From Polaribacter sp. BM10 (lineage in GTDB: Bacteria; Bacteroidota; Bacteroidia; Flavobacteriales; Flavobacteriaceae): 64,000 nt of DNA. Where the stretch lies: the NCBI RefSeq assembly GCF_002005425.1, contig NZ_CP019704.1:496001-560000 (forward strand), given 5' to 3'. This document shows, piece by piece, positions 1-64,000 of the stretch. The notes beneath the pieces are model-generated. The model was not told where the DNA came from and made no database searches. It worked only from the letters and a program-made list of their open reading frames with translations. A program made the position numbers and the translations under genes. The stretch's first letter is position 1; every line of letters starts with the position of its first letter.

Positions 1-1
1 A

Positions 2-3000
2 GTAGATCCAAACGAAGAATATACAATAAAACTAGATTATACAGAATACCCAGAAACCAATGGATTCGAGGGGCAAGCTTCCTCAGTAAATATTGTTATA
101 AGGTTAAACGGTAATTCTTCAACCTCAGGAACTTTAATAAGTAATATTAATAATCTTACCACTACCGGTGGTACAGCTGGTACTTGGGAAGAAAGAAGTT
201 ACACTTTTATACCGAGTAATTTAGGTATCACAACCCCTGGTAATTATAATTTATTTGTAGGTTCAAATAATTCTGCATCCAATTATTGGGCATTTGTAGA
301 CGGTATTTCTGTTAATGCTATTTCTTATTTGTCTTGTGCAGATACAGATGGAGACGGTATCCCAAATAGCTTAGATTTAGATTCAGATAACGACGGAATT
401 CCGGATATTGTTGAGGCAGGTGGAGTAGATACCGATGGTAATGGAAAAATTGATAATATAAACCTTGACGGTACTTTAATTAATGATATTAATAATAACG
501 GACTGGATGATTTATACGATGTTGATAACGGAGGTAATTTAATACCTAATCTAGATGCTGACGGAGATGGAATTCCAAATAGGCAAGATTTAGATTCAGA
601 TAATGATGGTATAGCAGATATCGTAGAAGCCGGAGGAACAGATACAAACGGAGATGGTAAAGCAGATAATTTTGTTGATATTGATAATGATGGTTTTAAT
701 GATTTAGTTGATGGCGATGTTGGTCAAGACGGTGTTTCAGAAAACACGAGCAATGCTTTAATAACAACTGGTACAGACACAAATAACGATGGAAAACCCA
801 ATTCTTATACTAAAGGCGATACAGATGGTGATGGTATAAACGATTACTTAGACTTAGATTCCGATAACGATGGTATTGCTGATGTTGTTGAAGCTGGTGG
901 AGAAGATACAGATAGAGACGGGAAAGCAGATAGTTTTGTAGATACAGATAATGATGGTTTTAATGATGCTGTAGATGGTGACCCTACAAATGCTTTAGCA
1001 AACGGTAATGATGCTAACGGAACAAATACTGCAAATGCATTAATTGTTACAGGTACTGATGCTAATAATGATGGAACGCCAGAGACATACCCAAATGGAG
1101 ATTCAGATAATGACGGAAAACCAAACCATGTAGACATAGACTCAGATAACGATGGTATTACTGATAATGTAGAGGCGCAAACCACTAGTGGTTATATTGC
1201 ACCTACAGGGCCAGGTATCATAACAGATTTAAACAAAAATGGTGTAGACGATGTATATGAAAATGGAGCTATTATTGGTTTAGATCCAACAAATACAGAT
1301 ACTTTAGACAAACCAGATTATTTAGATACAGATTCAGATAACGATGGTATTTCAGATATTGCAGAGAATGGTAATACGAATAATATTTTATCTGGTATAG
1401 ATACTGATAATGATGGTTTAGACGATAATTTTGATAATATTAATGATTCTGCAATAACAGGTGCTACAGTAAATAACGGTATAAATTCACCAAATGCAAG
1501 CAACCTTGGTGATGAGGATGGAGATATTAATGCCGGTGGAGATGTAGATTACAGAGATATTAAAGACACAGATAACGATGGTATTCCAGATTCAGTTGAC
1601 TTAGATGACGATAATGACGGAATATTAGACACAGATGAAGGTTGTGAAAATCTAATTACCAACGGTAATTTTGAAAACCAAGACTTTTCTGATGCAAGTA
1701 TATTTCCTGGAGGTTTTACAGCAGCAGCAGGTACATTTATAGGTACAACTTATAATACAAACACATTAGAAGGTTGGAATTATACCCAAAATTTAGATGG
1801 ATGGGTAGGTGGACAAAGCCCTTCTTGGGGACCAAGTGTAGTCTTTGCCGATGCTTACCAAGGAACACAATATGTAGATGTTTTAGGTAATAATGATGTA
1901 ACTTCGGGTGTAAGTAACATACTTTCTCAAACAATTACTACTACGGTTGGTAAAAGCTACACACTTTCTTTCTTTTGGGGTGAAGATGTTGGCCATGGAA
2001 TAGGACAAGACGTTACTCTTAATGTTAAAGTTTTAGATGCATCAAATACTAGTATAATAAATCAGACTTTAGTTGCTACAGCAGCAGGAAATGTAGGCGG
2101 AATTATTGGCCCTAAAAAATGGTATGTTTTTTCTCAAAAGTTTGTTGCTACAACTACTCAAACAACATTACAATTCCAAGCGACAACTCCTTCTAACGGA
2201 TCACTTGGGGCAGGAGCTGCTTTAGATTTTGTAAGTGTTTCTTCATGTGTAGACTCAGATAATGATGGTATTCCAAATAGCTTAGACTTAGATTCTGATA
2301 ATGATGGTATTCCGGATTTAGTTGAAACAGGAGGAGAAGATGTCGACGGAAATGGAACGATAGATGACGTAAACTCTAATGGAACATTAGTAAATGATTT
2401 AGATAATGATGGTTTAGATGATCGTTATGATTCAGATAGTGGCGCAAATAACGTCACTATATCAAATCCTGATACCGACGGAGATGGAATTAAAGATTAC
2501 ATAGATTTAGATTCCGATAACGATGGTATTGCTGATGTTATTGAAGCTGGCGGAACTGATACTAATAGCGATGGAAAAGCAGATGATTTTGTAGATTCTG
2601 ATAATGACGGATTTAATGACCTTGTAGATGGCGATGTTGGTCAAGATGGTACATCAGAAAACACTGCAAATGCTTTAATAATAACCGGCCAAGACACCGA
2701 TAATGATGGTGAACCTAACTCTTATGTTTCAGGAGATGCAGATAATGACGGTAAACTAAATTTTGTTGATATCGATGCAGATAATGATGGTATTCCAGAT
2801 AACGTAGAAGGACAACCTTCAACAGGGTATATTGCACCAAGTGGAGTTGGAACATCGATTACTGATGTTAATAACAATGGTGTAGACGATAATTATGAAA
2901 ACGGTGCTATTATAGGTTTAATTCCAGAAAATACAGATGGTTTAGACGCTCCAGATTATTTAGATACAGATTCAGATAATGATGGTATTTTAGACGTCAA

Positions 3001-6000
3001 CGAAAACGGTGATGGAGATACTTTCTCAGCAACAGATACAGACGGTGATGGATTAGTTGATGTTTTTGATGATAACGATGATTCAGGAATAAATGGTTCA
3101 AAAGTAAACGACGGTTTAAGCCCATCTGCAAGTACAGTAACTAATGAAAGTTCATTAGAAGATGCATTTAATGATTCTGATGGAGATTTTAATCCTGGAA
3201 ATGGTGATCTTGACTACAGAGACGCTCCAATAGATGATTTAATGATCACACAAGTATATCAGTTTGATACTGAGCGTTGGATAGAAATTACCAATATCAG
3301 TAATTCAAATACTATTGCAGCCAGCCTAGTAAATGTGCAGCTATATTTAAATAAAACAGGAGATCAAACAGGGGTAACACCAGATGCTACATTAACAGTT
3401 AGTTCTGCAATTTTACCAGGTCAATCTGTTTTAATTACAAATTCAGAAAACAATATTTCTAATACAACAGCGGCAGCACCAACTGCAAGTGCAATTATTA
3501 TACAAGATGATGCGTTAACAAATATTGAAGGTGGAGACGATACCATTACAGTATCAAAAACTGGAGATGTCAGCTCATGGTCAAACCGAATTGATGTTGT
3601 TTCAAAATTAACTAACAAAACATCGTATGTAAGAATAGATGAAACGCTACAACCTAATGTAAATTATACAGAAAGTGAATGGGTTGTTTTTATAGATGAT
3701 GCGTTAGATCCTTATAATTTCTTAATTGATTCTGCTGAGAGACATCCACATGATCCGTTAATTTCAGAGATTGAAAGTTCGAACTCAGATGCAAACACCT
3801 TGTTAGGATTGCATAGAATAGAGAAAACAACAAGAACTGGTGGTAACTGGAACAATGGTTATCCTGATAGATCTAGATATGTTTCTGTTAATGAAAATTA
3901 CGAACATCAAAATGAAAGATTAAGTGCGCGTAAATTAGAGGTATTAGGTTCTAATATTCTAGCAATAGACAATCAATTGTTAGTGGTAACCAATAATTTA
4001 AATATTACCACAAATGCAGAGATTCGATTGGTTGGAAAAAGTCAGTTTGTACAAACGCATACAGGAGTTGCCGATATTACAGGTAACGGAAAAATGTATG
4101 TCGAACAAAACTCTGAACTTGCAAATATTTATAGATACAATTATATGAGTTCTCCTGTAAGAACAGTCGATTTACAAACGTATTCTATAGAATCAGTTTT
4201 AAAAGACGGTACAAACCCGGTTAGTTTTACAGGTGTTGTTGGTCAAGGAGCATCAAACATTGCAAGAGATATTAATTTTGTAGGCGGTTATGATGGTAGT
4301 ACTGGTACACCAATTAATATTGCAGATTACTGGATTTATACTTTTGCTAGCACAAAAGGACAAAGATCTAATTATGAACACAAGTATAAATCAGGAACAA
4401 TAGCGCCAACAGATGGTTATATTTTTAAAGGACCAGAAGTAGCACAAAACTATACTTTTGTTGGTAATCCTAATGATGGAGAATTAACTACAGCAGTTGG
4501 AGGAAGTGACTCTTATTTAATAGGAAATCCATTTCCGTCTGCTATGAATGCTTTAAAATTCATTAAAGACAATATCAATTCTATCGATGGTAGTTTATAT
4601 TTCTGGGATCATGTAGGCGAAGAAAATACTAGTTCTGAAACTAGCGGACATAATTACCAAGGTTATGTTGGTGGTTACGCTACAATTAATCTTTCTATGG
4701 CTGTAGGAGGTTTAGATAAACCTGCTGTTGGTGCTTTTAGCATTACCTTGCAAGCTGAAGAATCTTTATTAAATGGAACCATTTTTGAAATAGTAGAAAA
4801 AAGAATCGTTAGATTAAATACAAGTTCTAGTTATTTAGAATTTAATAGAATTACAAGAGCTACAGATGAAATAAATATTAATTACAAATCTGCTACAGGT
4901 AAGACTTTAATTTTCTTTAAAGACAATGTAGAAGTTGGTACTTATGATTTACCTGCAACATCAGGTTATGAAACATTTACTATTAACGATTGTGTTATTG
5001 TTGGTTCTACTATAAGATTTGAGTCTTTAGATTCTAATACAATTGATATTGACTTTATAGAAATGAATGACGATGATGGAGATGTTTCATGTGCACCATC
5101 AAGTGGTACAGATAGTAGTTTATTTAAAACTCCTGGAACTTACATTCCTATTGGTCAAGGATTCTTTATTGGAGGCGATTCTGACGGTGGTCCAATCGTG
5201 TTTAACAACAGTCAAAGACAATATGTTACAGAAGATAGTGGAAATGCTGTATTCTTTAAATCTGAAAGAAAAAAGGTTGTTGAGCAAGATAATGGCGACT
5301 TTAACACATTGCCTTTATTAAAAATAGGAATGGACTTTGTTAGCGAAGATAGAGAGCCATTACACAGACAAATTGGAGTTTCTTTTAGCCCGAACAATAC
5401 TTTTGAATTTGAAAAAGGTTTTGATAGTCCTATTAACGATTTAGGTGCAACGGATGTTTATTGGAAGTTTGAAAATAGTGATAACAAATATGTTATTGCA
5501 GGAATTCAAAGTGTTTCAAATTCTTTAGAGATTCCTTTTGAAATAATAATGGATTATAAAGGTGCTGTTATTTTAAATTTAGATGATATCAAAAAGGTAA
5601 ACAACACTATTTTTGTAAAAGATAAATTGAATAACAAAACGTACGACATTACAAATAACGAAGTTGTTTTACAATTAGATAAAGGAGAGCATTTAAATAG
5701 ATTCTCGATAGTATTTAGTCAAGACACTGTGTTAAGTGTTGATGATGCAAATCTAGAGAATCCAATAAATGATTTAATAACTACTTTCTTAGACAAAAGT
5801 ACTAACGAGTTTGTAATTGATAATAAAAACAATTTAAACATCGAAAATGTAGTATTATTTAACCTTTTAGGTCAAATAACAAACAGTTGGAACATTGATT
5901 CTTCTGATAGTGAAAACAGACTTAAAATTAAGAATATAGCTAACGGAGTATATATTGTAAACATTAAAACTGAAAAAGGTGTTATCAGTAAAAAGGTTTT

Positions 6001-6013
6001 GTATAACAAATAG
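2..6013 (+). CDS. Giant T9SS-secreted surface protein with TSP3-like calcium repeats (5' partial)
   Basis: The frame is open from base 2 to the stop at 6011, so the start lies outside the window; 2003 residues are visible. Order of parts in fragment numbering: the end of a beta-sandwich domain (1-110); a first block of DxDxDG/DSDNDGIPD calcium-binding repeats of thrombospondin type 3 style (about 113-547); a jellyroll, DUF642-like domain beginning NLITNGNFE (about 549-750); a second repeat block (about 751-1076); a lamin-tail-like domain (about 1079-1265); a long beta-rich region; and a C-terminal type A sorting domain (about 1918-2003, with VVLFNLLGQ and NGVYIVNI). That last domain is known to direct export by the type IX system and anchoring at or release from the cell surface. 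The order sandwich domain, Cys, repeat block occurs twice, so the protein grew by module duplication. Adhesin or structural role is inference. Confidence 0.9.
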   Translation, partial: VDPNEEYTIKLDYTEYPETNGFEGQASSVNIVIRLNGNSSTSGTLISNINNLTTTGGTAGTWEERSYTFIPSNLGITTPGNYNLFVGSNNSASNYWAFVDGISVNAISYLSCADTDGDGIPNSLDLDSDNDGIPDIVEAGGVDTDGNGKIDNINLDGTLINDINNNGLDDLYDVDNGGNLIPNLDADGDGIPNRQDLDSDNDGIADIVEAGGTDTNGDGKADNFVDIDNDGFNDLVDGDVGQDGVSENTSNALITTGTDTNNDGKPNSYTKGDTDGDGINDYLDLDSDNDGIADVVEAGGEDTDRDGKADSFVDTDNDGFNDAVDGDPTNALANGNDANGTNTANALIVTGTDANNDGTPETYPNGDSDNDGKPNHVDIDSDNDGITDNVEAQTTSGYIAPTGPGIITDLNKNGVDDVYENGAIIGLDPTNTDTLDKPDYLDTDSDNDGISDIAENGNTNNILSGIDTDNDGLDDNFDNINDSAITGATVNNGINSPNASNLGDEDGDINAGGDVDYRDIKDTDNDGIPDSVDLDDDNDGILDTDEGCENLITNGNFENQDFSDASIFPGGFTAAAGTFIGTTYNTNTLEGWNYTQNLDGWVGGQSPSWGPSVVFADAYQGTQYVDVLGNNDVTSGVSNILSQTITTTVGKSYTLSFFWGEDVGHGIGQDVTLNVKVLDASNTSIINQTLVATAAGNVGGIIGPKKWYVFSQKFVATTTQTTLQFQATTPSNGSLGAGAALDFVSVSSCVDSDNDGIPNSLDLDSDNDGIPDLVETGGEDVDGNGTIDDVNSNGTLVNDLDNDGLDDRYDSDSGANNVTISNPDTDGDGIKDYIDLDSDNDGIADVIEAGGTDTNSDGKADDFVDSDNDGFNDLVDGDVGQDGTSENTANALIITGQDTDNDGEPNSYVSGDADNDGKLNFVDIDADNDGIPDNVEGQPSTGYIAPSGVGTSITDVNNNGVDDNYENGAIIGLIPENTDGLDAPDYLDTDSDNDGILDVNENGDGDTFSATDTDGDGLVDVFDDNDDSGINGSKVNDGLSPSASTVTNESSLEDAFNDSDGDFNPGNGDLDYRDAPIDDLMITQVYQFDTERWIEITNISNSNTIAASLVNVQLYLNKTGDQTGVTPDATLTVSSAILPGQSVLITNSENNISNTTAAAPTASAIIIQDDALTNIEGGDDTITVSKTGDVSSWSNRIDVVSKLTNKTSYVRIDETLQPNVNYTESEWVVFIDDALDPYNFLIDSAERHPHDPLISEIESSNSDANTLLGLHRIEKTTRTGGNWNNGYPDRSRYVSVNENYEHQNERLSARKLEVLGSNILAIDNQLLVVTNNLNITTNAEIRLVGKSQFVQTHTGVADITGNGKMYVEQNSELANIYRYNYMSSPVRTVDLQTYSIESVLKDGTNPVSFTGVVGQGASNIARDINFVGGYDGSTGTPINIADYWIYTFASTKGQRSNYEHKYKSGTIAPTDGYIFKGPEVAQNYTFVGNPNDGELTTAVGGSDSYLIGNPFPSAMNALKFIKDNINSIDGSLYFWDHVGEENTSSETSGHNYQGYVGGYATINLSMAVGGLDKPAVGAFSITLQAEESLLNGTIFEIVEKRIVRLNTSSSYLEFNRITRATDEININYKSATGKTLIFFKDNVEVGTYDLPATSGYETFTINDCVIVGSTIRFESLDSNTIDIDFIEMNDDDGDVSCAPSSGTDSSLFKTPGTYIPIGQGFFIGGDSDGGPIVFNNSQRQYVTEDSGNAVFFKSERKKVVEQDNGDFNTLPLLKIGMDFVSEDREPLHRQIGVSFSPNNTFEFEKGFDSPINDLGATDVYWKFENSDNKYVIAGIQSVSNSLEIPFEIIMDYKGAVILNLDDIKKVNNTIFVKDKLNNKTYDITNNEVVLQLDKGEHLNRFSIVFSQDTVLSVDDANLENPINDLITTFLDKSTNEFVIDNKNNLNIENVVLFNLLGQITNSWNIDSSDSENRLKIKNIANGVYIVNIKTEKGVISKKVLYNK

Positions 6014-6040
6014 CAATACAATATTTACCTATAGAAAATA

Positions 6041-6078
6041 AAAAATCTCATTATCTAATTATAGATAATGAGATTTTT
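6041..6078 (+). terminator. Bidirectional intrinsic terminator
   Basis: A perfect 16-bp inverted repeat (6041-6056 and 6063-6078) with a 6-nt loop has A- and T-runs at its ends, so it can end transcription from both sides. It sits between the adhesin gene and the convergent lipoprotein gene. Confidence 0.85.
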
Positions 6079-6098
6079 AAATTATAGGCAATAGATAT

Positions 6099-6894
6099 TT
6101 ATTTCTTAGTATAATTCTCTGGAATAGAAAAACTATCTCTAAAACCTTCAACAAATTTTATGTTTGTAATTTTAGCATTTCCAATTTTATCTGTTAAACC
6201 ATCTTTAGAATTCCATCCGTAGAAATCCCAATTTGTGGCAATAGAAATACCTTCTATTTCTGTATAATCTGTATATTTTATAGCATGCGGATCTGCTTCT
6301 GCAGCTTCTTTAGTTTTACCAGCAGTTACAATGTAGGCAACGTGTTCTAGTAAATCAGTTTCGTTATTTTTATAAACAACGTACCAATCATCTGGTGCAT
6401 CACCTGTATTTGCTTCAAAACTTAGTTTAGCCGTTTTTAAGTTATTATTAGCTTCTTGTGTTTTATGATTAAAATCCCACTTTGTACCGTTGTCGTTTAA
6501 CTTATAAGGAAATAGGAAAAAATAATTCCAAGTATACGCATGAAAACGCACTCCAGGATTTGATTTTAATCCATCAGAAACAAAAATATCTTGTTTGTTA
6601 ACATAGATTTCATCACCATTTTTATATGCTATTTTAGCAATATCAGAAGAAGTAGAAACTGTAATGTTAGCGTTTAAAATTTCATTTCCTCCAAAATTTA
6701 TAACAGCATCGTATTGTATAGCTTCTTTTGCTAAGAAAATATCTTTTTTGTGTGCAGTTTCTATAACTTCAGCAAAATTTTTAGAAACAGTTTCTTTTTT
6801 AACTATTTCTGTTGTTTTTTTCGGTTTTAGGTTGTTGTTTGCAACTTGTAATAATTGCAGCACCAATAATGGCTGTAAAAAGTAATTTCTTCAT
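6099..6894 (-). pseudogene. Lipoprotein gene interrupted by a frameshift in an A7 tract
   Basis: An ATG at 6894 opens a clear lipoprotein signal, MKKLLFTAIIGAAIITSC, with the lipobox Cys at residue 18. After about 30 codons that frame stops. The remaining ~245 codons continue in another frame down to 6099. The two frames join exactly if the seven-base A run (T7 on the plus strand, 6815-6821) is six bases long, so the gene is one base out of frame. The mature part is about 240 residues, with aromatic-rich segments (FHAYTWNYFFLFPYKL) and no catalytic motif I recognise. Without the correction the downstream frame could only start at TTG or GTG and would lack a signal peptide. Sequencing error, true inactivation and slipped-strand phase variation are all possible. 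Confidence 0.7.
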
Positions 6895-6967
6895 GTTAGT
6901 TTAATTGAAAATTTAATTTAAAAATGATTAATCGTATTTATGCTAGAAGCCTTACAAAATTTTAAGA

Positions 6968-7966
6968 CTAATTTCCTTTAATTCTCATCCAAAGATCAGA
7001 CATTAGGTTTTTAGCATCATTTTTATCTTTTTTTACTTCTATAAAAGTTACGTTCTCATTTTCATCAACATTAATTTTATACTTAAAAACAAAATTTTCT
7101 GCATTTTGACGCATGCTTAGGGTTCCGAATCTTAAATCATTAAAATATAAATCAGAATTTTGTTTGTTAATAGTGTACCAACCTTTAGAAATTGAAATCA
7201 TTCGTTTTACTTTTTCATTATTCTTTAAATTTCCTAATAAGTGATGATTCTTGGGATAGTGGGAAAATTCGATTGGTTTTTTATCAAAAAAAGATGAATG
7301 CCCGATTAGAAAAGCATTTTTTGTTTCTACGTTTGCAGACCATAATATGGTATTTAAGGGCGCAGGTTTGGTTGCGATTTTAGAATAGATAATGTTTTGA
7401 TTATTTAACTCTTTGGTGAATTTTTTGTAAGAAAGACCTTTTAAAATTAAGGTAATAGCTAAATAAGAACTACTTATTATCAAACCTAAATTATTATAAG
7501 TTTTTCTCTTTTTAGAAGTTCTTTTTTGAAACATTGCTAAAAGCACAAAAATGATAAAAGGTAATGTATATAGCGGGTCTACAACAAAAATATTTTTAAA
7601 GGCTAATCTTATATCTAAAGGCCAAAATAGTTGTGTGCCCCAAGTTGTTTGTGCATCTAAAATAGGATGTGTTATAAAGGCCCAAAAAAAGAGCAAAGTC
7701 CAATCTTTAAAATTTTTATATTTTTCGAATTTTAAAACTACAAGAGCAAAAATTGGAGCAAATATTACAGAGAACAAAATAGAATGAGTAAAACCTCTAT
7801 GGATTTCTAAAGCAGTTACGGTATCTGTAAAAAAGCTAGAAATTACGTCTAAATCTGGTATTGTGCCTGCAATAGCACCATATAACATTGCTTTATTGCC
7901 ATTTTTTTTGCCCAATACGGCTTCACCAACAGCAGCGCCTAAGACTATTTGAGTTAAAGAATCCAT
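6968..7966 (-). CDS. YdjM-family membrane-bound metal-dependent hydrolase
   Basis: 332 residues. The N-terminus MDSLTQIVLGAAVGEA, the IPDLD motif near residue 38, HRGFTHS near 56 and HPILDAQTTWG near 95 are the conserved His/Asp motifs of the YdjM family (PF04307), inner-membrane proteins proposed to be metal-dependent hydrolases. Several hydrophobic segments fill the first 190 residues, followed by a soluble C-terminal part that ends in a charged tail. The substrate is unknown. It lies 16 bp downstream of the reductase-like gene on the same strand and may be cotranscribed with it. Family assignment is firm; biochemical function is not. Confidence 0.85.
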   Translation of the reverse strand: MDSLTQIVLGAAVGEAVLGKKNGNKAMLYGAIAGTIPDLDVISSFFTDTVTALEIHRGFTHSILFSVIFAPIFALVVLKFEKYKNFKDWTLLFFWAFITHPILDAQTTWGTQLFWPLDIRLAFKNIFVVDPLYTLPFIIFVLLAMFQKRTSKKRKTYNNLGLIISSSYLAITLILKGLSYKKFTKELNNQNIIYSKIATKPAPLNTILWSANVETKNAFLIGHSSFFDKKPIEFSHYPKNHHLLGNLKNNEKVKRMISISKGWYTINKQNSDLYFNDLRFGTLSMRQNAENFVFKYKINVDENENVTFIEVKKDKNDAKNLMSDLWMRIKGN

Positions 7967-7982
7967 AGGTTTAAAGTTTTAA

Positions 7983-9101
7983 TTAGTAATAACTTTTTCC
8001 AAATTTTTTTTCGACCGAAAAGTCAATTAAGTTCATAAAGTTTTCATGTACACCAAGTGTTATGTCTAATTTTAATTCTTCAATAAACTTTAGAATTAAG
8101 GTAGATTTAAATTGCAAATCTGGTACAGAAACATATTTTTCAAAAAGATTACCAATACTTTTGTAGTAAAGCTGTTCAAAATTATTAAGATTTTCTGGCT
8201 TTTCAGAAACGTATTCGTACGTATTTATTTTAAAAGATTCTAAAACGCTACCTACATAATTTTTGTGTAGAATTTGTTTAGGGTTTACTATGTTTAGTTC
8301 TTTTATAGTCGGATTTAAAAAAGCATGTAAAATTGCTTTAGAAACAAAATCTACAGGAACGATGTTTAAACCGCTTTCTTTATCAATCCAAATTCTAAAA
8401 TTATTTTTAGATTTTTTAGCGTATTTGTCTAAAAAGATTGCCCAAGAATAAAATACATCAAATTTAGGAGTTTCAAAAAAAGGTGCATCTAATAATCTAC
8501 CGCAAATAATACTTGGTCTTAATATTTGTGCGTCTATATTTTTTAATTTACAGGTTTCTTTTACATAAAATTCACTTTCATATTTAGATTTCTCATACGG
8601 ATTTCTAAAATTTGTGACGTTATAATTACCAATAGAGTCGTTTACTTTTTTATCTTGAATACCAAATGAATATGCGGTACTTATATATAAAAATCGTTTT
8701 ACATTTTTAGGTAGTTCTTCTAAAAGATTTTTAGTTACTAAATAATTTTGAGCATGAACAATTTGTTTAGAATCTGTTGTGTGTAATAAACTTGTAGAGC
8801 CTGCACAATGTATAACAGTATCGAAATTATATTTTTTTAAAACCGTATTATCTATAGATTCTAAATCATGAGAAATAACGGTAATTTTTTCTAAACAAGC
8901 TTCTAATGTAAAATTATTCAAAAACTCAGGACGAGATTTATCTTTAAGAATTGCTAAAAGTCTTTCATCTGCAGTTTTTTCGTGAGCTCGAATTACTACA
9001 TAAAGATGATTAACTGTTTTATCTACAATAGCTTTGCGTAACCATTCGAATATAATGTGACTACCAACAATTCCTGTACCGCCAGTTAATAAACAATTCA
9101 T
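7983..9101 (-). CDS. Extended SDR, thioester/fatty acyl reductase-like (NAD-binding 4 family)
   Basis: 372 residues. The Rossmann glycine motif TGGTGIVGSH is at residues 6-15 and the catalytic YxxxK appears as YEKSK near residue 170. IHCAGSTSLLHTT and LRPSIICGR are typical of the NAD-binding-4 (male-sterility/thioester reductase) branch, whose members reduce acyl-thioesters or act on lipid-linked substrates. No carrier or adenylation domain is present, so the protein is stand-alone. The next gene encodes the YdjM-like membrane protein, which hints at a membrane or lipid context, but the substrate cannot be read from the sequence. It begins ~85 bp after the gcvT stop, beyond that gene's terminator. 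Confidence 0.8.
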   Translation of the reverse strand: MNCLLTGGTGIVGSHIIFEWLRKAIVDKTVNHLYVVIRAHEKTADERLLAILKDKSRPEFLNNFTLEACLEKITVISHDLESIDNTVLKKYNFDTVIHCAGSTSLLHTTDSKQIVHAQNYLVTKNLLEELPKNVKRFLYISTAYSFGIQDKKVNDSIGNYNVTNFRNPYEKSKYESEFYVKETCKLKNIDAQILRPSIICGRLLDAPFFETPKFDVFYSWAIFLDKYAKKSKNNFRIWIDKESGLNIVPVDFVSKAILHAFLNPTIKELNIVNPKQILHKNYVGSVLESFKINTYEYVSEKPENLNNFEQLYYKSIGNLFEKYVSVPDLQFKSTLILKFIEELKLDITLGVHENFMNLIDFSVEKKFGKSYY

Positions 9102-9150
9102 ATAATTTTTTTTTGAAGTAATTAAAAAGTGAAATTAGTTCTTTAAACTA

Positions 9151-9178
9151 AAAAACCTCACAAATATGTGAGGTTTTT
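9151..9178 (-). terminator. Intrinsic terminator downstream of gcvT
   Basis: A perfect 12-bp inverted repeat (9151-9162 / 9167-9178) with a 4-nt loop and flanking A/T runs lies just past the gcvT stop on the minus strand. Confidence 0.8.
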
Positions 9179-9187
9179 CTAAAATAT

Positions 9188-10273
9188 TTATCCTTTATAA
9201 AAAGGTAGTTTTACAATTGTGGCTGGTATTATTTTTTTTCGAATTTGAATATTAATTCGAGTACCACTTTTTGCAATATTTGTGGGTACATATCCTAAAC
9301 CAATACCTTTATTTAAACTAGGGCTCATGGTTCCAGAAGTTACGTTACCAATTACATTACCTTCAACATCAACAATATCATAACCTTGTCTTGGTATGCC
9401 TCTTTCATTTAATTCAAAAGCAACTAATTTTTTTGTTGGTTTTTCTGCTTTTTGTTTTGCCAAAGCTTCAGAGTTTACAAAATCTTTAGAAAACTTTGTA
9501 ATCCAACCTAATCCTGCTTCTATTGGCGAAGTAGTATCGTCTATGTCATTACCGTATAAACAATAACCCATTTCTGTTCTTAAAGTATCTCTTGCAGCTA
9601 AACCAATTGGTTTTATACCAAATTCTGCACCAGCTAAGAAAACTCTATTCCAAATTTGTTCTACTTCTTCATTTTTGCAATAGATTTCAAAACCACCAGA
9701 ACCGGTATAACCCGTAGCAGAAATAATTACATTTTCGATACCTGCAAAATCGCCAATTTTAAATTTATAAAATGGTATTTCAGATAAATCTAAAGATGAT
9801 AAAGATTGCATTGCGTCAACAGCCTTTGGACCTTGAATTGCTAATAAAGAATAATCTTCTGATAAGTCTCTTAACTCTGCATTGAATTCTTTATTGTAAG
9901 AAGAAATCCAGTTCCAGTCTTTTTCTATGTTAGATGCATTTACCACTAAAAGATATTCGTTTTCTTTAATTCTGTAACAAATTAAATCATCTACAATACC
10001 GTTCTCTGTATTCGGTAAACAGCTATATTGTGCATCACCAATTTCTAATTTAGAAGCATCATTAGAGGTTACTTTTTGTATAAGTGCCAAAGCATTTTCA
10101 CCAGAAACTAAAAACTCACCCATATGGCTTACGTCAAAAACACCAACAGATTCTCTTACCGTTAAATGTTCTGCAGTAACGCCTTCGTATTGAACTGGCA
10201 TATTGTAACCAGCAAAAGGTACCATTTTAGCGCCTAATTTTTCGTGAACAGAATGTAATGCAATATTTTTCAT
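9188..10273 (-). CDS. gcvT: Glycine cleavage system aminomethyltransferase (T protein)
   Basis: 361 residues. This is the tetrahydrofolate-dependent subunit that takes the aminomethyl group from the lipoylated H protein and releases ammonia and methylene-THF. Family marks: [16 protein letters not shown] near the N-terminus, [11 protein letters not shown] near residue 45, [14 protein letters not shown], and the C-terminal GYV motif after a [12 protein letters not shown] stretch. The start at 10273 is chosen because family members begin about ten residues before LGAKMVPF. The frame can be extended to 10330, but those 19 residues are atypical. No other gcv gene is adjacent, which is common in flavobacteria. 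Confidence 0.95.
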
Positions 10274-10371
10274 GTATAGATTTCTTAAATTTAGCGCTAA
10301 ATTATTGAAAAATTCGCAATTATCAATCACTAATATTTTGTTAATATTTTCAACTAAAAAATAAATAATGT

Positions 10372-10379
10372 TACATTTG
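10372..10379 (+). promoter_or_regulatory. Promoter -7 box TACATTTG
   Basis: Exact match to the Bacteroidota -7 consensus TAnnTTTG, 26 bp before the aminopeptidase ATG. I see no convincing -33 TTG at the usual distance. Confidence 0.6.
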
Positions 10380-10405
10380 GGTAAACAACTTATAAATCAG
10401 CAACA

Positions 10406-12034
10406 ATGCAGCCATTCAAATTTATTTTAATTGCTTTTTTAGCAATTACATGCAACGGATTTTCACAAACACCATCAGATTTTTTATCCAAAGATTTTCA
10501 TAAAAGTAAAAGAGATGCTTTACGTACAAAAATGCCAAAAAATTCTGTAGCTGTAGTATTTGCAAATCCTTTAAGAAACAGAGCTAATGATGTGGATTAT
10601 GTTTTTCATCAAGATCCTAACTTTTATTATTTAACTGGTTATAGAGAACCAAACGGAGTTTTAGTTTTGTTTTCTGAAAATCAAACCGATGAAAACGGAT
10701 TAGTTTATAACGAAGTTTTATATGTTCAGAAAAAAAATAAAAGAGCAGAACAATGGAATGGTAAAAGGTTAGGAGTCGAAGGAGCAATAAATGAATTAGG
10801 TTTTAAAGTAGCAAAAAATGGCGAAGATTTTATAAATGATAAACTAGATTTTAAAAAATTTGATAGAGTTTTTATCGAAAAATTTAATGACGATTATAGA
10901 AATTCTGCTAGAGAAAAAGCAGAGGTGTATGATTTAGTATTGTCTTTTAAAGAAAAAGCAGATTTTGATCCAAAAAACTTTTTATCACCATTAAAAAAGC
11001 AGATTTACGAAATGGTAAAATCTACTCCAATAGAAAACAGTGCAAATGTTGCGCAAATAATTGGTAGAGCAGTTGCTTATGATGCATCTTTAAAAAATGA
11101 TGAAGATTTAATGAAATTTAAAGAGGCTACAGATGTTAATTTAAAGAAAGATTTACAGCAAAAGATAGCCTTAAAATTAAATGCTAAAACAAATATTGAT
11201 GTAACTTTTTTATCTAGAAATTTGGCAACTTTAAGAGAGGTGAAAACAAAAGAAGAATTGGTTTTATTAACTAAAGCAGTAAGAATATCTGCAATTGGGC
11301 AAGTAGAAGTAATGAAAGCCATGAAACCTCATATGTCTGAAACAGAATTACAAGGGATACACGAGTTTGTTTATAAAAAATATGGTGCAGAATATGAAGG
11401 ATATCCTTCTATTGTTGGTGCAGGAAATAACGGTTGTATATTACATTATATAGAAAATAATAAAACAAAAGTTGGCAACGATTTAGTTTTAATGGATTTA
11501 GGCGCAGAGTATCGAGGTTATACGGCAGATGTAACACGTACAATTCCAGCAAACGGTAAGTTTACAGAAGAACAAAAAGCCATTTACGAAATTGTTTACA
11601 AAGCACAAGAAGCAGGTATTGCGGCTTATAAGATAGGAGAAAGTATGGCGAAACCAAACCTAATTTCTAAGAAAATCGTAGACGAAGGTTTGTTTAAATT
11701 GGGCATTATAAAATCTATTGACGAAAAACATCCATATTATCCTCACGGAACTTCACATCATATTGGTTTAGACGTGCACGATCCAGGAAATTATGGTAAT
11801 TTTGAAGAAAATATGGTGGTTACTATGGAACCAGGAATTTATATTCCAGAAGGAAGTAACTGCGATAAAAAATGGTGGGGAATTGGTATTAGAATAGAAG
11901 ATGATATTTTGATAACTAAAAGTGGGCCTAAAAATCTTTCTGCCGAAGCACCAAGAACCGTAGAAGAAATCGAAAAAATGATGGCTAAAAAGTCTGTCTT
12001 AGACGATTTTGTTTTACCAGATTTAGATAAATAA
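10406..12034 (+). CDS. Secreted aminopeptidase P family Xaa-Pro aminopeptidase (M24B)
   Basis: 542 residues. An N-terminal signal peptide ends around residue 21 (NGFSQ). The AMP_N domain (YLTGYREPNGVLVLF) is followed by a pita-bread M24 catalytic domain. The five metal ligands are visible as the Asp pair in LGAEYRGYTADVTRT, His in HGTSHHIGLDVHD, Glu in TMEPGIYIPEG and Glu in GIRIEDD. The enzyme removes an N-terminal residue that precedes proline, using a dinuclear metal site, probably Mn. The signal peptide suggests periplasmic peptide degradation. The next gene's ATG directly abuts this stop, so the two are cotranscribed. Confidence 0.92.
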   Translation: MQPFKFILIAFLAITCNGFSQTPSDFLSKDFHKSKRDALRTKMPKNSVAVVFANPLRNRANDVDYVFHQDPNFYYLTGYREPNGVLVLFSENQTDENGLVYNEVLYVQKKNKRAEQWNGKRLGVEGAINELGFKVAKNGEDFINDKLDFKKFDRVFIEKFNDDYRNSAREKAEVYDLVLSFKEKADFDPKNFLSPLKKQIYEMVKSTPIENSANVAQIIGRAVAYDASLKNDEDLMKFKEATDVNLKKDLQQKIALKLNAKTNIDVTFLSRNLATLREVKTKEELVLLTKAVRISAIGQVEVMKAMKPHMSETELQGIHEFVYKKYGAEYEGYPSIVGAGNNGCILHYIENNKTKVGNDLVLMDLGAEYRGYTADVTRTIPANGKFTEEQKAIYEIVYKAQEAGIAAYKIGESMAKPNLISKKIVDEGLFKLGIIKSIDEKHPYYPHGTSHHIGLDVHDPGNYGNFEENMVVTMEPGIYIPEGSNCDKKWWGIGIRIEDDILITKSGPKNLSAEAPRTVEEIEKMMAKKSVLDDFVLPDLDK

Positions 12035-12706
12035 ATGAGCAAAACAGCAATCATATTAGGCGCAACAGGTTTAACCGGTAATTTACTTTTACAAAAGTTA
12101 ATTGCAGATGCTTCGTATACAAAAATCAAACTTTTTTCTAGAAGTGCTGTAAATATATCATCAAGTAAAATAGAAGAGCATTTAGTAGATATGTTTGCTT
12201 TAGAAGCCCAAAAAACACTTTTTACAGCAGATCAAGTGTTTTGTTGTATTGGCACAACAGCGGCAAAAACAAAAGACAAAGAAAAGTACAAGTCTATAGA
12301 TTATGGTATACCTGTTACTGCTGCAAAATTAGCCAAAGCAAACAATATTGCTACTTTTGTAGTGATGTCTTCTATGGGCGCAGACGCAAAAAGTTCTGTA
12401 TTTTACAATAGAATTAAAGGCGAAATGGAAAGAGATATTTTAGCTCAAAAAATAAAAAACACACATATTTTAAGGCCTTCTTTAATTGGTGGTAAAAGAG
12501 ACGAGTTTCGTCTAGGAGAAAGTATCGGTAAAGCAATTATGAAACTCTTAAATCCGTTGTTTATCGGGTCTTTAAAAAAGTTCAAAATGATTCATCCAGA
12601 TAAAATTGCAACTTGCATGAAAACGGTCGCAAATACTTCTAATAACAAATCAATTATAAATTCAGACTTAATTTTAACGATAGCAAATTCTAATAATAAT
12701 GAGTAA
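12035..12706 (+). CDS. NAD(P)H-binding atypical SDR (HTATIP2-like)
   Basis: 223 residues. ILGATGLTGNLLLQKL near the N-terminus is the glycine-rich dinucleotide motif of atypical SDRs. FVVMSSMGADAKSSVFYNRIKGEME gives the YNRIK (YxxxK-like) position, and HILRPSLIGGKR follows, as in the HTATIP2/semialdehyde-like NAD(P)-binding proteins. No substrate can be assigned. The ATG touches the stop of the aminopeptidase gene and its 3' end overlaps the VF530 gene by 8 bp, so translation of the three is probably coupled. Confidence 0.8.
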   Translation: MSKTAIILGATGLTGNLLLQKLIADASYTKIKLFSRSAVNISSSKIEEHLVDMFALEAQKTLFTADQVFCCIGTTAAKTKDKEKYKSIDYGIPVTAAKLAKANNIATFVVMSSMGADAKSSVFYNRIKGEMERDILAQKIKNTHILRPSLIGGKRDEFRLGESIGKAIMKLLNPLFIGSLKKFKMIHPDKIATCMKTVANTSNNKSIINSDLILTIANSNNNE

Positions 12707-12917
12707 AGAACAACCAAACAACCCAATGCACGGTATAAAATTGGCAACAATTTTAGAACAATTGTTTAAAGAGTATGGTTGGGAAGAATTAGGAGATCGA
12801 TTAAATATAAATGCTTTTAGAAATAACCCGACATATAAATCTTCTTTAAAATTTTTAAGAACAACACCTTGGGCTAGAGAAAAAGTAGAAAAGTTTTACG
12901 AAAGAAATATGTTATAA
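12699..12917 (+). CDS. VF530 family (DUF2132) small DNA-binding protein
   Basis: 72 residues. NPMHGIKLATILEQLFKEYGWEELG and FRNNPTYKSSLKFLRTTPWAREKVE match the conserved core of the VF530 family, small helical proteins reported to bind double-stranded DNA. The length fits the family. It overlaps the 3' end of the upstream oxidoreductase gene by 8 bp and is the last gene of that operon. A cellular role is not established. Confidence 0.85.
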   Translation: MSKEQPNNPMHGIKLATILEQLFKEYGWEELGDRLNINAFRNNPTYKSSLKFLRTTPWAREKVEKFYERNML

Positions 12918-12928
12918 TTTTTTTTTGA

Positions 12929-13006
12929 AGCTTTTTCCTGCTTTTCGCACTCGCTTTTTTTCAGAAAAAGAAAAAAGAGCTCAAACAAACGCTACAATCA
13001 GGGCTA
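12929..13006 (+). repeat. Imperfect hairpin element at the operon end
   Basis: CCTGCTTTTCGC (12937-12948) can pair imperfectly with GCTACAATCAGG (12991-13002), 9 of 12 positions, around a T-rich/A-rich inner pair. The right end GCTACAATCAGGGCTA resembles a sequence I remember at many flavobacterial gene ends, but I could not check this and only one copy is seen here. It occupies the gap between the convergent VF530 and topB genes and may act as a terminator. Confidence 0.45.
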
Positions 13007-13070
13007 GAATTATTTGCAAACTATAATCATTTAAGTAATTGAATTAAATATCTGCAAACGATATTTTACT

Positions 13071-15389
13071 TTACTTAGAAATAATACTAAGAACCAATTC
13101 TTTAGTTAAAGGTTGCCCATTTGCTATTTTTTTTATGTTTTCGAATGTAAAAACAAAATCGCAACCAGATTTGTAATTAGAACATCCGTAAGCCGTTTTT
13201 CCTTTTAAAACAGTTCCTTTTTTACATTTCGGACAAGTAATTATATCCGAAGAATTTGTGGCAACTTTTTTAACAGGTTGTTGTTTTGGTTCTAGCTTTA
13301 AAGAGAAATTTTCATCAAACCTTATTAAACCTTCAACTTTATTATCATTTAAAATAAAACCTTTTAAGTTTGTTGTACAACCTTTATCAATTAATCGAAT
13401 AGTTTGATTTTCAGAAACTTTTTTACCATAAATTTCAAAAGGTATTTTTAAGTCGCAGCCAGCTTTGTATTCAGAGCAACCATAAGCAGATGTTCCTTTT
13501 AAAAGTTTTCCTTTTTTACATTTTGGGCAGGTTTTACCCGCAACTTCTTTTATCGATTTAGCTTTTGGTTTCGCAGCTTCTGTTTGCTTTACTTGATTTG
13601 TGTTTGCAGAAGAAATTCTTTTTTTAGATTTATTAGAACGGACTTCATACACCAACTCATCAACCATTTTTTTCATATTATTGATAAACGTTCCTGCGTT
13701 AAAATCGCCTCGTTCAATTTCTTTCAAACGTTTTTCCCAAAGTCCGGTTAATTCGGCAGATTTTAATAACTCGTTGTCAATAATATTAATTAAATCGATA
13801 CCGGTTTGTGTTGGTAATACTAGTTTTTTCTTACGTTCAATATATTTTCTTCGAAATAAAGTTTCTATAATACTTGCTCTAGTAGAAGGTCTACCAATTC
13901 CGTTTTCTTTCATCAATTCGCGCATTTCGTCATCATCAACTTGCTTTCCTGCAGTTTCCATGGCGCGTAATAAACTTGCTTCGGTGTAATTTCTTGGTGG
14001 TTTTGTCTCTTTTTCTAAAAAAGAAGGTTCATGAGTTCCTTTTTCTCCTTTTACAAAAGAAGGTAGCGTCATTTTCTCATTCAATTCTTTTTTAACCTTA
14101 CTTTCTTTTGTCTCAAAAACAACACGCCAACCTTTATTTAAAATTTCTTTTCCGGTTGTTTTAAAAGGAACTTCTGCAGCCTTACCAATTACAGATGTGT
14201 TAGAAACATCAGAATCTGGATAAAATACTGCAATAAATCTTCTTGCAATAATATCGTAAACCTGTTGTTGGTTGTATTGCAAATTACCTTGAATTCCTGT
14301 AGGAATTATTGCATGGTGATCTGTAACTTTTTTATCATCAAAAACACGCTTTGTTTTTTTAATTTTCTGACCTAAAAGTGGTTGTGTTAATTCGCTATAA
14401 TTGGTTAATTTAGATAAAATACCGTGTATTTTTGGGTACAAATCGTTTGGTAAAAAAGTAGTATCAACTCTTGGGTAGGTTACTACTTTCATTTCATATA
14501 ATTTCTGTACGATTTTTAAAGTTTCATCCGCAGAAAAACCAAACTTATTATTACAATACACTTGTAAACCTGTTAAATCGAATAATTTTGGCGCATATTC
14601 TTTTCCTTTCTTCTTCGTTACAGAAACAATTTCAAAATCTGATTCTGCAACTTTATTTGCTAAAATTACACCATCTTCTTTCTTTAAAAACCGTCCATCT
14701 TCATAATTAAACAACGTATTTCTGTAAGTGGTTTGCAGTTCCCAGTAAGGTTGCGGTTTAAAATTTTGTATTTCGAAATAACGATTTACCAACATGGCTA
14801 GGGTTGGAGTTTGCACTCTACCAACTGACAAAACTTGTTTAAAGCCGCCAAATTTTACTGTATATAAACGAGTTGCATTTAAACCCAATAACCAATCTCC
14901 GATAGCACGAGAATAGCCTGCGTAATATAAATTATCGTAATCTTCTGCTGGTTTTAAATTTTTAAATCCGTCTTTTATGGCTTCTTCTGTAAGAGAAGAA
15001 ATCCATAAACGTTGCACTTTTCCTTTGTAATTACATTGGTTAATTACCCAACGTTGTATCAGTTCTCCTTCTGTACCGGCATCCCCACAATTTATAATAA
15101 CATCTGCTTTTTCGAATAAAGATTTTACGATGTTAAATTGTTTTTTAATTCCGGAATCTCCAGTAACTTTTGTATCGAAACGATCTGGTAACATTGGTAA
15201 GTTGTTCAAATCCCAACTTTTCCAGTGTGGTTTGTAATCTTTAGGCTCTAAAAGTGTACACAAATGCCCGAAAGTATAAGTTACCGCATAGCCATTTCCT
15301 TCATAAAAACCGTCACGTTTTGTGTTGGCTCCTAGAATGTTAGCAATTTCTCTTGCTACAGATGGTTTTTCGGCGATGCAGACTTTCAT
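13071..15389 (-). CDS. topB: DNA topoisomerase III (type IA)
   Basis: 772 residues. TOPRIM domain: MKVCIAEKPSVAREIA at the start and DAGTEGELI near residue 105. The catalytic tyrosine is in VTYPRVDTTFLP near residue 305. EGIGRPSTRA-type sequence appears as ENGIGRPSTRASIIETL. The C-terminus carries two zinc-ribbon/topo_C_Rpt repeats, CPKCKKGKLLKGTSAYGC and CPKCKKGTVLKGKTAYGC, with a Lys-rich linker before them. The enzyme cuts and passes single DNA strands, resolving precatenanes and recombination intermediates with a RecQ-type helicase. Length and repeats fit the Bacteroidota TopB form. The stop codon falls within a short sequence also found near satD. Confidence 0.95.
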   Translation of the reverse strand: MKVCIAEKPSVAREIANILGANTKRDGFYEGNGYAVTYTFGHLCTLLEPKDYKPHWKSWDLNNLPMLPDRFDTKVTGDSGIKKQFNIVKSLFEKADVIINCGDAGTEGELIQRWVINQCNYKGKVQRLWISSLTEEAIKDGFKNLKPAEDYDNLYYAGYSRAIGDWLLGLNATRLYTVKFGGFKQVLSVGRVQTPTLAMLVNRYFEIQNFKPQPYWELQTTYRNTLFNYEDGRFLKKEDGVILANKVAESDFEIVSVTKKKGKEYAPKLFDLTGLQVYCNNKFGFSADETLKIVQKLYEMKVVTYPRVDTTFLPNDLYPKIHGILSKLTNYSELTQPLLGQKIKKTKRVFDDKKVTDHHAIIPTGIQGNLQYNQQQVYDIIARRFIAVFYPDSDVSNTSVIGKAAEVPFKTTGKEILNKGWRVVFETKESKVKKELNEKMTLPSFVKGEKGTHEPSFLEKETKPPRNYTEASLLRAMETAGKQVDDDEMRELMKENGIGRPSTRASIIETLFRRKYIERKKKLVLPTQTGIDLINIIDNELLKSAELTGLWEKRLKEIERGDFNAGTFINNMKKMVDELVYEVRSNKSKKRISSANTNQVKQTEAAKPKAKSIKEVAGKTCPKCKKGKLLKGTSAYGCSEYKAGCDLKIPFEIYGKKVSENQTIRLIDKGCTTNLKGFILNDNKVEGLIRFDENFSLKLEPKQQPVKKVATNSSDIITCPKCKKGTVLKGKTAYGCSNYKSGCDFVFTFENIKKIANGQPLTKELVLSIISK

Positions 15390-15493
15390 TAATTATTTTT
15401 GTGTGGTCGAAAGTAAGAAAATATTAAATGAATTTGCAATAAAAATTTAAGGTTAAGTATAAATTTAATACTTTATTTGAAAAATAGTTTGTC

Positions 15494-15501
15494 TACTTTT
15501 G
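15494..15501 (+). promoter_or_regulatory. Promoter -7 box TACTTTTG
   Basis: Exact TAnnTTTG match, 15 bp before the prolyl oligopeptidase ATG, giving a leader of roughly ten nucleotides. Confidence 0.6.
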
Positions 15502-15516
15502 TTTTAAAAGAAAACT

Positions 15517-17619
15517 ATGAAATTTCTTATAAGAATACACCTTGTTCTTGCATTATTATTATCAAATTCAATTTCATCCCAAATAGCTTATCCAGTAACT
15601 AAAAAAGTACCTGTTATAGATATTTATCATAATATAAAAATTACAGATAATTATCAGTGGTTAGAGGCTGAAAATAATGAAGATGTAATGCGTTGGGTTG
15701 ATAATCAAAACAGAATTTCAAGAAAATACTTAAAGAAAATTTCAAGAAAATATAGCTCAGAAACAAAGATGAGAGCCTATGGATGGTATGAAATGGATTA
15801 TGATAAAAAAACTAAGTATGAAGCAAATAATAAAATGCATTTTAAAATACGATCTCTAAAAAATAATTTTTTGCCTTCTATTTATTATGCAAATGGTAGT
15901 AAGTCTGAATACAAAAATTTGGTAGCACCTAATAGTATATCTACAAAAGATAAAATAATTTTTACGGGTTTTAAATCTTCTAGAAATGACGAATATTTAG
16001 CTTATCATTATAATAGAAATGGAAGCGATTGGAAAGAAATTAAAATAATAGGAATAAAAAAAAGACGTTATTTTAAAGAGGTTTTAAAAAATATTTTAAA
16101 TCCAAGCATTTATTGGCTTGGTAATGGTTTTTATTATATTAAAAGCACACCAGATTTAGAGAACTCTAATTTATATACTGCAGCAGTAATGTATCATAAT
16201 TTAGGTACGCCACAGGTTGATGATGAATTGATATTTAAAGTAAGTTCTGCAGATGAGCAACTATTTATTAAAGGTGCAAAAGATGAAAGTATTTATTTTA
16301 TATTAAAAAAGAATAGTTTTAAAAACGAGTTTAGTTATTATTTTTTAGAGCCTAAAGATGACAAAAAAGCGTTTAAACCTTTTTACGAAAAAATAAAATA
16401 CAACATTAATTTAGCTAAAATTAAAGCAGATACAGCAGTGGTTTTGACTAAAATTAAAGGGAAAAACTTTTTAGTTAGAATCCCTATAAAAAAGCCTAAT
16501 AATTGGGAATTGTTGAGTCCTGCATATAATGATGCTGTGTTTACAGGTTATGAATTTGCTGATGATAAAATTGCAAGTTCTTATCAATCTAAAGAGTCTT
16601 CTTTTATAGCAATTACAGATTTTAATGGAAAGATTTTAGGTGAGGTTATTACACCAAAGGGATTAAGTATTTCTAATATGTATTACAATGCCATAAAAAA
16701 AGTGTTTACATTTAAATTATCTTCATATACAGTGCCTCCTGTAAGTTGTGTTTTAGATTTAAAAACTTTTCAATTTAAATACTTAGGAAAAGCTGATGTT
16801 TATTTTAATTCTAAAAATTATCGTTTTATGAGAAAGGAGTTTATTTCTCATGATGGTAAAAAGGTACCAATGTTTATTGTGTATAAAGATTCAATTTCTA
16901 AAGATGCTAAAACACCCTTTTTACTTAAAACCTATGGTGGATATGGTAATATTGAGAAACCAAAATTTAATAGTGGAATTATTTATTTTATAGAAAACGG
17001 AGGCGCTTTTGCATATGTAAATATTAGAGGAGGAGGAGAGTTAGGAGAAAAATGGTGGAAAGATGGTAAAAAACTTAAAAAGAAAAACGGAATTTTAGAT
17101 TTTACTTATGCAGCAAAGTACTTAATAAACCAAGGTTACACGAAGCCAAAAAAAATAGGTATTATTGGTACATCTCATGGAGGATTAATTGCAGCATCTG
17201 CATTAATAAAGAGTCCTGAAATTTATGGAGCTGCAGTGATTAATGTTGCACCAACAGATATGCTTCGTTTGGAAAAATCTAGAACAGGATCTGCTTTTAT
17301 AAATTTATCTGAATATGGTACAGTAAAAAAAGAAAATGAGTTTAGAAATTTACTTTCTTATTCTCCTTTTCATAATATAAAAGAAGGCATAAATTATCCT
17401 TCAACATTAATAATTACGGGTTCAAATGATACTCGAGTTCCTTCTTATAATTCCTATAAATTTGCAGGAAAATTACAAGATAGAGGGGCTCAAAAGAATC
17501 CTATTTTATTATGGCAACAAGATAAATATGGTCATTTTGGAGCAATTAAATACAATGATTTAATAGAAGAAAAGGCTTTTATTTATTCTTTTTTAATAAA
17601 TGAATTAAAAAAGAACTAA
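15517..17619 (+). CDS. Secreted prolyl oligopeptidase family serine peptidase (S9A)
   Basis: 700 residues. A signal peptide covers about residues 1-21, followed by the N-terminal segment and seven-bladed propeller (DNYQWLEAENNEDVMRWV), then an alpha/beta-hydrolase domain. The catalytic triad is visible as Ser553 in GTSHGG, Asp638 in TGSNDTRVP and His673 in KYGHFG. GGGELGEKWW is the strand preceding the nucleophile region. The enzyme cleaves short peptides after proline; with an export signal it should act in the periplasm. The substrate binding site was not examined further. It converges on the 47-codon gene downstream of tex with only 3 bp between stop codons. Confidence 0.92.
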   Translation: MKFLIRIHLVLALLLSNSISSQIAYPVTKKVPVIDIYHNIKITDNYQWLEAENNEDVMRWVDNQNRISRKYLKKISRKYSSETKMRAYGWYEMDYDKKTKYEANNKMHFKIRSLKNNFLPSIYYANGSKSEYKNLVAPNSISTKDKIIFTGFKSSRNDEYLAYHYNRNGSDWKEIKIIGIKKRRYFKEVLKNILNPSIYWLGNGFYYIKSTPDLENSNLYTAAVMYHNLGTPQVDDELIFKVSSADEQLFIKGAKDESIYFILKKNSFKNEFSYYFLEPKDDKKAFKPFYEKIKYNINLAKIKADTAVVLTKIKGKNFLVRIPIKKPNNWELLSPAYNDAVFTGYEFADDKIASSYQSKESSFIAITDFNGKILGEVITPKGLSISNMYYNAIKKVFTFKLSSYTVPPVSCVLDLKTFQFKYLGKADVYFNSKNYRFMRKEFISHDGKKVPMFIVYKDSISKDAKTPFLLKTYGGYGNIEKPKFNSGIIYFIENGGAFAYVNIRGGGELGEKWWKDGKKLKKKNGILDFTYAAKYLINQGYTKPKKIGIIGTSHGGLIAASALIKSPEIYGAAVINVAPTDMLRLEKSRTGSAFINLSEYGTVKKENEFRNLLSYSPFHNIKEGINYPSTLIITGSNDTRVPSYNSYKFAGKLQDRGAQKNPILLWQQDKYGHFGAIKYNDLIEEKAFIYSFLINELKKN

Positions 17620-17622
17620 ATT

Positions 17623-17766
17623 TTATTTCAGCTTAGAAAGTTCTTTTTTAAGATCTTCCCAAGTAGATTTTTTCTTTTTATTAGAGTTAATAACTTCTTG
17701 CTGTATTTCATTCTTTTGAGAATCTGTTAAGTCATACCATAAAGCTGTTTTTTCTTTTTTGCTCAT
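17623..17766 (-). CDS. Small charged protein of 47 residues downstream of tex
   Basis: ATG at 17766, TAA at 17623. The product begins MSKKEKTALWYDL and ends with a lysine-rich helix, TWEDLKKELSKLK. It is predicted soluble and helical, without signal or membrane segment. It begins 18 bp after the tex stop on the same strand, so it is probably the second gene of a tex transcript. I recognise no family; the SQKNEIQQ helix faintly resembles small antitoxin-type sequences, but no toxin gene is adjacent. Real coding is supported by position, reading-frame fit and a conventional ATG only. Confidence 0.5.
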   Translation of the reverse strand: MSKKEKTALWYDLTDSQKNEIQQEVINSNKKKKSTWEDLKKELSKLK

Positions 17767-17784
17767 ATTTTAAGAATAAAAATG

Positions 17785-19908
17785 TTATTTAATTAAAGCT
17801 AATTGAATTCGTTTTCTCACAACATCAACCTCTAAAACTTTTGCAATAATTTGTTGTTGCAAACTTACAATAGTATTTACATCTTTAACAAAAGTATCCG
17901 ATAGATTAGAAACATGAATTAGACCACTTTCTTTAATACCAATGTCTACAAAACAACCAAAATTGGTAATGTTATTTACAATTCCGGGTAATAATTGCCC
18001 GATTCTTAAATCTGAAATTGTTTTAATAGTTGCATCAAAAGAGAAAACTTTGGCCTTTTCTCTTGGGTCTAAACCAGGTTTTTCTAATTCTTTTACAATA
18101 TCTGTTAAAGTTGGCAAACCAATGGTTTCTGTAATATAGTTTTTTAGATTTATTTGCTTTATCAAATCAGATTTTCCAATAAGATCTGCAACTTTTAGCT
18201 TATTGTCTTTGGCAATTCTATCTACTAAAGCATAACTTTCTGGGTGCACAGCAGAATCATCTAACGGATTTTTACCATTCTTAATTCTTAAAAAACCTGC
18301 CGCTTGCTCAAAAGCTTTACCTCCTAAACGAGGTACTTTTTTTATGTCGTTTCTAGAAGAAAAAGAACCATTTTTATTTCTGTAATTTACAATGTTTTCA
18401 GCTAATTTTGGCCCGATTCCAGACACATAACTTAATAAAGATTCGCTTGCCGTATTAATATTTACTCCGATGGTGTTTACACAACTTTCTACAGTTGCAT
18501 CTAAAGATTTCTTTAATTTAGTTTGATCGACATCATGCTGGTATTGGCCAACGCCAATCGATTTAGCATCAATTTTAACCAATTCTGCCAACGGATCTTG
18601 CAAACGCCTACCTATAGAAACAGATCCACGAACGGTTACATCGTAATTAGGAAATTCGTCTCTTGCAATTTTTGATGCTGAATAAATAGAAGCACCAGCT
18701 TCACTAACAACAAAAACATCAATAGTATTTTTAAATTGAATTTTCTTTACCAATTGTTCAGTTTCACGAGAGGCAGTACCGTTACCAATAGCAATAGCAT
18801 CAATTTTATATGCTTCTGCTAACGAACTAATTTTTTGAATGGCTTCAATTTTTTTATTTTGAGGTTCATGCGGAAAAACGGTTTCGTTATGCATTAATTC
18901 TCCTAATTCATTTAAGCATACTATTTTACATCCAGATCTAAAACCCGGGTCGATGGCTAAGACTCTTTTTTCACCTAAAGGTGCTCCTAAAAGTAATTGT
19001 TTTAGGTTTTTAGAAAACACTAAAATAGCATCATTATCTGCTTTTTCTTTTGCTAGTGAAAGTCTTTCGTTAGATAAAGAAGGGTATAGTAATCGTTTAA
19101 AGGCATCTTTAATAGCGGATTCTATTTGTGCCGAACATTCATTTTGCGTTCTAATAATTCTATTTTCAATTCTTTGCAATAACCTTTCGCTATCAACTTC
19201 AATTTTAATTCTGATAAAACCCTCATTTTCGGCTCTTAAAATTGCTAAAAATCTGTGAGAAGGAATTTTATTTAAAGACTCATTCCAATCAAAATAATCT
19301 TTAAATTTTTGTGCTTTTTCATCGTCTTTTTTAGACTTTATTACTTTGGATGAAATTGTAGCAAAACGTTCTAATTCTCTTCTTATATTATTTCTGATGT
19401 CTGCACGTTCATTAATCCATTCTGCAATAATATAACGAGCGCCTTCTAAAGCTGCTTCAAGAGTTTCAACATCATTTTTAATGTATTTAGAAGCTGTATA
19501 TTCTAAATCATTTACACGCTGACTCATTATCATTTTTGCTAACGGTTCTAAACCTTGTAATCTTGCAGTTTCTGCTTTTGTTTTTCGCTTTTTCTTAAAA
19601 GGTAAATACAAATCTTCTAAAGAAATTAAATCTGCAGAATTATTTACTTTTTCGGTTAATGCTGATGTTAAGACAGCTTGTTCTTCTAGCGCCTTTAAAA
19701 TACTTTTTTTACGTTTTTCTAAAGTTTCGAAAGCTTCTTTAAATTTTACAATTTCGCCTAATTCTACTTCATCTAAATTGCCTGTCATTTCCTTTCTATA
19801 TCTACTGATAAAAGGAATTGTAGCATCTTCATTTAATAAAGAAATTGTATTCTCTACAGATTTAGAAGAAAATTGTGTTTGTTGTGTTATATATTGAAGT
19901 AACTGCAT
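17785..19908 (-). CDS. tex: Tex family RNA-binding transcription accessory protein
   Basis: 707 residues. Tex N-terminal helical domain (ISLLNEDATIPFISRYRKEMTGNLDE); YqgF-like RNase H fold (RVLAIDPGFRSGCKIVCL, near residue 320); helix-hairpin-helix region (LLSYVSGIGPKLAENIVNYR and RLGGKAFEQAAGFLRI); and a C-terminal S1 domain (LLPGIVNNITNFGCFVDIG, KESGLIHVSNLS). Tex proteins bind RNA and affect transcription and RNA stability. Complete and of normal family length. The 47-codon gene follows on the same strand. Confidence 0.93.
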   Translation of the reverse strand: MQLLQYITQQTQFSSKSVENTISLLNEDATIPFISRYRKEMTGNLDEVELGEIVKFKEAFETLEKRKKSILKALEEQAVLTSALTEKVNNSADLISLEDLYLPFKKKRKTKAETARLQGLEPLAKMIMSQRVNDLEYTASKYIKNDVETLEAALEGARYIIAEWINERADIRNNIRRELERFATISSKVIKSKKDDEKAQKFKDYFDWNESLNKIPSHRFLAILRAENEGFIRIKIEVDSERLLQRIENRIIRTQNECSAQIESAIKDAFKRLLYPSLSNERLSLAKEKADNDAILVFSKNLKQLLLGAPLGEKRVLAIDPGFRSGCKIVCLNELGELMHNETVFPHEPQNKKIEAIQKISSLAEAYKIDAIAIGNGTASRETEQLVKKIQFKNTIDVFVVSEAGASIYSASKIARDEFPNYDVTVRGSVSIGRRLQDPLAELVKIDAKSIGVGQYQHDVDQTKLKKSLDATVESCVNTIGVNINTASESLLSYVSGIGPKLAENIVNYRNKNGSFSSRNDIKKVPRLGGKAFEQAAGFLRIKNGKNPLDDSAVHPESYALVDRIAKDNKLKVADLIGKSDLIKQINLKNYITETIGLPTLTDIVKELEKPGLDPREKAKVFSFDATIKTISDLRIGQLLPGIVNNITNFGCFVDIGIKESGLIHVSNLSDTFVKDVNTIVSLQQQIIAKVLEVDVVRKRIQLALIK

Positions 19909-19934
19909 TTTTAATTTGAATTTAAGCGAAAAAA

Positions 19935-19963
19935 ATCCTCATAAAAATAAATTTTATGAGGAT
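19935..19963 (-). terminator. Intrinsic terminator downstream of the GNAT gene
   Basis: A 12-bp perfect stem (19935-19946 / 19952-19963) with a 5-nt loop is followed on the minus strand by a run of six T. Confidence 0.8.
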
Positions 19964-19987
19964 GTAAATATAGTTTTATTTTGTGTT

Positions 19988-20503
19988 TTAAGTAATTACT
20001 TTTTCAAAAGCTAATCTTTTTGCATTGTAATTTGTGTATATAATTCCGCAGTATTTGTAACCTAATTTTTTTAATAGAGATTGCATGCCAAGGTTATCTT
20101 CGTGTGTATCAATTTTTAAACTTCTAACTTTTTTTTCTAATAATTGTAAATGAAACTCATGAAACATAAAAGTGGCTATCCCAAATTTTCTAAATTCTTT
20201 TTTTATTGCCATTCTATGAATTACACCGTATTTTTCATTTTCAGAAACCATCCATTCACCATCAATAACGTCCTTATAAGTTGGTTCTTTTCTTAAAGTA
20301 AACATAGAAGTTGCCATAATTTGATTTTCATCATTTACAACCACATAACTTTCATTTTTTTTGATATCGTTTTCAATTTGTGCTGCATTTGGATATCCGT
20401 TTTGCCATTGATCTATTTTTTGTGATTTTAAATACGCTTTTGCATCATCAATAATAATAGCAATTTCTGGAATGTCTTCAATTTTAGAAAGTCTAATTTT
20501 CAT
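19988..20503 (-). CDS. GNAT family N-acetyltransferase
   Basis: 171 residues from the ATG at 20503; a TTG one codon upstream is less likely. IRLSKIEDIPEI is the first beta-strand/helix of the fold; GVIHRMAIKKEFRKFGIATFMF carries the acetyl-CoA-binding motif A (R/QxxGxG/A as RKFGIA); the C-terminal LGYKYCGII strand completes the fold. Acetylates an unknown amine. It lies 10 bp downstream of the FAH-family gene on the same strand, before a strong terminator, so the two form one transcript. Confidence 0.85.
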   Translation of the reverse strand: MKIRLSKIEDIPEIAIIIDDAKAYLKSQKIDQWQNGYPNAAQIENDIKKNESYVVVNDENQIMATSMFTLRKEPTYKDVIDGEWMVSENEKYGVIHRMAIKKEFRKFGIATFMFHEFHLQLLEKKVRSLKIDTHEDNLGMQSLLKKLGYKYCGIIYTNYNAKRLAFEKVIT

Positions 20504-20513
20504 CAATATTTAC

Positions 20514-21125
20514 TTAAATCATTTTAAAATCTAATAGCAATTCTCCGTTTACAGAACATTGTAAATGATCTCCTTTAAAGATTTCTCCTTTACCTAAAGC
20601 GGGTGTACCAGTAAAAATTAAATCGCCTGGTTGTAAGGTCATATATTTAGAAATAAACACAATAATATCAGCAAAATTATTTATCATATAAGCTGTATTA
20701 CTTTTTTGTTTTTCTACTCCGTTAATTTTTAAATCGAAATCTATATCTGCTAAATTATAGTTAGAAACGGGCTTAAAACTAGAAATTGGTGCTGCACCAT
20801 CAAAACCTTTTGCAAATTCCCAAGGATGTTTTGTTTCTCTGGCGTTTTTTAGGATATCCGTAGCTGTATAATCGATACCAACAGCAATTTCTGAAATGTA
20901 AGTGTTCGCATCTTCTTTGGTAATGTTTTTACCTTCTTTACCAATTTTTACAACCAATTCTACTTCGTAAATTAACTCGTTTGTAATTTCACTTGGGTAA
21001 GCTACATCACGATTTATAGCTAAACTAGATTCTGGTTTCGAAAAGATGAATTTTTTACCTTTTTTCTTTTCTTCAATGTCTTTTAAATCGGTAACATAAT
21101 TACTACCTATTCCTAATATTTTCAT
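20514..21125 (-). CDS. Fumarylacetoacetate hydrolase (FAH) family protein
   Basis: 203 residues from the ATG at 21125. A longer frame to 21179 would add a hydrophobic stretch not seen in the family and would run into the lysA terminator. The metal-binding acidic residues are in NELIYEVELVVKIGK and the Asp in VGIDYTATD; HPWEFAKGFDGAAPI and GDLIFTGTPALG are further FAH signatures. Members of this short FAHD1-like group act on oxaloacetate, acylpyruvates or related 2-keto acids with Mg or Mn. Which one is used here cannot be told. Located directly after the lysA terminator and cotranscribed with the GNAT gene. Confidence 0.88.
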   Translation of the reverse strand: MKILGIGSNYVTDLKDIEEKKKGKKFIFSKPESSLAINRDVAYPSEITNELIYEVELVVKIGKEGKNITKEDANTYISEIAVGIDYTATDILKNARETKHPWEFAKGFDGAAPISSFKPVSNYNLADIDFDLKINGVEKQKSNTAYMINNFADIIVFISKYMTLQPGDLIFTGTPALGKGEIFKGDHLQCSVNGELLLDFKMI

Positions 21126-21161
21126 TGTGGTTATTGTTTGTTTATGGATTAGTAAATATAA

Positions 21162-21197
21162 AAAAATCCACCAAAACATTTGCTTTGGTGGATTTTT
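21162..21197 (-). terminator. Intrinsic terminator of lysA
   Basis: A 14-bp perfect stem (21162-21175 / 21184-21197) with an 8-nt loop is located 18 bp past the lysA stop, with a T-run on the minus strand. Confidence 0.85.
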
Positions 21198-21214
21198 AAT
21201 GGTTTGTATTTTTG

Positions 21215-22459
21215 TTAAGCTTCTACTTTTTCTTTTTTAGAAGTCTTTGTTTTAAAGAAGTCTATAGTTTCTTGATTGTTTAAAATGTCTTTAATTGTTT
21301 GTCTTTTTCTGATAAGATAATCTTGCCCTTTATGCACCATAACTTCTGCAGGTAAATAGCGAGAATTGTAATTAGAAGCCATAGAAAAGCAATAAGCACC
21401 GGCGTTATGGAAACATAAAATATCTTCTTCAGAAATTTCTGCAATTCTTCTATTAGACGCAAAAGTATCTGTTTCGCAAATATAACCTACCACAGAATAA
21501 TAACGATCTCTACCTGTAGGATTCGAAATATTTGTAATATGATGATAAGAATCGTACATCATTGGTCTAACCAAGTGGTTAAAACCAGAATCTACGTGTG
21601 CAAATACAGTAGAAGTTGTTTGTTTTACAACGTTAACTTTTGCTAAAAATACACCAGCTTCTGAAACCAAAAATTTACCAGGTTCGAACATTAAAGTAAT
21701 GTCTTTACCATATTCTGTACAAAACTCATTAAATCTTTCAGATAATTGTAAACCTAATTGCTCGATGTCTGTAGATATATCACCTTCTTTATAAGGAACT
21801 TTAAATCCGCTACCAAAATCGATAAAATCTATGTTTTCGAATTGTCTTGCAACATCAAATAAAATATCCGAAGCACGTAAAAAAGTATCGATATCTAAAA
21901 TATCAGAACCTGTGTGCATGTGAATTCCGTTAATATTCATACCAGTATTTTCTACAACACGTTTAATGTGTGGTACTTGATGAATTGAAATTCCGAATTT
22001 AGAATCGATATGACCAACAGAGATTTTAGAATTTCCACCAGCCATAATATGTGGATTTATACGAACACAAACTGGAATATTTGGATGTTTTTGACCAAAT
22101 TGCTCTAAAATAGAAAGGTTATCAATATTAATTTGAACACCTAACTTTGCAACTTCTTCAATTTCAGATAAAGAAACTCCGTTTGGTGTGTAAATAATAT
22201 CTTTAGGATCTATACCTGTAGCTAAACATAACTGAACTTCTTGAAAAGAAACAGTATCTAACCCAGAACCTAAGTTTTTGAAAAACTGTAAAATATTAAT
22301 GTTAGATAATGCTTTTACAGCATAATTTAACTTTAAGTTTTTTACGCTGCTAAAAGCATTTGTTAATCTGTTGTATTGAGATTCTATTTTGTCTGTATCG
22401 TAAACATATAAAGGACTTCCGTATTTATTTGCCAACGCTGTTAATTGTGTACTTTCCAA
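21215..22459 (-). CDS. lysA: Diaminopimelate decarboxylase
   Basis: 414 residues. The last step of lysine synthesis: PLP-dependent decarboxylation of meso-diaminopimelate. The PLP lysine is in KLNYAVKALSN near residue 49; SVGHIDSKFGI and GIHMHTGSDI are fold-III barrel motifs; FEPGKFLV and the substrate site CETDTF/HNAGAYCFSMASNYN region near the C-terminus are typical. The start codon is TTG at 22459: no in-frame ATG lies between it and the upstream stop, and residues from there match the family N-terminus. A -7 box sits 22 bp upstream. Divergent from parE. Confidence 0.95.
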   Translation of the reverse strand: MESTQLTALANKYGSPLYVYDTDKIESQYNRLTNAFSSVKNLKLNYAVKALSNINILQFFKNLGSGLDTVSFQEVQLCLATGIDPKDIIYTPNGVSLSEIEEVAKLGVQINIDNLSILEQFGQKHPNIPVCVRINPHIMAGGNSKISVGHIDSKFGISIHQVPHIKRVVENTGMNINGIHMHTGSDILDIDTFLRASDILFDVARQFENIDFIDFGSGFKVPYKEGDISTDIEQLGLQLSERFNEFCTEYGKDITLMFEPGKFLVSEAGVFLAKVNVVKQTTSTVFAHVDSGFNHLVRPMMYDSYHHITNISNPTGRDRYYSVVGYICETDTFASNRRIAEISEEDILCFHNAGAYCFSMASNYNSRYLPAEVMVHKGQDYLIRKRQTIKDILNNQETIDFFKTKTSKKEKVEA

Positions 22460-22480
22460 TTTTAAATAATTTTAGAGTGT

Positions 22481-22488
22481 CAAAAGTA
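22481..22488 (-). promoter_or_regulatory. Promoter -7 box for lysA
   Basis: On the minus strand this reads TACTTTTG, an exact TAnnTTTG match, 21 bp before the lysA TTG start. Confidence 0.6.
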
Positions 22489-22677
22489 AATAAATTGTTT
22501 AATAAATTACGTTTTGTTTAAAAATACAACAAATTGTTTTTTATTGTGATTTTTACCCTTATTTTTAGGTTTTATTTCGTTAAAATGATGTTGATAACTA
22601 ATTGCTAAAAATGTTTATTTTTTAGTGCTTAAAACTTATTTTTACGATACGCCAAACCAATAGTAGCAAGAGATTAT

Positions 22678-24537
22678 ATGAGTCAAGAAACAAAATATAC
22701 AGAAGATAATATTAGATCTTTAGACTGGAAAGAGCATATAAGAATGCGTCCTGGAATGTACATTGGTAAGTTAGGTGACGGTTCTTCTGCAGATGATGGT
22801 ATTTATATTCTTGTTAAAGAAGTGTTAGACAACTCTATTGACGAGTATGTAATGGGCGCCGGAAAAACCATTGAAATTTCTATTCACGGTAGTAAAGTTA
22901 CTGTTAGAGATTATGGTAGAGGTATTCCTTTAGGTAAAGTTGTCGATGTAGTTTCTAAAATGAATACGGGAGGTAAATACGATTCGAAAGCTTTTAAGAA
23001 ATCTGTAGGTTTAAATGGTGTTGGTACAAAAGCTGTAAATGCACTTTCTTCTTATTTTAGAGTAGAATCTTCTAGAGAAGGAAAATCTGCTTCTGCAGAA
23101 TTTTCTCAAGGTAATCTAGAAAACGAAGAGTTTTTAGAAGAGTCTTCGCGTAGAAAAGGTACCAAAGTTTCATTTGTACCCGATGAAACGATCTTTAAAA
23201 ACTACAAGTTCAGAAATGAATATGTAGCTAAAATGCTAAAAAACTATGTATATCTAAATCCTGGTTTAACCATTATTTTTAATGGAGAAAAATTCTTTTC
23301 TAAAAACGGATTGAAAGATTTATTAGAAGACAACAACAATAAAGAAGACATGTTGTATCCGATAATTCATTTAAAAGGAGATGATATAGAGGTTGCAATT
23401 ACACACAGTAAAACACAATATTCAGAAGAATACCACTCTTTTGTAAACGGGCAACATACAACACAAGGTGGTACACATCAAGCGGCATTTAGAGAAGCAG
23501 TTGTAAAAACTATAAGAGATTTCTACGGAAAAAGTTTTGAAGCTTCAGATATTCGTAAATCAATTATTTCTGCGATTGCCATAAAAGTTATGGAACCTGT
23601 TTTTGAAAGTCAGACAAAAACCAAATTAGGTTCTACAGATATGGGCGGAGATTTACCAACGGTTAGAACTTATATTAATGATTTTCTAAAAACCAAGTTG
23701 GATAATTTTTTACACAAAAATGCCGATGTAGCAGAAACACTGCAGAAAAAGATAATTCAGGCAGAAAAAGAGCGTAAAGAATTATCTGGTATTCGAAAAT
23801 TAGCAAAAGACAGAGCTAAAAAAGCAAGTTTACACAATAAAAAATTAAGAGATTGTAGAATACATTTAGGTGATGTTAAAAAAGAGAACTATCTAGAAAC
23901 AACACTATTTATTACAGAGGGAGACTCTGCATCGGGTTCTATCACAAAATCTAGAAATGTAAATACTCAAGCAGTATTTAGTCTAAAAGGAAAACCTTTA
24001 AACTCTTACGGATTAAGTAAAAAAATTGTGTACGAAAATGAAGAATTTAATCTGTTACAAGCAGCTTTAAATATAGAAGATGGTCTAGAAGATTTGCGTT
24101 ATAATAATATAGTAATTGCTACCGATGCCGATGTAGATGGTATGCATATTCGTTTATTATTGATAACTTTTTTCTTACAGTTTTTTCCTGAATTGATAAA
24201 AGAAGGGCATTTGTTCATTTTAGAAACACCATTATTTAGAGTAAGAAATAAAAAACAAACTTTTTATTGTTATTCTGATGAAGAAAAACGAGAGGCAATT
24301 GAAAAATTAAGAGGAAAACCAGAAATAACTCGATTTAAAGGTTTGGGTGAAATTTCACCAAACGAATTTGTACATTTTATTGGTGATGATATTCGATTAG
24401 ATCCTGTGATGTTAGATAAAGAAATGTCTATAGAACAAATGTTGCAGTTTTATATGGGTAAAAATACACCAGACAGACAAAAATTTATTATCGAGAATTT
24501 AAAAGTAGAATTAGATTACGTAGAAGACGAAGCATAG
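22678..24537 (+). CDS. parE: DNA topoisomerase IV subunit B
   Basis: 619 residues. The GHKL ATPase motifs are [13 protein letters not shown] (about residue 46-58), DYGRGIP, and [14 protein letters not shown] (Walker-like lid). The TOPRIM metal residues lie in TEGDSASGS and DADVDGMH; the ETPLFRVR and [12 protein letters not shown] motifs follow. The short length, lacking the DNA gyrase B insert, supports ParE over GyrB, as does the neighbouring parC. Together they decatenate replicated chromosomes. The ATG of the following small membrane protein gene directly abuts the stop codon. Confidence 0.95.
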
Positions 24538-24732
24538 ATGAAAAAAGTAAAGACAGTTTTTAATATATTTTCAATAATTTTTCTAATCATTTTAATTTTC
24601 TGGATAACACAGGTTAATTATAATGATTTTTCGTACAAAGAAAACACTTCTGCCTATTTAGGAATTTTATCATCAGCTATGATGTCTTTAGCATTGCAGT
24701 TGATTATTAGAGGAGTAAAAGAAAAGAAATAA
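24538..24732 (+). CDS. Small membrane protein between parE and parC
   Basis: 64 residues. Two hydrophobic segments (about 6-23 and 40-58) are separated by a short polar loop (NYNDFSYKENTS), with a Lys-rich N-terminus and C-terminus (VKEKK), which predicts a hairpin in the inner membrane with both ends cytoplasmic. The ATG immediately follows the parE TAG, so translation should be coupled. I recognise no family. The position inside the topoisomerase IV transcript is notable but does not prove a functional link. Confidence 0.7.
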   Translation: MKKVKTVFNIFSIIFLIILIFWITQVNYNDFSYKENTSAYLGILSSAMMSLALQLIIRGVKEKK

Positions 24733-24815
24733 GGAATTTACTGGATGTTATTTTTTTTAAAAAAATGATATTTAGTAAACATGTATTTTTTGCGTTAAGG
24801 ATTGAAGTGGCATCC

Positions 24816-24883
24816 TTTTTAGTTGTCAGTTCGAGTAAATTTGTGAAGAATGAGCAAATTTTTATCGAGAACAAAACTAAAAA
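24816..24883 (+). repeat. Dispersed hairpin element, copy 1
   Basis: A 9-bp perfect outer stem (24816-24824 / 24875-24883) encloses TTGTCAGTTCGAGT (24823-24836) and TATCGAGAACA (24863-24873), with an inner AAATTTG/CAAATTT stem. The two conserved strings recur in the same order at 37359-37415. This copy fills the parE-parC gap (24733-24956), in which I see no gene. Confidence 0.6.
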
Positions 24884-24956
24884 GATATAACGTAAAGCCT
24901 GTTAAAACGCCCAAAGAATAAATAAATAAACTCTTAAACGAATAAACGTTTTTTAC

Positions 24957-27698
24957 ATGAGTGAAGAAATAAACGAAAACGAACACGAAGAAGAATTAAC
25001 AAATGAAGGAGAACAATTAGATTCACCTCAAGAAGAAACCATAACTAAGGTTACAGGAATGTACAAAGAATGGTTTTTAGATTATGCTTCGTATGTAATT
25101 TTAGAAAGAGCTGTACCTTCTTTAGAAGACGGTTTAAAACCAGTGCAACGTAGAATTATGCATTCTATGAAAGATTTAGACGATGGACGTTACAATAAAG
25201 TAGCAAACATTGTTGGTCATACAATGCAGTATCATCCGCATGGAGACGCAAGTATTGCAGATGCGATGGTGCAAATTGGTCAGAAAGAATTACTAATCGA
25301 TATGCAAGGTAACTGGGGTAATATTTTAACCGGAGACCGTGCAGCAGCTTCTCGTTATATAGAGGCTCGTTTATCTAAATTTGCGTTAGACGTTGTGTTT
25401 AATCCGAAGACAACAGAATGGAAGTTGTCTTATGATGGACGAAGAAAAGAACCAATTGATTTACCTGTAAAGTTTCCGTTATTATTAGCACAAGGTGCAG
25501 AAGGAATTGCAGTAGGTTTATCGACAAAAGTTTTACCACATAATTTTATTGAATTAATAGATGCTTCTATAAAGTATTTAAAAGGAAGAAGTTTTAAAAT
25601 TTTACCCGATTTTTTAACGGGCGGAATTGCAGATTTTACCAATTATAATGATGGTAAGCGTGGTGGAAAAGTACGTGTCAGAGCAAAAATTTCTCAGTTA
25701 GATAAAAAGACGTTGGTAATTTCAGAAATACCTTTTTCTACAACTACAACATCTTTAATTGATAGTATTTTAAAAGCTAATGATAAAGGTAAAATTAAGA
25801 TAAAGAAGATAGAAGATAATACAGCTGCAGAAGTAGAAATTTTAGTGCATTTACCACCCAACGTATCGCCAGATAAATCTATAGATGCGTTGTATGCTTT
25901 TACAAATTGTGAAACATCTATTTCTCCGTTAGCTTGTACAATTCAAGATAATAAACCAGTATTTGCAGGTGTATCAGAAATGTTAAAACACTCTACAGAT
26001 TTAACGGTAGAATTGCTCAAAAAAGAATTAGAAATTCAGTTAAACGAATTAGAAGAACAGTGGCATTTTTCATCTTTAGAAAGAATTTTTATTGAAAATA
26101 GAATTTATAGAGATATAGAAGAAGAAGAAACTTGGGACGGTGTAATAGAAGCAATTGATAAAGGTTTACAACCACACATAAAACATTTAAAAAGAGCAAT
26201 TACTGTAGAAGATATTACACGTTTAACAGAAATTCGTATTAAGAAAATATCAAAATTCGATATTGACAAGGCGAAGCAATTTATAGAAAGTTTAGAAGAA
26301 AAGATTGCAGAGGTAAAAGGGAATTTAGATAATTTAATTGAGTTTGCAATTACTTACTTTAAGCGTTTAAAAGATACGTACGGTAAAGGAAAAGAACGAA
26401 AAACAGAGATTAGAATATTTGATGATATTGTGGCCTCTAAAGTTGCAATGAATAATGCCAAACTTTATGTAAATAGAGCAGAAGGTTTTATTGGTACTTC
26501 ATTAAAAAGAGACGAGTTTGTTACAGATTGTTCTGATATAGATGATATTATTATCTTTAGAAAAGATGGTAAAATGATGGTAACAAAAGTAGATTCTAAG
26601 ACCTTTGTTGGTAAAGATATTATACACGTAGCCGTCTTTAAAAAGAAAGATAAAAGAACTGTTTATAATTTTATGTACAGAGATGGCGCAAGAGGACCAT
26701 CATACATGAAACGTTTTAACGTAACTTCTGTTACAAGAGATAAAGAGTACGATTTAACAAACGGAAATAAAGGTTCTATTGTGCATTATTTTACTGCAAA
26801 TCCTAACGGAGAAGCAGAAGTTGTAACTGTTAATTTGCGTTCTGTTGGAAGTGTTAAGAAATTAAAATGGGATATAGATTTTGCAGATTTATCAGTAAAA
26901 GGTAGATCTGTAAGAGGTAATAGAATTACAAAATATTCTATTAAATCTATAGATTTTAAATCGGAAGGAGTTTCTACACTAAAACCACGAAAAATTTGGT
27001 TTGATGACACAGTACAACGTTTAAATGTAGATGAAAGAGGAGAGCTTTTGGGTGAGTTTAAAGCAGAAGATAAATTGCTAATTATAACACAATCTGGTAA
27101 AGCAAAAGCTGTAAAGCCAGATTTAACAATGCATTTTGAAGACGATATGATCGTTTTAGAAAAATGGCAACCTAAAAAACCAATTTCTGCTATTTATTTT
27201 GATGGTGAAAAAGAACGTTATTACGTAAAACGATTTTTAATTGAATCAGTTGAAAAGGAAGAGGTTTTTATTTCAGAACATGCAAAGTCTCAACTCGAAA
27301 TTGTAGCAACAGATTACAGGCCTGTAGCAGAAATTCAGTTTTCTAAAAGGAGTTTAGATAATGAAGAGGTTAATTTTGAGGAGTTCATAGCTGTAAAAGG
27401 AATCAAAGCGCAAGGTAACCAGTTAACTACAGATAAGATTAAAAATGTAAATCTTTTAGAATCTTTACCACATGAAGTAGAAGAGGAAGAGGTTGAAAGT
27501 AGCGATTCAGATAAAGAAAATGAAGTGGTAGTAGATGACAAGTTACCAATTGATGTACCACTACCTGAAACAAAAAAGCCAATTTTAGAGGAACTTTCTG
27601 CAGAAGAAAAAGCAAAAATAGCTTTGCAAAAATCTATAGCGAAGAAAAAGGCAGAAGAAAAAAAGAGAGATGATGAGAATCAAACAAAATTATTTTGA
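24957..27698 (+). CDS. parC: DNA topoisomerase IV subunit A
   Basis: 913 residues. The breakage-reunion domain carries EDGLKPVQRRIMHSM, the HPHGDAS motif and the catalytic tyrosine in AAASRYIEARLS (about residue 132). A coiled-coil segment follows, then the C-terminal beta-pinwheel region with repeated blades. The tail from about residue 840 is long and unusual: an acidic stretch (EVEEEEVESSDSDKENE), then a Lys/Glu-rich helix, ending in NQTKLF. The subunit cuts and rejoins both DNA strands while ParE supplies ATPase. It is longer than the enterobacterial ParC because of this tail. Confidence 0.95.
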   Translation: MSEEINENEHEEELTNEGEQLDSPQEETITKVTGMYKEWFLDYASYVILERAVPSLEDGLKPVQRRIMHSMKDLDDGRYNKVANIVGHTMQYHPHGDASIADAMVQIGQKELLIDMQGNWGNILTGDRAAASRYIEARLSKFALDVVFNPKTTEWKLSYDGRRKEPIDLPVKFPLLLAQGAEGIAVGLSTKVLPHNFIELIDASIKYLKGRSFKILPDFLTGGIADFTNYNDGKRGGKVRVRAKISQLDKKTLVISEIPFSTTTTSLIDSILKANDKGKIKIKKIEDNTAAEVEILVHLPPNVSPDKSIDALYAFTNCETSISPLACTIQDNKPVFAGVSEMLKHSTDLTVELLKKELEIQLNELEEQWHFSSLERIFIENRIYRDIEEEETWDGVIEAIDKGLQPHIKHLKRAITVEDITRLTEIRIKKISKFDIDKAKQFIESLEEKIAEVKGNLDNLIEFAITYFKRLKDTYGKGKERKTEIRIFDDIVASKVAMNNAKLYVNRAEGFIGTSLKRDEFVTDCSDIDDIIIFRKDGKMMVTKVDSKTFVGKDIIHVAVFKKKDKRTVYNFMYRDGARGPSYMKRFNVTSVTRDKEYDLTNGNKGSIVHYFTANPNGEAEVVTVNLRSVGSVKKLKWDIDFADLSVKGRSVRGNRITKYSIKSIDFKSEGVSTLKPRKIWFDDTVQRLNVDERGELLGEFKAEDKLLIITQSGKAKAVKPDLTMHFEDDMIVLEKWQPKKPISAIYFDGEKERYYVKRFLIESVEKEEVFISEHAKSQLEIVATDYRPVAEIQFSKRSLDNEEVNFEEFIAVKGIKAQGNQLTTDKIKNVNLLESLPHEVEEEEVESSDSDKENEVVVDDKLPIDVPLPETKKPILEELSAEEKAKIALQKSIAKKKAEEKKRDDENQTKLF

Positions 27699-27707
27699 TA
27701 AGGTAAT

Positions 27708-27759
27708 ATCTTAATATTAAGTTAAAAAAAATGAAATTTTAACTTTATAATATTAAGAT
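27708..27759 (+). terminator. AT-rich inverted repeat after parC
   Basis: The left arm 27708-27727 pairs with 27737-27759, with one 3-nt bulge. It is AT-only and lacks a long T-run, so termination is probable but not certain. Confidence 0.5.
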
Positions 27760-27782
27760 AAATTTAAAATTGTACCTTAGGT

Positions 27783-27846
27783 AATGTAAAAGATTTCAAT
27801 CAATTCTTTTTTAGGTTTTTCTGTAGAAAATAATTTCTTTTACATT
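27783..27846 (+). promoter_or_regulatory. Leader stem upstream of the LuxR-type gene
   Basis: AATGTAAAAGA (27783-27793) is the exact complement of TCTTTTACATT (27836-27846), enclosing about 42 nt. A near-consensus -7 box TACCTTAG (27773-27780) lies just upstream, so the stem could form in the 5' leader of the regulator mRNA. Confidence 0.35.
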
Positions 27847-27874
27847 CAATCTCTAAAGATTTAGAAAAATAGCC

Positions 27875-29194
27875 ATGAAAAATAAGCTTATATTAGTATT
27901 TATCTTTTTTACTTTTACTGCCTTTTCTCAGTCAGAAATATACTATTATAAAGATTTTGAAGCCAATTTAGAAGTTTTAGATATAGAAGATAAAACTTTT
28001 AATTTGTTAGAGTATAATATTTTAGAAAAACAATCAGACGCTGTTTATTGGTTTAAAATACCAGCATCTAACTCTAAAGAGGATTATATATTTAGAATAA
28101 AAAATTACAGAGCTAACAACTCTATAGCATATCAAAATAGAAGGCCTTTAGAAAAAATAAAAAATTCTAGATTTACTTCTTATAAAATACAAAGAGATTA
28201 TCCTGTTTTTATAAAAGTTAGTTCAGATTATAGTGCCTATTATCCGGTAGAGTTAAAATTAGAAGAAGAGTATCATTTTGATGAAAGTGTCCAAATTTTA
28301 ATTAACAGTTTTTATTATGGTGCTGCTTTTTTAATTATTGTTTTTAGTATTGTTTATTATTTTTTCTTTAAAGATAATTCTTTTATTCATCACTGTTTTT
28401 TACTAATGAGTTTAGTATTTGCCTTTTTGGCATCAGATGGTATTTTTAACTTTTTTAATTTTAATAATACTATTATTGATAATTTAATTTTATTCAATTA
28501 TTTTTTTCTTGGTTTTTTCTCTTTTAAGTTTGCTCATAACTTTTTATTAGTTGATAATTATTATCCTGGGTTAAAAAAATATTCACATATTATTGTAGTC
28601 AATATATTTTTGTTTGTAGTATTATTCTATTTCTTTAAAAAATCAGAATTGTTTGTTATTTTAAATATATTAACTTTTCTTTTGTTTTTAACCTATTGGG
28701 TTGTAAGTGTACTTTTAATTAATAAGAGCGGGCACATTAAGTTATTTACAATTGCATTTGTTATTATATTATTTAATGGAATTAATTTTACAGTTTTAAA
28801 AAATTTCGGAATTTCATTTTTTGACAATGCTCCATTCAATATGAAAATTGGAGGCCTTGTACAGGTTGTTACTTTATCTTTTGCAGTTATATATAGAGAA
28901 AAGACATTAAGAAAAAGAAATTCTTACATGAAGAATGAAATAATTAATTTTAATAAAGAGATAGATTTATTAACGAGTAATATAGACAAAGAATCTAAAA
29001 TTAAAGATATAGAGAATTTAAGTATTAGAGAGAGAGAGGTTTTCGATTTAATTGTAATTGGTAAGTCTAATAAAGAGATTGCTTTAGAAGTAAATGTATC
29101 TATTAATACGGTAAAGTTTCATGTAAAAAATATTTACGGAAAACTAAATATAAAAAGTAGGAAAGAAGTACTAACAATTGATAAAAACCAGTAA
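27875..29194 (+). CDS. 7TM-DISM sensor fused to a LuxR-type DNA-binding domain
   Basis: 439 residues. A signal peptide (about 1-18) precedes a roughly 120-residue periplasmic domain, then about seven hydrophobic segments (about 145-335), a coiled-coil stretch (about 345-375) and a C-terminal LuxR/GerE helix-turn-helix with LSIREREVFDLI and NVSINTVKFHVKNIYGKL. This is the 7TM-DISM architecture, in which the output is a DNA-binding domain carried at the membrane and no kinase is present. It should bind DNA from the membrane in response to an outside signal. The ligand is unknown. Candidate targets are the ACTACCC repeats directly downstream, an inference from position. Confidence 0.88.
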   Translation: MKNKLILVFIFFTFTAFSQSEIYYYKDFEANLEVLDIEDKTFNLLEYNILEKQSDAVYWFKIPASNSKEDYIFRIKNYRANNSIAYQNRRPLEKIKNSRFTSYKIQRDYPVFIKVSSDYSAYYPVELKLEEEYHFDESVQILINSFYYGAAFLIIVFSIVYYFFFKDNSFIHHCFLLMSLVFAFLASDGIFNFFNFNNTIIDNLILFNYFFLGFFSFKFAHNFLLVDNYYPGLKKYSHIIVVNIFLFVVLFYFFKKSELFVILNILTFLLFLTYWVVSVLLINKSGHIKLFTIAFVIILFNGINFTVLKNFGISFFDNAPFNMKIGGLVQVVTLSFAVIYREKTLRKRNSYMKNEIINFNKEIDLLTSNIDKESKIKDIENLSIREREVFDLIVIGKSNKEIALEVNVSINTVKFHVKNIYGKLNIKSRKEVLTIDKNQ

Positions 29195-29216
29195 AAACAA
29201 AGGTTTATATTGATTT

Positions 29217-29256
29217 ACTACCCATTTACTACCCGTCGACTACCCATAAAACACCC
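29217..29256 (+). repeat. ACTACCC heptamers at 11-bp spacing
   Basis: ACTACCC occurs at 29217, 29228 and 29239, and a degenerate fourth copy (AACACCC) at 29250, exactly 11 bp apart, so all face the same side of the helix. They lie upstream of the -7 box at 29289. This resembles an array of activator sites. Confidence 0.6.
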
Positions 29257-29288
29257 TTGTTTTCTTTAATAATTACTAACTTTTTGTC

Positions 29289-29296
29289 TAAATTTG
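29289..29296 (+). promoter_or_regulatory. Orphan promoter -7 box TAAATTTG
   Basis: Exact TAnnTTTG match on the plus strand. No plus-strand gene begins before 30845, and a terminator lies about 40 bp downstream, so it is not an ordinary gene promoter. Confidence 0.5.
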
Positions 29297-29300
29297 AATT

Positions 29301-29369
29301 ATAAGAAAAGCATTCCCCCAGTCTTTATTAATAAAGTCTTTAATTTTAAATTAGAGGCTTTATTTTTTT
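29301..29369 (+). ncRNA. Candidate small RNA after the LuxR-type gene
   Basis: If transcription starts 5-7 nt past the -7 box, a transcript of about 70 nt would contain GCATTCCCCCAGTC, a small CTTTATT/AATAAAG palindrome and a terminal hairpin ending in seven T. It contains no credible open reading frame. The 3' end overlaps the stop codon of the convergent substrate-binding protein gene. Expression is unproven. Confidence 0.4.
29332..29369 (+). terminator. Intrinsic terminator, plus strand
   Basis: A 15-bp stem (29332-29346 / 29348-29362) with two G-U pairs in RNA is followed by T7 (29363-29369). The T-run lies on the plus-strand side only. Confidence 0.7.
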
Positions 29370-30507
29370 ATGGCATTTCCTCAAAAAAAGCCAATTTATA
29401 ATCTGGTAGTAATTCTGGATTACAGATTTTTATAAGGTCTTTTAACACCAAATCTGGTCTTGTGCCTGCAAGTTCATAATAAATTACACCACCTGTTTTT
29501 CCTTTTTTTATTGTTGGAGTAAAAATTTTACTTTGCTTAAAAGCATTAAATTTCTTATAAAGTTTATTACTTTCTAAAAGTTGATCTTTCGAAGTAAAAT
29601 ATCCTGGAGCTATCCAATAATCTGCACTTTGACCTTTATCAAAAACACTTTCGAAACTCAAGGACAAACTACCTTTGCCTTTTGTGTCTTGCCATAAGTA
29701 GTTTAAATTTGCATCTTTTAAAAATTGTGCAACGTAACTTTCTCCTGCTGGTAAATTCCAAATATCTTTACTCATAATTGCACCAGACAAAACAGTAGGT
29801 TTACTTTTTGCTGATAAAGCAATTTTTTTTGCATCTAAATAATTTTTTTCGATGTTATAAAAAATACTGTCGGCCTCTTTTTCTTTATCAAATAAAACAC
29901 CAAAAAATTTAATCCATTCTGCTCTTCCTAAAGGAGTTTCTTCTAGCCAATCACCATTGTAAATAACATTTATACCTGCTTTTTTTATAGTTGTTAGGCT
30001 TTTATCAGCACTAGAAACACTATAACCAACTACTAGTTCTGGTTGAAGATTAAGAAGTATTTCTGTATTTAAAGAACTTTCTTTTCCAATCTCTATAATT
30101 TTATTTTCATCAATTAATTTTCTTGTTTTTTTTGAAGAAACATATTTTGAATAAGGAAAGCCTACAATAGATGTTTCTTCATTTAATAACTCAATCATTG
30201 GTATGTGAGTTGTAGAGGTAACTACAATTTTTTGAATTGGTGTAGAGATTACAGTTTCATTTGTGGTTATCGTTTTTTTGTTTTGCTTGTCTCTTATAAT
30301 GTATTTAAAAACGTTATTAGAGTTTTGATATGCTGTTTTAATAATTAATTTTTTTGATCCATTTTCATTAATAATGTCAAAACCTTTAGCGTATTTAATT
30401 TTACTTTTTAGGCTATAGTTTTCATCAATTTCTTTGTTTTTTTTTTGACATGATACAATTATCGATAGAAAAGTGACAAGTAATATTTTTGAGAAATTAT
30501 TATTCAT
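29368..30507 (-). CDS. Cobalamin/siderophore-type ABC transporter substrate-binding lipoprotein
   Basis: 379 residues. Lipoprotein signal with lipobox IIVSC, Cys20. Two Rossmann-like lobes of a type III (BtuF/FhuD-like) binding protein are visible: RKLIDENKIIEIGKESSLNTEILLNLQPELVVGY in the first, and KPTVLSGAIMSKDIWNLPAGESYVAQFLKDA in the second. It should hold a chelated substrate and deliver it to an ABC permease that is not in this window. The divergent BtuB-like receptor behind a cobalamin riboswitch makes vitamin B12 the likely cargo. No riboswitch precedes this gene on its own strand. Confidence 0.85.
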   Translation of the reverse strand: MNNNFSKILLVTFLSIIVSCQKKNKEIDENYSLKSKIKYAKGFDIINENGSKKLIIKTAYQNSNNVFKYIIRDKQNKKTITTNETVISTPIQKIVVTSTTHIPMIELLNEETSIVGFPYSKYVSSKKTRKLIDENKIIEIGKESSLNTEILLNLQPELVVGYSVSSADKSLTTIKKAGINVIYNGDWLEETPLGRAEWIKFFGVLFDKEKEADSIFYNIEKNYLDAKKIALSAKSKPTVLSGAIMSKDIWNLPAGESYVAQFLKDANLNYLWQDTKGKGSLSLSFESVFDKGQSADYWIAPGYFTSKDQLLESNKLYKKFNAFKQSKIFTPTIKKGKTGGVIYYELAGTRPDLVLKDLIKICNPELLPDYKLAFFEEMP

Positions 30508-30563
30508 GAAAATTAATTTTAAGACAAGATTACAAAAATGTTTTCTAATATCAATTTATAGTC

Positions 30564-30571
30564 TACATTTG
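30564..30571 (+). promoter_or_regulatory. Promoter -7 box TACATTTG
   Basis: Exact TAnnTTTG match about 15 bp before the cobalamin riboswitch. A TTTTC at 30541 is a weak -33 candidate. Confidence 0.6.
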
Positions 30572-30581
30572 TGCCGATTTT

Positions 30582-30746
30582 GGTTTTGATGTAAAAATTG
30601 GTTTACATCAAATTAAAAGGGAATCTAGTTAAAATCTAGAGCTGTTCCCGCAACTGTAAGCTACAAAGCTTGTAACTATTCTTTTACCACTGACATTTTT
30701 TTGTTGGGAAGGTTTGTTACAAGACGCAAGTCAGGAAACCTGCCAT
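30582..30746 (+). promoter_or_regulatory. Cobalamin riboswitch
   Basis: The core pieces of the class appear in order: AAAAGGGAATCTAGTTAAAA, then GCTGTTCCCGCAACTGTAAG, then CCACTG (30688-30693), GGGAAGG (30716-30722 region), and the B12 box GACGCAAGTCAGGAAACCTG (30723-30742). The expression platform (30747-30844) shows no T-tailed hairpin, so control is probably at translation start. It lies in front of the BtuB-like receptor. The 337-bp gene-free stretch 30508-30844 holds the promoter and this element. Confidence 0.93.
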
Positions 30747-30844
30747 TATCACGAGTTAAAAAACTTTCGGGATAAAAGTTTATGTACTAATCTATTTTCG
30801 TACACAAAATTTACCTGATTTATTGTAAATCAAATTTATTAGAA

Positions 30845-32782
30845 ATGAAAAAACAATTTATTATTGTTGGTGCGTTGGCATGTAGTTTTGTCAGCACAAA
30901 TCTTTTTGCTCAAAAACAAAAAGAGAATGTAGAAACTTTAAAAGAGGTTGTAGTTACTGCAACTAAATTTAATTTAAAAAAAGAAAATACTGGTAAGGTA
31001 ATTCATAAAATTACCCAAGAAATGTTGCTTCAGAATTCAGGAAAAACTGTTATAGAAATTTTAAATAACCTAGCTGGTATTGATGTAAAGGGAGTAAATA
31101 CAAATCCATCAGAACCTAGAAGTATAAATATTAGAGGTGGTAGAGCTAGACAAGTTTTAGTTTTAATTGACGGAGTGCCAGTTACAGATCAATCTGCAAT
31201 TAATCAAGAATTTGATTTACGTTTATTAGCGGTTAATCAAATAGAAAGTATCGAGGTTTTAAAAGGTGCATCATCTACATTATACGGTTCTGGTGCTGCA
31301 ACGGCAGTTATTAGTATTACCTTAAAAAAGGCTTCTTTAGACAAGGTTTCTGGTTCTTTTGAAACAAGTTTAGGTACTAATAATACTGCAAATTCTCCCA
31401 ATGGAAGTTTGTCTGATAGAAACCAAAACCTAAATGTTAATGGTACTTTAGGTAAAATTAATTTTTTAGGATCTTTTAGTTTAACAGGAGTTAACGGCAT
31501 TTCATCAGCAAAAAGTATCACAAATACTGCTTTTGAAACCGATGCATTTTATTCTAAAAACGCTTTAGTAAAGTTAGGTTATAAAGTAAATGAGAAATTA
31601 ACTTTAGAGACTTTTTTAAATTATGATGAATTTGATTATGATTTCGATGCTGGTGCTTTTGCTGATAGTAAAGTTAATACTGGTAGTCAAGAGCAGTTTA
31701 GAGTTGGTTTTAAGCCAACATATACTTATAATAAAGGACAACTTTATTTATTAGCTTCTGCAAATGTGGTAGAAAGGGATTTAAGTCAGTTTAATTCTTT
31801 TGCTTGTGTTTTACAAGATTATGAATTTGTAGGAAGAAGTGTAAATGTAGATTTAGTAAATAGATATGAGTTTACAGAGCAATTACAATTAATAACAGGG
31901 TTAAATTATCAAATTCATAGTAACAATACAATTACTCCTTTTGGTAAGATAGAAAAAGGATTGGCTAATTTTAATACGGTAGATCCTTACGCGAGTTTAG
32001 TTTATATTTCTGATTTTGGTGTAAGCGTAAATGTTGGTGGTCGTTTAAATATGCATAATGTTTATGGCAACCATTTTGTTTACGATGCAAATTTAGCTTA
32101 TGCACTTTTAAATATTAATGATACAGCTTTAAAACTATTTTCTTCTTTTAGCACTGCTTTTATAGCGCCTAGTTTGTATCAATTATACGATGGTTTTTCT
32201 GGTAATATTGATTTAAACCCAGAATCTAACAAAACGTTTGAAGCTGGTTTCGATTTAAACTTTAAAGATTGGTTGCAATTAGAAACAGTTTACTTTAATA
32301 GAAAAGAAACAGATGCTATTATTTATGATGCTTCTACATTTAAATATGGTAATGGTTCTTCTGATGCAAACGGATTTGAAGTAAGTGCTAAAGTAGTACC
32401 AACTTCATTTTTAGCAATAAATGCATCATTTACGTATACAGATAGAGATGTAACCGAAGATTTTAATGACTACATTCCAGAAAATAAGTTGGTTGCTGGT
32501 TTAGATATTACTCCGTTTGAAAATGCATTTTTTAACTTTACTTATAGAAATGTAGGTGAAAGAACAATTTTTGATAGATATGGTTCTTTTGGTATAGCAG
32601 GTCAAGATGTTGTATTAGAAAACTACCAAGTATTAGATTTTATGACGAATTATAAAGTTTTAGGAGATACAGTTACATTTTTTGCGGCAGTAACAAATCT
32701 TTTAAATGAAGATTATGATGATGTATTTGGATACGCTACCAGAGGAAGAAATTATAAACTAGGAGTTCGATTACAATTCTAA
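30845..32782 (+). CDS. TonB-dependent receptor, BtuB-like (vitamin B12)
   Basis: 645 residues. A signal peptide ends near residue 22 (LFAQ). TonB-box-like segment ETLKEVVVTATK, plug domain (GIDVKGVNTNPSEPRSINIR; IESIEVLKGASSTLYGSGA), then a beta-barrel ending in YKLGVRLQF, with the terminal aromatic typical of outer-membrane barrels. It imports a chelate across the outer membrane using TonB energy. Specificity for cobalamin is inferred from the riboswitch and the divergent binding lipoprotein, not from the barrel itself. The size is that of BtuB rather than SusC-type receptors, and no SusD partner is present. Confidence 0.9.
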   Translation: MKKQFIIVGALACSFVSTNLFAQKQKENVETLKEVVVTATKFNLKKENTGKVIHKITQEMLLQNSGKTVIEILNNLAGIDVKGVNTNPSEPRSINIRGGRARQVLVLIDGVPVTDQSAINQEFDLRLLAVNQIESIEVLKGASSTLYGSGAATAVISITLKKASLDKVSGSFETSLGTNNTANSPNGSLSDRNQNLNVNGTLGKINFLGSFSLTGVNGISSAKSITNTAFETDAFYSKNALVKLGYKVNEKLTLETFLNYDEFDYDFDAGAFADSKVNTGSQEQFRVGFKPTYTYNKGQLYLLASANVVERDLSQFNSFACVLQDYEFVGRSVNVDLVNRYEFTEQLQLITGLNYQIHSNNTITPFGKIEKGLANFNTVDPYASLVYISDFGVSVNVGGRLNMHNVYGNHFVYDANLAYALLNINDTALKLFSSFSTAFIAPSLYQLYDGFSGNIDLNPESNKTFEAGFDLNFKDWLQLETVYFNRKETDAIIYDASTFKYGNGSSDANGFEVSAKVVPTSFLAINASFTYTDRDVTEDFNDYIPENKLVAGLDITPFENAFFNFTYRNVGERTIFDRYGSFGIAGQDVVLENYQVLDFMTNYKVLGDTVTFFAAVTNLLNEDYDDVFGYATRGRNYKLGVRLQF

Positions 32783-32814
32783 GAAGAAGGTTTCTAAAAA
32801 AGAAAAAGTAAAAA

Positions 32815-32844
32815 CTCCGTTTGTTACATATGTAATAAACGGAG
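32815..32844 (+). terminator. Terminator between convergent genes
   Basis: Arms 32815-32829 and 32830-32844 pair over 15 positions with one G-U, flanked by A and T runs on both sides. It serves the receptor gene and can serve the convergent minus-strand gene. Confidence 0.75.
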
Positions 32845-32850
32845 ATTTTT

Positions 32851-33363
32851 TTACAATAAAATTTTAACTTCTTTCTTTATAAATTCGATGGCAGTTTCTG
32901 TTGGCGGAGTAGTAGTGCTATAATCTGTAAGAATAATTTCTCTTAGTTCGTTTGCAGATTTGGCTTGATCTGCAACTTGTTTATATTTGTTTATTACAGC
33001 ATTTTTTGCAGCGTAAACAGCTGTCCAGGTTTCATTTTGCACATAAATTTGTTGCACTAAATTATGATCAAATTCTTGTTCTATGTTCGCTATCAATAAT
33101 TGTAAATAATCTTGAGTGTTTGTAGATATTGGCGAAACCCTCATAAGCATTTTTACAGGGTTTATTCTATCGCAAAACAGCATTAAACGTTCGTAAGCTT
33201 GTAATTTAATAGGTAATGACTCCTTTTTTTGTTGCGCTAAAAGTTCGAGTTTTTTTTCAGAAATTCTATTTGCAATAAAGCCATTAAACATATAATAAGC
33301 AACAAAACCTGTTACTACAGCAGGCAATATATATGCAACACTATCTATAAATTTATCTTCCAT
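32851..33363 (-). CDS. Membrane-anchored protein of unknown function, third gene of the satD operon
   Basis: 170 residues. One hydrophobic segment (about 9-28) is followed by a charged, helical cytoplasmic domain with repeated Leu/Glu/Lys heptads and several Cys/Met positions. The first lines (ISEKKLELLAQQKKESLPIKLQAYERLMLFCDRINP) resemble a conserved flavobacterial family I cannot name with certainty. It starts 3 bp after the DUF3307 gene stop, so the two are translationally linked. Function unknown. Confidence 0.75.
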   Translation of the reverse strand: MEDKFIDSVAYILPAVVTGFVAYYMFNGFIANRISEKKLELLAQQKKESLPIKLQAYERLMLFCDRINPVKMLMRVSPISTNTQDYLQLLIANIEQEFDHNLVQQIYVQNETWTAVYAAKNAVINKYKQVADQAKSANELREIILTDYSTTTPPTETAIEFIKKEVKILL

Positions 33364-33366
33364 TAA

Positions 33367-34086
33367 TTATGTTGTATTTAGTAAGTACGAATATAAGATT
33401 CCTATTATAATAGCAAGACCAAAACTTAACAAAGTACCAATTAAAATATATTCGGTTAATTTTCTGTCTTTAGAAGAAGTTAGATCTCCAAATCTAAAAA
33501 CAGACTTTGCTGCTACTAAAAAACCAATAGCTTCCCAATGATTTGTTACAATAAAAGTAAAAACAAAAAGACGTTCTAAAATACCAATATATCTACCAGC
33601 TTTTGCCAAAGAATCATCATTATTTGTTTTTGATTCAGGACTCCATTGTGTTATAAAAACTTTAATAATGATGCCAGATACACTTGTGACTAACAGTAAT
33701 GCAACTATTAATAGTAAATTTTGTTGTGTAAATATATTTGCTAATTTTATATGTAAACCTTGGTAGATATAAGTTGTGATTAGCAATACAATTATATGCA
33801 GTAATTGGTCTATAAAAAACCAATTTCTTTTAGTTTTATCATTCTGATAATATAGTTTTATAACATCAATTAAAAAATGTGTTGTTACAATTACTAGAAT
33901 ACCAAGCCAATATATATTCAATTTAAATTCAAGAAGAATTATTAGTAAAATTGCGTGTATGCCAATATGTAGATATAGCATAGAAGACTTTAACTTATTT
34001 TCTTCTTTCTTTTTTACCCATTTGTTAGATTGCAAAACAAAATCACCTAAAATATGAGCCAATAAAAGTTTTAAAAATAAAAGCAT
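33367..34086 (-). CDS. DUF3307 family multi-pass membrane protein
   Basis: 239 residues with about six hydrophobic segments. LLLAHILGDFVLQSNKWVKKK at the start and THFLIDVIKLYY plus FFIDQLLHIIVLL in the middle are the conserved DUF3307 His/Asp motifs, which resemble intramembrane metal or proton sites. It lies 1 bp after the satD stop codon. DUF3307 and SatD-type proteins are known neighbours in many bacteria; no activity is established. Family assignment is firm, role unknown. Confidence 0.85.
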   Translation of the reverse strand: MLLFLKLLLAHILGDFVLQSNKWVKKKEENKLKSSMLYLHIGIHAILLIILLEFKLNIYWLGILVIVTTHFLIDVIKLYYQNDKTKRNWFFIDQLLHIIVLLITTYIYQGLHIKLANIFTQQNLLLIVALLLVTSVSGIIIKVFITQWSPESKTNNDDSLAKAGRYIGILERLFVFTFIVTNHWEAIGFLVAAKSVFRFGDLTSSKDRKLTEYILIGTLLSFGLAIIIGILYSYLLNTT

Positions 34087-34087
34087 A

Positions 34088-34702
34088 TTATTTGTTTATT
34101 TTTTGTACTATTAAAATCTTAAAAAGGTTGTTTAGTTTTAATACAGGCTCTAAACCAGCTCTTTTTTGTCTTTCACTAACCCTGCCTTGTGTAATACTAA
34201 GCATTTTTGCAATTTCTTTTTGAGTTATTTCAGGGTTTTCTAAAACGATTTTAAATACTTCAGCAGAATTTACAGACCAAGAATCTATAGTTAATAATGC
34301 CAAATCAAAAGCAATATTAAAGGTTTTATCTATTTCTTGCCATGGTGTTTTTATCGCTAAACTTTGTTTTTTTAAATAGTTATCAAAAGCAAAACCAGAA
34401 TTTATAAAAGCTTCTCCGTTTGCTTCTGTAATCTTATCAGCATTGTATTCCTTTTTACCAATTCCAATACCAATTCTAACATCCATATTTGCTATACTTT
34501 TTAGTGCAGATTTTATTTTTAAAGCAACTAAAAAGGCTTCTTCGGGTTTTTTAACTTCTACTTGAAAACTGTCGCCTCTATAGATTTGCCAGTATTTTGG
34601 TGATTCGCCAAAATTGACTAAAATTTCTTTTAGAGATGTTAGCCAATCGATATTGGTTGTTTTTCTAGAGTTGATGATGTCTCCGGTTAAAATACTAGTC
34701 AT
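34088..34702 (-). CDS. SatD-family protein with C-terminal helix-turn-helix
   Basis: 204 residues. MTSILTGDIINSR at the start, YWQIYRGDSFQVEV near residue 40 and VRIGIGIGKKEYN near 75 follow the layout of a nucleotide-cyclase-like (GGDEF/class III) fold: a first metal Asp, a central turn and a beta-strand with glycines. The usual GGDEF/GGEEF signature is replaced by RGDSF, so cyclase activity is doubtful. The C-terminus (PEITQKEIAKMLSITQGRVSERQKRAG) is a clear helix-turn-helix, suggesting it regulates transcription. First gene of a three-gene operon, with 28-bp operator-like repeats 58 bp upstream, consistent with autoregulation. Confidence 0.82.
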   Translation of the reverse strand: MTSILTGDIINSRKTTNIDWLTSLKEILVNFGESPKYWQIYRGDSFQVEVKKPEEAFLVALKIKSALKSIANMDVRIGIGIGKKEYNADKITEANGEAFINSGFAFDNYLKKQSLAIKTPWQEIDKTFNIAFDLALLTIDSWSVNSAEVFKIVLENPEITQKEIAKMLSITQGRVSERQKRAGLEPVLKLNNLFKILIVQKINK

Positions 34703-34759
34703 ATATTTGCAAATAAATTTAAGTAAATATACTAAAATTTAATAGTAATAAATTAATTT

Positions 34760-34821
34760 TATCTGTTTTAAAGCAGATATTGTATTTTATCTGCCTATTT
34801 GCAGATATTTTACTTTATCTG
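34760..34821 (-). promoter_or_regulatory. 28-bp repeated operator TATCTG-N8-CAGATA
   Basis: TATCTG starts at 34760, 34788 and 34816, exactly 28 bp apart. The first two are followed after 8 nt by CAGATA, making two perfect 6-bp inverted repeats; the third is a half-site. The two full units agree at 20 of 28 positions. It sits between divergent satD and the pcrA-like helicase gene. Confidence 0.65.
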
Positions 34822-34983
34822 TTCATGTTATTAAAGTCAATTAAACTTAATTGTTTGCTAAAATTATAAAAAAATAGAAATTATAAATGTGGAATAATTT
34901 GTGAATAAATAATAGAGTTCATTCCATAAAATCACAATTAGTTTCGTTAATTTTAACGCTTAAATACTTCAAAAAAATATCTC

Positions 34984-37305
34984 TTGAATAATTACTTAGA
35001 ATCTTTAAATGAGCCGCAAAGGCAAGCTGTTATACAAAAGGATGGACCAATGATAATTATTGCTGGTGCCGGTTCTGGTAAAACACGTGTATTAACCTAT
35101 AGAATTGCTCATTTAATGAAGCAGGGTGTAGATTCTTTTAATATTTTGTCTTTAACCTTTACCAATAAAGCTGCAAAAGAAATGAAAGCTAGAATTGCTT
35201 CTGTGGTAGGACAAAGTGAGGCAAAAAACCTTTGGATGGGAACTTTTCATTCCGTTTTTGCAAGAATTTTACGTTCCGAAGCAGATAAACTTGGTTTTCC
35301 AACTAATTTTACAATTTACGATACACAAGATTCTGTTAGGTTAATAAGTGCCATTATTAAAGAAATGGGCTTAGACAAAGAACGTTATAAGGCAAAACAG
35401 ATTTTGGGAAGAATCTCTTCATTTAAAAACAGTTTAATAACCGTTAGAGCATATTTTAATAATTCTGATTTGCAAGAAGCAGACATGCATGCAAGCAGAC
35501 CAAAAGTAGGTGATATTTATAAAGCATATGTAGATAGATGTTTTAAAGCTGGCGCAATGGATTTTGATGACTTATTGTTAAGAACCAATGAGTTGTTAGC
35601 ACGTTTTCCAGAAGTTTTAGCAAAATACCAAGACAGATTTCGATACATAATGGTAGACGAGTATCAAGATACAAACCATTCTCAATACATTATTGTTCGT
35701 GCTTTGGCAGATAAATTCGGTAATATTTGTGTGGTAGGAGACGACTCGCAAAGTATTTATAGTTTTAGAGGAGCAAATATTCAGAATATTTTAAATTTTC
35801 AAAAAGATTATCCAGAAGTTAAAACATTTAAATTAGAGCAAAATTATCGCTCTACAAGTAATATTGTAAATGCAGCAAATTCTGTAATCGAAAAAAATAA
35901 AACAAAGTTAGATAAAGAAGTTTGGACGTCTAATGATGCCGGAGACGCAATTAACGTAATGCGCACAATATCCGACGGAGAAGAAGGTAGGTTCGTTGCG
36001 CAATCTATTTGGGAAAACCAAATGAATCATCAGCTTAAACCTAGCGATTTTTGCGTTTTATATAGAACAAACTCACAATCTAGAGCAATAGAAGACGCCT
36101 TACGTAAAAAAAATATTGATTATAAAATTTACGGAGGAATCTCTTTTTACCAAAGAAAAGAGATTAAAGATATTTTATCTTATTTACGTATTTTAATCAA
36201 TCCTAATGATGAAGAAGCCTTAAAAAGAATTATAAATTATCCTGCCAGAGGTATTGGTGCAACAACAATAGACAAATTAACAATTGCAGCAAATCATTAC
36301 AAAAAATCTATTTTCGATATTATAAAATATATAGATAAAATAGATCTTAAAATAAATGCTGGAACAAAGAATAAGCTTCAGAATTTTATGAATATGATGC
36401 TACGCTTTCAAATAGAAGCTAAAACTAAAAATGCCTTTGAAATTGCAGAAACTGTTGTAAAACAGACGCAATTAATTAAAGATTTAGAAAAAGATGGCAC
36501 ACCAGAAGCTGTAAGTAAAGTAGAAAATGTACAAGAACTTTTAAACGGAATTAAAGATTTTATTACTGATAAAATTGAAGAAGGACAAGACGCATCTTTA
36601 ACTACTTTTTTAGAGGATGTTGCGTTGGCTACAGATTTTGATTCAGAAAAAAATGATGACAAACCAACCGTTTCTTTAATGACAATTCACCAATCTAAAG
36701 GATTGGAATATTTGTATGTTTATGTTGTAGGATTAGAAGAAAATTTATTTCCGTCTGCAATGAGCATGAATACCAGAAGCGAGTTAGAAGAAGAGCGCAG
36801 GTTGTTTTATGTAGCATTAACTAGAGCAGAAAAAGTAGCCTATTTAACGTATGCTCAAACTCGATACAGATGGGGAAAGTTAGTAGATGCAGAACCAAGT
36901 AGGTTTTTAGAAGAAATAGACGATCAATATTTAAATTACATAACACCAAAAAGTCCGAGTCCGGCAGTAAATAACTTTTTAGACAAAAGTATTTTTGATG
37001 ATGCGCCAAAAGGAATTCGTTTTCAGAAACCAATTCAACGAAAAAAAATGGAGCGAGATTTAGCAAAGAAAAAAGAAATAACAATACCCAAAAACTTAAA
37101 AAAAGTTTCAAATGTTTCTCCTAAAATGAATCTTTTTGATGGTGAAATATCAAAAGGAAATATTGTAGAACACAATAGATTTGGTAAAGGAACAGTTATA
37201 GGTATAGAAGGTAAAGGACCCGATAAAAAAGCAGAAATTCAGTTTGCTACCGCAGGTAAAAAGAAATTACTATTACAATTTGCTAAATTAAAAGTGATTG
37301 GGTAA
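34984..37305 (+). CDS. pcrA: UvrD/PcrA-type ATP-dependent 3'-5' DNA helicase
   Basis: 773 residues. Superfamily 1 motifs in order: Q motif LNEPQRQAVIQ, Walker A AGAGSGKTR (about residue 27), LTFTNKAAKEM, Walker B VDEYQDTN (about 224), GDDSQSIYSFRGA, QNYRST, VSLMTIHQSKGLEY, and the motif VI arginines in LTRAEKVA. A C-terminal Tudor-like domain (VEHNRFGKGTVIGIEG) binds RNA polymerase in PcrA. The start is TTG at 34984: no in-frame ATG lies before the upstream stop, and the next residues fit the family N-terminus. Roles: nucleotide excision repair and removal of stalled complexes. Confidence 0.93.
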   Translation: MNNYLESLNEPQRQAVIQKDGPMIIIAGAGSGKTRVLTYRIAHLMKQGVDSFNILSLTFTNKAAKEMKARIASVVGQSEAKNLWMGTFHSVFARILRSEADKLGFPTNFTIYDTQDSVRLISAIIKEMGLDKERYKAKQILGRISSFKNSLITVRAYFNNSDLQEADMHASRPKVGDIYKAYVDRCFKAGAMDFDDLLLRTNELLARFPEVLAKYQDRFRYIMVDEYQDTNHSQYIIVRALADKFGNICVVGDDSQSIYSFRGANIQNILNFQKDYPEVKTFKLEQNYRSTSNIVNAANSVIEKNKTKLDKEVWTSNDAGDAINVMRTISDGEEGRFVAQSIWENQMNHQLKPSDFCVLYRTNSQSRAIEDALRKKNIDYKIYGGISFYQRKEIKDILSYLRILINPNDEEALKRIINYPARGIGATTIDKLTIAANHYKKSIFDIIKYIDKIDLKINAGTKNKLQNFMNMMLRFQIEAKTKNAFEIAETVVKQTQLIKDLEKDGTPEAVSKVENVQELLNGIKDFITDKIEEGQDASLTTFLEDVALATDFDSEKNDDKPTVSLMTIHQSKGLEYLYVYVVGLEENLFPSAMSMNTRSELEEERRLFYVALTRAEKVAYLTYAQTRYRWGKLVDAEPSRFLEEIDDQYLNYITPKSPSPAVNNFLDKSIFDDAPKGIRFQKPIQRKKMERDLAKKKEITIPKNLKKVSNVSPKMNLFDGEISKGNIVEHNRFGKGTVIGIEGKGPDKKAEIQFATAGKKKLLLQFAKLKVIG

Positions 37306-37358
37306 ATAACTAAAAATAAATTGCTATTTTGCAACTTTAAAAAACTACAAAATATAAC

Positions 37359-37415
37359 TTGTCAGTTCTAGTGTTTTCTTTTGATAAAATGATAAAGGAA
37401 AATGTATCGAGAACA
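37359..37415 (+). repeat. Dispersed hairpin element, copy 2
   Basis: TTGTCAGTTCTAGT (37359-37372) and TATCGAGAACA (37405-37415), separated by 32 nt, match the copy at 24816-24883 with one difference. The middle contains a TTTTCTTTT/AAAGGAAAA hairpin. Located between pcrA and the DUF4290 gene. Confidence 0.6.
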
Positions 37416-37433
37416 CTTCTCAAAAAAATATAA

Positions 37434-38084
37434 ATGACATTCGATTTAGAGTACAATTCAGGAAGACCGTTAATGATTATACCAGAATACGGCAGACATA
37501 TACAAAAATTAGTAGACCATTGTGTTGCTTTAGAAACTAAAGAAGAAAGAGACAAAATGGCCAAAGCAATAGTAGATGTAATGGGTAATTTACAACCTCA
37601 TTTACGCGATGTGCCAGATTTTAAGCACAAACTTTGGGATCAATTGTACATTATGGCTGATTTTAAATTAGATGTAGAATCTCCTTATCCGCAGCCTTCT
37701 AAAGAAGAACTTAGAGAGAAACCAGAAGGTTTGGCATATCCAAAATCAGCATCTAGATACCGTTATTATGGTAATAACATACAAACCATGATAGATGTTG
37801 CTTTAAGTTGGGAAGAAGGAGAAAAAAAGGAAGCATTGGTTTATACGATTGCCAATCACATGAAAAAATGTTACTTAAATTGGAATAAAGATACGGTAGA
37901 CGATAAAGTTATTTTTAAACATTTATTCGATTTATCAGACGGTAAAATAGATTTAAGAGAAACAACAGAACCACTTTCTGAAAGTAAAAACTTACTTAGA
38001 AAAAGAAACTCTCAAGGTCAGAATAATTCGAAGAGTAATTACAAGAAGCAACACAATAATCAACATAAAAATAGAAAAAGATAA
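37434..38084 (+). CDS. DUF4290 family protein
   Basis: 216 residues. EYNSGRPLMIIPEYGRHIQKLVDHC, VMGNLQPHLRDVPDFKHKLWDQL and KSASRYRYYGNNIQTMI are the conserved blocks of DUF4290, a family largely confined to Bacteroidota. The N-terminal part is helical; the last ~35 residues are a basic, Asn/Gln/Lys-rich tail that could bind nucleic acid. No signal or membrane segment. It lies 6 bp before murA and is probably cotranscribed with it. Function unknown. Confidence 0.88.
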   Translation: MTFDLEYNSGRPLMIIPEYGRHIQKLVDHCVALETKEERDKMAKAIVDVMGNLQPHLRDVPDFKHKLWDQLYIMADFKLDVESPYPQPSKEELREKPEGLAYPKSASRYRYYGNNIQTMIDVALSWEEGEKKEALVYTIANHMKKCYLNWNKDTVDDKVIFKHLFDLSDGKIDLRETTEPLSESKNLLRKRNSQGQNNSKSNYKKQHNNQHKNRKR

Positions 38085-38090
38085 GCGTTT

Positions 38091-39401
38091 ATGGCATCAT
38101 TTAAAATTGAAGGCGGACATAAATTAAACGGAACAATTACACCTCAAGGAGCAAAGAATGAAGTTTTACAAATACTTTGTGCTGTTTTATTAACTCCAGA
38201 AAGAGTAGTAGTAAACAATGTTCCTGATATTATTGATGTAAATAAACTAATTTTTATTTTAGGAGAATTAGGTGTAAAAGTAGAGAAGTTAAGTAGTAAT
38301 GCTTATGCTTTTCAAGCTGATGATATTAATTTAGAATATTTAGAATCGGCAGACTTTAAAAGAGACGGAAGTTCTTTAAGAGGTTCTATTATGATTGTTG
38401 GACCGTTATTAGCTAGATTTGGTAAAGGTTATATTCCTAGACCTGGTGGCGATAAAATTGGTAGAAGAAGATTAGATACACATTTTGAAGGTTTTATTAG
38501 ATTAGGCGCAAAATTTAGATATAATAAAGAAGAATACTTTTACGGAGTAGAAGCCGATGAACTTCAAGGAACAGAAATGTTGTTAGACGAAGCTTCTGTA
38601 ACTGGTACAGCAAATATCTTAATGGCCGCAGTATTAGCAAAAGGAGAAACTAAAATTTACAATGCTGCTTGTGAACCTTATATTCAACAATTATCTAAAA
38701 TGTTGAATTCGATGGGCGCAAAAATATCAGGTGTTGGTTCTAACTTGTTAGTAATTGAAGGGGTAGAATCTTTAGGAGGTTGCGAGCATACGGTTTTACC
38801 AGATATGATAGAAATTGGTTCTTGGATTGGTGTTGCGGTAATGACAAGATCAGAATTAACAATTAAAAATGTTAGCTGGAAAGATTTAGGACAAATACCT
38901 AGCGTTTTTAGAAAATTAGGAATCACTCTAGAGAAAAAAGGAGATGATATTTATATACCAGAACAAGAATCATACGAAATTCAGAATTATATAGATGGTT
39001 CTGTGTTAACAGTTGCAGATGCACCTTGGCCTGGTTTTACGCCAGATTTACTAAGTATTGTTTTAGTTATTGCAACACAAGCAAAAGGAACTGTTTTAAT
39101 ACATCAAAAGATGTTCGAAAGTCGTTTGTTTTTTGTAGATAAATTGATAGACATGGGCGCAAAAGTTATTTTATGTGATCCGCATAGAGCAACAGTAATT
39201 GGACACAATTTCGAGAGTCAATTAAAAGCAACAAAAATGACTTCGCCAGATATTAGAGCAGGTATTTCTTTATTAATTGCAGCACTTTCTGCAAAAGGAA
39301 CTTCAATAATTAATAACATCGAACAAATAGATCGAGGTTATGAAAATATAGAAGCTAGACTAAAATCTATTGGAGCTAAAATTGAAAGAATAGAAGATTA
39401 A
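38091..39401 (+). CDS. murA: UDP-N-acetylglucosamine 1-carboxyvinyltransferase
   Basis: 436 residues. First committed step of peptidoglycan synthesis: enolpyruvyl transfer from PEP to UDP-GlcNAc. Lys22 and Asn23 in PQGAKNE are the catalytic pair; RPGGDKIGRRRLD is the active-site loop; PDMIEIGSW and DMRAG-like PDIRAGISLL follow. At the position of the catalytic Cys (Cys115 in E. coli), there is Asp121 (codon 38451-38453). Enzymes with Asp here remain active but are not alkylated by fosfomycin, as reported for mycobacteria and chlamydiae. Followed by a terminator. Confidence 0.95.
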   Translation: MASFKIEGGHKLNGTITPQGAKNEVLQILCAVLLTPERVVVNNVPDIIDVNKLIFILGELGVKVEKLSSNAYAFQADDINLEYLESADFKRDGSSLRGSIMIVGPLLARFGKGYIPRPGGDKIGRRRLDTHFEGFIRLGAKFRYNKEEYFYGVEADELQGTEMLLDEASVTGTANILMAAVLAKGETKIYNAACEPYIQQLSKMLNSMGAKISGVGSNLLVIEGVESLGGCEHTVLPDMIEIGSWIGVAVMTRSELTIKNVSWKDLGQIPSVFRKLGITLEKKGDDIYIPEQESYEIQNYIDGSVLTVADAPWPGFTPDLLSIVLVIATQAKGTVLIHQKMFESRLFFVDKLIDMGAKVILCDPHRATVIGHNFESQLKATKMTSPDIRAGISLLIAALSAKGTSIINNIEQIDRGYENIEARLKSIGAKIERIED

Positions 39402-39420
39402 TTTTAAGGATATAAAATGA

Positions 39421-39450
39421 AAATAGTGTCAGTTTGACACTATTTTTTTT
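39421..39450 (+). terminator. Intrinsic terminator of murA
   Basis: An 11-bp perfect stem (39421-39431 / 39435-39445) with a 3-nt loop ends in an uninterrupted T-run to 39450. Confidence 0.85.
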
Positions 39451-39452
39451 GT

Positions 39453-39468
39453 TGGCAACATTTTTGCC
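39453..39468 (+). promoter_or_regulatory. Sigma-54-like promoter before grpE-dnaJ
   Basis: TGGCAACATTTTTGCC places GG (39454-39455) and GC (39466-39467) exactly 10 nt apart, matching the -24/-12 spacing of the TGGCAC-N5-TTGC consensus except for the CG dinucleotide. It lies 35 bp before the grpE ATG, giving a leader of about 24 nt. The GGCAA/TTGCC pair is also an inverted repeat. Confidence 0.55.
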
Positions 39469-39502
39469 ATTAAGTAGTAGACAATTAAATGATTACAAAG
39501 AA

Positions 39503-40051
39503 ATGAGTAAGAAAGAAAATATAAAGGAAGAAGAACTTAAAAACGAGCAAAGTACTTCTCAAGTTGAAGAAAATCAAGAGATTGAAGCAGATGTGGCTAA
39601 AGAAGAGCCTACAGCAGAAGAGTTAATTCAAGCTGAAAAAGATAAGTTTTTACGCTTATTTGCAGAGTTTGAAAACTACAAAAAAAGAACATCGAGAGAA
39701 AGAATAGAGTTATTTAAAACTGCAGGACAAGAATTAATGACATCTTTACTGCCAATTATTGATGATTTTGAGCGAGCACTGACACATATTGAAGAGGATA
39801 AAGAAGCAGAAGAATTAAGAAAAGGTGTGTTGTTAATTTATCAAAAATTCTACAACACTTTAGAGCAAAAAGGTTTATCAAAAGTAGAAACAAAAGCTGG
39901 CGATACTTTTGATGCTGAAATTCATGAAGCAATTACTCAAATACCTGCTCCATCAGAAGATTTAAAAGGTAAAGTAATTGATTGTGTAGAAAAAGGATAC
40001 AAATTAGGAGATAAAATTATTCGATACCCAAAAGTGGTAATCGGACAGTAA
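39503..40051 (+). CDS. grpE: Nucleotide exchange factor GrpE
   Basis: 182 residues from the ATG at 39503. The upstream 23 in-frame residues are hydrophobic and overlap the murA terminator, so I exclude them. An acidic N-terminal coiled coil (residues about 5-75) leads into the conserved FAEFENYKKRTSRERIELFKTAGQ, then the beta-wing domain with GDTFDAEIHEAITQIPAP and KVIDCVEKGYKLGDKIIRYPKVVVG-like end. It promotes ADP release from DnaK. Followed by dnaJ after a 69-bp spacer; the sigma-54-like site is in front. Confidence 0.95.
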   Translation: MSKKENIKEEELKNEQSTSQVEENQEIEADVAKEEPTAEELIQAEKDKFLRLFAEFENYKKRTSRERIELFKTAGQELMTSLLPIIDDFERALTHIEEDKEAEELRKGVLLIYQKFYNTLEQKGLSKVETKAGDTFDAEIHEAITQIPAPSEDLKGKVIDCVEKGYKLGDKIIRYPKVVIGQ

Positions 40052-40120
40052 ATAATTACAATTAACAATGCACAATTACCATTGATCATTGATTACTGTT
40101 AATTGATAATTGAAATAAAA
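40052..40120 (+). repeat. Imperfect inverted-repeat spacer between grpE and dnaJ
   Basis: CAATTAACA (40059-40067) is complementary to TGTTAATTG (40097-40105), and the sequence between is built of ATTG/CAAT words (ACAATG, ATTGATCATTG). A hairpin in the grpE-dnaJ mRNA would have a ~30-nt head. I see no coding sequence. Confidence 0.45.
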
Positions 40121-41260
40121 ATGGCAAAACAAGATTTTTACGAAATTTTAGGTATTTCTAAATCTGCAACTCAGGCAGAAATTAAGAAGGCTTATAGAAA
40201 AATGGCTATAAAATATCATCCAGATAAAAACCCAGATGATAAAACCGCAGAAGAAAACTTTAAAAAAGCAGCAGAAGCTTATGAAGTTTTAAGCGACGAA
40301 AACAAAAAAGCAAGATACGATCAATACGGTCATGCTGCTTTTGATGGTCCTCAAGGCGGAGGCGGTTTTGGTGGCGGTGGTATGAATATGGATGACATAT
40401 TTAGCCAATTCGGAGACATCTTTGGCGGTGGCGGTTTCGGCGGCGGCTTTGGTGGTGGTTTCGGCGGTGGCGGTGGTCAACGTCAAGCTAGAGTTAAAGG
40501 AAGTAACATGAGAATTCGTGTAAAACTAACTTTAGAAGAAATTGCAAAAGGAGTAGAGAAAAAAGTAAAAGTAAAACGTAAAGTTCAAGCAGACGGTGTT
40601 AAGTACAAAACTTGTACAACTTGTAGTGGTTCTGGGCAACAAATGCGTGTTACGAACACAATATTGGGTAGAATGCAAACTGCAACTACTTGTGGTACTT
40701 GTTCTGGTGCAGGAGAAATTATTAGTAGCAAACCAAACGGAGCAGATGCGCAAGGTTTAATTGTTGCAGAAGAAACAGTTTCTATAAACATACCAGCTGG
40801 TGTAACAGAAGGAGTTCAATTAAAAGTAGGAGGTAAAGGTAACGAGGCTCCTGGTAAAAATTCTATCGCAGGAGATTTATTAGTTTTAATTGAAGAAATA
40901 CAACATGATTCTTTAAAAAGAGAAGGAACAAATATTCATTACGATTTGTATGTAAACTTTTCTGAAGCAGTTTTAGGTACTAGTAAAGAGGTAGAAACTG
41001 TAACTGGTAAAGTAAAAATTAAAATTGATGCAGGTACACAGTCTGGAAAAATTTTAAGATTAAAAGGAAAAGGTTTACCAAGTATCGAAAGATACGGCAC
41101 AGGAGATTTTTTAATCCATATTAATGTCTGGACACCGCAAGAATTAAACAAAGAACAAAAGCAGTTTTTCGATAAAATGATGAACGATGACAACTTTGTT
41201 CCTGCGCCAAATAAATCTGATAAATCATTTTTTGAGAAAGTTAAAGATATGTTTTCGTAG
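40121..41260 (+). CDS. dnaJ: Chaperone DnaJ with reduced zinc-finger domain
   Basis: 379 residues from the ATG at 40121; a 6-codon extension from a TTG is less likely. J domain with HPD (YHPDKNP, residues about 33-39), a long Gly/Phe region (about 75-125), then a zinc region with only two CxxCxGxG repeats, CTTCSGSG and CGTCSGAG, instead of the usual four. The C-terminal peptide-binding domains (VSINIPAGVTEGVQLKVGGKG; GDLLVLIEEIQHD) are complete. It loads clients on DnaK. With two motifs only one zinc site should form. Confidence 0.93.
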   Translation: MAKQDFYEILGISKSATQAEIKKAYRKMAIKYHPDKNPDDKTAEENFKKAAEAYEVLSDENKKARYDQYGHAAFDGPQGGGGFGGGGMNMDDIFSQFGDIFGGGGFGGGFGGGFGGGGGQRQARVKGSNMRIRVKLTLEEIAKGVEKKVKVKRKVQADGVKYKTCTTCSGSGQQMRVTNTILGRMQTATTCGTCSGAGEIISSKPNGADAQGLIVAEETVSINIPAGVTEGVQLKVGGKGNEAPGKNSIAGDLLVLIEEIQHDSLKREGTNIHYDLYVNFSEAVLGTSKEVETVTGKVKIKIDAGTQSGKILRLKGKGLPSIERYGTGDFLIHINVWTPQELNKEQKQFFDKMMNDDNFVPAPNKSDKSFFEKVKDMFS

Positions 41261-41331
41261 ACATATGTTAAAAAAATCAGTAAAAAAATGAATATTAAAT
41301 AAAAAGAATACTTTTTTTACTAGATTTAATA

Positions 41332-41339
41332 TATATTTG
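41332..41339 (+). promoter_or_regulatory. Promoter -7 box TATATTTG upstream of rnpB
   Basis: Exact TAnnTTTG match. It is followed immediately by two T-tailed hairpins rather than a gene. A TTTTTTT run (41312-41318) sits near the -33 distance. Confidence 0.6.
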
Positions 41340-41340
41340 C

Positions 41341-41418
41341 AGTGTTGTTGGTTCGCCAACAACACTTTTTCTTTTTCATAGCAATTTTTCCCACTCAATT
41401 TATTGAGTGGGTTTTTTT
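41341..41418 (+). ncRNA. Candidate small RNA of two hairpins between dnaJ and rnpB
   Basis: Hairpin 1: 11-bp perfect stem (41341-41351 / 41356-41366) closed by a TTCG tetraloop and followed by a T-rich run. Hairpin 2: 10-bp stem (41390-41399 / 41402-41411) followed by T7. A promoter box lies directly upstream, so a transcript of about 75 nt is expected. Alternatively the two hairpins are only tandem terminators for dnaJ. No reading frame is apparent. Confidence 0.45.
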
Positions 41419-41450
41419 TATCAAATAGAAATCGTACAATATAATTTAAA

Positions 41451-41749
41451 GCAGGCTTATCTTATCGTCTTAATTTAATTAAGAAGGAAAGTCCGGACAC
41501 CAAAGAGTATCATAGCGGATAACATCCGTCCAGCGTAAGTTGAGGACAAGTGCAACAGAAAGCAAGTACAGTTCGGCTGTAGTGAAACCAGGTAAACTCT
41601 ATGAGGTGCAATGTCATGTATATTAGAACTTGAGAGCTACTCGCTCGATTCTAAAGGGTAGACAGATTGATTCTAAGAGTAATTTTAGAACTAGATAAAT
41701 GATAAGAGCCTTATTTATAAGGAACAGAATTCGGCTTATTAGCCTGCTT
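41451..41749 (+). ncRNA. rnpB: RNase P RNA
   Basis: GAAGGAAAGTCCGGACACC (41483-41501) is the conserved 5' core, and ACAGAATTCGGCTTATTAG (41725-41743) the conserved 3' core of class A RNase P RNA. The ends GCAGGCT (41451-41457) and AGCCTGC (41741-41747) pair to form P1, with T8 after. The RNA is the catalytic subunit that removes tRNA 5' leaders. The rest of the gene-free stretch 41261-41984 holds the candidate small RNA before it and the acnB promoter after it. Confidence 0.95.
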
Positions 41750-41895
41750 TTTTTTAATTGATTACGATATTCTTAATAAAAAATAGATTATCTTCTTTTT
41801 TATTGAATAATATTCAGCTATTTAGAAATTTGCCTTTTTTTATTTATTAATTATTGCAATCGGTTATTTATCTTTTAAAATTAATATAAAAAATG

Positions 41896-41903
41896 TAAGT
41901 TTG
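41896..41903 (+). promoter_or_regulatory. Promoter -7 box TAAGTTTG
   Basis: Exact TAnnTTTG match, about 80 bp before the acnB start, giving a leader of about 75 nt. Confidence 0.55.
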
Positions 41904-41984
41904 CGAGAATAAATTTTAAAGAGTTTAAAACTTAATTCTTTCAAATTTTTAACAAAAGACTTACAGTAATAAAAGATTTCTTTC

Positions 41985-44759
41985 ATGAGTATTTATAAAG
42001 ATTACCTAAAACAGATTGAAGAACGAAAAACGAAAGGACTTCATCCACAACCAATTGATAGTGCAGATTTATTAAGCGCAATTATTGAGCAAATTAAAGA
42101 TACAGAAAATGAGTATAGAGAACAATCTCTAAACTTTTTTATCTATAACGTTTTACCGGGTACAACAAGTGCAGCCGTTGTAAAAGCTAAGTTTTTAAAA
42201 GAGATTATTTTAGGTGAATCTATTGTTCCAGAAATTTCTACAGATTTCGCTTTCGAGCAATTATCGCACATGAAAGGTGGACCATCGGTTAAAGTATTAC
42301 TTGATTTAGCTTTAGGAGATGACGAAGTAATAGCGAGTAAAGCTGCAAAAGTTTTAAAAACTCAAGTATTTTTATATGAAGCAGACACAGATCGTTTAGA
42401 AGAAGCTTTTAATAACGGAAGTTCTATCGCTAAAGATATTATTGAAAGTTATGCCCAAGCAGAGTTCTTTACAAAGCTGCCAGAAATAGAAGAAGAAATA
42501 GAGGTGGTTACTTATATCGCTGGTGTAGGTGATATATCTACAGATTTATTATCTCCGGGAGGTGATGCACATTCACGTTCTGATCGTGAGTTACATGGGC
42601 AATGTATGTTTGAACATAACAAAGACATGCAAAATGAATTATTAGCTTTAAAGGAACAACATCCTGATAAACGTGTAATGTTAATTGCAGAAAAAGGAAC
42701 TATGGGAGTTGGATCTTCTAGAATGTCTGGTGTAAATAACGTTGCATTATGGACAGGTATTCCTTCAAGTCCATATGTGCCTTTTATAAACATTGCACCA
42801 GTAATTGCTGGTACAAACGGTATTGCTCCGATTTTTTTAACAACAGTTGGCGTAACAGGAGGTATCGGTTTAGATCTTAAAAATTGGGTTATTCAAAAAG
42901 ATGAAGAAGGTAATACTATTGTAGATGAAGATGGAGAACCAGTTTTAAAACAAATGTATTCGGTAGAAACAGGTACTGTTTTAACGATTAATACAAAAGA
43001 AAAAAAATTATACCACGGTAAAACAGAATTAAAAGATATTTCTGCAGCTTTTACTCCGCAAAAGATGGAGTTTATGAAAGCAGGTGGTTCTTACGCTGTT
43101 GTTTTCGGTAAAAAATTACAAACATTTGCTTGTAAAACTTTAGGAATTGAAGTGCCACAAGTATATGCACCTTCAAAAGAAGTATCTATAGAAGGTCAAG
43201 GTTTAACAGCTGTTGAGAAAATATTTAATAAAAATGCAGTAGGTACATCAGGAGCTACATTACACGCAGGTTCTTATGTTCGTGCAGAGGTAAACATTGT
43301 AGGTTCGCAAGATACTACAGGTTTAATGACGTCTCAAGAATTAGAAATGATGGCTGCAACAGTTATCTCTCCAATTGTTGATGGTGCTTACCAATCTGGT
43401 TGTCATACAGCATCAGTTTGGGATGATAAATCTAAAGCTAACATACCGAGATTAATGAGCTTTATGAACGATTTTGGTTTAATTACTGGTCGTGATCCTA
43501 AAGGAAAATATTTCCCAATGACGGATGTTATTCATAAAGTATTGAACGATATTACTGTTGGTGATTGGGACATCATTATTGGTGGAGATTCGCACACACG
43601 TATGTCTAAAGGTGTTGCTTTTGGTGCAGATTCAGGAACTGTAGCTTTAGCATTAGCAACAGGTGAGGCATCAATGCCAATTCCAGAGTCAGTTAAAGTA
43701 ACCTTTAAAGGACAAATGAAATCTTATATGGATTTTCGTGATGTTGTACACGCAACACAGCAACAAATGTTAAAACAATTTGGAGGTGAAAATGTTTTTC
43801 AAGGTCGTGTAATCGAGGTACATATTGGTACTTTAACGGCAGATGAAGCATTTACATTTACAGATTGGACAGCAGAAATGAAAGCTAAAGCATCTATCTG
43901 TATTTCAGAAGATGATACTTTAATAGAGTCATTAGAAATTGCTAAAGGTCGTATTCAGATTATGATTGATAAAGGAATGGATAATGATAAGCAAGTGCTG
44001 AAAGGTCTTGTAGAAAAAGCAGAAACTAGAATCACTGAGCTTAAAACAGGTATTAAGCCTTCTTTAAGACCAGATGCAGATGCTGTTTATCATGCAGAAG
44101 TTATTATTGATTTGGATGAAATTGCAGAACCTATGATAGCAGATCCAGACGTAAACAATGATGACGTATCAAAACGTTATACACACGATAACATCAGACC
44201 ATTATCATATTACGGAGGAACTAAAAAAGTAGATTTAGGTTTCGTAGGATCATGTATGGTTCACAAAGGAGACATGAAAATTTTAGCTCAAATGCTTAAA
44301 AATGTCGAAGCTCAACATGGTAAAGTAGAATTTAAAGCACCTTTGGTTGTAGCACCACCAACATATAATATTGTAGATGAGCTTAAAGAAGAAGGAGATT
44401 GGGAAGTATTACAAAAATACTCAGGATTTGAATTTGATGATAGCGCACCAAAAGGATTGGCACGTACAAAGTACGAAAACATGCTATACTTAGAACGTCC
44501 AGGTTGTAATCTTTGTATGGGTAACCAAGAAAAAGCAGAACCAGGAGATACTGTAATGGCAACATCTACACGTTTGTTTCAAGGAAGAGTTGTAAAAGAT
44601 TCTGGAGAGAAAAAAGGTGAGTCTTTATTATCATCAACACCAGTAGTTGTTTTATCAACAATTTTAGGAAGAACACCAACTATGGCAGAATATGAAGCTG
44701 CTGTTGACGGTATTGTTTTAACTAAATTTAAGCCTTCACAAAAACAATTAGTTAGATAA
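41985..44759 (+). CDS. acnB: Bifunctional aconitate hydratase 2 / 2-methylisocitrate dehydratase
   Basis: 924 residues. N-terminal HEAT-like domain (about 1-160), then swivel and catalytic domains, with GDAHSRSDRELHGQ, MLIAEKGTMGVGSSRMSG, SGCHTASVWDD, IIGGDSHTRMSKGVAFGADSG and the 4Fe-4S ligand region FVGSCMVHKGD and RPGCNLCMGNQ near the C-terminus. Those Cys residues hold the cluster that isomerises citrate to isocitrate. AcnB types also act on 2-methylcitrate intermediates. Longer than the E. coli enzyme by a ~30-residue insert near residue 310 (EEGNTIVDEDGEPVLKQ). Own promoter and terminator; a second aconitase follows. Confidence 0.94.
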   Translation: MSIYKDYLKQIEERKTKGLHPQPIDSADLLSAIIEQIKDTENEYREQSLNFFIYNVLPGTTSAAVVKAKFLKEIILGESIVPEISTDFAFEQLSHMKGGPSVKVLLDLALGDDEVIASKAAKVLKTQVFLYEADTDRLEEAFNNGSSIAKDIIESYAQAEFFTKLPEIEEEIEVVTYIAGVGDISTDLLSPGGDAHSRSDRELHGQCMFEHNKDMQNELLALKEQHPDKRVMLIAEKGTMGVGSSRMSGVNNVALWTGIPSSPYVPFINIAPVIAGTNGIAPIFLTTVGVTGGIGLDLKNWVIQKDEEGNTIVDEDGEPVLKQMYSVETGTVLTINTKEKKLYHGKTELKDISAAFTPQKMEFMKAGGSYAVVFGKKLQTFACKTLGIEVPQVYAPSKEVSIEGQGLTAVEKIFNKNAVGTSGATLHAGSYVRAEVNIVGSQDTTGLMTSQELEMMAATVISPIVDGAYQSGCHTASVWDDKSKANIPRLMSFMNDFGLITGRDPKGKYFPMTDVIHKVLNDITVGDWDIIIGGDSHTRMSKGVAFGADSGTVALALATGEASMPIPESVKVTFKGQMKSYMDFRDVVHATQQQMLKQFGGENVFQGRVIEVHIGTLTADEAFTFTDWTAEMKAKASICISEDDTLIESLEIAKGRIQIMIDKGMDNDKQVLKGLVEKAETRITELKTGIKPSLRPDADAVYHAEVIIDLDEIAEPMIADPDVNNDDVSKRYTHDNIRPLSYYGGTKKVDLGFVGSCMVHKGDMKILAQMLKNVEAQHGKVEFKAPLVVAPPTYNIVDELKEEGDWEVLQKYSGFEFDDSAPKGLARTKYENMLYLERPGCNLCMGNQEKAEPGDTVMATSTRLFQGRVVKDSGEKKGESLLSSTPVVVLSTILGRTPTMAEYEAAVDGIVLTKFKPSQKQLVR

Positions 44760-44780
44760 TTAAAAATCTATATAAATAGA

Positions 44781-44812
44781 AAATCCTGAGTTTTAAACTC
44801 AGGATTTTTTTG
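44781..44812 (+). terminator. Intrinsic terminator of acnB
   Basis: AAATCCTGAGTTT pairs with AAACTCAGGATTT (44781-44793 / 44795-44807) and T-run follows, about 25 bp past the acnB stop. Confidence 0.85.
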
Positions 44813-44964
44813 TTTACATCTAAAGTGAGTATCAAATTTTTCTATTTAGGTATAAGTTTTAAATCTTTATTAATAAATAAATCATTTATCAAATAATTAT
44901 AAATTTTGTACCTTGTGAATTAGTAAAACTTATAACAAAAACCTTTAAATTATTTATAATTCTT

Positions 44965-47232
44965 ATGGCATTTGATATTGATATGATTAAAAAAGTGTAT
45001 TCAACCGTTGTTGAACGTGTTGATGCTGCTCGTGAACTTACAGGAAAACCACTAACCTTGGCAGAAAAGATTTTATATTCTCACTTATGGGATAGTAATT
45101 CTGATAAGGCGTTTGTAAGAGGAAAAGACTATGTAGATTTTGCTCCAGATAGAATTGCTTTGCAAGATGCAACAGCACAAATGGCATTGTTACAATTTAT
45201 GCAAGCTGGTAAATCTAAAGTAGCAGTACCAACTACTACCCATTGCGATCACTTAATTCAAGCTAAAAATGGCGCAAGTTCAGATTTGCAAAATGCATTA
45301 AATACAAGTAATGAAGTATTTAATTTTTTAGAATCTGTTTCTAATAAATATGGTTTAGGTTTTTGGAAACCAGGTGCAGGAATAATACACCAAGTAGTCT
45401 TAGAAAATTATGCATTTCCAGGAGGAATGATGATTGGTACGGATTCTCACACAGTTAACGCTGGAGGATTAGGTATGGTTGCCATTGGAGTTGGTGGTGC
45501 AGATGCAGTAGATGTTATGGCAGGTATGCCTTGGGAGTTAAAGTTTCCGAAATTAATTGGTGTAAAATTAACAGGTAAATTATCTGGTTGGACAGCGCCA
45601 AAAGATGTTATTTTAAAAGTTGCTGGTATTGTTTCTGCTAAAGGAGGTACTGGCGCTATTGTAGAATATTTTGGAGAAGGTGCTACTTCGATGTCTTGTA
45701 CAGGTAAAGGTACAATTTGTAACATGGGAGCAGAAATAGGAGCTACAACTTCTACATTTGGTTATGATGAATCTATGGAACGTTATTTACGTGCTACAGA
45801 CAGAGGAGATGTAGCTGATGCTGCAAATGAAGTTAAAGATTATTTAACAGGAGATAAAGAAGTATATGCGAATCCAGAGCAATATTTCGATCAAGTAATA
45901 GAAATTAATTTATCAGAACTAAGTCCGTTATTAAATGGTCCTTTTACTCCAGATTTATCTACAAAAGCTGGTGCTGATATGACAGAAGCAGCTAACGCTA
46001 ACGATTGGCCTTTAAAAGTAGAATGGGGATTGATTGGGTCTTGTACAAACTCTTCTTATGAAGATTTATCAAGAGCTTCTTCAATAGCACAACAAGCTAT
46101 CGACAAAGGGTTAAAAACGAAAGCAGATTTTGGAATAAATCCTGGTTCTGAAAAAGTTAGATATACTGCAGATAGAGATGGTATTTTAGGAATCTTTGAA
46201 AAATTAGATGCTAAGATTTTCACAAATGCCTGTGGACCTTGTATAGGGCAATGGGCACGTTATGAAGATCCAAAAAATGCTCCTAAAAACTCAATAATTC
46301 ATTCCTTTAATAGAAACTTTGCAAAACGTGCAGATGGTAACCCAAATACACATGCATTTGTTGCTTCACCAGAAATGGTTGCAGCTGTAACTATTGCTGG
46401 TCGTTTAGATTTTAATCCTATTACAGATAAATTAATTAACGAAAACGGAGAAGAAGTAATGTTAGATGAACCTACAGGATGGGAATTGCCTCCAAAAGGT
46501 TTTGAAGTTAAAGATGATGGTTATCTAGCGCCTGAAGAAGATGGAAGTCACGTTAAAATTGCTGTAAATGAAGATTCTGAAAGATTACAGTTATTAGAGC
46601 CATTCACGCCAATTGGAAATGATATTTCTGGGGCAAAATTATTAATTAAAGCTTTCGGAAAATGTACAACAGACCATATTTCTATGGCAGGGCCTTGGTT
46701 ACGTTTTAGAGGACATCTAGACAATATTTCTAACAATTGTTTAATTGGTGCAGTAAATGCGTTTGGTAAAAAAACAAATTTTGTTAAAAATCAAATTACA
46801 GGAGAATTTGGAGGAGTGCCAGATACAGCCAGAGCGTATAAAGCAGCAGGAATTAAGACAGTGGTTGTAGGAGATCATAACTATGGTGAAGGATCTTCTA
46901 GAGAGCATGCTGCAATGGAACCTAGACATTTGGGTGTAGTTGCTGTAATTGTAAAATCTTTTGCAAGAATTCACGAAACAAACCTTAAAAAACAAGGAAT
47001 GTTAGGTTTAACCTTTGCAAACGAAGCAGATTATGATTTAATTCAAGAAGATGATACATTTAATTTCTTAGATTTAAATGAGTTTGCACCAGACAAACCT
47101 TTAACTATAGAATTAGTACATGCAGATGGATCTAAAGATACTATTATTGTAAACCATACTTATAACCAAAGTCAAATAGATTGGTATAATGAAGGTTCTG
47201 CTTTAAACTTAATAAAAAAAGAAAATGCTTAA
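44965..47232 (+). CDS. Aconitate hydratase, mitochondrial type
   Basis: 755 residues. [24 protein letters not shown] is the aconitase substrate motif; cluster Cys residues are in [15 protein letters not shown] and [10 protein letters not shown]; the C-terminal swivel domain shows [17 protein letters not shown]. Length and order (catalytic domains first, swivel last) are of the mitochondrial aconitase type, unlike the adjacent AcnB. Both should convert citrate to isocitrate. Separate terminators on both sides indicate independent control. The first ~45 residues ([20 protein letters not shown]) are typical. Confidence 0.94.
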
Positions 47233-47252
47233 TATTTAAGTCAATTTAATAT

Positions 47253-47286
47253 AAAACTCTCGATGAATTTCGAGAGTTTTTTTTTA
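47253..47286 (+). terminator. Intrinsic terminator of the second aconitase gene
   Basis: An 11-bp perfect stem (47253-47263 / 47270-47280), 6-nt loop and a long T-run lie 20 bp after the stop codon. Confidence 0.85.
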
Positions 47287-47296
47287 CTTTTAATTT

Positions 47297-47992
47297 ATGA
47301 AATTAAATCCTTTTGAATCTTTTTTAAAGAATATATCAGAAACGCCTTTATTAGCTATAGATAAAAAAATACATCTATCTAGTTATGTACCAATAAACAT
47401 TTCTAATACAAATAAAGACTTATTAAGTTTTGATGTTTCTTCTTCGAAAGATTGGGAAAATTATATTGAAGCTTTTTTAAAAAAAGAAAATAAGCATGTA
47501 GCTTATGGTGGTTATTTAGAAAAAAGAAATTTATATGACAGAAGTGCGTATTTTAAAAATTTAAGTGAAGAAGATAAAAGAAATATACACTTAGGTATTG
47601 ATTTGTGGTGTAAAGAAAAAACCAAAGTATTGGCCGTTTTAAAAGGAAAAGTACATAGTTTTAATTTTAATAAAAATCACGGTGATTACGGACCAACAAT
47701 TATTTTAGAACATAAAATCGCAGATTATAACTTTTATACTTTATATGGACATTTATCTGAAAATTCGATTCAAAATTTAAAAGTTGGTGATAAATTTAAT
47801 GAAGGAGAAGTAATTGCAGAATTAGGAGATGCTTCAGTAAACGGAGATTATGCACCACATTTGCATTTTCAAATTATAAAAGATTTACAAGGTAATAAAG
47901 GTGATTATCCAGGTGTTTCTTCTAGTAAAGATTTAGATTTTTATAAAGAGAACTGCCCAAACCCTAACTTATTATTAAAAATTAACGATTAA
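47297..47992 (+). CDS. LytM/M23-type peptidase domain protein without signal peptide
   Basis: 231 residues. The zinc ligands of the M23 fold are present: HLGID (His and Asp) near residue 97, and HLHFQ near residue 190, with GHLS between. These enzymes cut peptide bridges in peptidoglycan. The N-terminus (MKLNPFESFLKNISETPLLAIDKK) has no hydrophobic signal or membrane anchor, so export is not obvious. It sits directly after the aconitase terminator and 68 bp before the Crp/Fnr gene on the same strand. A cytoplasmic or non-classical role cannot be excluded. Confidence 0.82.
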   Translation: MKLNPFESFLKNISETPLLAIDKKIHLSSYVPINISNTNKDLLSFDVSSSKDWENYIEAFLKKENKHVAYGGYLEKRNLYDRSAYFKNLSEEDKRNIHLGIDLWCKEKTKVLAVLKGKVHSFNFNKNHGDYGPTIILEHKIADYNFYTLYGHLSENSIQNLKVGDKFNEGEVIAELGDASVNGDYAPHLHFQIIKDLQGNKGDYPGVSSSKDLDFYKENCPNPNLLLKIND

Positions 47993-48060
47993 TTCATGCT
48001 TTTTGTAAGTATATAAGCTGTTTTAAGACTTTTATAATAATTGTCTAAAACACTACCCTT

Positions 48061-48732
48061 ATGAAAAATATATGGTTTTTTGATCACGTTAATTTGTTTC
48101 ATCTTTTATGTCCACATAAATTTAAAGACTACAAAAAATGCCACCGTTTTGATACTTATCAAAAAAGTGATTATATCTATTTTACAGAAGATGCAGCAAA
48201 TAAAGTTTTTCTAATTGAAAAAGGAAAAGTTAAAATAGGTTATTACACAGAAGCTGGTGAAGAAATTATCAATGCAATTTTAACAAAAGGAGAGCTATTT
48301 GGCGAAAAGGCTATTTTGGGAGAAGAAAAAAGAAATGAATTTGCGCAATCTATAGATATGAAAACGTCTATTTGCCCAATAAGTGTAGAAACAATGCATG
48401 ATTTAATGCGTGATAATAAAACATTTAGTTTAAAAATTTATAAATTCTTAGGACTTAGATTTAAAAAGTTAGAAAGAAGATTACAATTAATTTTATTTAA
48501 GGATACCAGAACTCGTTTTTTAGAATTCACAAAAGAACTTTGTGAAGAATATGGCTACGATTGCGAATCTACAGGAGATAAAATAATAGTTCATCCGTAT
48601 ACCCAAAAAGATATTGCATCTTTAATTGGTACATCTAGATCTAATTTAAATGTTTTAATGAATGAACTTAAAGAAGAAAATATTATAAACTTTAATAGAA
48701 AAGAACTTAGAATTTTACAAAAAACTGCTTAA
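48061..48732 (+). CDS. Crp/Fnr family transcriptional regulator
   Basis: 223 residues. N-terminal cyclic-nucleotide-binding-like beta-roll (FLIEKGKVKIGYYTEAGEEIINAILTKGELFGEKAILG), a long dimer helix, and a C-terminal winged helix with YTQKDIASLIGTSRSNLNVLMNELKEENII. The conserved phosphate-binding Arg of true CRP is not evident, and only scattered Cys residues (Cys17, Cys26, Cys108) occur, so the effector is unclear. It precedes a lipoprotein gene by 77 bp; that gene has its own -7 box. Target unknown. Confidence 0.88.
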   Translation: MKNIWFFDHVNLFHLLCPHKFKDYKKCHRFDTYQKSDYIYFTEDAANKVFLIEKGKVKIGYYTEAGEEIINAILTKGELFGEKAILGEEKRNEFAQSIDMKTSICPISVETMHDLMRDNKTFSLKIYKFLGLRFKKLERRLQLILFKDTRTRFLEFTKELCEEYGYDCESTGDKIIVHPYTQKDIASLIGTSRSNLNVLMNELKEENIINFNRKELRILQKTA

Positions 48733-48770
48733 GTGTTCGCTAGCTAACATTTAAATATTTCTTTGGCTTT

Positions 48771-48778
48771 TAACTTTG
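48771..48778 (+). promoter_or_regulatory. Promoter -7 box TAACTTTG
   Basis: Exact TAnnTTTG match 31 bp before the lipoprotein ATG at 48810. Confidence 0.55.
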
Positions 48779-48809
48779 TCATTAACATTAACAATAAACA
48801 TTTAATAAG

Positions 48810-49706
48810 ATGAAAAAAGTTTTAAACTTAGCAATTATTTTTGCTTTAACAACACTATTTGTTGCATGTAGCGACAATGAAAATGAACCAACTACAGGTA
48901 ATTTAACGGTAAATTTATCAGGATTAGAAGAATTAGGTGCAGATTTTGTATATGAAGGTTGGTTAATTGTAAACGGATCTCCGGTTAGTACAGGTACATT
49001 TACTAGTGTTAATTTTCCGCAGAGTTACACTGTAGACCTTGCAGATTTGCAAGACGCTACTAAGTTTGTGCTATCTATTGAGCCAGCAGTAGATTCTGAC
49101 CCAGCACCTGCAGCAACTAAAATTTTAGCTGGTGATTTTTCTGGAAATTCCGCAAGTGTAAATTCAGATAATATTGTAGTTGATGCTTCTGGAGATTTAA
49201 AAACTTTAGGAGAATCTTACGGAAAATATATTTTAGCTACTCCAACAGATGACGATGATACAAATGAAGCAAGCGGAGTTTGGTTTTTAGACAATTCAGA
49301 TGCTCCAACAGTTACAGCTGGTTTAGGTTTACCTGCTTTAACAGATGGATGGAAATATGAAGGTTGGGTAGTAATAAATGGCACACCTGTTAGTACCGGA
49401 ACATTTTTAACGGGTTCAGGAGCCGATGATAACGCTGCAACATCTCCTTTTAAAGGAACTTTAAATAATGGTCCTGGATATCCTGGAGAAGATTATGTAA
49501 TGGGTTCTGCAGCTGGTGTAGATTTTCCTACAGATTTAAAAGGAGCAACGATTGTAATATCGATAGAGCCAAGTCCAGACAATAGTTCAGCTCCATTTAC
49601 ATTAAAACCATTAGCGCATTTAGTGCCAAGTACCGCAAAAGATCATACAGTTTTAACAATGGGAGCAGGCCCTGTTGTAAATTTATCTGGAACAGTAACT
49701 AGATAA
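48810..49706 (+). CDS. Lipoprotein with two RskA-C-like anti-sigma/adhesin domains
   Basis: 298 residues. Lipoprotein signal ending VACS (Cys20), followed by SDNENE, an acidic stretch resembling the flavobacterial lipoprotein export signal for surface display. The mature part holds two copies of a domain: YEGWLIVNGSPVSTGTF ... LSIEPAVDSDPAPAATKILAG (about 50-110) and YEGWVVINGTPVSTGTF ... ISIEPSPDNSSAPFTLKPL (about 182-270). This pattern matches the C-terminal domain of RskA-type anti-sigma factors, here without a membrane helix or sigma-binding part. So a surface lipoprotein of unknown function from internal duplication is the best reading. Confidence 0.8.
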   Translation: MKKVLNLAIIFALTTLFVACSDNENEPTTGNLTVNLSGLEELGADFVYEGWLIVNGSPVSTGTFTSVNFPQSYTVDLADLQDATKFVLSIEPAVDSDPAPAATKILAGDFSGNSASVNSDNIVVDASGDLKTLGESYGKYILATPTDDDDTNEASGVWFLDNSDAPTVTAGLGLPALTDGWKYEGWVVINGTPVSTGTFLTGSGADDNAATSPFKGTLNNGPGYPGEDYVMGSAAGVDFPTDLKGATIVISIEPSPDNSSAPFTLKPLAHLVPSTAKDHTVLTMGAGPVVNLSGTVTR

Positions 49707-49753
49707 CTGAAAAAATATATCTACTATTTAATTTTGTTAATGGTTGATTATTA

Positions 49754-49782
49754 AGAGCAATTCAATTTTTTTGAGTTGCTCT
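49754..49782 (+). terminator. Intrinsic terminator, plus strand, after the lipoprotein gene
   Basis: AGAGCAATTCAA (49754-49765) pairs with TTGAGTTGCTCT (49771-49782) with one G-U; a T-rich tail follows. Confidence 0.7.
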
Positions 49783-49797
49783 TTCAGTTTTTATCAA

Positions 49798-49834
49798 AAA
49801 AAATGCTCAAGTAAAAATAAATTTTAAATGAGCA
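49798..49834 (-). terminator. Intrinsic terminator, minus strand, after the 116-residue secreted protein gene
   Basis: TGCTCA (49804-49809) and TGAGCA (49829-49834) form a stem extended inward by AT pairs with a mismatch; on the minus strand it is followed by T8. Back to back with the plus-strand terminator. Confidence 0.6.
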
Positions 49835-49856
49835 CCAACTAACCAACCAAGTTGTA

Positions 49857-50207
49857 TTATTTTATTTCGAATTTTAAAGGCATCAAATAAATTTCACCTT
49901 TTTTAATTCCTTTTAAATTAACTTTCTTGTAATTAAATTTACTTTTTAAGTAGGTATTTAATTCTGATACTTTAGAATCTACAGACAGAACAACTATTTC
50001 GTTTTTATTGTTAATTATAAAAGATACTTCTGCAGAGGTAGTTTGTTTTAAAACAACAGGAATCTTATTTCCTAAATAAGAAGACATTTCTGTTCTTAAA
50101 TTAGAATTTTCTTTGGTCTTTTTTAATACTGGATCTGTTGCAGTGGCTGTAAATACTGTTGATAAACTAATTGCTAATACTGCGATAATTGTTTTAAAAT
50201 TTTTCAT
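49857..50207 (-). CDS. Small secreted protein of unknown function
   Basis: 116 residues. A signal peptide (ALSIS/L-rich, ending near TATA, about residue 23) precedes a short soluble domain: a charged segment, then VSFIINNKNEIVVLSVDSKVSELNTYLKSKFNYKKV, a beta-alpha-beta-like stretch resembling the C-terminal part of TonB- or energy-transduction-like small domains. No catalytic motif. Such short exported proteins recur in flavobacteria, but I recognise no named family. Promoter not clear; AACCTAAAAAGGTT (50252-50265) is a palindrome upstream. Confidence 0.7.
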   Translation of the reverse strand: MKNFKTIIAVLAISLSTVFTATATDPVLKKTKENSNLRTEMSSYLGNKIPVVLKQTTSAEVSFIINNKNEIVVLSVDSKVSELNTYLKSKFNYKKVNLKGIKKGEIYLMPLKFEIK

Positions 50208-50391
50208 AATAAGTCTGTTTGAGATTAATGTTATACTGTAAAGACTACACTAACCTAAAAAGGTTTCACACAAAGTACTAGTTTATGATTTTATTAACGC
50301 TATTTAACTGAATTTAAGAAAATTAAGAGATTTTTTATAGTTTTTAAAAGTTGAAATAACTGATTTTCTTAAATAAATATTTGGTAATAAG

Positions 50392-51573
50392 TTATTTGGA
50401 GTTATTGTTTAAACTATCTAAAATTATGTTGCAACCTAAAATAATTTCTTCATCAGAAATATTTAAAGGAGGAGTAACACGAAGTGCACAATTTTCAAAA
50501 AGTAAAAAGAAAAGAATAAGTCCTTTATCTAAACAATCAAAAACTACTTTAGCTGTAATATCAGGATTTTCTAAAATTACAGCAAGCATTAAACCTTTTC
50601 CTCTAATTTCTTTTATAGCTGGATGTTTTAAATGCTTTCTAATTAAATCTTCTTTACGTAAACTTTCTTCAAGTAAATTTTCATTTAAAATCTCTGTCAC
50701 TGTGGCATAACCCGCAGCTGCTATAACAGGGTTTCCTGCAAAAGTAGAAATATGACCAAGTTTTGGATTTTCTTTTAAAAGCTCCATATGCTTAAAATCA
50801 GCAATAAAAGCACCTATTGGCATTCCGCCACCCAAACCTTTACCTGTGATAATAATATCTGGAATTATATTGTAGTTTTCGAAGCCCCAAAAGGTTCCTG
50901 TTCTACCTATTCCTGTTTGTATTTCATCTAAAATTAAAAGTGCACCTACTTTTTCACATTTCGATTTTACTTTAGCTAAATAATTGTTTGTTGGTGCAAT
51001 AAAACCAGCGCCACCTTGTATTGTTTCTAAAATTACAGCAGCTGTTTTGGATGTAATTTTGTCTAAATCGTACTCATTATTAAATTCAATAAATTTAGAA
51101 CCAGGAATTAAAGGTCTAAAAGCCTGAATTTGTTCTTCAACTCCAGAAACACTCATTGCTCCCATAGTATTGCCATGATAAGACTTCTTTGCGGCTATAA
51201 TTTCAGATCTATTTGTAACTCTCTTTGCTAATTTTAAAGCACCTTCTGTAGCTTCTGTGCCAGAATTTGTAAGATAAACTGAATTTAATTTTTCCGGAGA
51301 ATTTTTTACCAAGATTTTACATAAATCTACCTGCGGTTTTTGTACAAACTCACCATAAACCATAACATGAGAATATGCGTCTAATTGACTTTTAATAGCA
51401 TTTGTAACCTTCGGATGATTGTGGCCTAAGCTATTTGCAGAAACACCAGCAACAAAATCTAAAAATTTTTTTTGATCTGTATCAAAAATATAACTTCCTT
51501 TTGCATGTGATATTTCTAGAGCAAATGGGTGAGGAGATGTTTGCGCTTGATATTTAAAGAAATCTTCTTTCAT
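50392..51573 (-). CDS. Class III PLP-dependent aminotransferase
   Basis: 393 residues. FLDFVAGVSANSLGHNHP, YLTNSGTEATEGALKLAKR, SYHGNTMGAMSVSG, LILDEIQTGIGRTG and the PLP lysine in IITGKGLGGGMPIG are class III (ornithine/acetylornithine/GABA) motifs. Substrate is not decided by the motifs; acetylornithine or another omega-amino acid is plausible, though no arginine genes are adjacent. The ATG directly abuts the stop of the OstA-like gene, so both are on one transcript. The pairing with an OstA-like protein is common in flavobacteria; the reason is not obvious. Confidence 0.9.
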   Translation of the reverse strand: MKEDFFKYQAQTSPHPFALEISHAKGSYIFDTDQKKFLDFVAGVSANSLGHNHPKVTNAIKSQLDAYSHVMVYGEFVQKPQVDLCKILVKNSPEKLNSVYLTNSGTEATEGALKLAKRVTNRSEIIAAKKSYHGNTMGAMSVSGVEEQIQAFRPLIPGSKFIEFNNEYDLDKITSKTAAVILETIQGGAGFIAPTNNYLAKVKSKCEKVGALLILDEIQTGIGRTGTFWGFENYNIIPDIIITGKGLGGGMPIGAFIADFKHMELLKENPKLGHISTFAGNPVIAAAGYATVTEILNENLLEESLRKEDLIRKHLKHPAIKEIRGKGLMLAVILENPDITAKVVFDCLDKGLILFFLLFENCALRVTPPLNISDEEIILGCNIILDSLNNNSK

Positions 51574-53184
51574 TTACTTATTTTTAGAAGTACTTTCTCT
51601 TGTGTTATTTTTAGAATCGTTCATAATTAAAGGTTTTATAAAATCTTTATCACTTTTTACAGGTAACTTTTGATTTTTATCATCTTTAAAAATATCTTGT
51701 TTTGTTTTTGGTTGCTCGCTTTCTCGCCAAATAAATCCTTGTAATTTTTTATCTTCTGATGGAAATAGGGAAGGAGGATATGTTTTTCCTTCTGATTTTT
51801 TTAAATATTTAATTGTAGCAATTTGCCCGTTATCTAAAGTAAACTCAATATTACTAGATATTTCTTTGGTAATTGTTTCTATAACACCAGTTTCTTCGTT
51901 TCTGTTATAATACACAGACTCGGCATTTCCTTTTACCAACAATAATTTAAGTTTATTTTCTTTGAATTTACCAAACATGTTTCTTCCTTTTATTTGGTTG
52001 TATTCATCTATAGAAAGAGAATCTTTAGAAACTATAAAAGCGTTATTTAATACCTTTAAAGAATCTAATTTTTCAGTTTCTACATTAGATATTAAGTGAA
52101 TAGTGTCACCTGTTATTTGGTTGCCATCAGACCATAACACAGGGTTTCTAAACATTTTTGTAACACCTGTTTTTTGATCTGTATGTATAGAATCGCATTT
52201 ACCTTGTAAATCTGATTTGAAAATTTTGACATCATGATAAGTTCTTACAATTCTTTTTTCTGGAGCACCAGTTATCAAAAGTGTATCACCATGAATAAAT
52301 GTAGAATCTTTGTCTACAATAGAAATTGCCACAGCTTTTTCAATGATAAAAAGTGAATCTTTTTTTTCAAAAATTTCGGCATAATTACCACGAGTAACAA
52401 AGTTTTTAACAGTATCTATTACCTGAATATTGTTTGTAGCAGAAGCAAAACCTTGTTTTTTATCATAATACAAACTATCGCCTTCTACAGTTCTTTCTTT
52501 CAAAAATAGTTTAGCATTTTTTACAAAATAAGAAATATCTGTTTTTGTATTGTAAAAACCTCTTTCACAATAAATTTTGTTTTCATTTTGAGTATTTGTA
52601 ATTGTTGAAGGACCATATAAATAGGTTAAACCCGAGTTTGTATAATAATCTAAATGATTAGATTCTAGGTTATGCTCTGGGTTTACAACGGTAACTCTTG
52701 TAGTTGCAGTAAACTTTTTAGTTTCTAAATAATAGTTTCCGTTTTTACTATTTAAGGTATTTGTTTGGTCTTTTATAGTAGCATAACTTCGGTAATACAA
52801 TTTCTGATTTAATCTATCAAACTGCAAAGTATCTGTAGTTAAAGTCATTTCCGGATCTTTTAAAACTACATTTCCCCAAGACAAAGCTTGTTTAGAATTA
52901 GCATCATAATCTAGATAATCACTAGTTTGCGTAATCGTATCACCTTGTTTAATAGTTACATTTTCTAATGCTTTAAAAAAGTTTTCTTTTTGATAAAACA
53001 AAGCTTGTTTACATGTAAGAATCGCGCCTTCATGCGTCATTTTTACATTACCAATTAATACGGTTGCTCCAGGATATTTGCTTTCATCTACATATTGTTG
53101 TTCTGCAGAATAAATCATTTTTTTTGATTGTGAGAAACCTAAAAAACTAATTAAAAGAAAAGTAAATAATAGTGTTTTTTTCAA
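51574..53184 (-). CDS. OstA-like (LptA/LptD N-terminal-type) secreted protein
   Basis: 536 residues. A signal peptide (LLFTFLLISFLGFSQ) is followed by many short beta-strand repeats of the OstA/LptA jellyroll, such as ALFYQKENFFKALENVTIKQGDTI and TLTTDTLQFDRLNQKLYYRS, covering about residues 25-460, and a Lys-rich tail. OstA-type proteins bridge lipopolysaccharide transport across the periplasm. The start codon is TTG at 53184, needed to include the signal peptide; an in-frame stop lies two codons upstream. A -7 box TATTTTTG is 17 bp before it. Cotranscribed with the aminotransferase gene. Confidence 0.87.
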   Translation of the reverse strand: MKKTLLFTFLLISFLGFSQSKKMIYSAEQQYVDESKYPGATVLIGNVKMTHEGAILTCKQALFYQKENFFKALENVTIKQGDTITQTSDYLDYDANSKQALSWGNVVLKDPEMTLTTDTLQFDRLNQKLYYRSYATIKDQTNTLNSKNGNYYLETKKFTATTRVTVVNPEHNLESNHLDYYTNSGLTYLYGPSTITNTQNENKIYCERGFYNTKTDISYFVKNAKLFLKERTVEGDSLYYDKKQGFASATNNIQVIDTVKNFVTRGNYAEIFEKKDSLFIIEKAVAISIVDKDSTFIHGDTLLITGAPEKRIVRTYHDVKIFKSDLQGKCDSIHTDQKTGVTKMFRNPVLWSDGNQITGDTIHLISNVETEKLDSLKVLNNAFIVSKDSLSIDEYNQIKGRNMFGKFKENKLKLLLVKGNAESVYYNRNEETGVIETITKEISSNIEFTLDNGQIATIKYLKKSEGKTYPPSLFPSEDKKLQGFIWRESEQPKTKQDIFKDDKNQKLPVKSDKDFIKPLIMNDSKNNTRESTSKNK

Positions 53185-53200
53185 AAGTTACTGTTTTAGG

Positions 53201-53208
53201 CAAAAATA
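53201..53208 (-). promoter_or_regulatory. Promoter -7 box for the OstA-like gene
   Basis: On the minus strand this reads TATTTTTG, an exact TAnnTTTG match, 16 bp before the TTG start. Confidence 0.6.
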
Positions 53209-53283
53209 CTGAAAAGATAGTAGTTGATTACTAAAGAAAAGTGAAAATAATTAAGGCATTTAAACAGATTTAAAAAATCAAAA

Positions 53284-53313
53284 AAGCACCTTTTAAATTA
53301 ATAAAAGATGCTT
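53284..53313 (-). terminator. Intrinsic terminator of purA
   Basis: Arms 53284-53295 and 53302-53313 pair over 12 positions with one G-U wobble on the minus-strand RNA, followed by a T-run. Confidence 0.75.
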
Positions 53314-53337
53314 AAATTATATAGTTTTAGAAAATAA

Positions 53338-54609
53338 CTATCTCTTAATAGTTTGTTTTCTGTCTGGACCAACAGAAACAATCTTAACAGGTACACCAGT
53401 TTCTTTTTCAATAAAAGCAACATAATCCATTAAGTTTTTTGGTAACTGATCTGCAGAAGTCATTTTTGTTAAATCTTCATCCCAACCTTTAAATTCAGAA
53501 TAATTTACAGAAACATTTTCTGGTTCGATGTTATATGGTAAGTGAGAAATTTCTTCACCTTTATAATTGTAAGATGTACAAACTTTTAAAGTATCAAAAC
53601 CAGAAAGAACATCTCCTTTCATCATCATTAATTGTGTAACACCGTTTACATCTACAGCATATTTTAAAGCAACTAAATCTAACCAGCCACATCTTCTTGG
53701 TCTACCAGTTGTAGCACCAAATTCATGACCAACTCTAGCCATTTCTTCACCATCTTTATCAAAAAGTTCTGTAGGGAAAGGTCCTGAACCAACACGAGTA
53801 GTGTACGCTTTAAAAATTCCGAAAACTTCACCAATTCTATTTGGTGCAACACCTAAACCTGTACAAGCACCGGCGGCAGTTGTGTTAGATGATGTTACAA
53901 AAGGATATGTACCAAAATCGATATCTAATAAAGATCCTTGAGCACCTTCTGCTAAAATTGTCTTTTTATCTTTAATAGCTTGGTTTAAAAACTCTTCGCT
54001 ATCAATAAAAGCTAATGTTTTTAATTTATCGATTCCTTTGATGAATTCTGCTTCTAATTCTTTTAAATCATATTCTATCTGAACATCAAAGAATTCTAAC
54101 ATTTTGATATGCTTTTCTGTTAAAGCATCGTATTTTTCTTTCCAGTTGTCTAATTCTAAATCACCAACACGCATTCCGTTTCTACCAGTCTTGTCCATAT
54201 AAGTTGGGCCAATTCCTTTTAAAGTAGAACCAATTTTAGCTTTACCTTTAGATGTTTCTGATGCAGCATCTAACAATCTATGTGTTGGTAAAATTAAGTG
54301 TGCTTTTCTAGAAATTAATAATTTAGAAGTATAATCTATGTTATGCTTATCTAAATTTTCTAGTTCTTTTTTAAAAATTACAGGATCTATTACAACACCA
54401 TTACCAACTACATTTAATGCAGTTTTATGAAAAATTCCTGAAGGAATTGTATGTAAAACGTGTTTGTGTCCATCAAAAATTAAAGTGTGTCCTGCGTTTG
54501 GGCCTCCTTGAAAACGAGCAATAATATCATAGTTTGTTGTTAAAACATCTACGATTTTTCCTTTTCCTTCATCTCCCCATTGTAGTCCTAGTAATAAATC
54601 TACAGCCAT
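53338..54609 (-). CDS. purA: Adenylosuccinate synthetase
   Basis: 423 residues. GTP-dependent conversion of IMP and aspartate to adenylosuccinate, the first step from IMP to AMP. The P-loop-like QWGDEGKGKIVD (residues about 9-20), GPNAGHT, the IMP-binding GSTLKGIGPTYMDK and GAQGSLLDIDFGTYP, and the aspartate loop TTGRPRRCGW are all complete. Length is typical. Separated from the upstream Fur gene by 41 bp on the same strand, so cotranscription is likely; a terminator follows. Confidence 0.96.
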   Translation of the reverse strand: MAVDLLLGLQWGDEGKGKIVDVLTTNYDIIARFQGGPNAGHTLIFDGHKHVLHTIPSGIFHKTALNVVGNGVVIDPVIFKKELENLDKHNIDYTSKLLISRKAHLILPTHRLLDAASETSKGKAKIGSTLKGIGPTYMDKTGRNGMRVGDLELDNWKEKYDALTEKHIKMLEFFDVQIEYDLKELEAEFIKGIDKLKTLAFIDSEEFLNQAIKDKKTILAEGAQGSLLDIDFGTYPFVTSSNTTAAGACTGLGVAPNRIGEVFGIFKAYTTRVGSGPFPTELFDKDGEEMARVGHEFGATTGRPRRCGWLDLVALKYAVDVNGVTQLMMMKGDVLSGFDTLKVCTSYNYKGEEISHLPYNIEPENVSVNYSEFKGWDEDLTKMTSADQLPKNLMDYVAFIEKETGVPVKIVSVGPDRKQTIKR

Positions 54610-54650
54610 TAGTTGTGTAATTTGTTGTTTGTGTTGTGTATTGTTGTTAA

Positions 54651-55100
54651 TTAAGATTTTTTCTTTTTTGTACCGTAAAAGTAAAGTGAGTGATTTTGAA
54701 TATCAATATCAAAAATATCTTCTATGGTTTTTTTGATAATTTGAATTCTTGGGTCACAAAATTCTTTTACATCACCTGTATCTGTAAAAATAACATGATC
54801 GTGATTTTTGTCGAAATAACTTTTTTCATAACGGGCCATAGATTGCCCATCGAATTGGTGTTTTCTTACCAAACCGCAACTTAACAGAATTTCTATAGTG
54901 TTGTAAAGTGTGGCTCTACTAACTCTATAGTTCTTGTTTTTCATCTTAATATAGAGAGATTCTATATCAAAATGTTCGTCGGCGTCATATATTTCTTGAA
55001 GAATAGCGTAGCGTTCAGGTGTTTTTCTGTGCTTGTTTTCTTCTAAATATGCTGTAAATACTTTTTTTACTACTTCTTGATTTTCAAGAGAATTACTCAT
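54651..55100 (-). CDS. Fur family transcriptional regulator
   Basis: 149 residues. N-terminal winged helix ([48 protein letters not shown]) and a dimerisation domain with [16 protein letters not shown] supplying the regulatory His/Asp/Glu site. The structural CxxC pairs present in many Fur/PerR proteins are missing; only Cys at EFCDPRIQ and one more remain. Whether it senses iron, zinc or peroxide cannot be told. Probably the first gene of a fur-purA transcript, with a -7 box 24 bp upstream. Confidence 0.88.
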
Positions 55101-55123
55101 TATCTTAAAATTTTACGAAAAAG

Positions 55124-55131
55124 CAAAAATA
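55124..55131 (-). promoter_or_regulatory. Promoter -7 box for the Fur-family gene
   Basis: On the minus strand this reads TATTTTTG, exact TAnnTTTG, 23 bp before the ATG. Confidence 0.6.
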
Positions 55132-55173
55132 CAGTTATTTCTGAATAAATAACTTCTTTTTTGAAGAGTATAT

Positions 55174-57396
55174 TTATAAACTATTAACACGGTCTACTTT
55201 TTTAACACCTTCTACCTTCTGAATGCTGTTAATTAGTTTGTTTAATTGTCCGCTATTCTTAACACTTAAACTAATTTTACCATCAAAAATCCCTTCGTTA
55301 CCTGCAATGTTTATACTGTTAATAAAAACACCCATATTGCTAGAAATAATTTTTGTTAGATCATTTATAATACCTCTATTATCTACACCACTAATGTGTA
55401 AAATAACTTTAAAGTCTTGTTTTGTAGAATCTATCCATTTGGCAAGCATAATTCTGTAGGCATAATTAGATTGCAAAGAAATTGCATTAGGACAATTCTT
55501 TTTATGCACTTTTATACCTTCGTTAATTGTTAAAAAGCCCAAAACATTATCACCAGGAATAGGGTTACAACATTTAGATAGTTTATAATCTAATTTTTCT
55601 TCTTCTTTACCAAATACTAAAGCGTCGTATTTGCTTGTAACTTCTTCTGCGTCTAAAGTTTCTTTATTGTTAGATGGAGACCTTCTTAACTTTGTTTTGA
55701 AAAAGTTTAAAATAGTACTGTTTCTTTGTGCAACATATGCCTTTAAGCTAGTATTATCTATAGCACCATTACCAACTCTAAAAAACAAATCGAAACTAGT
55801 TCTAATCTTAAAAAAGTTTACAAGTTCGTTTATTGTTTTTTCGTTGAAAGGTATTTTTAAATGTCTTAATTTTCTTGTTAAAATTGCTTTTCCTTCTTCT
55901 GCAATTTTCTTTTCTTCTTCTTTTAAAGCCGCTCTAATTTTTGTTTTTGCTCTTGCAGTAATTACAAAATCTAACCATCTAGCATTTGGTTTGTTATTAG
56001 AAGAAGTAATTACTTCTATTTGATCGCCACTTTTTAATTTATGACTTAAAGGAACCAATTTACCATTTACTTTTGCGCCTCTACATTTTAAACCAACATC
56101 TGTATGTATTGTAAACGCAAAGTCTAAAGCAGACGCATCTTTTGGCAACGATTTTAATTCACCTTTTGGTGTAAAAACGTATATTTCTTTTGCATATAAA
56201 TTCAGTTTAAACTCTTCTACAAAATCTACCGCATTTAAACTTTGGTTTTCTAAGGATTCTTTAAGTCTATTTAACCAAGTTTCTAAACCACTTTCGTTAG
56301 AATCACCTTGTTTGTATTTAAAGTGTGCAGCATAACCTTTTTCTGCAATTTCATTCATTCTGCTAGAACGAATTTGCACTTCTACCCATTGTGCATCTGG
56401 CCCAACTACAGTGATGTGTAAAGCTTCATAACCTGTAGATTTTGGCTGAGAAATCCAATCTCTTAGCCTTGTTGGGTTTGGTTTAAAATAATCTGTAACA
56501 ATTGTATAAATTTTCCAAGCATCAAATTTATCATCATCAGAAGTAGGTTTATAAATAATACGAATTGCATATTTGTCATAAACTTCTTCAAAAGTAACAT
56601 TTTGCTTTCTCATTTTTCTACGGATAGAATAAATGGATTTAAACCTACCTTTTATTTCATACGTAAAGTTCTCTTTGTCTAGACCTTTTTTTAACGTTTC
56701 TGCAAATGTTTCTAAGTATTTTTGTTGCTCTTCTTTACTTTCTTTAATTTTAGTAACAATATCTGTGTAAACTTCTGGTTCGGTATATTTTAAACCTAAA
56801 TCTTCTAGTTCTGTTTTAATATTGTATAAACCTAATCTGTGTGCTAGTGGCGCATAAATATATAAGGTTTCAGAGGCTATTTTTACCTGTTTGTGTGCAG
56901 GCATTGCATCCATAGTTTGCATATTGTGCAATCTGTCGGCAATTTTTATTAAAATAACTCGAACATCATCATTTAAAGTTAAGAGCATTTTTCTAAAATT
57001 TTCTGCTTGTATAGAAGCATCTTGCTCTTTATTTAATCGAGAAATTTTAGTTAAACCGTTTACAATTCTGGCAATTGTTTCTCCGAACAATTGCTCCATA
57101 TCATCTAAAGTATAGTCAGTATCTTCTACAACATCGTGTAATAAAGCAGCTGCAATAGAAGTTGCACCCAAACCAATTTCCATGGCAACAATTTTAGCTA
57201 CAGCGATAGGATGATATATGTAAGGCTCTCCTGTTTTTCTTCGTTGTTCTGAATGTGCATCTACTGCAATCTCAAAAGCTTTTCTAATCAACTTCTTATC
57301 ATCTGCAGATAAAATTTCATAAGTACCTTTTAATAGATCTTTATATCTATTTGCAATTTCCTTATTTTCTTCTTCTATAGTTGCTGTGTACTGCAT
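55174..57396 (-). CDS. RelA/SpoT bifunctional (p)ppGpp synthetase/hydrolase
   Basis: 740 residues. HD hydrolase domain with intact metal residues (YIYHPIAVAKIV and ALLHDVVEDTDYT, about 50-110), synthetase domain (GRFKSIYSIRRKMRKQNV and DKYAIRIIY, about 240-330), TGS domain (VFTPKGELKSLPKDASALDFAFTIH, about 395-420), a CC/zinc-finger-like KCCNPIPGDNVLGF, and a C-terminal ACT domain. All parts needed for making and degrading the stringent alarmone are present, so this is likely the main Rel enzyme. Divergent from the small secreted protein gene at 57510. Confidence 0.93.
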   Translation of the reverse strand: MQYTATIEEENKEIANRYKDLLKGTYEILSADDKKLIRKAFEIAVDAHSEQRRKTGEPYIYHPIAVAKIVAMEIGLGATSIAAALLHDVVEDTDYTLDDMEQLFGETIARIVNGLTKISRLNKEQDASIQAENFRKMLLTLNDDVRVILIKIADRLHNMQTMDAMPAHKQVKIASETLYIYAPLAHRLGLYNIKTELEDLGLKYTEPEVYTDIVTKIKESKEEQQKYLETFAETLKKGLDKENFTYEIKGRFKSIYSIRRKMRKQNVTFEEVYDKYAIRIIYKPTSDDDKFDAWKIYTIVTDYFKPNPTRLRDWISQPKSTGYEALHITVVGPDAQWVEVQIRSSRMNEIAEKGYAAHFKYKQGDSNESGLETWLNRLKESLENQSLNAVDFVEEFKLNLYAKEIYVFTPKGELKSLPKDASALDFAFTIHTDVGLKCRGAKVNGKLVPLSHKLKSGDQIEVITSSNNKPNARWLDFVITARAKTKIRAALKEEEKKIAEEGKAILTRKLRHLKIPFNEKTINELVNFFKIRTSFDLFFRVGNGAIDNTSLKAYVAQRNSTILNFFKTKLRRSPSNNKETLDAEEVTSKYDALVFGKEEEKLDYKLSKCCNPIPGDNVLGFLTINEGIKVHKKNCPNAISLQSNYAYRIMLAKWIDSTKQDFKVILHISGVDNRGIINDLTKIISSNMGVFINSINIAGNEGIFDGKISLSVKNSGQLNKLINSIQKVEGVKKVDRVNSL

Positions 57397-57497
57397 ATAT
57401 TACTTTATAGATAATGAATTATTCTAAAGTGAATTTAAGAATAAGAATTTTAACAAACAAGCATTTCGTTTTCTAAATTAACAGCAGTATTATTTAT

Positions 57498-57505
57498 TAT
57501 TTTTG
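57498..57505 (+). promoter_or_regulatory. Promoter -7 box TATTTTTG abutting a start codon
   Basis: Exact TAnnTTTG match ending 4 nt before the ATG at 57510. The expected start of transcription falls at or next to the A of ATG, so the mRNA would be leaderless. Confidence 0.5.
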
Positions 57506-57509
57506 AAAA

Positions 57510-57977
57510 ATGAAAAATCTATTACTCGTAACTTTACTAACTTTATTTAGTTTTAATTTTTATGCGCAAGAAAATAATAAGAAGCATACGATTTTCGAAA
57601 TCCAAAAAAGAAAAATTAATATTGATATAGATACCGCTCTTTTTGAAAATTTTGCAACAAATATGTACGGATCTAAAAATAAAGATGCCATAGTTATAGC
57701 TTTGTATTTACCGAATTCTTATGAAGATCAAAAGCTAAAAATAGCTAGTAAACAAAACGATAAAGTTTGGGCAGAAAAAAGTGCATATGGTAAAAAAGTA
57801 TATACTACGAATTACGAAATTAGTAAATCTGATAAACGTTATGTAAAATCAGAATATATTATTAGTATGCAAGATAGTTTATGTATATCATTAACCACAA
57901 TGTTGCCTATAAACGCATTAAAAAAAGATAAAGAAATGATTAAGGATATTGTAAAATCTGTACTAAAGAAAAACTAG
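57510..57977 (+). CDS. Small secreted protein of unknown function
   Basis: 155 residues. Signal peptide up to about residue 19 (LFSFNFYAQ), then a domain with an alternation of strands (DAIVIALYLPNSY; YGKKVYTTNYEIS; RYVKSEYIISMQDSLCISLTT) and a C-terminal helix. I do not recognise the family. Its 3' end overlaps the convergent M48 protease gene by 4 bp (57974-57977). The start codon is 4 nt past a -7 box. Confidence 0.75.
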   Translation: MKNLLLVTLLTLFSFNFYAQENNKKHTIFEIQKRKINIDIDTALFENFATNMYGSKNKDAIVIALYLPNSYEDQKLKIASKQNDKVWAEKSAYGKKVYTTNYEISKSDKRYVKSEYIISMQDSLCISLTTMLPINALKKDKEMIKDIVKSVLKKN

Positions 57978-59212
57978 CTTTTATTATTTAAATTTAAAAC
58001 CCTTTCTAATAGAGTAGGATGCGAGTAATGCATAAAAACGTAGGCAGGATGTGGCGTTAAATTACTTAAACTATTTTTAGAAAGTTTTTTAAGAGAGCTT
58101 ATTAATGGTTTTGCTGCGTAGGTTTTTTTAGCGAAATCATCTGCTTGATATTCAAATTTTCTAGAAATAAAATTCATTATTAAATTAGTTATTTCTGATA
58201 TTGGTGAATATAAAATTCCGAAAGCAATTAAACCAATATGAAAACTTGGTTTTGTAACACTTAAGGCTTCAGAAAATATCGGGTAATTAATAAATAACGA
58301 TAATAAATAAAGTGTAAATCCTGTTATTAAAATTGAAGTAACAAGATTAAAAATGATATGTTTTTTCTTGTAATGCCCAACTTCGTGTGCTAAAACGGCA
58401 ACAATTTCATCTGTTTCTAAATCATTTATTAGTGTGTCAAAAAGTGTAATTCTTTTTTGAGAACCAAAACCAGAAAAATACGCATTTGCTTTTGTAGAAC
58501 GTTTAGAGCCATCAATAACAAAAATATTATCGAGTTTAAAGCCTACTTTTTCTGCGTATTTTTCGATAGCAGTTTTTAATTCTCCGTTTTCTAACGGAGT
58601 TTGTTTATTAAAAATTGGCACAATTAATTTTGCATAAAACATATTCATAAACAAAGAAAAGATAGCAACTAAGAGCCAAGTATACAGCCAAAAATTTTCT
58701 TTTGTTTGCTGATAAAACCAAATAATTATCGATAAAATAAGTCCGCCAATAATAATTGTCATTAGCCAACCTTTTAATTTATCTAACCAAAAAGTTTTTT
58801 TAGAAGATTTATTAAAACCAAATTTTTCTTCGATAACAAAAGTTTGATAGTAAGAAAATGGCGTAGTTAAAATATCAGAACCCAGCATAATTACACCAAA
58901 GAAAATTAAAGCTACAAGAATGTTATTATCCGTAAAACTACGGGCAAAATTATCTACATAGCTAAATCCTTCGAAAATAAAAAAAAGTAATGTTAAGGCA
59001 AATGAAAATGTACTTGTAAGATTAGAGAATTTTGCATTTGTCTTTTTATAAGCTTGAGATTTTTTATAGGCAGTTTCTTCGTATACATCTGCTAATTCAA
59101 CCGGAATTGTATCATCAAAACGTTTTGCGTTTAAGTAATCTAAAACCTTATCGATAACAAAACTAATAATTAGAATTGCAATTAATATGTAATACAAAGT
59201 TGTAGGTTGCAT
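57974..59212 (-). CDS. M48 family (Ste24/HtpX-like) membrane metalloprotease
   Basis: 412 residues with several hydrophobic segments (about 4-20, 67-85, 95-115, 150-185, 290-345). The zinc motif HEVGH lies in VAVLAHEVGHYKKKH and the third ligand Glu in EFEYQADDFA near residue 355. FNKQTPLENGELKTAIEKYAEKVGF and ISDGSKRS-like VIDGSKRSTKANAYFSGFG follow the CAAX-protease (Ste24) pattern. In bacteria such enzymes take part in membrane protein quality control. It starts 15 bp after the SpoU methyltransferase stop and is cotranscribed with it. Confidence 0.9.
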   Translation of the reverse strand: MQPTTLYYILIAILIISFVIDKVLDYLNAKRFDDTIPVELADVYEETAYKKSQAYKKTNAKFSNLTSTFSFALTLLFFIFEGFSYVDNFARSFTDNNILVALIFFGVIMLGSDILTTPFSYYQTFVIEEKFGFNKSSKKTFWLDKLKGWLMTIIIGGLILSIIIWFYQQTKENFWLYTWLLVAIFSLFMNMFYAKLIVPIFNKQTPLENGELKTAIEKYAEKVGFKLDNIFVIDGSKRSTKANAYFSGFGSQKRITLFDTLINDLETDEIVAVLAHEVGHYKKKHIIFNLVTSILITGFTLYLLSLFINYPIFSEALSVTKPSFHIGLIAFGILYSPISEITNLIMNFISRKFEYQADDFAKKTYAAKPLISSLKKLSKNSLSNLTPHPAYVFMHYSHPTLLERVLNLNNKS

Positions 59213-59227
59213 TGTTAATTAATGAGT

Positions 59228-60022
59228 TTATTTAAAATTTCTTTGTCTTTTTGCTTCAAATAAAACAATTGCAGCTGCTACAGAAACATTCATAGAATCT
59301 ATTTTTCCTTGCATTGGTATATTTATATTTTGTGTTGCTTTTTCTCTAAAAACTTCGGTTAAACCTGTAGCTTCTGTACCTACAACAATTGCAGCTCCTT
59401 CTGTATAATTTTCTTTATAATATTCATTAGAATTCTGTAAAGTAGTCGCAAATATTTTAATGTTATGCTCTAGTAAAAAAGCAATAATTTCTTCGGATGA
59501 ACCTACAGCAATTTGATTTGTAAATACGCAACCAACACTAGAACGAATAATGTTAGAATTGTACATATCGCTTTTAGGATTTGCAATAAAAACGGCATCT
59601 GCATTTGCGGCATCTGCAGTTCTTAAAATAGCACCAATATTTCCAGGTTTCTCTATACCTTCTGCTACTAAAATTAACGGATTACTAGAAGAGAATTTAA
59701 TAGTGTCTAAAGAAAAGTTTTTAGATTTTGTAACCGCAATAATGCCTTCTGTACTATCTCTGTAAGCTAATTTTTGATAAACTTCTGTAGAGATTTTAAT
59801 ACGGTGAATATTTTCGTTAAATAGATGTAAGATTTCTTTTTCTGTAATTATATCTTCTACAAACAAAACAGTGTCAAAATTATAATTAGCAGCAATTGCT
59901 AAAGAAATTTCTCTTTTACCTTCTATAATAAATAATCCTTTTTTTTTGCGTTCTCTAGACTTTTCTTGAAGTTTTAAAAGGTCTTTAACGTATGTGTTTT
60001 GTATGCTTGTAATTTCTTTCAT
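59228..60022 (-). CDS. SpoU/TrmH family RNA 2'-O-methyltransferase
   Basis: 264 residues from the ATG at 60022; a TTG one codon earlier is not preferred. An N-terminal RNA-binding substrate domain (YVKDLLKLQEKSRERKKKGLFIIEGKREI) precedes the SPOUT knot with LVAEGIEKPGNIGAILRTADAA, AIVVGTEATGLT and IPMQGKIDSMNVSVAAAIVLFE, the SAM-binding trefoil. Target (23S rRNA or tRNA ribose) is not determined by these motifs. Promoter box ends 5 nt before the ATG, predicting a leaderless mRNA. Cotranscribed with the M48 gene. Confidence 0.9.
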   Translation of the reverse strand: MKEITSIQNTYVKDLLKLQEKSRERKKKGLFIIEGKREISLAIAANYNFDTVLFVEDIITEKEILHLFNENIHRIKISTEVYQKLAYRDSTEGIIAVTKSKNFSLDTIKFSSSNPLILVAEGIEKPGNIGAILRTADAANADAVFIANPKSDMYNSNIIRSSVGCVFTNQIAVGSSEEIIAFLLEHNIKIFATTLQNSNEYYKENYTEGAAIVVGTEATGLTEVFREKATQNINIPMQGKIDSMNVSVAAAIVLFEAKRQRNFK

Positions 60023-60027
60023 CAATA

Positions 60028-60050
60028 CAAATATACCTATTTATAGGTAT
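60028..60050 (-). promoter_or_regulatory. -7 box TATATTTG overlapped by a palindrome
   Basis: The minus strand reads TATATTTG at 60028-60035. An 18-bp palindrome, ATACCTATTTATAGGTAT (60033-60050, 8-bp arms with a 2-nt centre), overlaps the box, so a bound repressor would block the promoter of the methyltransferase gene. Confidence 0.5.
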
Positions 60051-60190
60051 TGTAGTAATAAAGATTTTATACAATATTTGTGTTGTAATAAAACAATTAC
60101 TTTAAATAGTTAGACAGATTGTTTTAAGATTCGATTGCTAAGAAAAAGGAGAATTTAAGTATGTTTTATTACTGTTAACTGTTTTTGATT

Positions 60191-60220
60191 AAAAAGGCTC
60201 GCAATTTGCGAGCCTTTTTT
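60191..60220 (-). terminator. Intrinsic terminator of the amidohydrolase genes
   Basis: A 13-bp perfect stem (60191-60203 / 60207-60219) with a 3-nt loop and A/T runs at both ends lies 17 bp past the stop on the minus strand. Confidence 0.85.
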
Positions 60221-60236
60221 TATTTGTAGAAAATTT

Positions 60237-61532
60237 TTATTTGGTTTTGTACTTGTTAGAATAACGTTTCCAAAGTTTAGTTTGGTGCGTTTCTAAACTT
60301 ATATCTCTACCTTGTATAAATGCTTTTGATAAAATGTTTCCTCTCATTTCTAAAGCATCACCTTCAGAAATAAACAAAGTAGCATCTTTTCCAACTTCTA
60401 AAGAACCTGCAAAAGAATCGATTCCTAAAATTTTAGCTGTATTTAATGTAATCAATTGTACAGCCTCTTCTTTAGTTAAACCATGTGCTGCAAAAGTACC
60501 TGCATAAAACGGTATATTTCTAGTATTCATACGTTCCATTTGTCCTTCCATACCAACACTTACAATAATACCTTTATCTAAAAGGGTTTTTGCAACAGTG
60601 TATGTAGAATCGTAAGAATCATCTTCGTTACCTGGGTTTCTATGTGGTCTTTGTAAAATTACAGACACATTATTTTTTACTAACAAATCGGCTACTTTAT
60701 CTGCATGCTCTGCATTTACGATGGTAATATTATTAATACCTAAATTTTTAGCAGTGGTAACTGCATCTGTAATTTCCTTTTGCCCGTCTACGTGAATAAA
60801 AAGCTTTTTAGAACCGTTAAATAAACCTTCTGTAGCTTGATATGGTAAATGAGTTTTAGCCTTATTACCAGCTAAATAGATTTTAGCATTTTTAAAATAA
60901 GATTTTATTTCATCTACTTTACCAGCATATCTAGAATCTGGTTTTAAAGCAGGATCTTCGCCTAACCACCATCTACCAGTTGTAAAACTAGAAGGCCAGT
61001 TCATGTGAATTCCGTCGTCTGTTTTAATTGCAGCGTCTTCCCAATTCCAAGCGTCTAACTGTACAATAGAAGAAGTTCCAGAAATTGTACCACCTCTTGG
61101 CGTAATTTGTGCCATTAAAACTCCGTTAGGTCTCATAGACTCTACAATTTTACTTTCTGCATTGTAAGCTATTAAACTTCTAATATGCGGATTCATTCTA
61201 CCAATTTCTCTTTGGTCATCACTGGCTTTTACAGCATCAATTTCAACCAAACCTAAAGTTGCGTTGGCGGCAATAAAACCTGGGTAAATATGTTTTCCGG
61301 TTGCGTTTATGATAGTTCCTTGTCTAGCTATTTTCATTTTAGCGCTACCAACAAAAGTAATTTTACCATTGTTAAACATTACTAACGAATTTTCAATAAC
61401 TTTTCCGTTACCAATATGAGCCGTTGCACCTTCAATTGAAAAAGCTTTTGTTTGCTTATCTGCGGGTGTTTGTTGTGCGATACTATTTCCTATAACAAAG
61501 AAGAATAGTAAACTATATATAATTTTTTTCAT
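60237..61532 (-). CDS. Amidohydrolase-superfamily protein with degenerate metal site
   Basis: 431 residues. Signal peptide (about 1-19, ending NSIAQ), beta-sandwich start (SIEGATAHIGNGKVIENSLVMFNNGKITFVG), TIM-barrel core, and the C-terminal sandwich (AGSLEVGKDATLFISEG). The HxH motif expected after PGF is replaced by FIAANATLGL, and the final Asp motif (usually NSDD or similar) reads VGMEGQMER. Only a few scattered His remain. The protein keeps the fold but probably binds no metals. It follows the larger amidohydrolase gene by 11 bp, so it may be a non-catalytic partner of it. Confidence 0.85.
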   Translation of the reverse strand: MKKIIYSLLFFFVIGNSIAQQTPADKQTKAFSIEGATAHIGNGKVIENSLVMFNNGKITFVGSAKMKIARQGTIINATGKHIYPGFIAANATLGLVEIDAVKASDDQREIGRMNPHIRSLIAYNAESKIVESMRPNGVLMAQITPRGGTISGTSSIVQLDAWNWEDAAIKTDDGIHMNWPSSFTTGRWWLGEDPALKPDSRYAGKVDEIKSYFKNAKIYLAGNKAKTHLPYQATEGLFNGSKKLFIHVDGQKEITDAVTTAKNLGINNITIVNAEHADKVADLLVKNNVSVILQRPHRNPGNEDDSYDSTYTVAKTLLDKGIIVSVGMEGQMERMNTRNIPFYAGTFAAHGLTKEEAVQLITLNTAKILGIDSFAGSLEVGKDATLFISEGDALEMRGNILSKAFIQGRDISLETHQTKLWKRYSNKYKTK

Positions 61533-61543
61533 GTTTTCTAGTT

Positions 61544-64000
61544 TTAAATTTCTTCTAAAGTATCACAATGAAAATCTCTATCTGCTCTTTTCATTGGTAC
61601 TTTTGTCTTACCACCATTCATTTTTTCGTTTAGCATCATATTAATTAATCTGCTTTTTTCTTCTTTTATAGCGGCTCTTTTTTTGATGTCTTCTTTTCTA
61701 TCAAAGAAAATTCTACCATCTACAATTGTTTTTTCTGTTTTTGCGTAAATAGACATTGGGTGATGGCTCCATAAAACAACATCAGCATCTTTACCTTCTT
61801 TAATACTTCCAACTCTATCATCGATATGTAATAATTTAGCAGGATTAATGGTTACGGTTTTCCAAGCTTCTAATTCAGACATTCCACCATATTTCATTGT
61901 TTTTGCAGCTTCTTGATTTAAACGTCTAGACATTTCTCTATCATCAGAATTAATTGCTACAGTAACACCAGCATTATGCATAATTGCTGCATTGTATGGT
62001 ATTGCATCGTTAACTTCGTATTTGTAAGCCCACCAATCAGAAAAAGTAGAACCACCAACACCATGCGCTGCCATTTTATCGGCTACTTTATAACCTTCTA
62101 AAATATGTGTAAATGTGTTTACTTTAAAGTTGAATTTTTCTGCAACCTTCATTAACATATTAATTTCTGATTGCACATAAGAGTGACAAGAAATAAAACG
62201 TTCTCCGTTTAAGATTTCGACTAATGTTTCCATTTCGTCATCTTTTCTGTATGGTTTACCAGTTTTCTTTAAAGCTTCATATTCTCTTGCTCTAGTAAAA
62301 TAATCTGTAAACATTTGTTCTACACCCATTCTTGTTTGCGGAAAACGAGTTCCGTTAGGACTTCTAGACTGTTTTACATTTTCACCTAAAGCAAATTTTA
62401 TAAATTTAGGCGAGTTGTCATAAATCATATTTTCTGCGTTTTCTCCCCATTTCAATTTAATAATTGCAGAACGACCACCTATTGGGTTTGCAGAACCATG
62501 TAATATTTGAGAAGATGTTGTACCTCCAGAAAGGTTTCTATAAATATTAATATCGTTAGGATCGATAACATCTTCCATAGTAACTTCTGCAGAAGAATTT
62601 TGTGCCCATTCATTTACAGCAGATGCAGCAATATGAGAATGTTCGTCTACAATACCTGCAGTTAAATGTTTACCAGTACCATCAATTTCTGTAGCTCTTC
62701 TTGCTTTTAAATTTTTACCAATTTTTGCAATTTTACCATTTTCTAATAATACATCTGTATTTTTTAAAATACCAGCATCTTCACTTGTCCAAACAGTAAC
62801 ATTTTTAATTAAAATCGTTTTTGTTTCTGGCAAAGAATAATTTCCGAAACCAAGGTTTGGATAACTTACCGGAAGCACAACAACAGGTTGTTCTTTCGAT
62901 TTTTTACTTTTCTTTTTACTATCTTTTTTTACTTTTTTACTTGCAGACCAAGCGGTTTCGTTTCCTAAAGTATCAAAAGCAGTACCTTGCATTACGTTAG
63001 CTGGGTTTATAATTTTACCCATCATTCTTGTGTAGCCGCTATCTTCATTTAAAGTAATAGAAATCCAATTATCTTTAAATGAAAATTTAGATTTAATCTT
63101 TTTGTCACCTAATTTAATAGCTGCGGTTTGTTTTGCTCCTTTACCAGAAATGGTTAAATCGTAACTTTTATTGTTAACAGAAAGCATATAGTTTCCTGTT
63201 ATATCTTTAATAGAGATATCGTTTATTACATTTTTATCTCCTTGAATCCAGTTTTCGTAAATGGTTGTTTTAGCATCAAAAATATCACCAGAAGTAATAA
63301 TAAAGTTTGCATAACTACCTTGATTTAAATTACCAATATTGTTATTACCAATGATAGTTGCAGGAATTGTAGTTAAAGAAGCTAATGCTTTTTTAGAATC
63401 AAAACCGTATTTAATCGCTTTTTGTAAGTTCTTATGAAAAGATTTTACAGATTTTAAAGAACGCGTAGTTAAAGCAAAATTTACTCCGTTTTCTGATAAT
63501 ACTTTTAAATTAGAAGGTTCCTGATTCCATTTACGCATATCTCTTAAAGAAATTTGTTGCGCTAATAAAGGGTTAGAAACGTCATATGCATTACTAAAAT
63601 TAATAGGAATTATAAAATTCGCATTTGTATTCTTAATATCTGCTATTCTTTCAAATTCGTCTCCAGAACCTACAATTGTATATTGTATACCAAATTCATC
63701 ACCAACTTTATCTGCTCTTAAAGCATCTAATAAATTGCTAGTTTCGAAAATTTGTACTAGATTTTTATTGTTGTTTAAAGCTTCTAAAGCCAAATCTTTA
63801 TTTTTCATGTTACCATTAGCGTACCAATTAGCATCATTATAAGTTTGTCTTAACAAAGCCATTGCACCCATTCTAGAACCAGGATATGCTTGTCTAGAAG
63901 TTACACTTTTATTAAAAGATAAATATTGAGCAGATTTAGTGTCTAAAATTCTGTAAGCATCAGAAGAATTAGGGTTTAAAGCAATTAATAAACCGTTTCC
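61544..64000 (-). CDS. Large amidohydrolase, two fused domains (partial at window end)
   Basis: The frame is open to base 64000, so the start lies outside; 818 residues are visible. The first ~300 resemble an amidohydrolase barrel and end (VSNPLLAQQISLRDMRKW; AIKYGFDSKKALASLTTIPATIIGNNNIGNLNQGSYANFIITSGD) without its own metal motifs. After a ~110-residue beta region with a Lys-rich linker (KKVKKDSKKKSKKSKEQP), a second complete domain has the metal motif VDEHSHIAA, CHSYVQSE, THILEG and NSDDREMSRR. So the protein is a fusion of a degenerate and an active domain. Hydrolysed substrate unknown; imidazolonepropionase-like. Cotranscribed with the degenerate paralogue. Confidence 0.88.
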   Translation of the reverse strand, partial: GNGLLIALNPNSSDAYRILDTKSAQYLSFNKSVTSRQAYPGSRMGAMALLRQTYNDANWYANGNMKNKDLALEALNNNKNLVQIFETSNLLDALRADKVGDEFGIQYTIVGSGDEFERIADIKNTNANFIIPINFSNAYDVSNPLLAQQISLRDMRKWNQEPSNLKVLSENGVNFALTTRSLKSVKSFHKNLQKAIKYGFDSKKALASLTTIPATIIGNNNIGNLNQGSYANFIITSGDIFDAKTTIYENWIQGDKNVINDISIKDITGNYMLSVNNKSYDLTISGKGAKQTAAIKLGDKKIKSKFSFKDNWISITLNEDSGYTRMMGKIINPANVMQGTAFDTLGNETAWSASKKVKKDSKKKSKKSKEQPVVVLPVSYPNLGFGNYSLPETKTILIKNVTVWTSEDAGILKNTDVLLENGKIAKIGKNLKARRATEIDGTGKHLTAGIVDEHSHIAASAVNEWAQNSSAEVTMEDVIDPNDINIYRNLSGGTTSSQILHGSANPIGGRSAIIKLKWGENAENMIYDNSPKFIKFALGENVKQSRSPNGTRFPQTRMGVEQMFTDYFTRAREYEALKKTGKPYRKDDEMETLVEILNGERFISCHSYVQSEINMLMKVAEKFNFKVNTFTHILEGYKVADKMAAHGVGGSTFSDWWAYKYEVNDAIPYNAAIMHNAGVTVAINSDDREMSRRLNQEAAKTMKYGGMSELEAWKTVTINPAKLLHIDDRVGSIKEGKDADVVLWSHHPMSIYAKTEKTIVDGRIFFDRKEDIKKRAAIKEEKSRLINMMLNEKMNGGKTKVPMKRADRDFHCDTLEEI

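Follow-up and report, generated by a model that had tools for sequence, protein, structure and literature searches.

What does the DNA behind a predicted membrane-bound LuxR-type regulator gene of Polaribacter sp. BM10 do: does it end one mRNA, or does it hold a small RNA gene together with the site that switches it on? The window, that is the whole stretch of 64,000 nucleotides that we analysed (contig NZ_CP019704.1, positions 496,001 to 560,000), contains directly behind this gene a short array of ACTACCC repeats, a promoter-like box and a terminator. A sequence-only reading had proposed that the regulator binds the array and drives an RNA of about 70 nt. Its description of the site was largely accurate. 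We verified three exact repeat copies and a degenerate fourth, spaced 11, 11 and 11 bp from start to start and beginning 22 bp past the stop of the 439-aa gene, as well as a TAnnTTTG box, TAAATTTG (Table 1). Between the LuxR stop and the end of the minus-strand gene we found no plus-strand ORF of at least 80 aa, as had been claimed. A T-tailed terminator does follow the box, but its stem begins about 34 bp past it and not 40. The hairpin overlaps the end of the convergent gene, while in some relatives (for example L039, L040 and L045) a different sequence lies 3' of the unit. The degenerate AACACCC also forms the fourth copy in genomes G119 and G067.

Table 1 Features of the regulator, array and predicted RNA, in positions of the window
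Feature	Position	Strand	Basis or remark
7TMR-DISM/LuxR one-component regulator, 439 aa	27875..29194	+	Pfam, AlphaFold2 model, Foldseek
Array copy 1, ACTACCC	29217..29223	+	Sequence match
Array copy 2, ACTACCC	29228..29234	+	Sequence match
Array copy 3, ACTACCC	29239..29245	+	Sequence match
Array copy 4, degenerate AACACCC	29250..29256	+	-51 to -45 relative to predicted +1
-7 promoter box TAAATTTG	29289..29296	+	32 bp past array end; box columns over 42 aligned sites
Predicted small RNA, about 69 nt	29301..29369	+	+1 placed from the published TAnnTTTG position, -12 to -5
Conserved core ATTCCCCCAG, predicted unpaired	29312..29321	+	Genus consensus TTCCCC(C)AAT
Intrinsic terminator, 16-bp stem and T tail	29330..29369	+	Hairpin scan, fold, alignment
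Convergent gene, periplasmic binding protein (Peripla_BP_2)	29368..30507	-	Neighbour; unit does not need it

Other RNA elements were detected in the window. A cobalamin riboswitch (30564-30761, plus strand, 110.6 bits) stands before a TonB-dependent receptor gene, with a divergent Peripla_BP_2 gene, and the three together are likely a B12 uptake locus. Two candidates for the Flavo-1 RNA, which Rfam lists as an sRNA gene, lie at 24787-24908 (plus strand) and 12930-13009 (minus strand), with 50.3 and 43.5 bits against a gathering score of 42. The bacterial RNase P RNA, class A, occupies 41448-41754 (plus strand).

The regulator itself is predicted to consist of a periplasmic beta domain (residues ~23-129), seven membrane helices, a coiled coil and a GerE/LuxR helix-turn-helix (HTH, ~381-433). 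At E <= 0.001, Pfam reported 7TMR-DISM_7TM (8.2e-13), GerE (5.8e-18) and Sigma70_r4_2, the last overlapping the HTH; histidine kinase and receiver domains were not detected. An AlphaFold2 model built with 25 sequences (mean pLDDT 84.3) displayed the beta domain, seven long helices, the coiled coil and the HTH. Foldseek placed the model closest to the RetS periplasmic sensor domain (3jyb, 9.1e-5; 2xbz, 1.5e-4), these being the only PDB chains at E <= 0.001, followed at E >= 2.5e-3 by LuxR/NarL-type regulators, for example StyR, LiaR, VpsT and NarL. Residues S409, N411, T412, V413, K414, H416, K418 and Y421 of the HTH (recognition helix) were invariant in 25 regulators. The protein thus fits a 7TMR-DISM fused to a LuxR-type HTH, a one-component regulator, whose modelled sensor domain resembles RetS and whose modelled HTH resembles LiaR/NarL. 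According to the available part of PMC7695008, LadS and RetS carry a 7TMR-DISMED2 domain, to which calcium binds in LadS; calcium or a sugar-like molecule would therefore be a guess at the ligand, and a guess only.

We then looked at how specific the array is. The pair pattern with up to two mismatches had three matches in the window, a number that 0 of 100 shuffles attained. Throughout the 3,254,403-bp genome, the search for ACTACCC at 11-bp spacing found the exact pair solely at the window array (two overlapping matches; reversed control 0), which rules out a genome-wide repeat. Allowing up to two mismatches gave six genomic matches, three of them the window array; since the control gave five, the other three are at chance level. 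A phage-borne element was likewise ruled out, with no match in 50,697 phage records.

Across the genus, ACTACCC-N4-ACTACCC was present in 33 of 166 genomes (reversed control 0). All 33 belong to the 40 genomes that encode a regulator homologue at E <= 1e-30, while the array was found in 0 of the 126 genomes without one; weaker homologues are more widespread. Five of the seven homologue-bearing genomes without an exact array have degenerate arrays (G111, G070, G016, G076 and G146), behind which come a terminator and the C-run described below, or at least what remains of it. P. marinus (G066), another of the seven, carries its unit at a different place. G026 encodes only distant paralogues (27-31% identity) and has no array. 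The expectation that the phased repeat would recur beside orthologous 7TM-DISM/LuxR genes was borne out: of the 36 distinct exact arrays, 35 lie behind such a gene or what is left of its 3' end, beginning 7-58 bp past the stop that ends the regulator's HTH. The remaining array, in G013, is flanked by two regulator copies and comes after a long frame of secreted type. Beside exact arrays the regulator copy is broken in L034, L037 and L038, short at its start in L033 and at a contig end in L046. Copies with stops or split frames adjoin several degenerate arrays (G016, G076, G146) and also exact ones (G015, G060, G061 and the second G013 copy). Where regulators stand in tandem (G063, G148 and G060), the inner copies lack an array; G074 has its array between two copies, the second being without one.

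Beyond the genus the picture is one of chance. Our family search covered 397 genomes, three from Polaribacter and 394 from other genera, and among the latter the exact pair occurred in two, with one match each, against seven for the reversed control. Both matches (L076, L077) follow unrelated ORFs, and we discarded the idea of a general flavobacterial feature. Two observations concern single relatives. In an uncultured Flavobacteriaceae with a distant homologue (27% identity), ACTACCC occurs twice at 12-bp spacing after the gene (L132, near 3860-3878), perhaps an older form of the site. A full unit follows the gene of a relative titled Tenacibaculum aquimarinum (L135, near 3794-3811), where the sequence after the gene appears to match that of G101 (L054), a genome counted within Polaribacter.

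Does the array go with a promoter? Aligning 42 sites (36 exact, six degenerate) on the array end brought out the columns of a box at a single distance (T 35, A 39, two free positions, T 42, T 41, T 29 and G 28 of 42). TTTG starts 35-36 bp past the array in 29 of these sites, and 13 are without an exact TTTG there. The -33 box region of the same 42 sites gave no comparable signal. In Flavobacterium psychrophilum, the -7 box spans -12 to -5 (PMC9723704, available text). This published position puts the +1 at 29301 and the last array copy at -51 to -45, where, to judge from the spacing, it would adjoin RNA polymerase.

A relaxed pattern of two repeat copies plus TAnnTTT at the fixed distance matched 35 places in the genus (control 0), one of which, beside a glycosyltransferase-like frame (G147:C124), looks accidental. 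The window's own match runs from copies 2-3 to TAACTTT at 29277 and not to TAAATTTG, because the pattern does not admit AACACCC; G119 and G067 were missed because their fourth copy is degenerate. The window offers a second box-like sequence, TAACTTT (29277-29283), 5' of TAAATTTG. Our choice of TAAATTTG rests on its conservation in both G119 and G067; in G119, a genome of the same species, the earlier box reads TGACTTT. That is, the unit has a promoter element of its own, a TAnnTTTG-like box at a fixed place, which we regard as a predicted promoter.

For the RNA we compared 38 units (30 with exact arrays, six with degenerate ones, the weak L063 and that of P. marinus), all from one genus and some of them near-copies. 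Within 60 nt of the box, 32 of the 38 contain at least four contiguous C, compared with a mean of 1.55 and a maximum of 6 in composition-preserving shuffles (n=1000). A T precedes the run in 30 of the 32 and an A follows in 29, and its mean unpaired probability is 0.91. The six units without four contiguous C are L033, L067, L102, L104, L134 and L063. None of the 38 RNAs holds a closed ORF of more than 17 codons. Of the ~70-nt RNA containing CATTCCCCCAG that the sequence-only reading had suggested, the core UUCCCC(C)AA stood as a conserved element of a predicted ~69-nt RNA, but CATTCCCCCAG as a whole was not conserved.

The terminator hairpin was detected by script in 35 of 36 units, the exception being L053, where the T run is interrupted; the hairpins of L063 and P. 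marinus were read by eye. The consensus of 35 aligned RNAs is one 11-bp stem, in which all 11 pairs have compensatory changes on both sides and a given pair is broken by 0-8 of the 35 sequences. For the 80-nt region in the window the folding energy is -16.1 kcal/mol (z = -2.69), although a generic terminator scan of the window did not list this hairpin. No Rfam family matched the site above its gathering score, so that a known RNA family was discarded; sub-threshold matches reached 18.6 bits (versus 51), 18.4 (versus 34; E 0.011) and 12.9 (versus 100). A model of the RNA, searched over the genus, matched at E <= 0.01 in 76 of 166 genomes. Its best 20 rows were known units, and the P. marinus unit came 21st. 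Counting P. marinus, 16 matching places lay outside the known units, and an array occurred within 110 bases upstream only in P. marinus. Across Polaribacter, array, predicted box, C-run and predicted terminator thus recur together with the regulator as one unit.

The hairpin is of a type, AACCTTCA..TGAAGGTT, that looks like an ordinary terminator, and in the window the unit sits between convergent genes and the hairpin reaches into the end of one of them. It could merely end the LuxR mRNA, and that of the convergent gene, with repeats and box being incidental or part of the 3' end. This explanation has to face the fixed distance from array to box and the conservation of a C-run that a terminator does not need. 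It also has to face two cases among the relatives in which the array is found in other settings.

The first is P. marinus (G066), in which protein search found a single regulator, on contig C11, with neither array nor RNA after the gene. On contig C49 of this draft assembly, instead, ACTACCC-N4-ACTACCT is followed after 32 bp by a TAAATTTG box, then by GTCCCCCAATATT and finally by a terminator, with the same array-to-box spacing as elsewhere. We saw no 7TM/LuxR frame in the 12 kb around this unit, and the nearest frame upstream is divergent. The unit is therefore not just the 3' end of a LuxR mRNA.

The second is a sister group. In G013, G005 and G145, array and box precede large proteins with N-termini that by eye look signal-like, and three of four tested downstream proteins contain a Laminin_G_3 domain. 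A regulator tree of 31 rows covered regulators of at least 400 residues from the first M and only a minority of those beside degenerate arrays. It joined the regulators of G013, G005 and G145 to those of P. marinus and of the weak RNA, a group of five in all with support 89/83. Another 24 rows, all with the RNA, formed a group with support 100/99. The position of the array before secreted-type genes argues that it goes with promoters of two output kinds and not only with terminators. Taken together, the fixed spacing, a C-run needless for termination and the unlinked P. marinus unit contradict the notion that ending the LuxR mRNA is all that the terminator does. With the sister-group arrays they make this a very improbable account of the unit, although the hairpin may end that mRNA as well.

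Two further features of the sister group deserve mention. In L034, L044 and L072 (G013, G005), a sequence like GTAGTTTT-ACCTAT-AAAACTAC lies 5' of the array and makes the first ACTACCC copy half of an inverted repeat, which could be a dimer site or an upstream mRNA end. In L072 (3811-5786, G013), a frame that looks transposase-like by eye adjoins a fragmentary second LuxR copy.

Even a genuine array and promoter might be read by some other transcription factor, with the LuxR gene as a passenger. Most arrays adjoin the regulator, so synteny alone could yield part of the co-occurrence, and counts alone cannot separate linkage from regulation; moreover, a few LuxR copies with an exact array behind them are broken. 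Set against this are the complete lack of exact arrays in genus genomes without a homologue (E <= 1e-30), the retention of both regulator and array in P. marinus, where the two lie apart, and the varying downstream neighbours, among which the regulator stays. We therefore hold another factor to be quite unlikely.

We favour, with a probability of roughly 0.7, that the 11-bp-phased repeats are an activator site through which the predicted 7TM/LuxR protein switches on the predicted ~69-nt RNA. In this comparative sense the proposal of a 7TM-DISM/LuxR protein, an array and a small RNA was supported. An outside ligand would be sensed by the RetS-like periplasmic domain and would cause a change in coiled coil and HTH. 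With one copy for each helical turn, neighbouring HTHs would then occupy the array along a single DNA face, next to RNA polymerase, which would be recruited to the box without a conserved -33 partner. The RNA would be made from the box and stopped at its own terminator, and its exposed UUCCCC(C)AA may act in trans, G-rich stretches of mRNA being the most likely pairing partners.

Possible targets were sought through the simple complement of the core, TTGGGGGAA, which occurs 13 times in the own genome (control 4). Its density was 4.68 per Mb in RNA-bearing and 4.28 per Mb in RNA-lacking genomes (p = 0.07). This test used 131 of the 166 genomes: all 35 omitted genomes were less than 90% complete, although the RNA-bearing G067 (88%) stayed in, and P. 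marinus (G066), whose unlinked unit was found later, counted as RNA-lacking. The ratio to the reversed control did differ between the genome sets (p = 1e-4), largely because the reversed control is rarer in RNA-bearing genomes (1.49 versus 2.08 per Mb). Sense sites at translation starts amounted to 6 of 76 in five RNA-bearing genomes versus 2 of 51 in four without the RNA, a survey of 127 sites that left out two sites of G098 and G101 representing the RNA itself. We accordingly rejected targeting by the simple complement, there being no clear enrichment in RNA-bearing genomes. In the own genome, UUUGGGGGAAU lies about 30 nt past the first ATG of the frame in two large surface-protein-like genes (L151, L159). 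We favour antisense pairing with G-rich mRNA, although the signs of targets are weak.

The RNA might instead serve as a protein decoy. Its UUCCCCCAA would then bind some RNA-binding protein and be common to sibling RNAs and mRNA leaders, as GGA is in Csr/Rsm. In five RNA-bearing genomes, TTCCCCCAA followed TAnnTTTG boxes in the same sense at 8 of 21 non-coding sites on the C strand (G strand, 3 of 21); three genomes without the RNA gave 0 of 6 sites. Same-sense motifs at other loci would suit a shared protein partner instead of pairing, and TTCCCCCAA also precedes the starts of secreted-type proteins (L264, L237, L158). These counts are small and involved choices by eye. In RNA-bearing genomes 21 of 25 sites were used, with four dropped by eye, three of these as look-alike coding sequence; in genomes without the RNA, 6 of 10 were used, four identical repeats being dropped. 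Usually there is one motif per RNA, no such RNA-binding protein was identified, and a search for CsrA gave nothing. A decoy is thus doubtful, if the most serious competitor to pairing, and we keep antisense action as the preferred reading.

Some of these motif sites resemble RNA genes themselves. One possible sibling RNA is a TTCCCCCAA element with a prfA-like gene on one side and a glycosidase-like gene on the other (L161, G000:C1 near 3128852; L176; L177); in L176 (G173) it occurs in several copies with a terminator, and in the own genome (L161) a TATCTTTG box precedes it. L226 (G098) and L253 (G102) hold apparently orthologous short RNAs, in which TAnnTTTG is followed by TTTCCCCCAA and a terminator. 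Their downstream genes are similar, and a Crp-like gene lies beside L226.

Among known systems, a close likeness is to RetS/LadS-GacS/GacA-RsmY/RsmZ of Pseudomonas, which also combines a 7TMR-DISM sensor with a RetS-like periplasmic domain, a LuxR/NarL-type HTH and, as predicted here, a dedicated small-RNA output. A title cited in PMC7695008 (available text) names the RsmY and RsmZ RNAs as the exclusive route of GacS/GacA action, which we liken to the single array found in the genome of the window strain. In contrast to Gac/Rsm, there is one protein with no detected kinase or receiver, the array consists of direct repeats at 11 bp, and the RNA has a C-run and no GGA in 29301-29369. CsrA/RsmA (PF02599) was not found in the own genome (0 of 1), while the control search found PF02599 in 3 of 14 known genomes. 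By analogy, the system would work like RetS-GacA-RsmZ minus the kinase relay, but it would not be a member of Gac/Rsm, since kinase and receiver, GGA and CsrA were not found.

Heptamer sites of the NarL/LuxR family follow TACYYMT and are arranged as 7-2-7 inverted pairs. TACCCAT at array copies 1 and 3 presumably fits this heptamer, in line with the NarL-like HTH. Here, however, the repeats run head-to-tail one helical turn apart: the array has no inverted heptamer pair, and the sole inverted pair found lies in the RNA part. C-rich-seed antisense sRNAs of Gram-positives (for example RsaE/RoxS) pair with Shine-Dalgarno sequences. They share with the predicted RNA an unpaired C-rich stretch followed by a terminator, but differ in their targets, for Bacteroidetes mRNAs naturally lack Shine-Dalgarno sequences (PMC6847099, available text). 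Within the flavobacteria, the available text of PMC9723704 describes for F. psychrophilum TAnnTTTG as the main promoter box, and Rfp18 and other independent non-coding RNAs. These resemble the predicted RNA in being non-coding RNAs of a flavobacterial host that mainly uses this box. Rfp18, however, is described as strongly structured and as pairing through its third stem-loop, and that text describes no dedicated adjacent regulator, the word 'LuxR' being absent from it.

Our searches of PMC, from which subscription journals are mostly missing, turned up no prior report of such a regulator-RNA pairing. One might go further and see here a one-protein, kinase-less counterpart of RetS-GacA-RsmZ in Bacteroidetes, in which a RetS-like membrane sensor with a DNA-binding domain of its own reads the helically phased array and has the small RNA as main output. 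Polaribacter would then possess further RNAs and mRNA leaders with UUCCCCCAA, all in competition for one RNA-binding factor. Next to Csr/Rsm, this would be a second decoy system, evolved independently, a speculation that we consider unlikely. To our knowledge, few sRNAs of Bacteroidetes have known controllers. Our findings suggest that this phylum has a family of small RNAs with a regulator of their own. Which DNA the protein reads could readily be tested on the unlinked P. marinus unit and on the secreted-protein version of the sister group. Beyond that, the unit suggests that an outside signal can reach RNA-level control via a single membrane protein.
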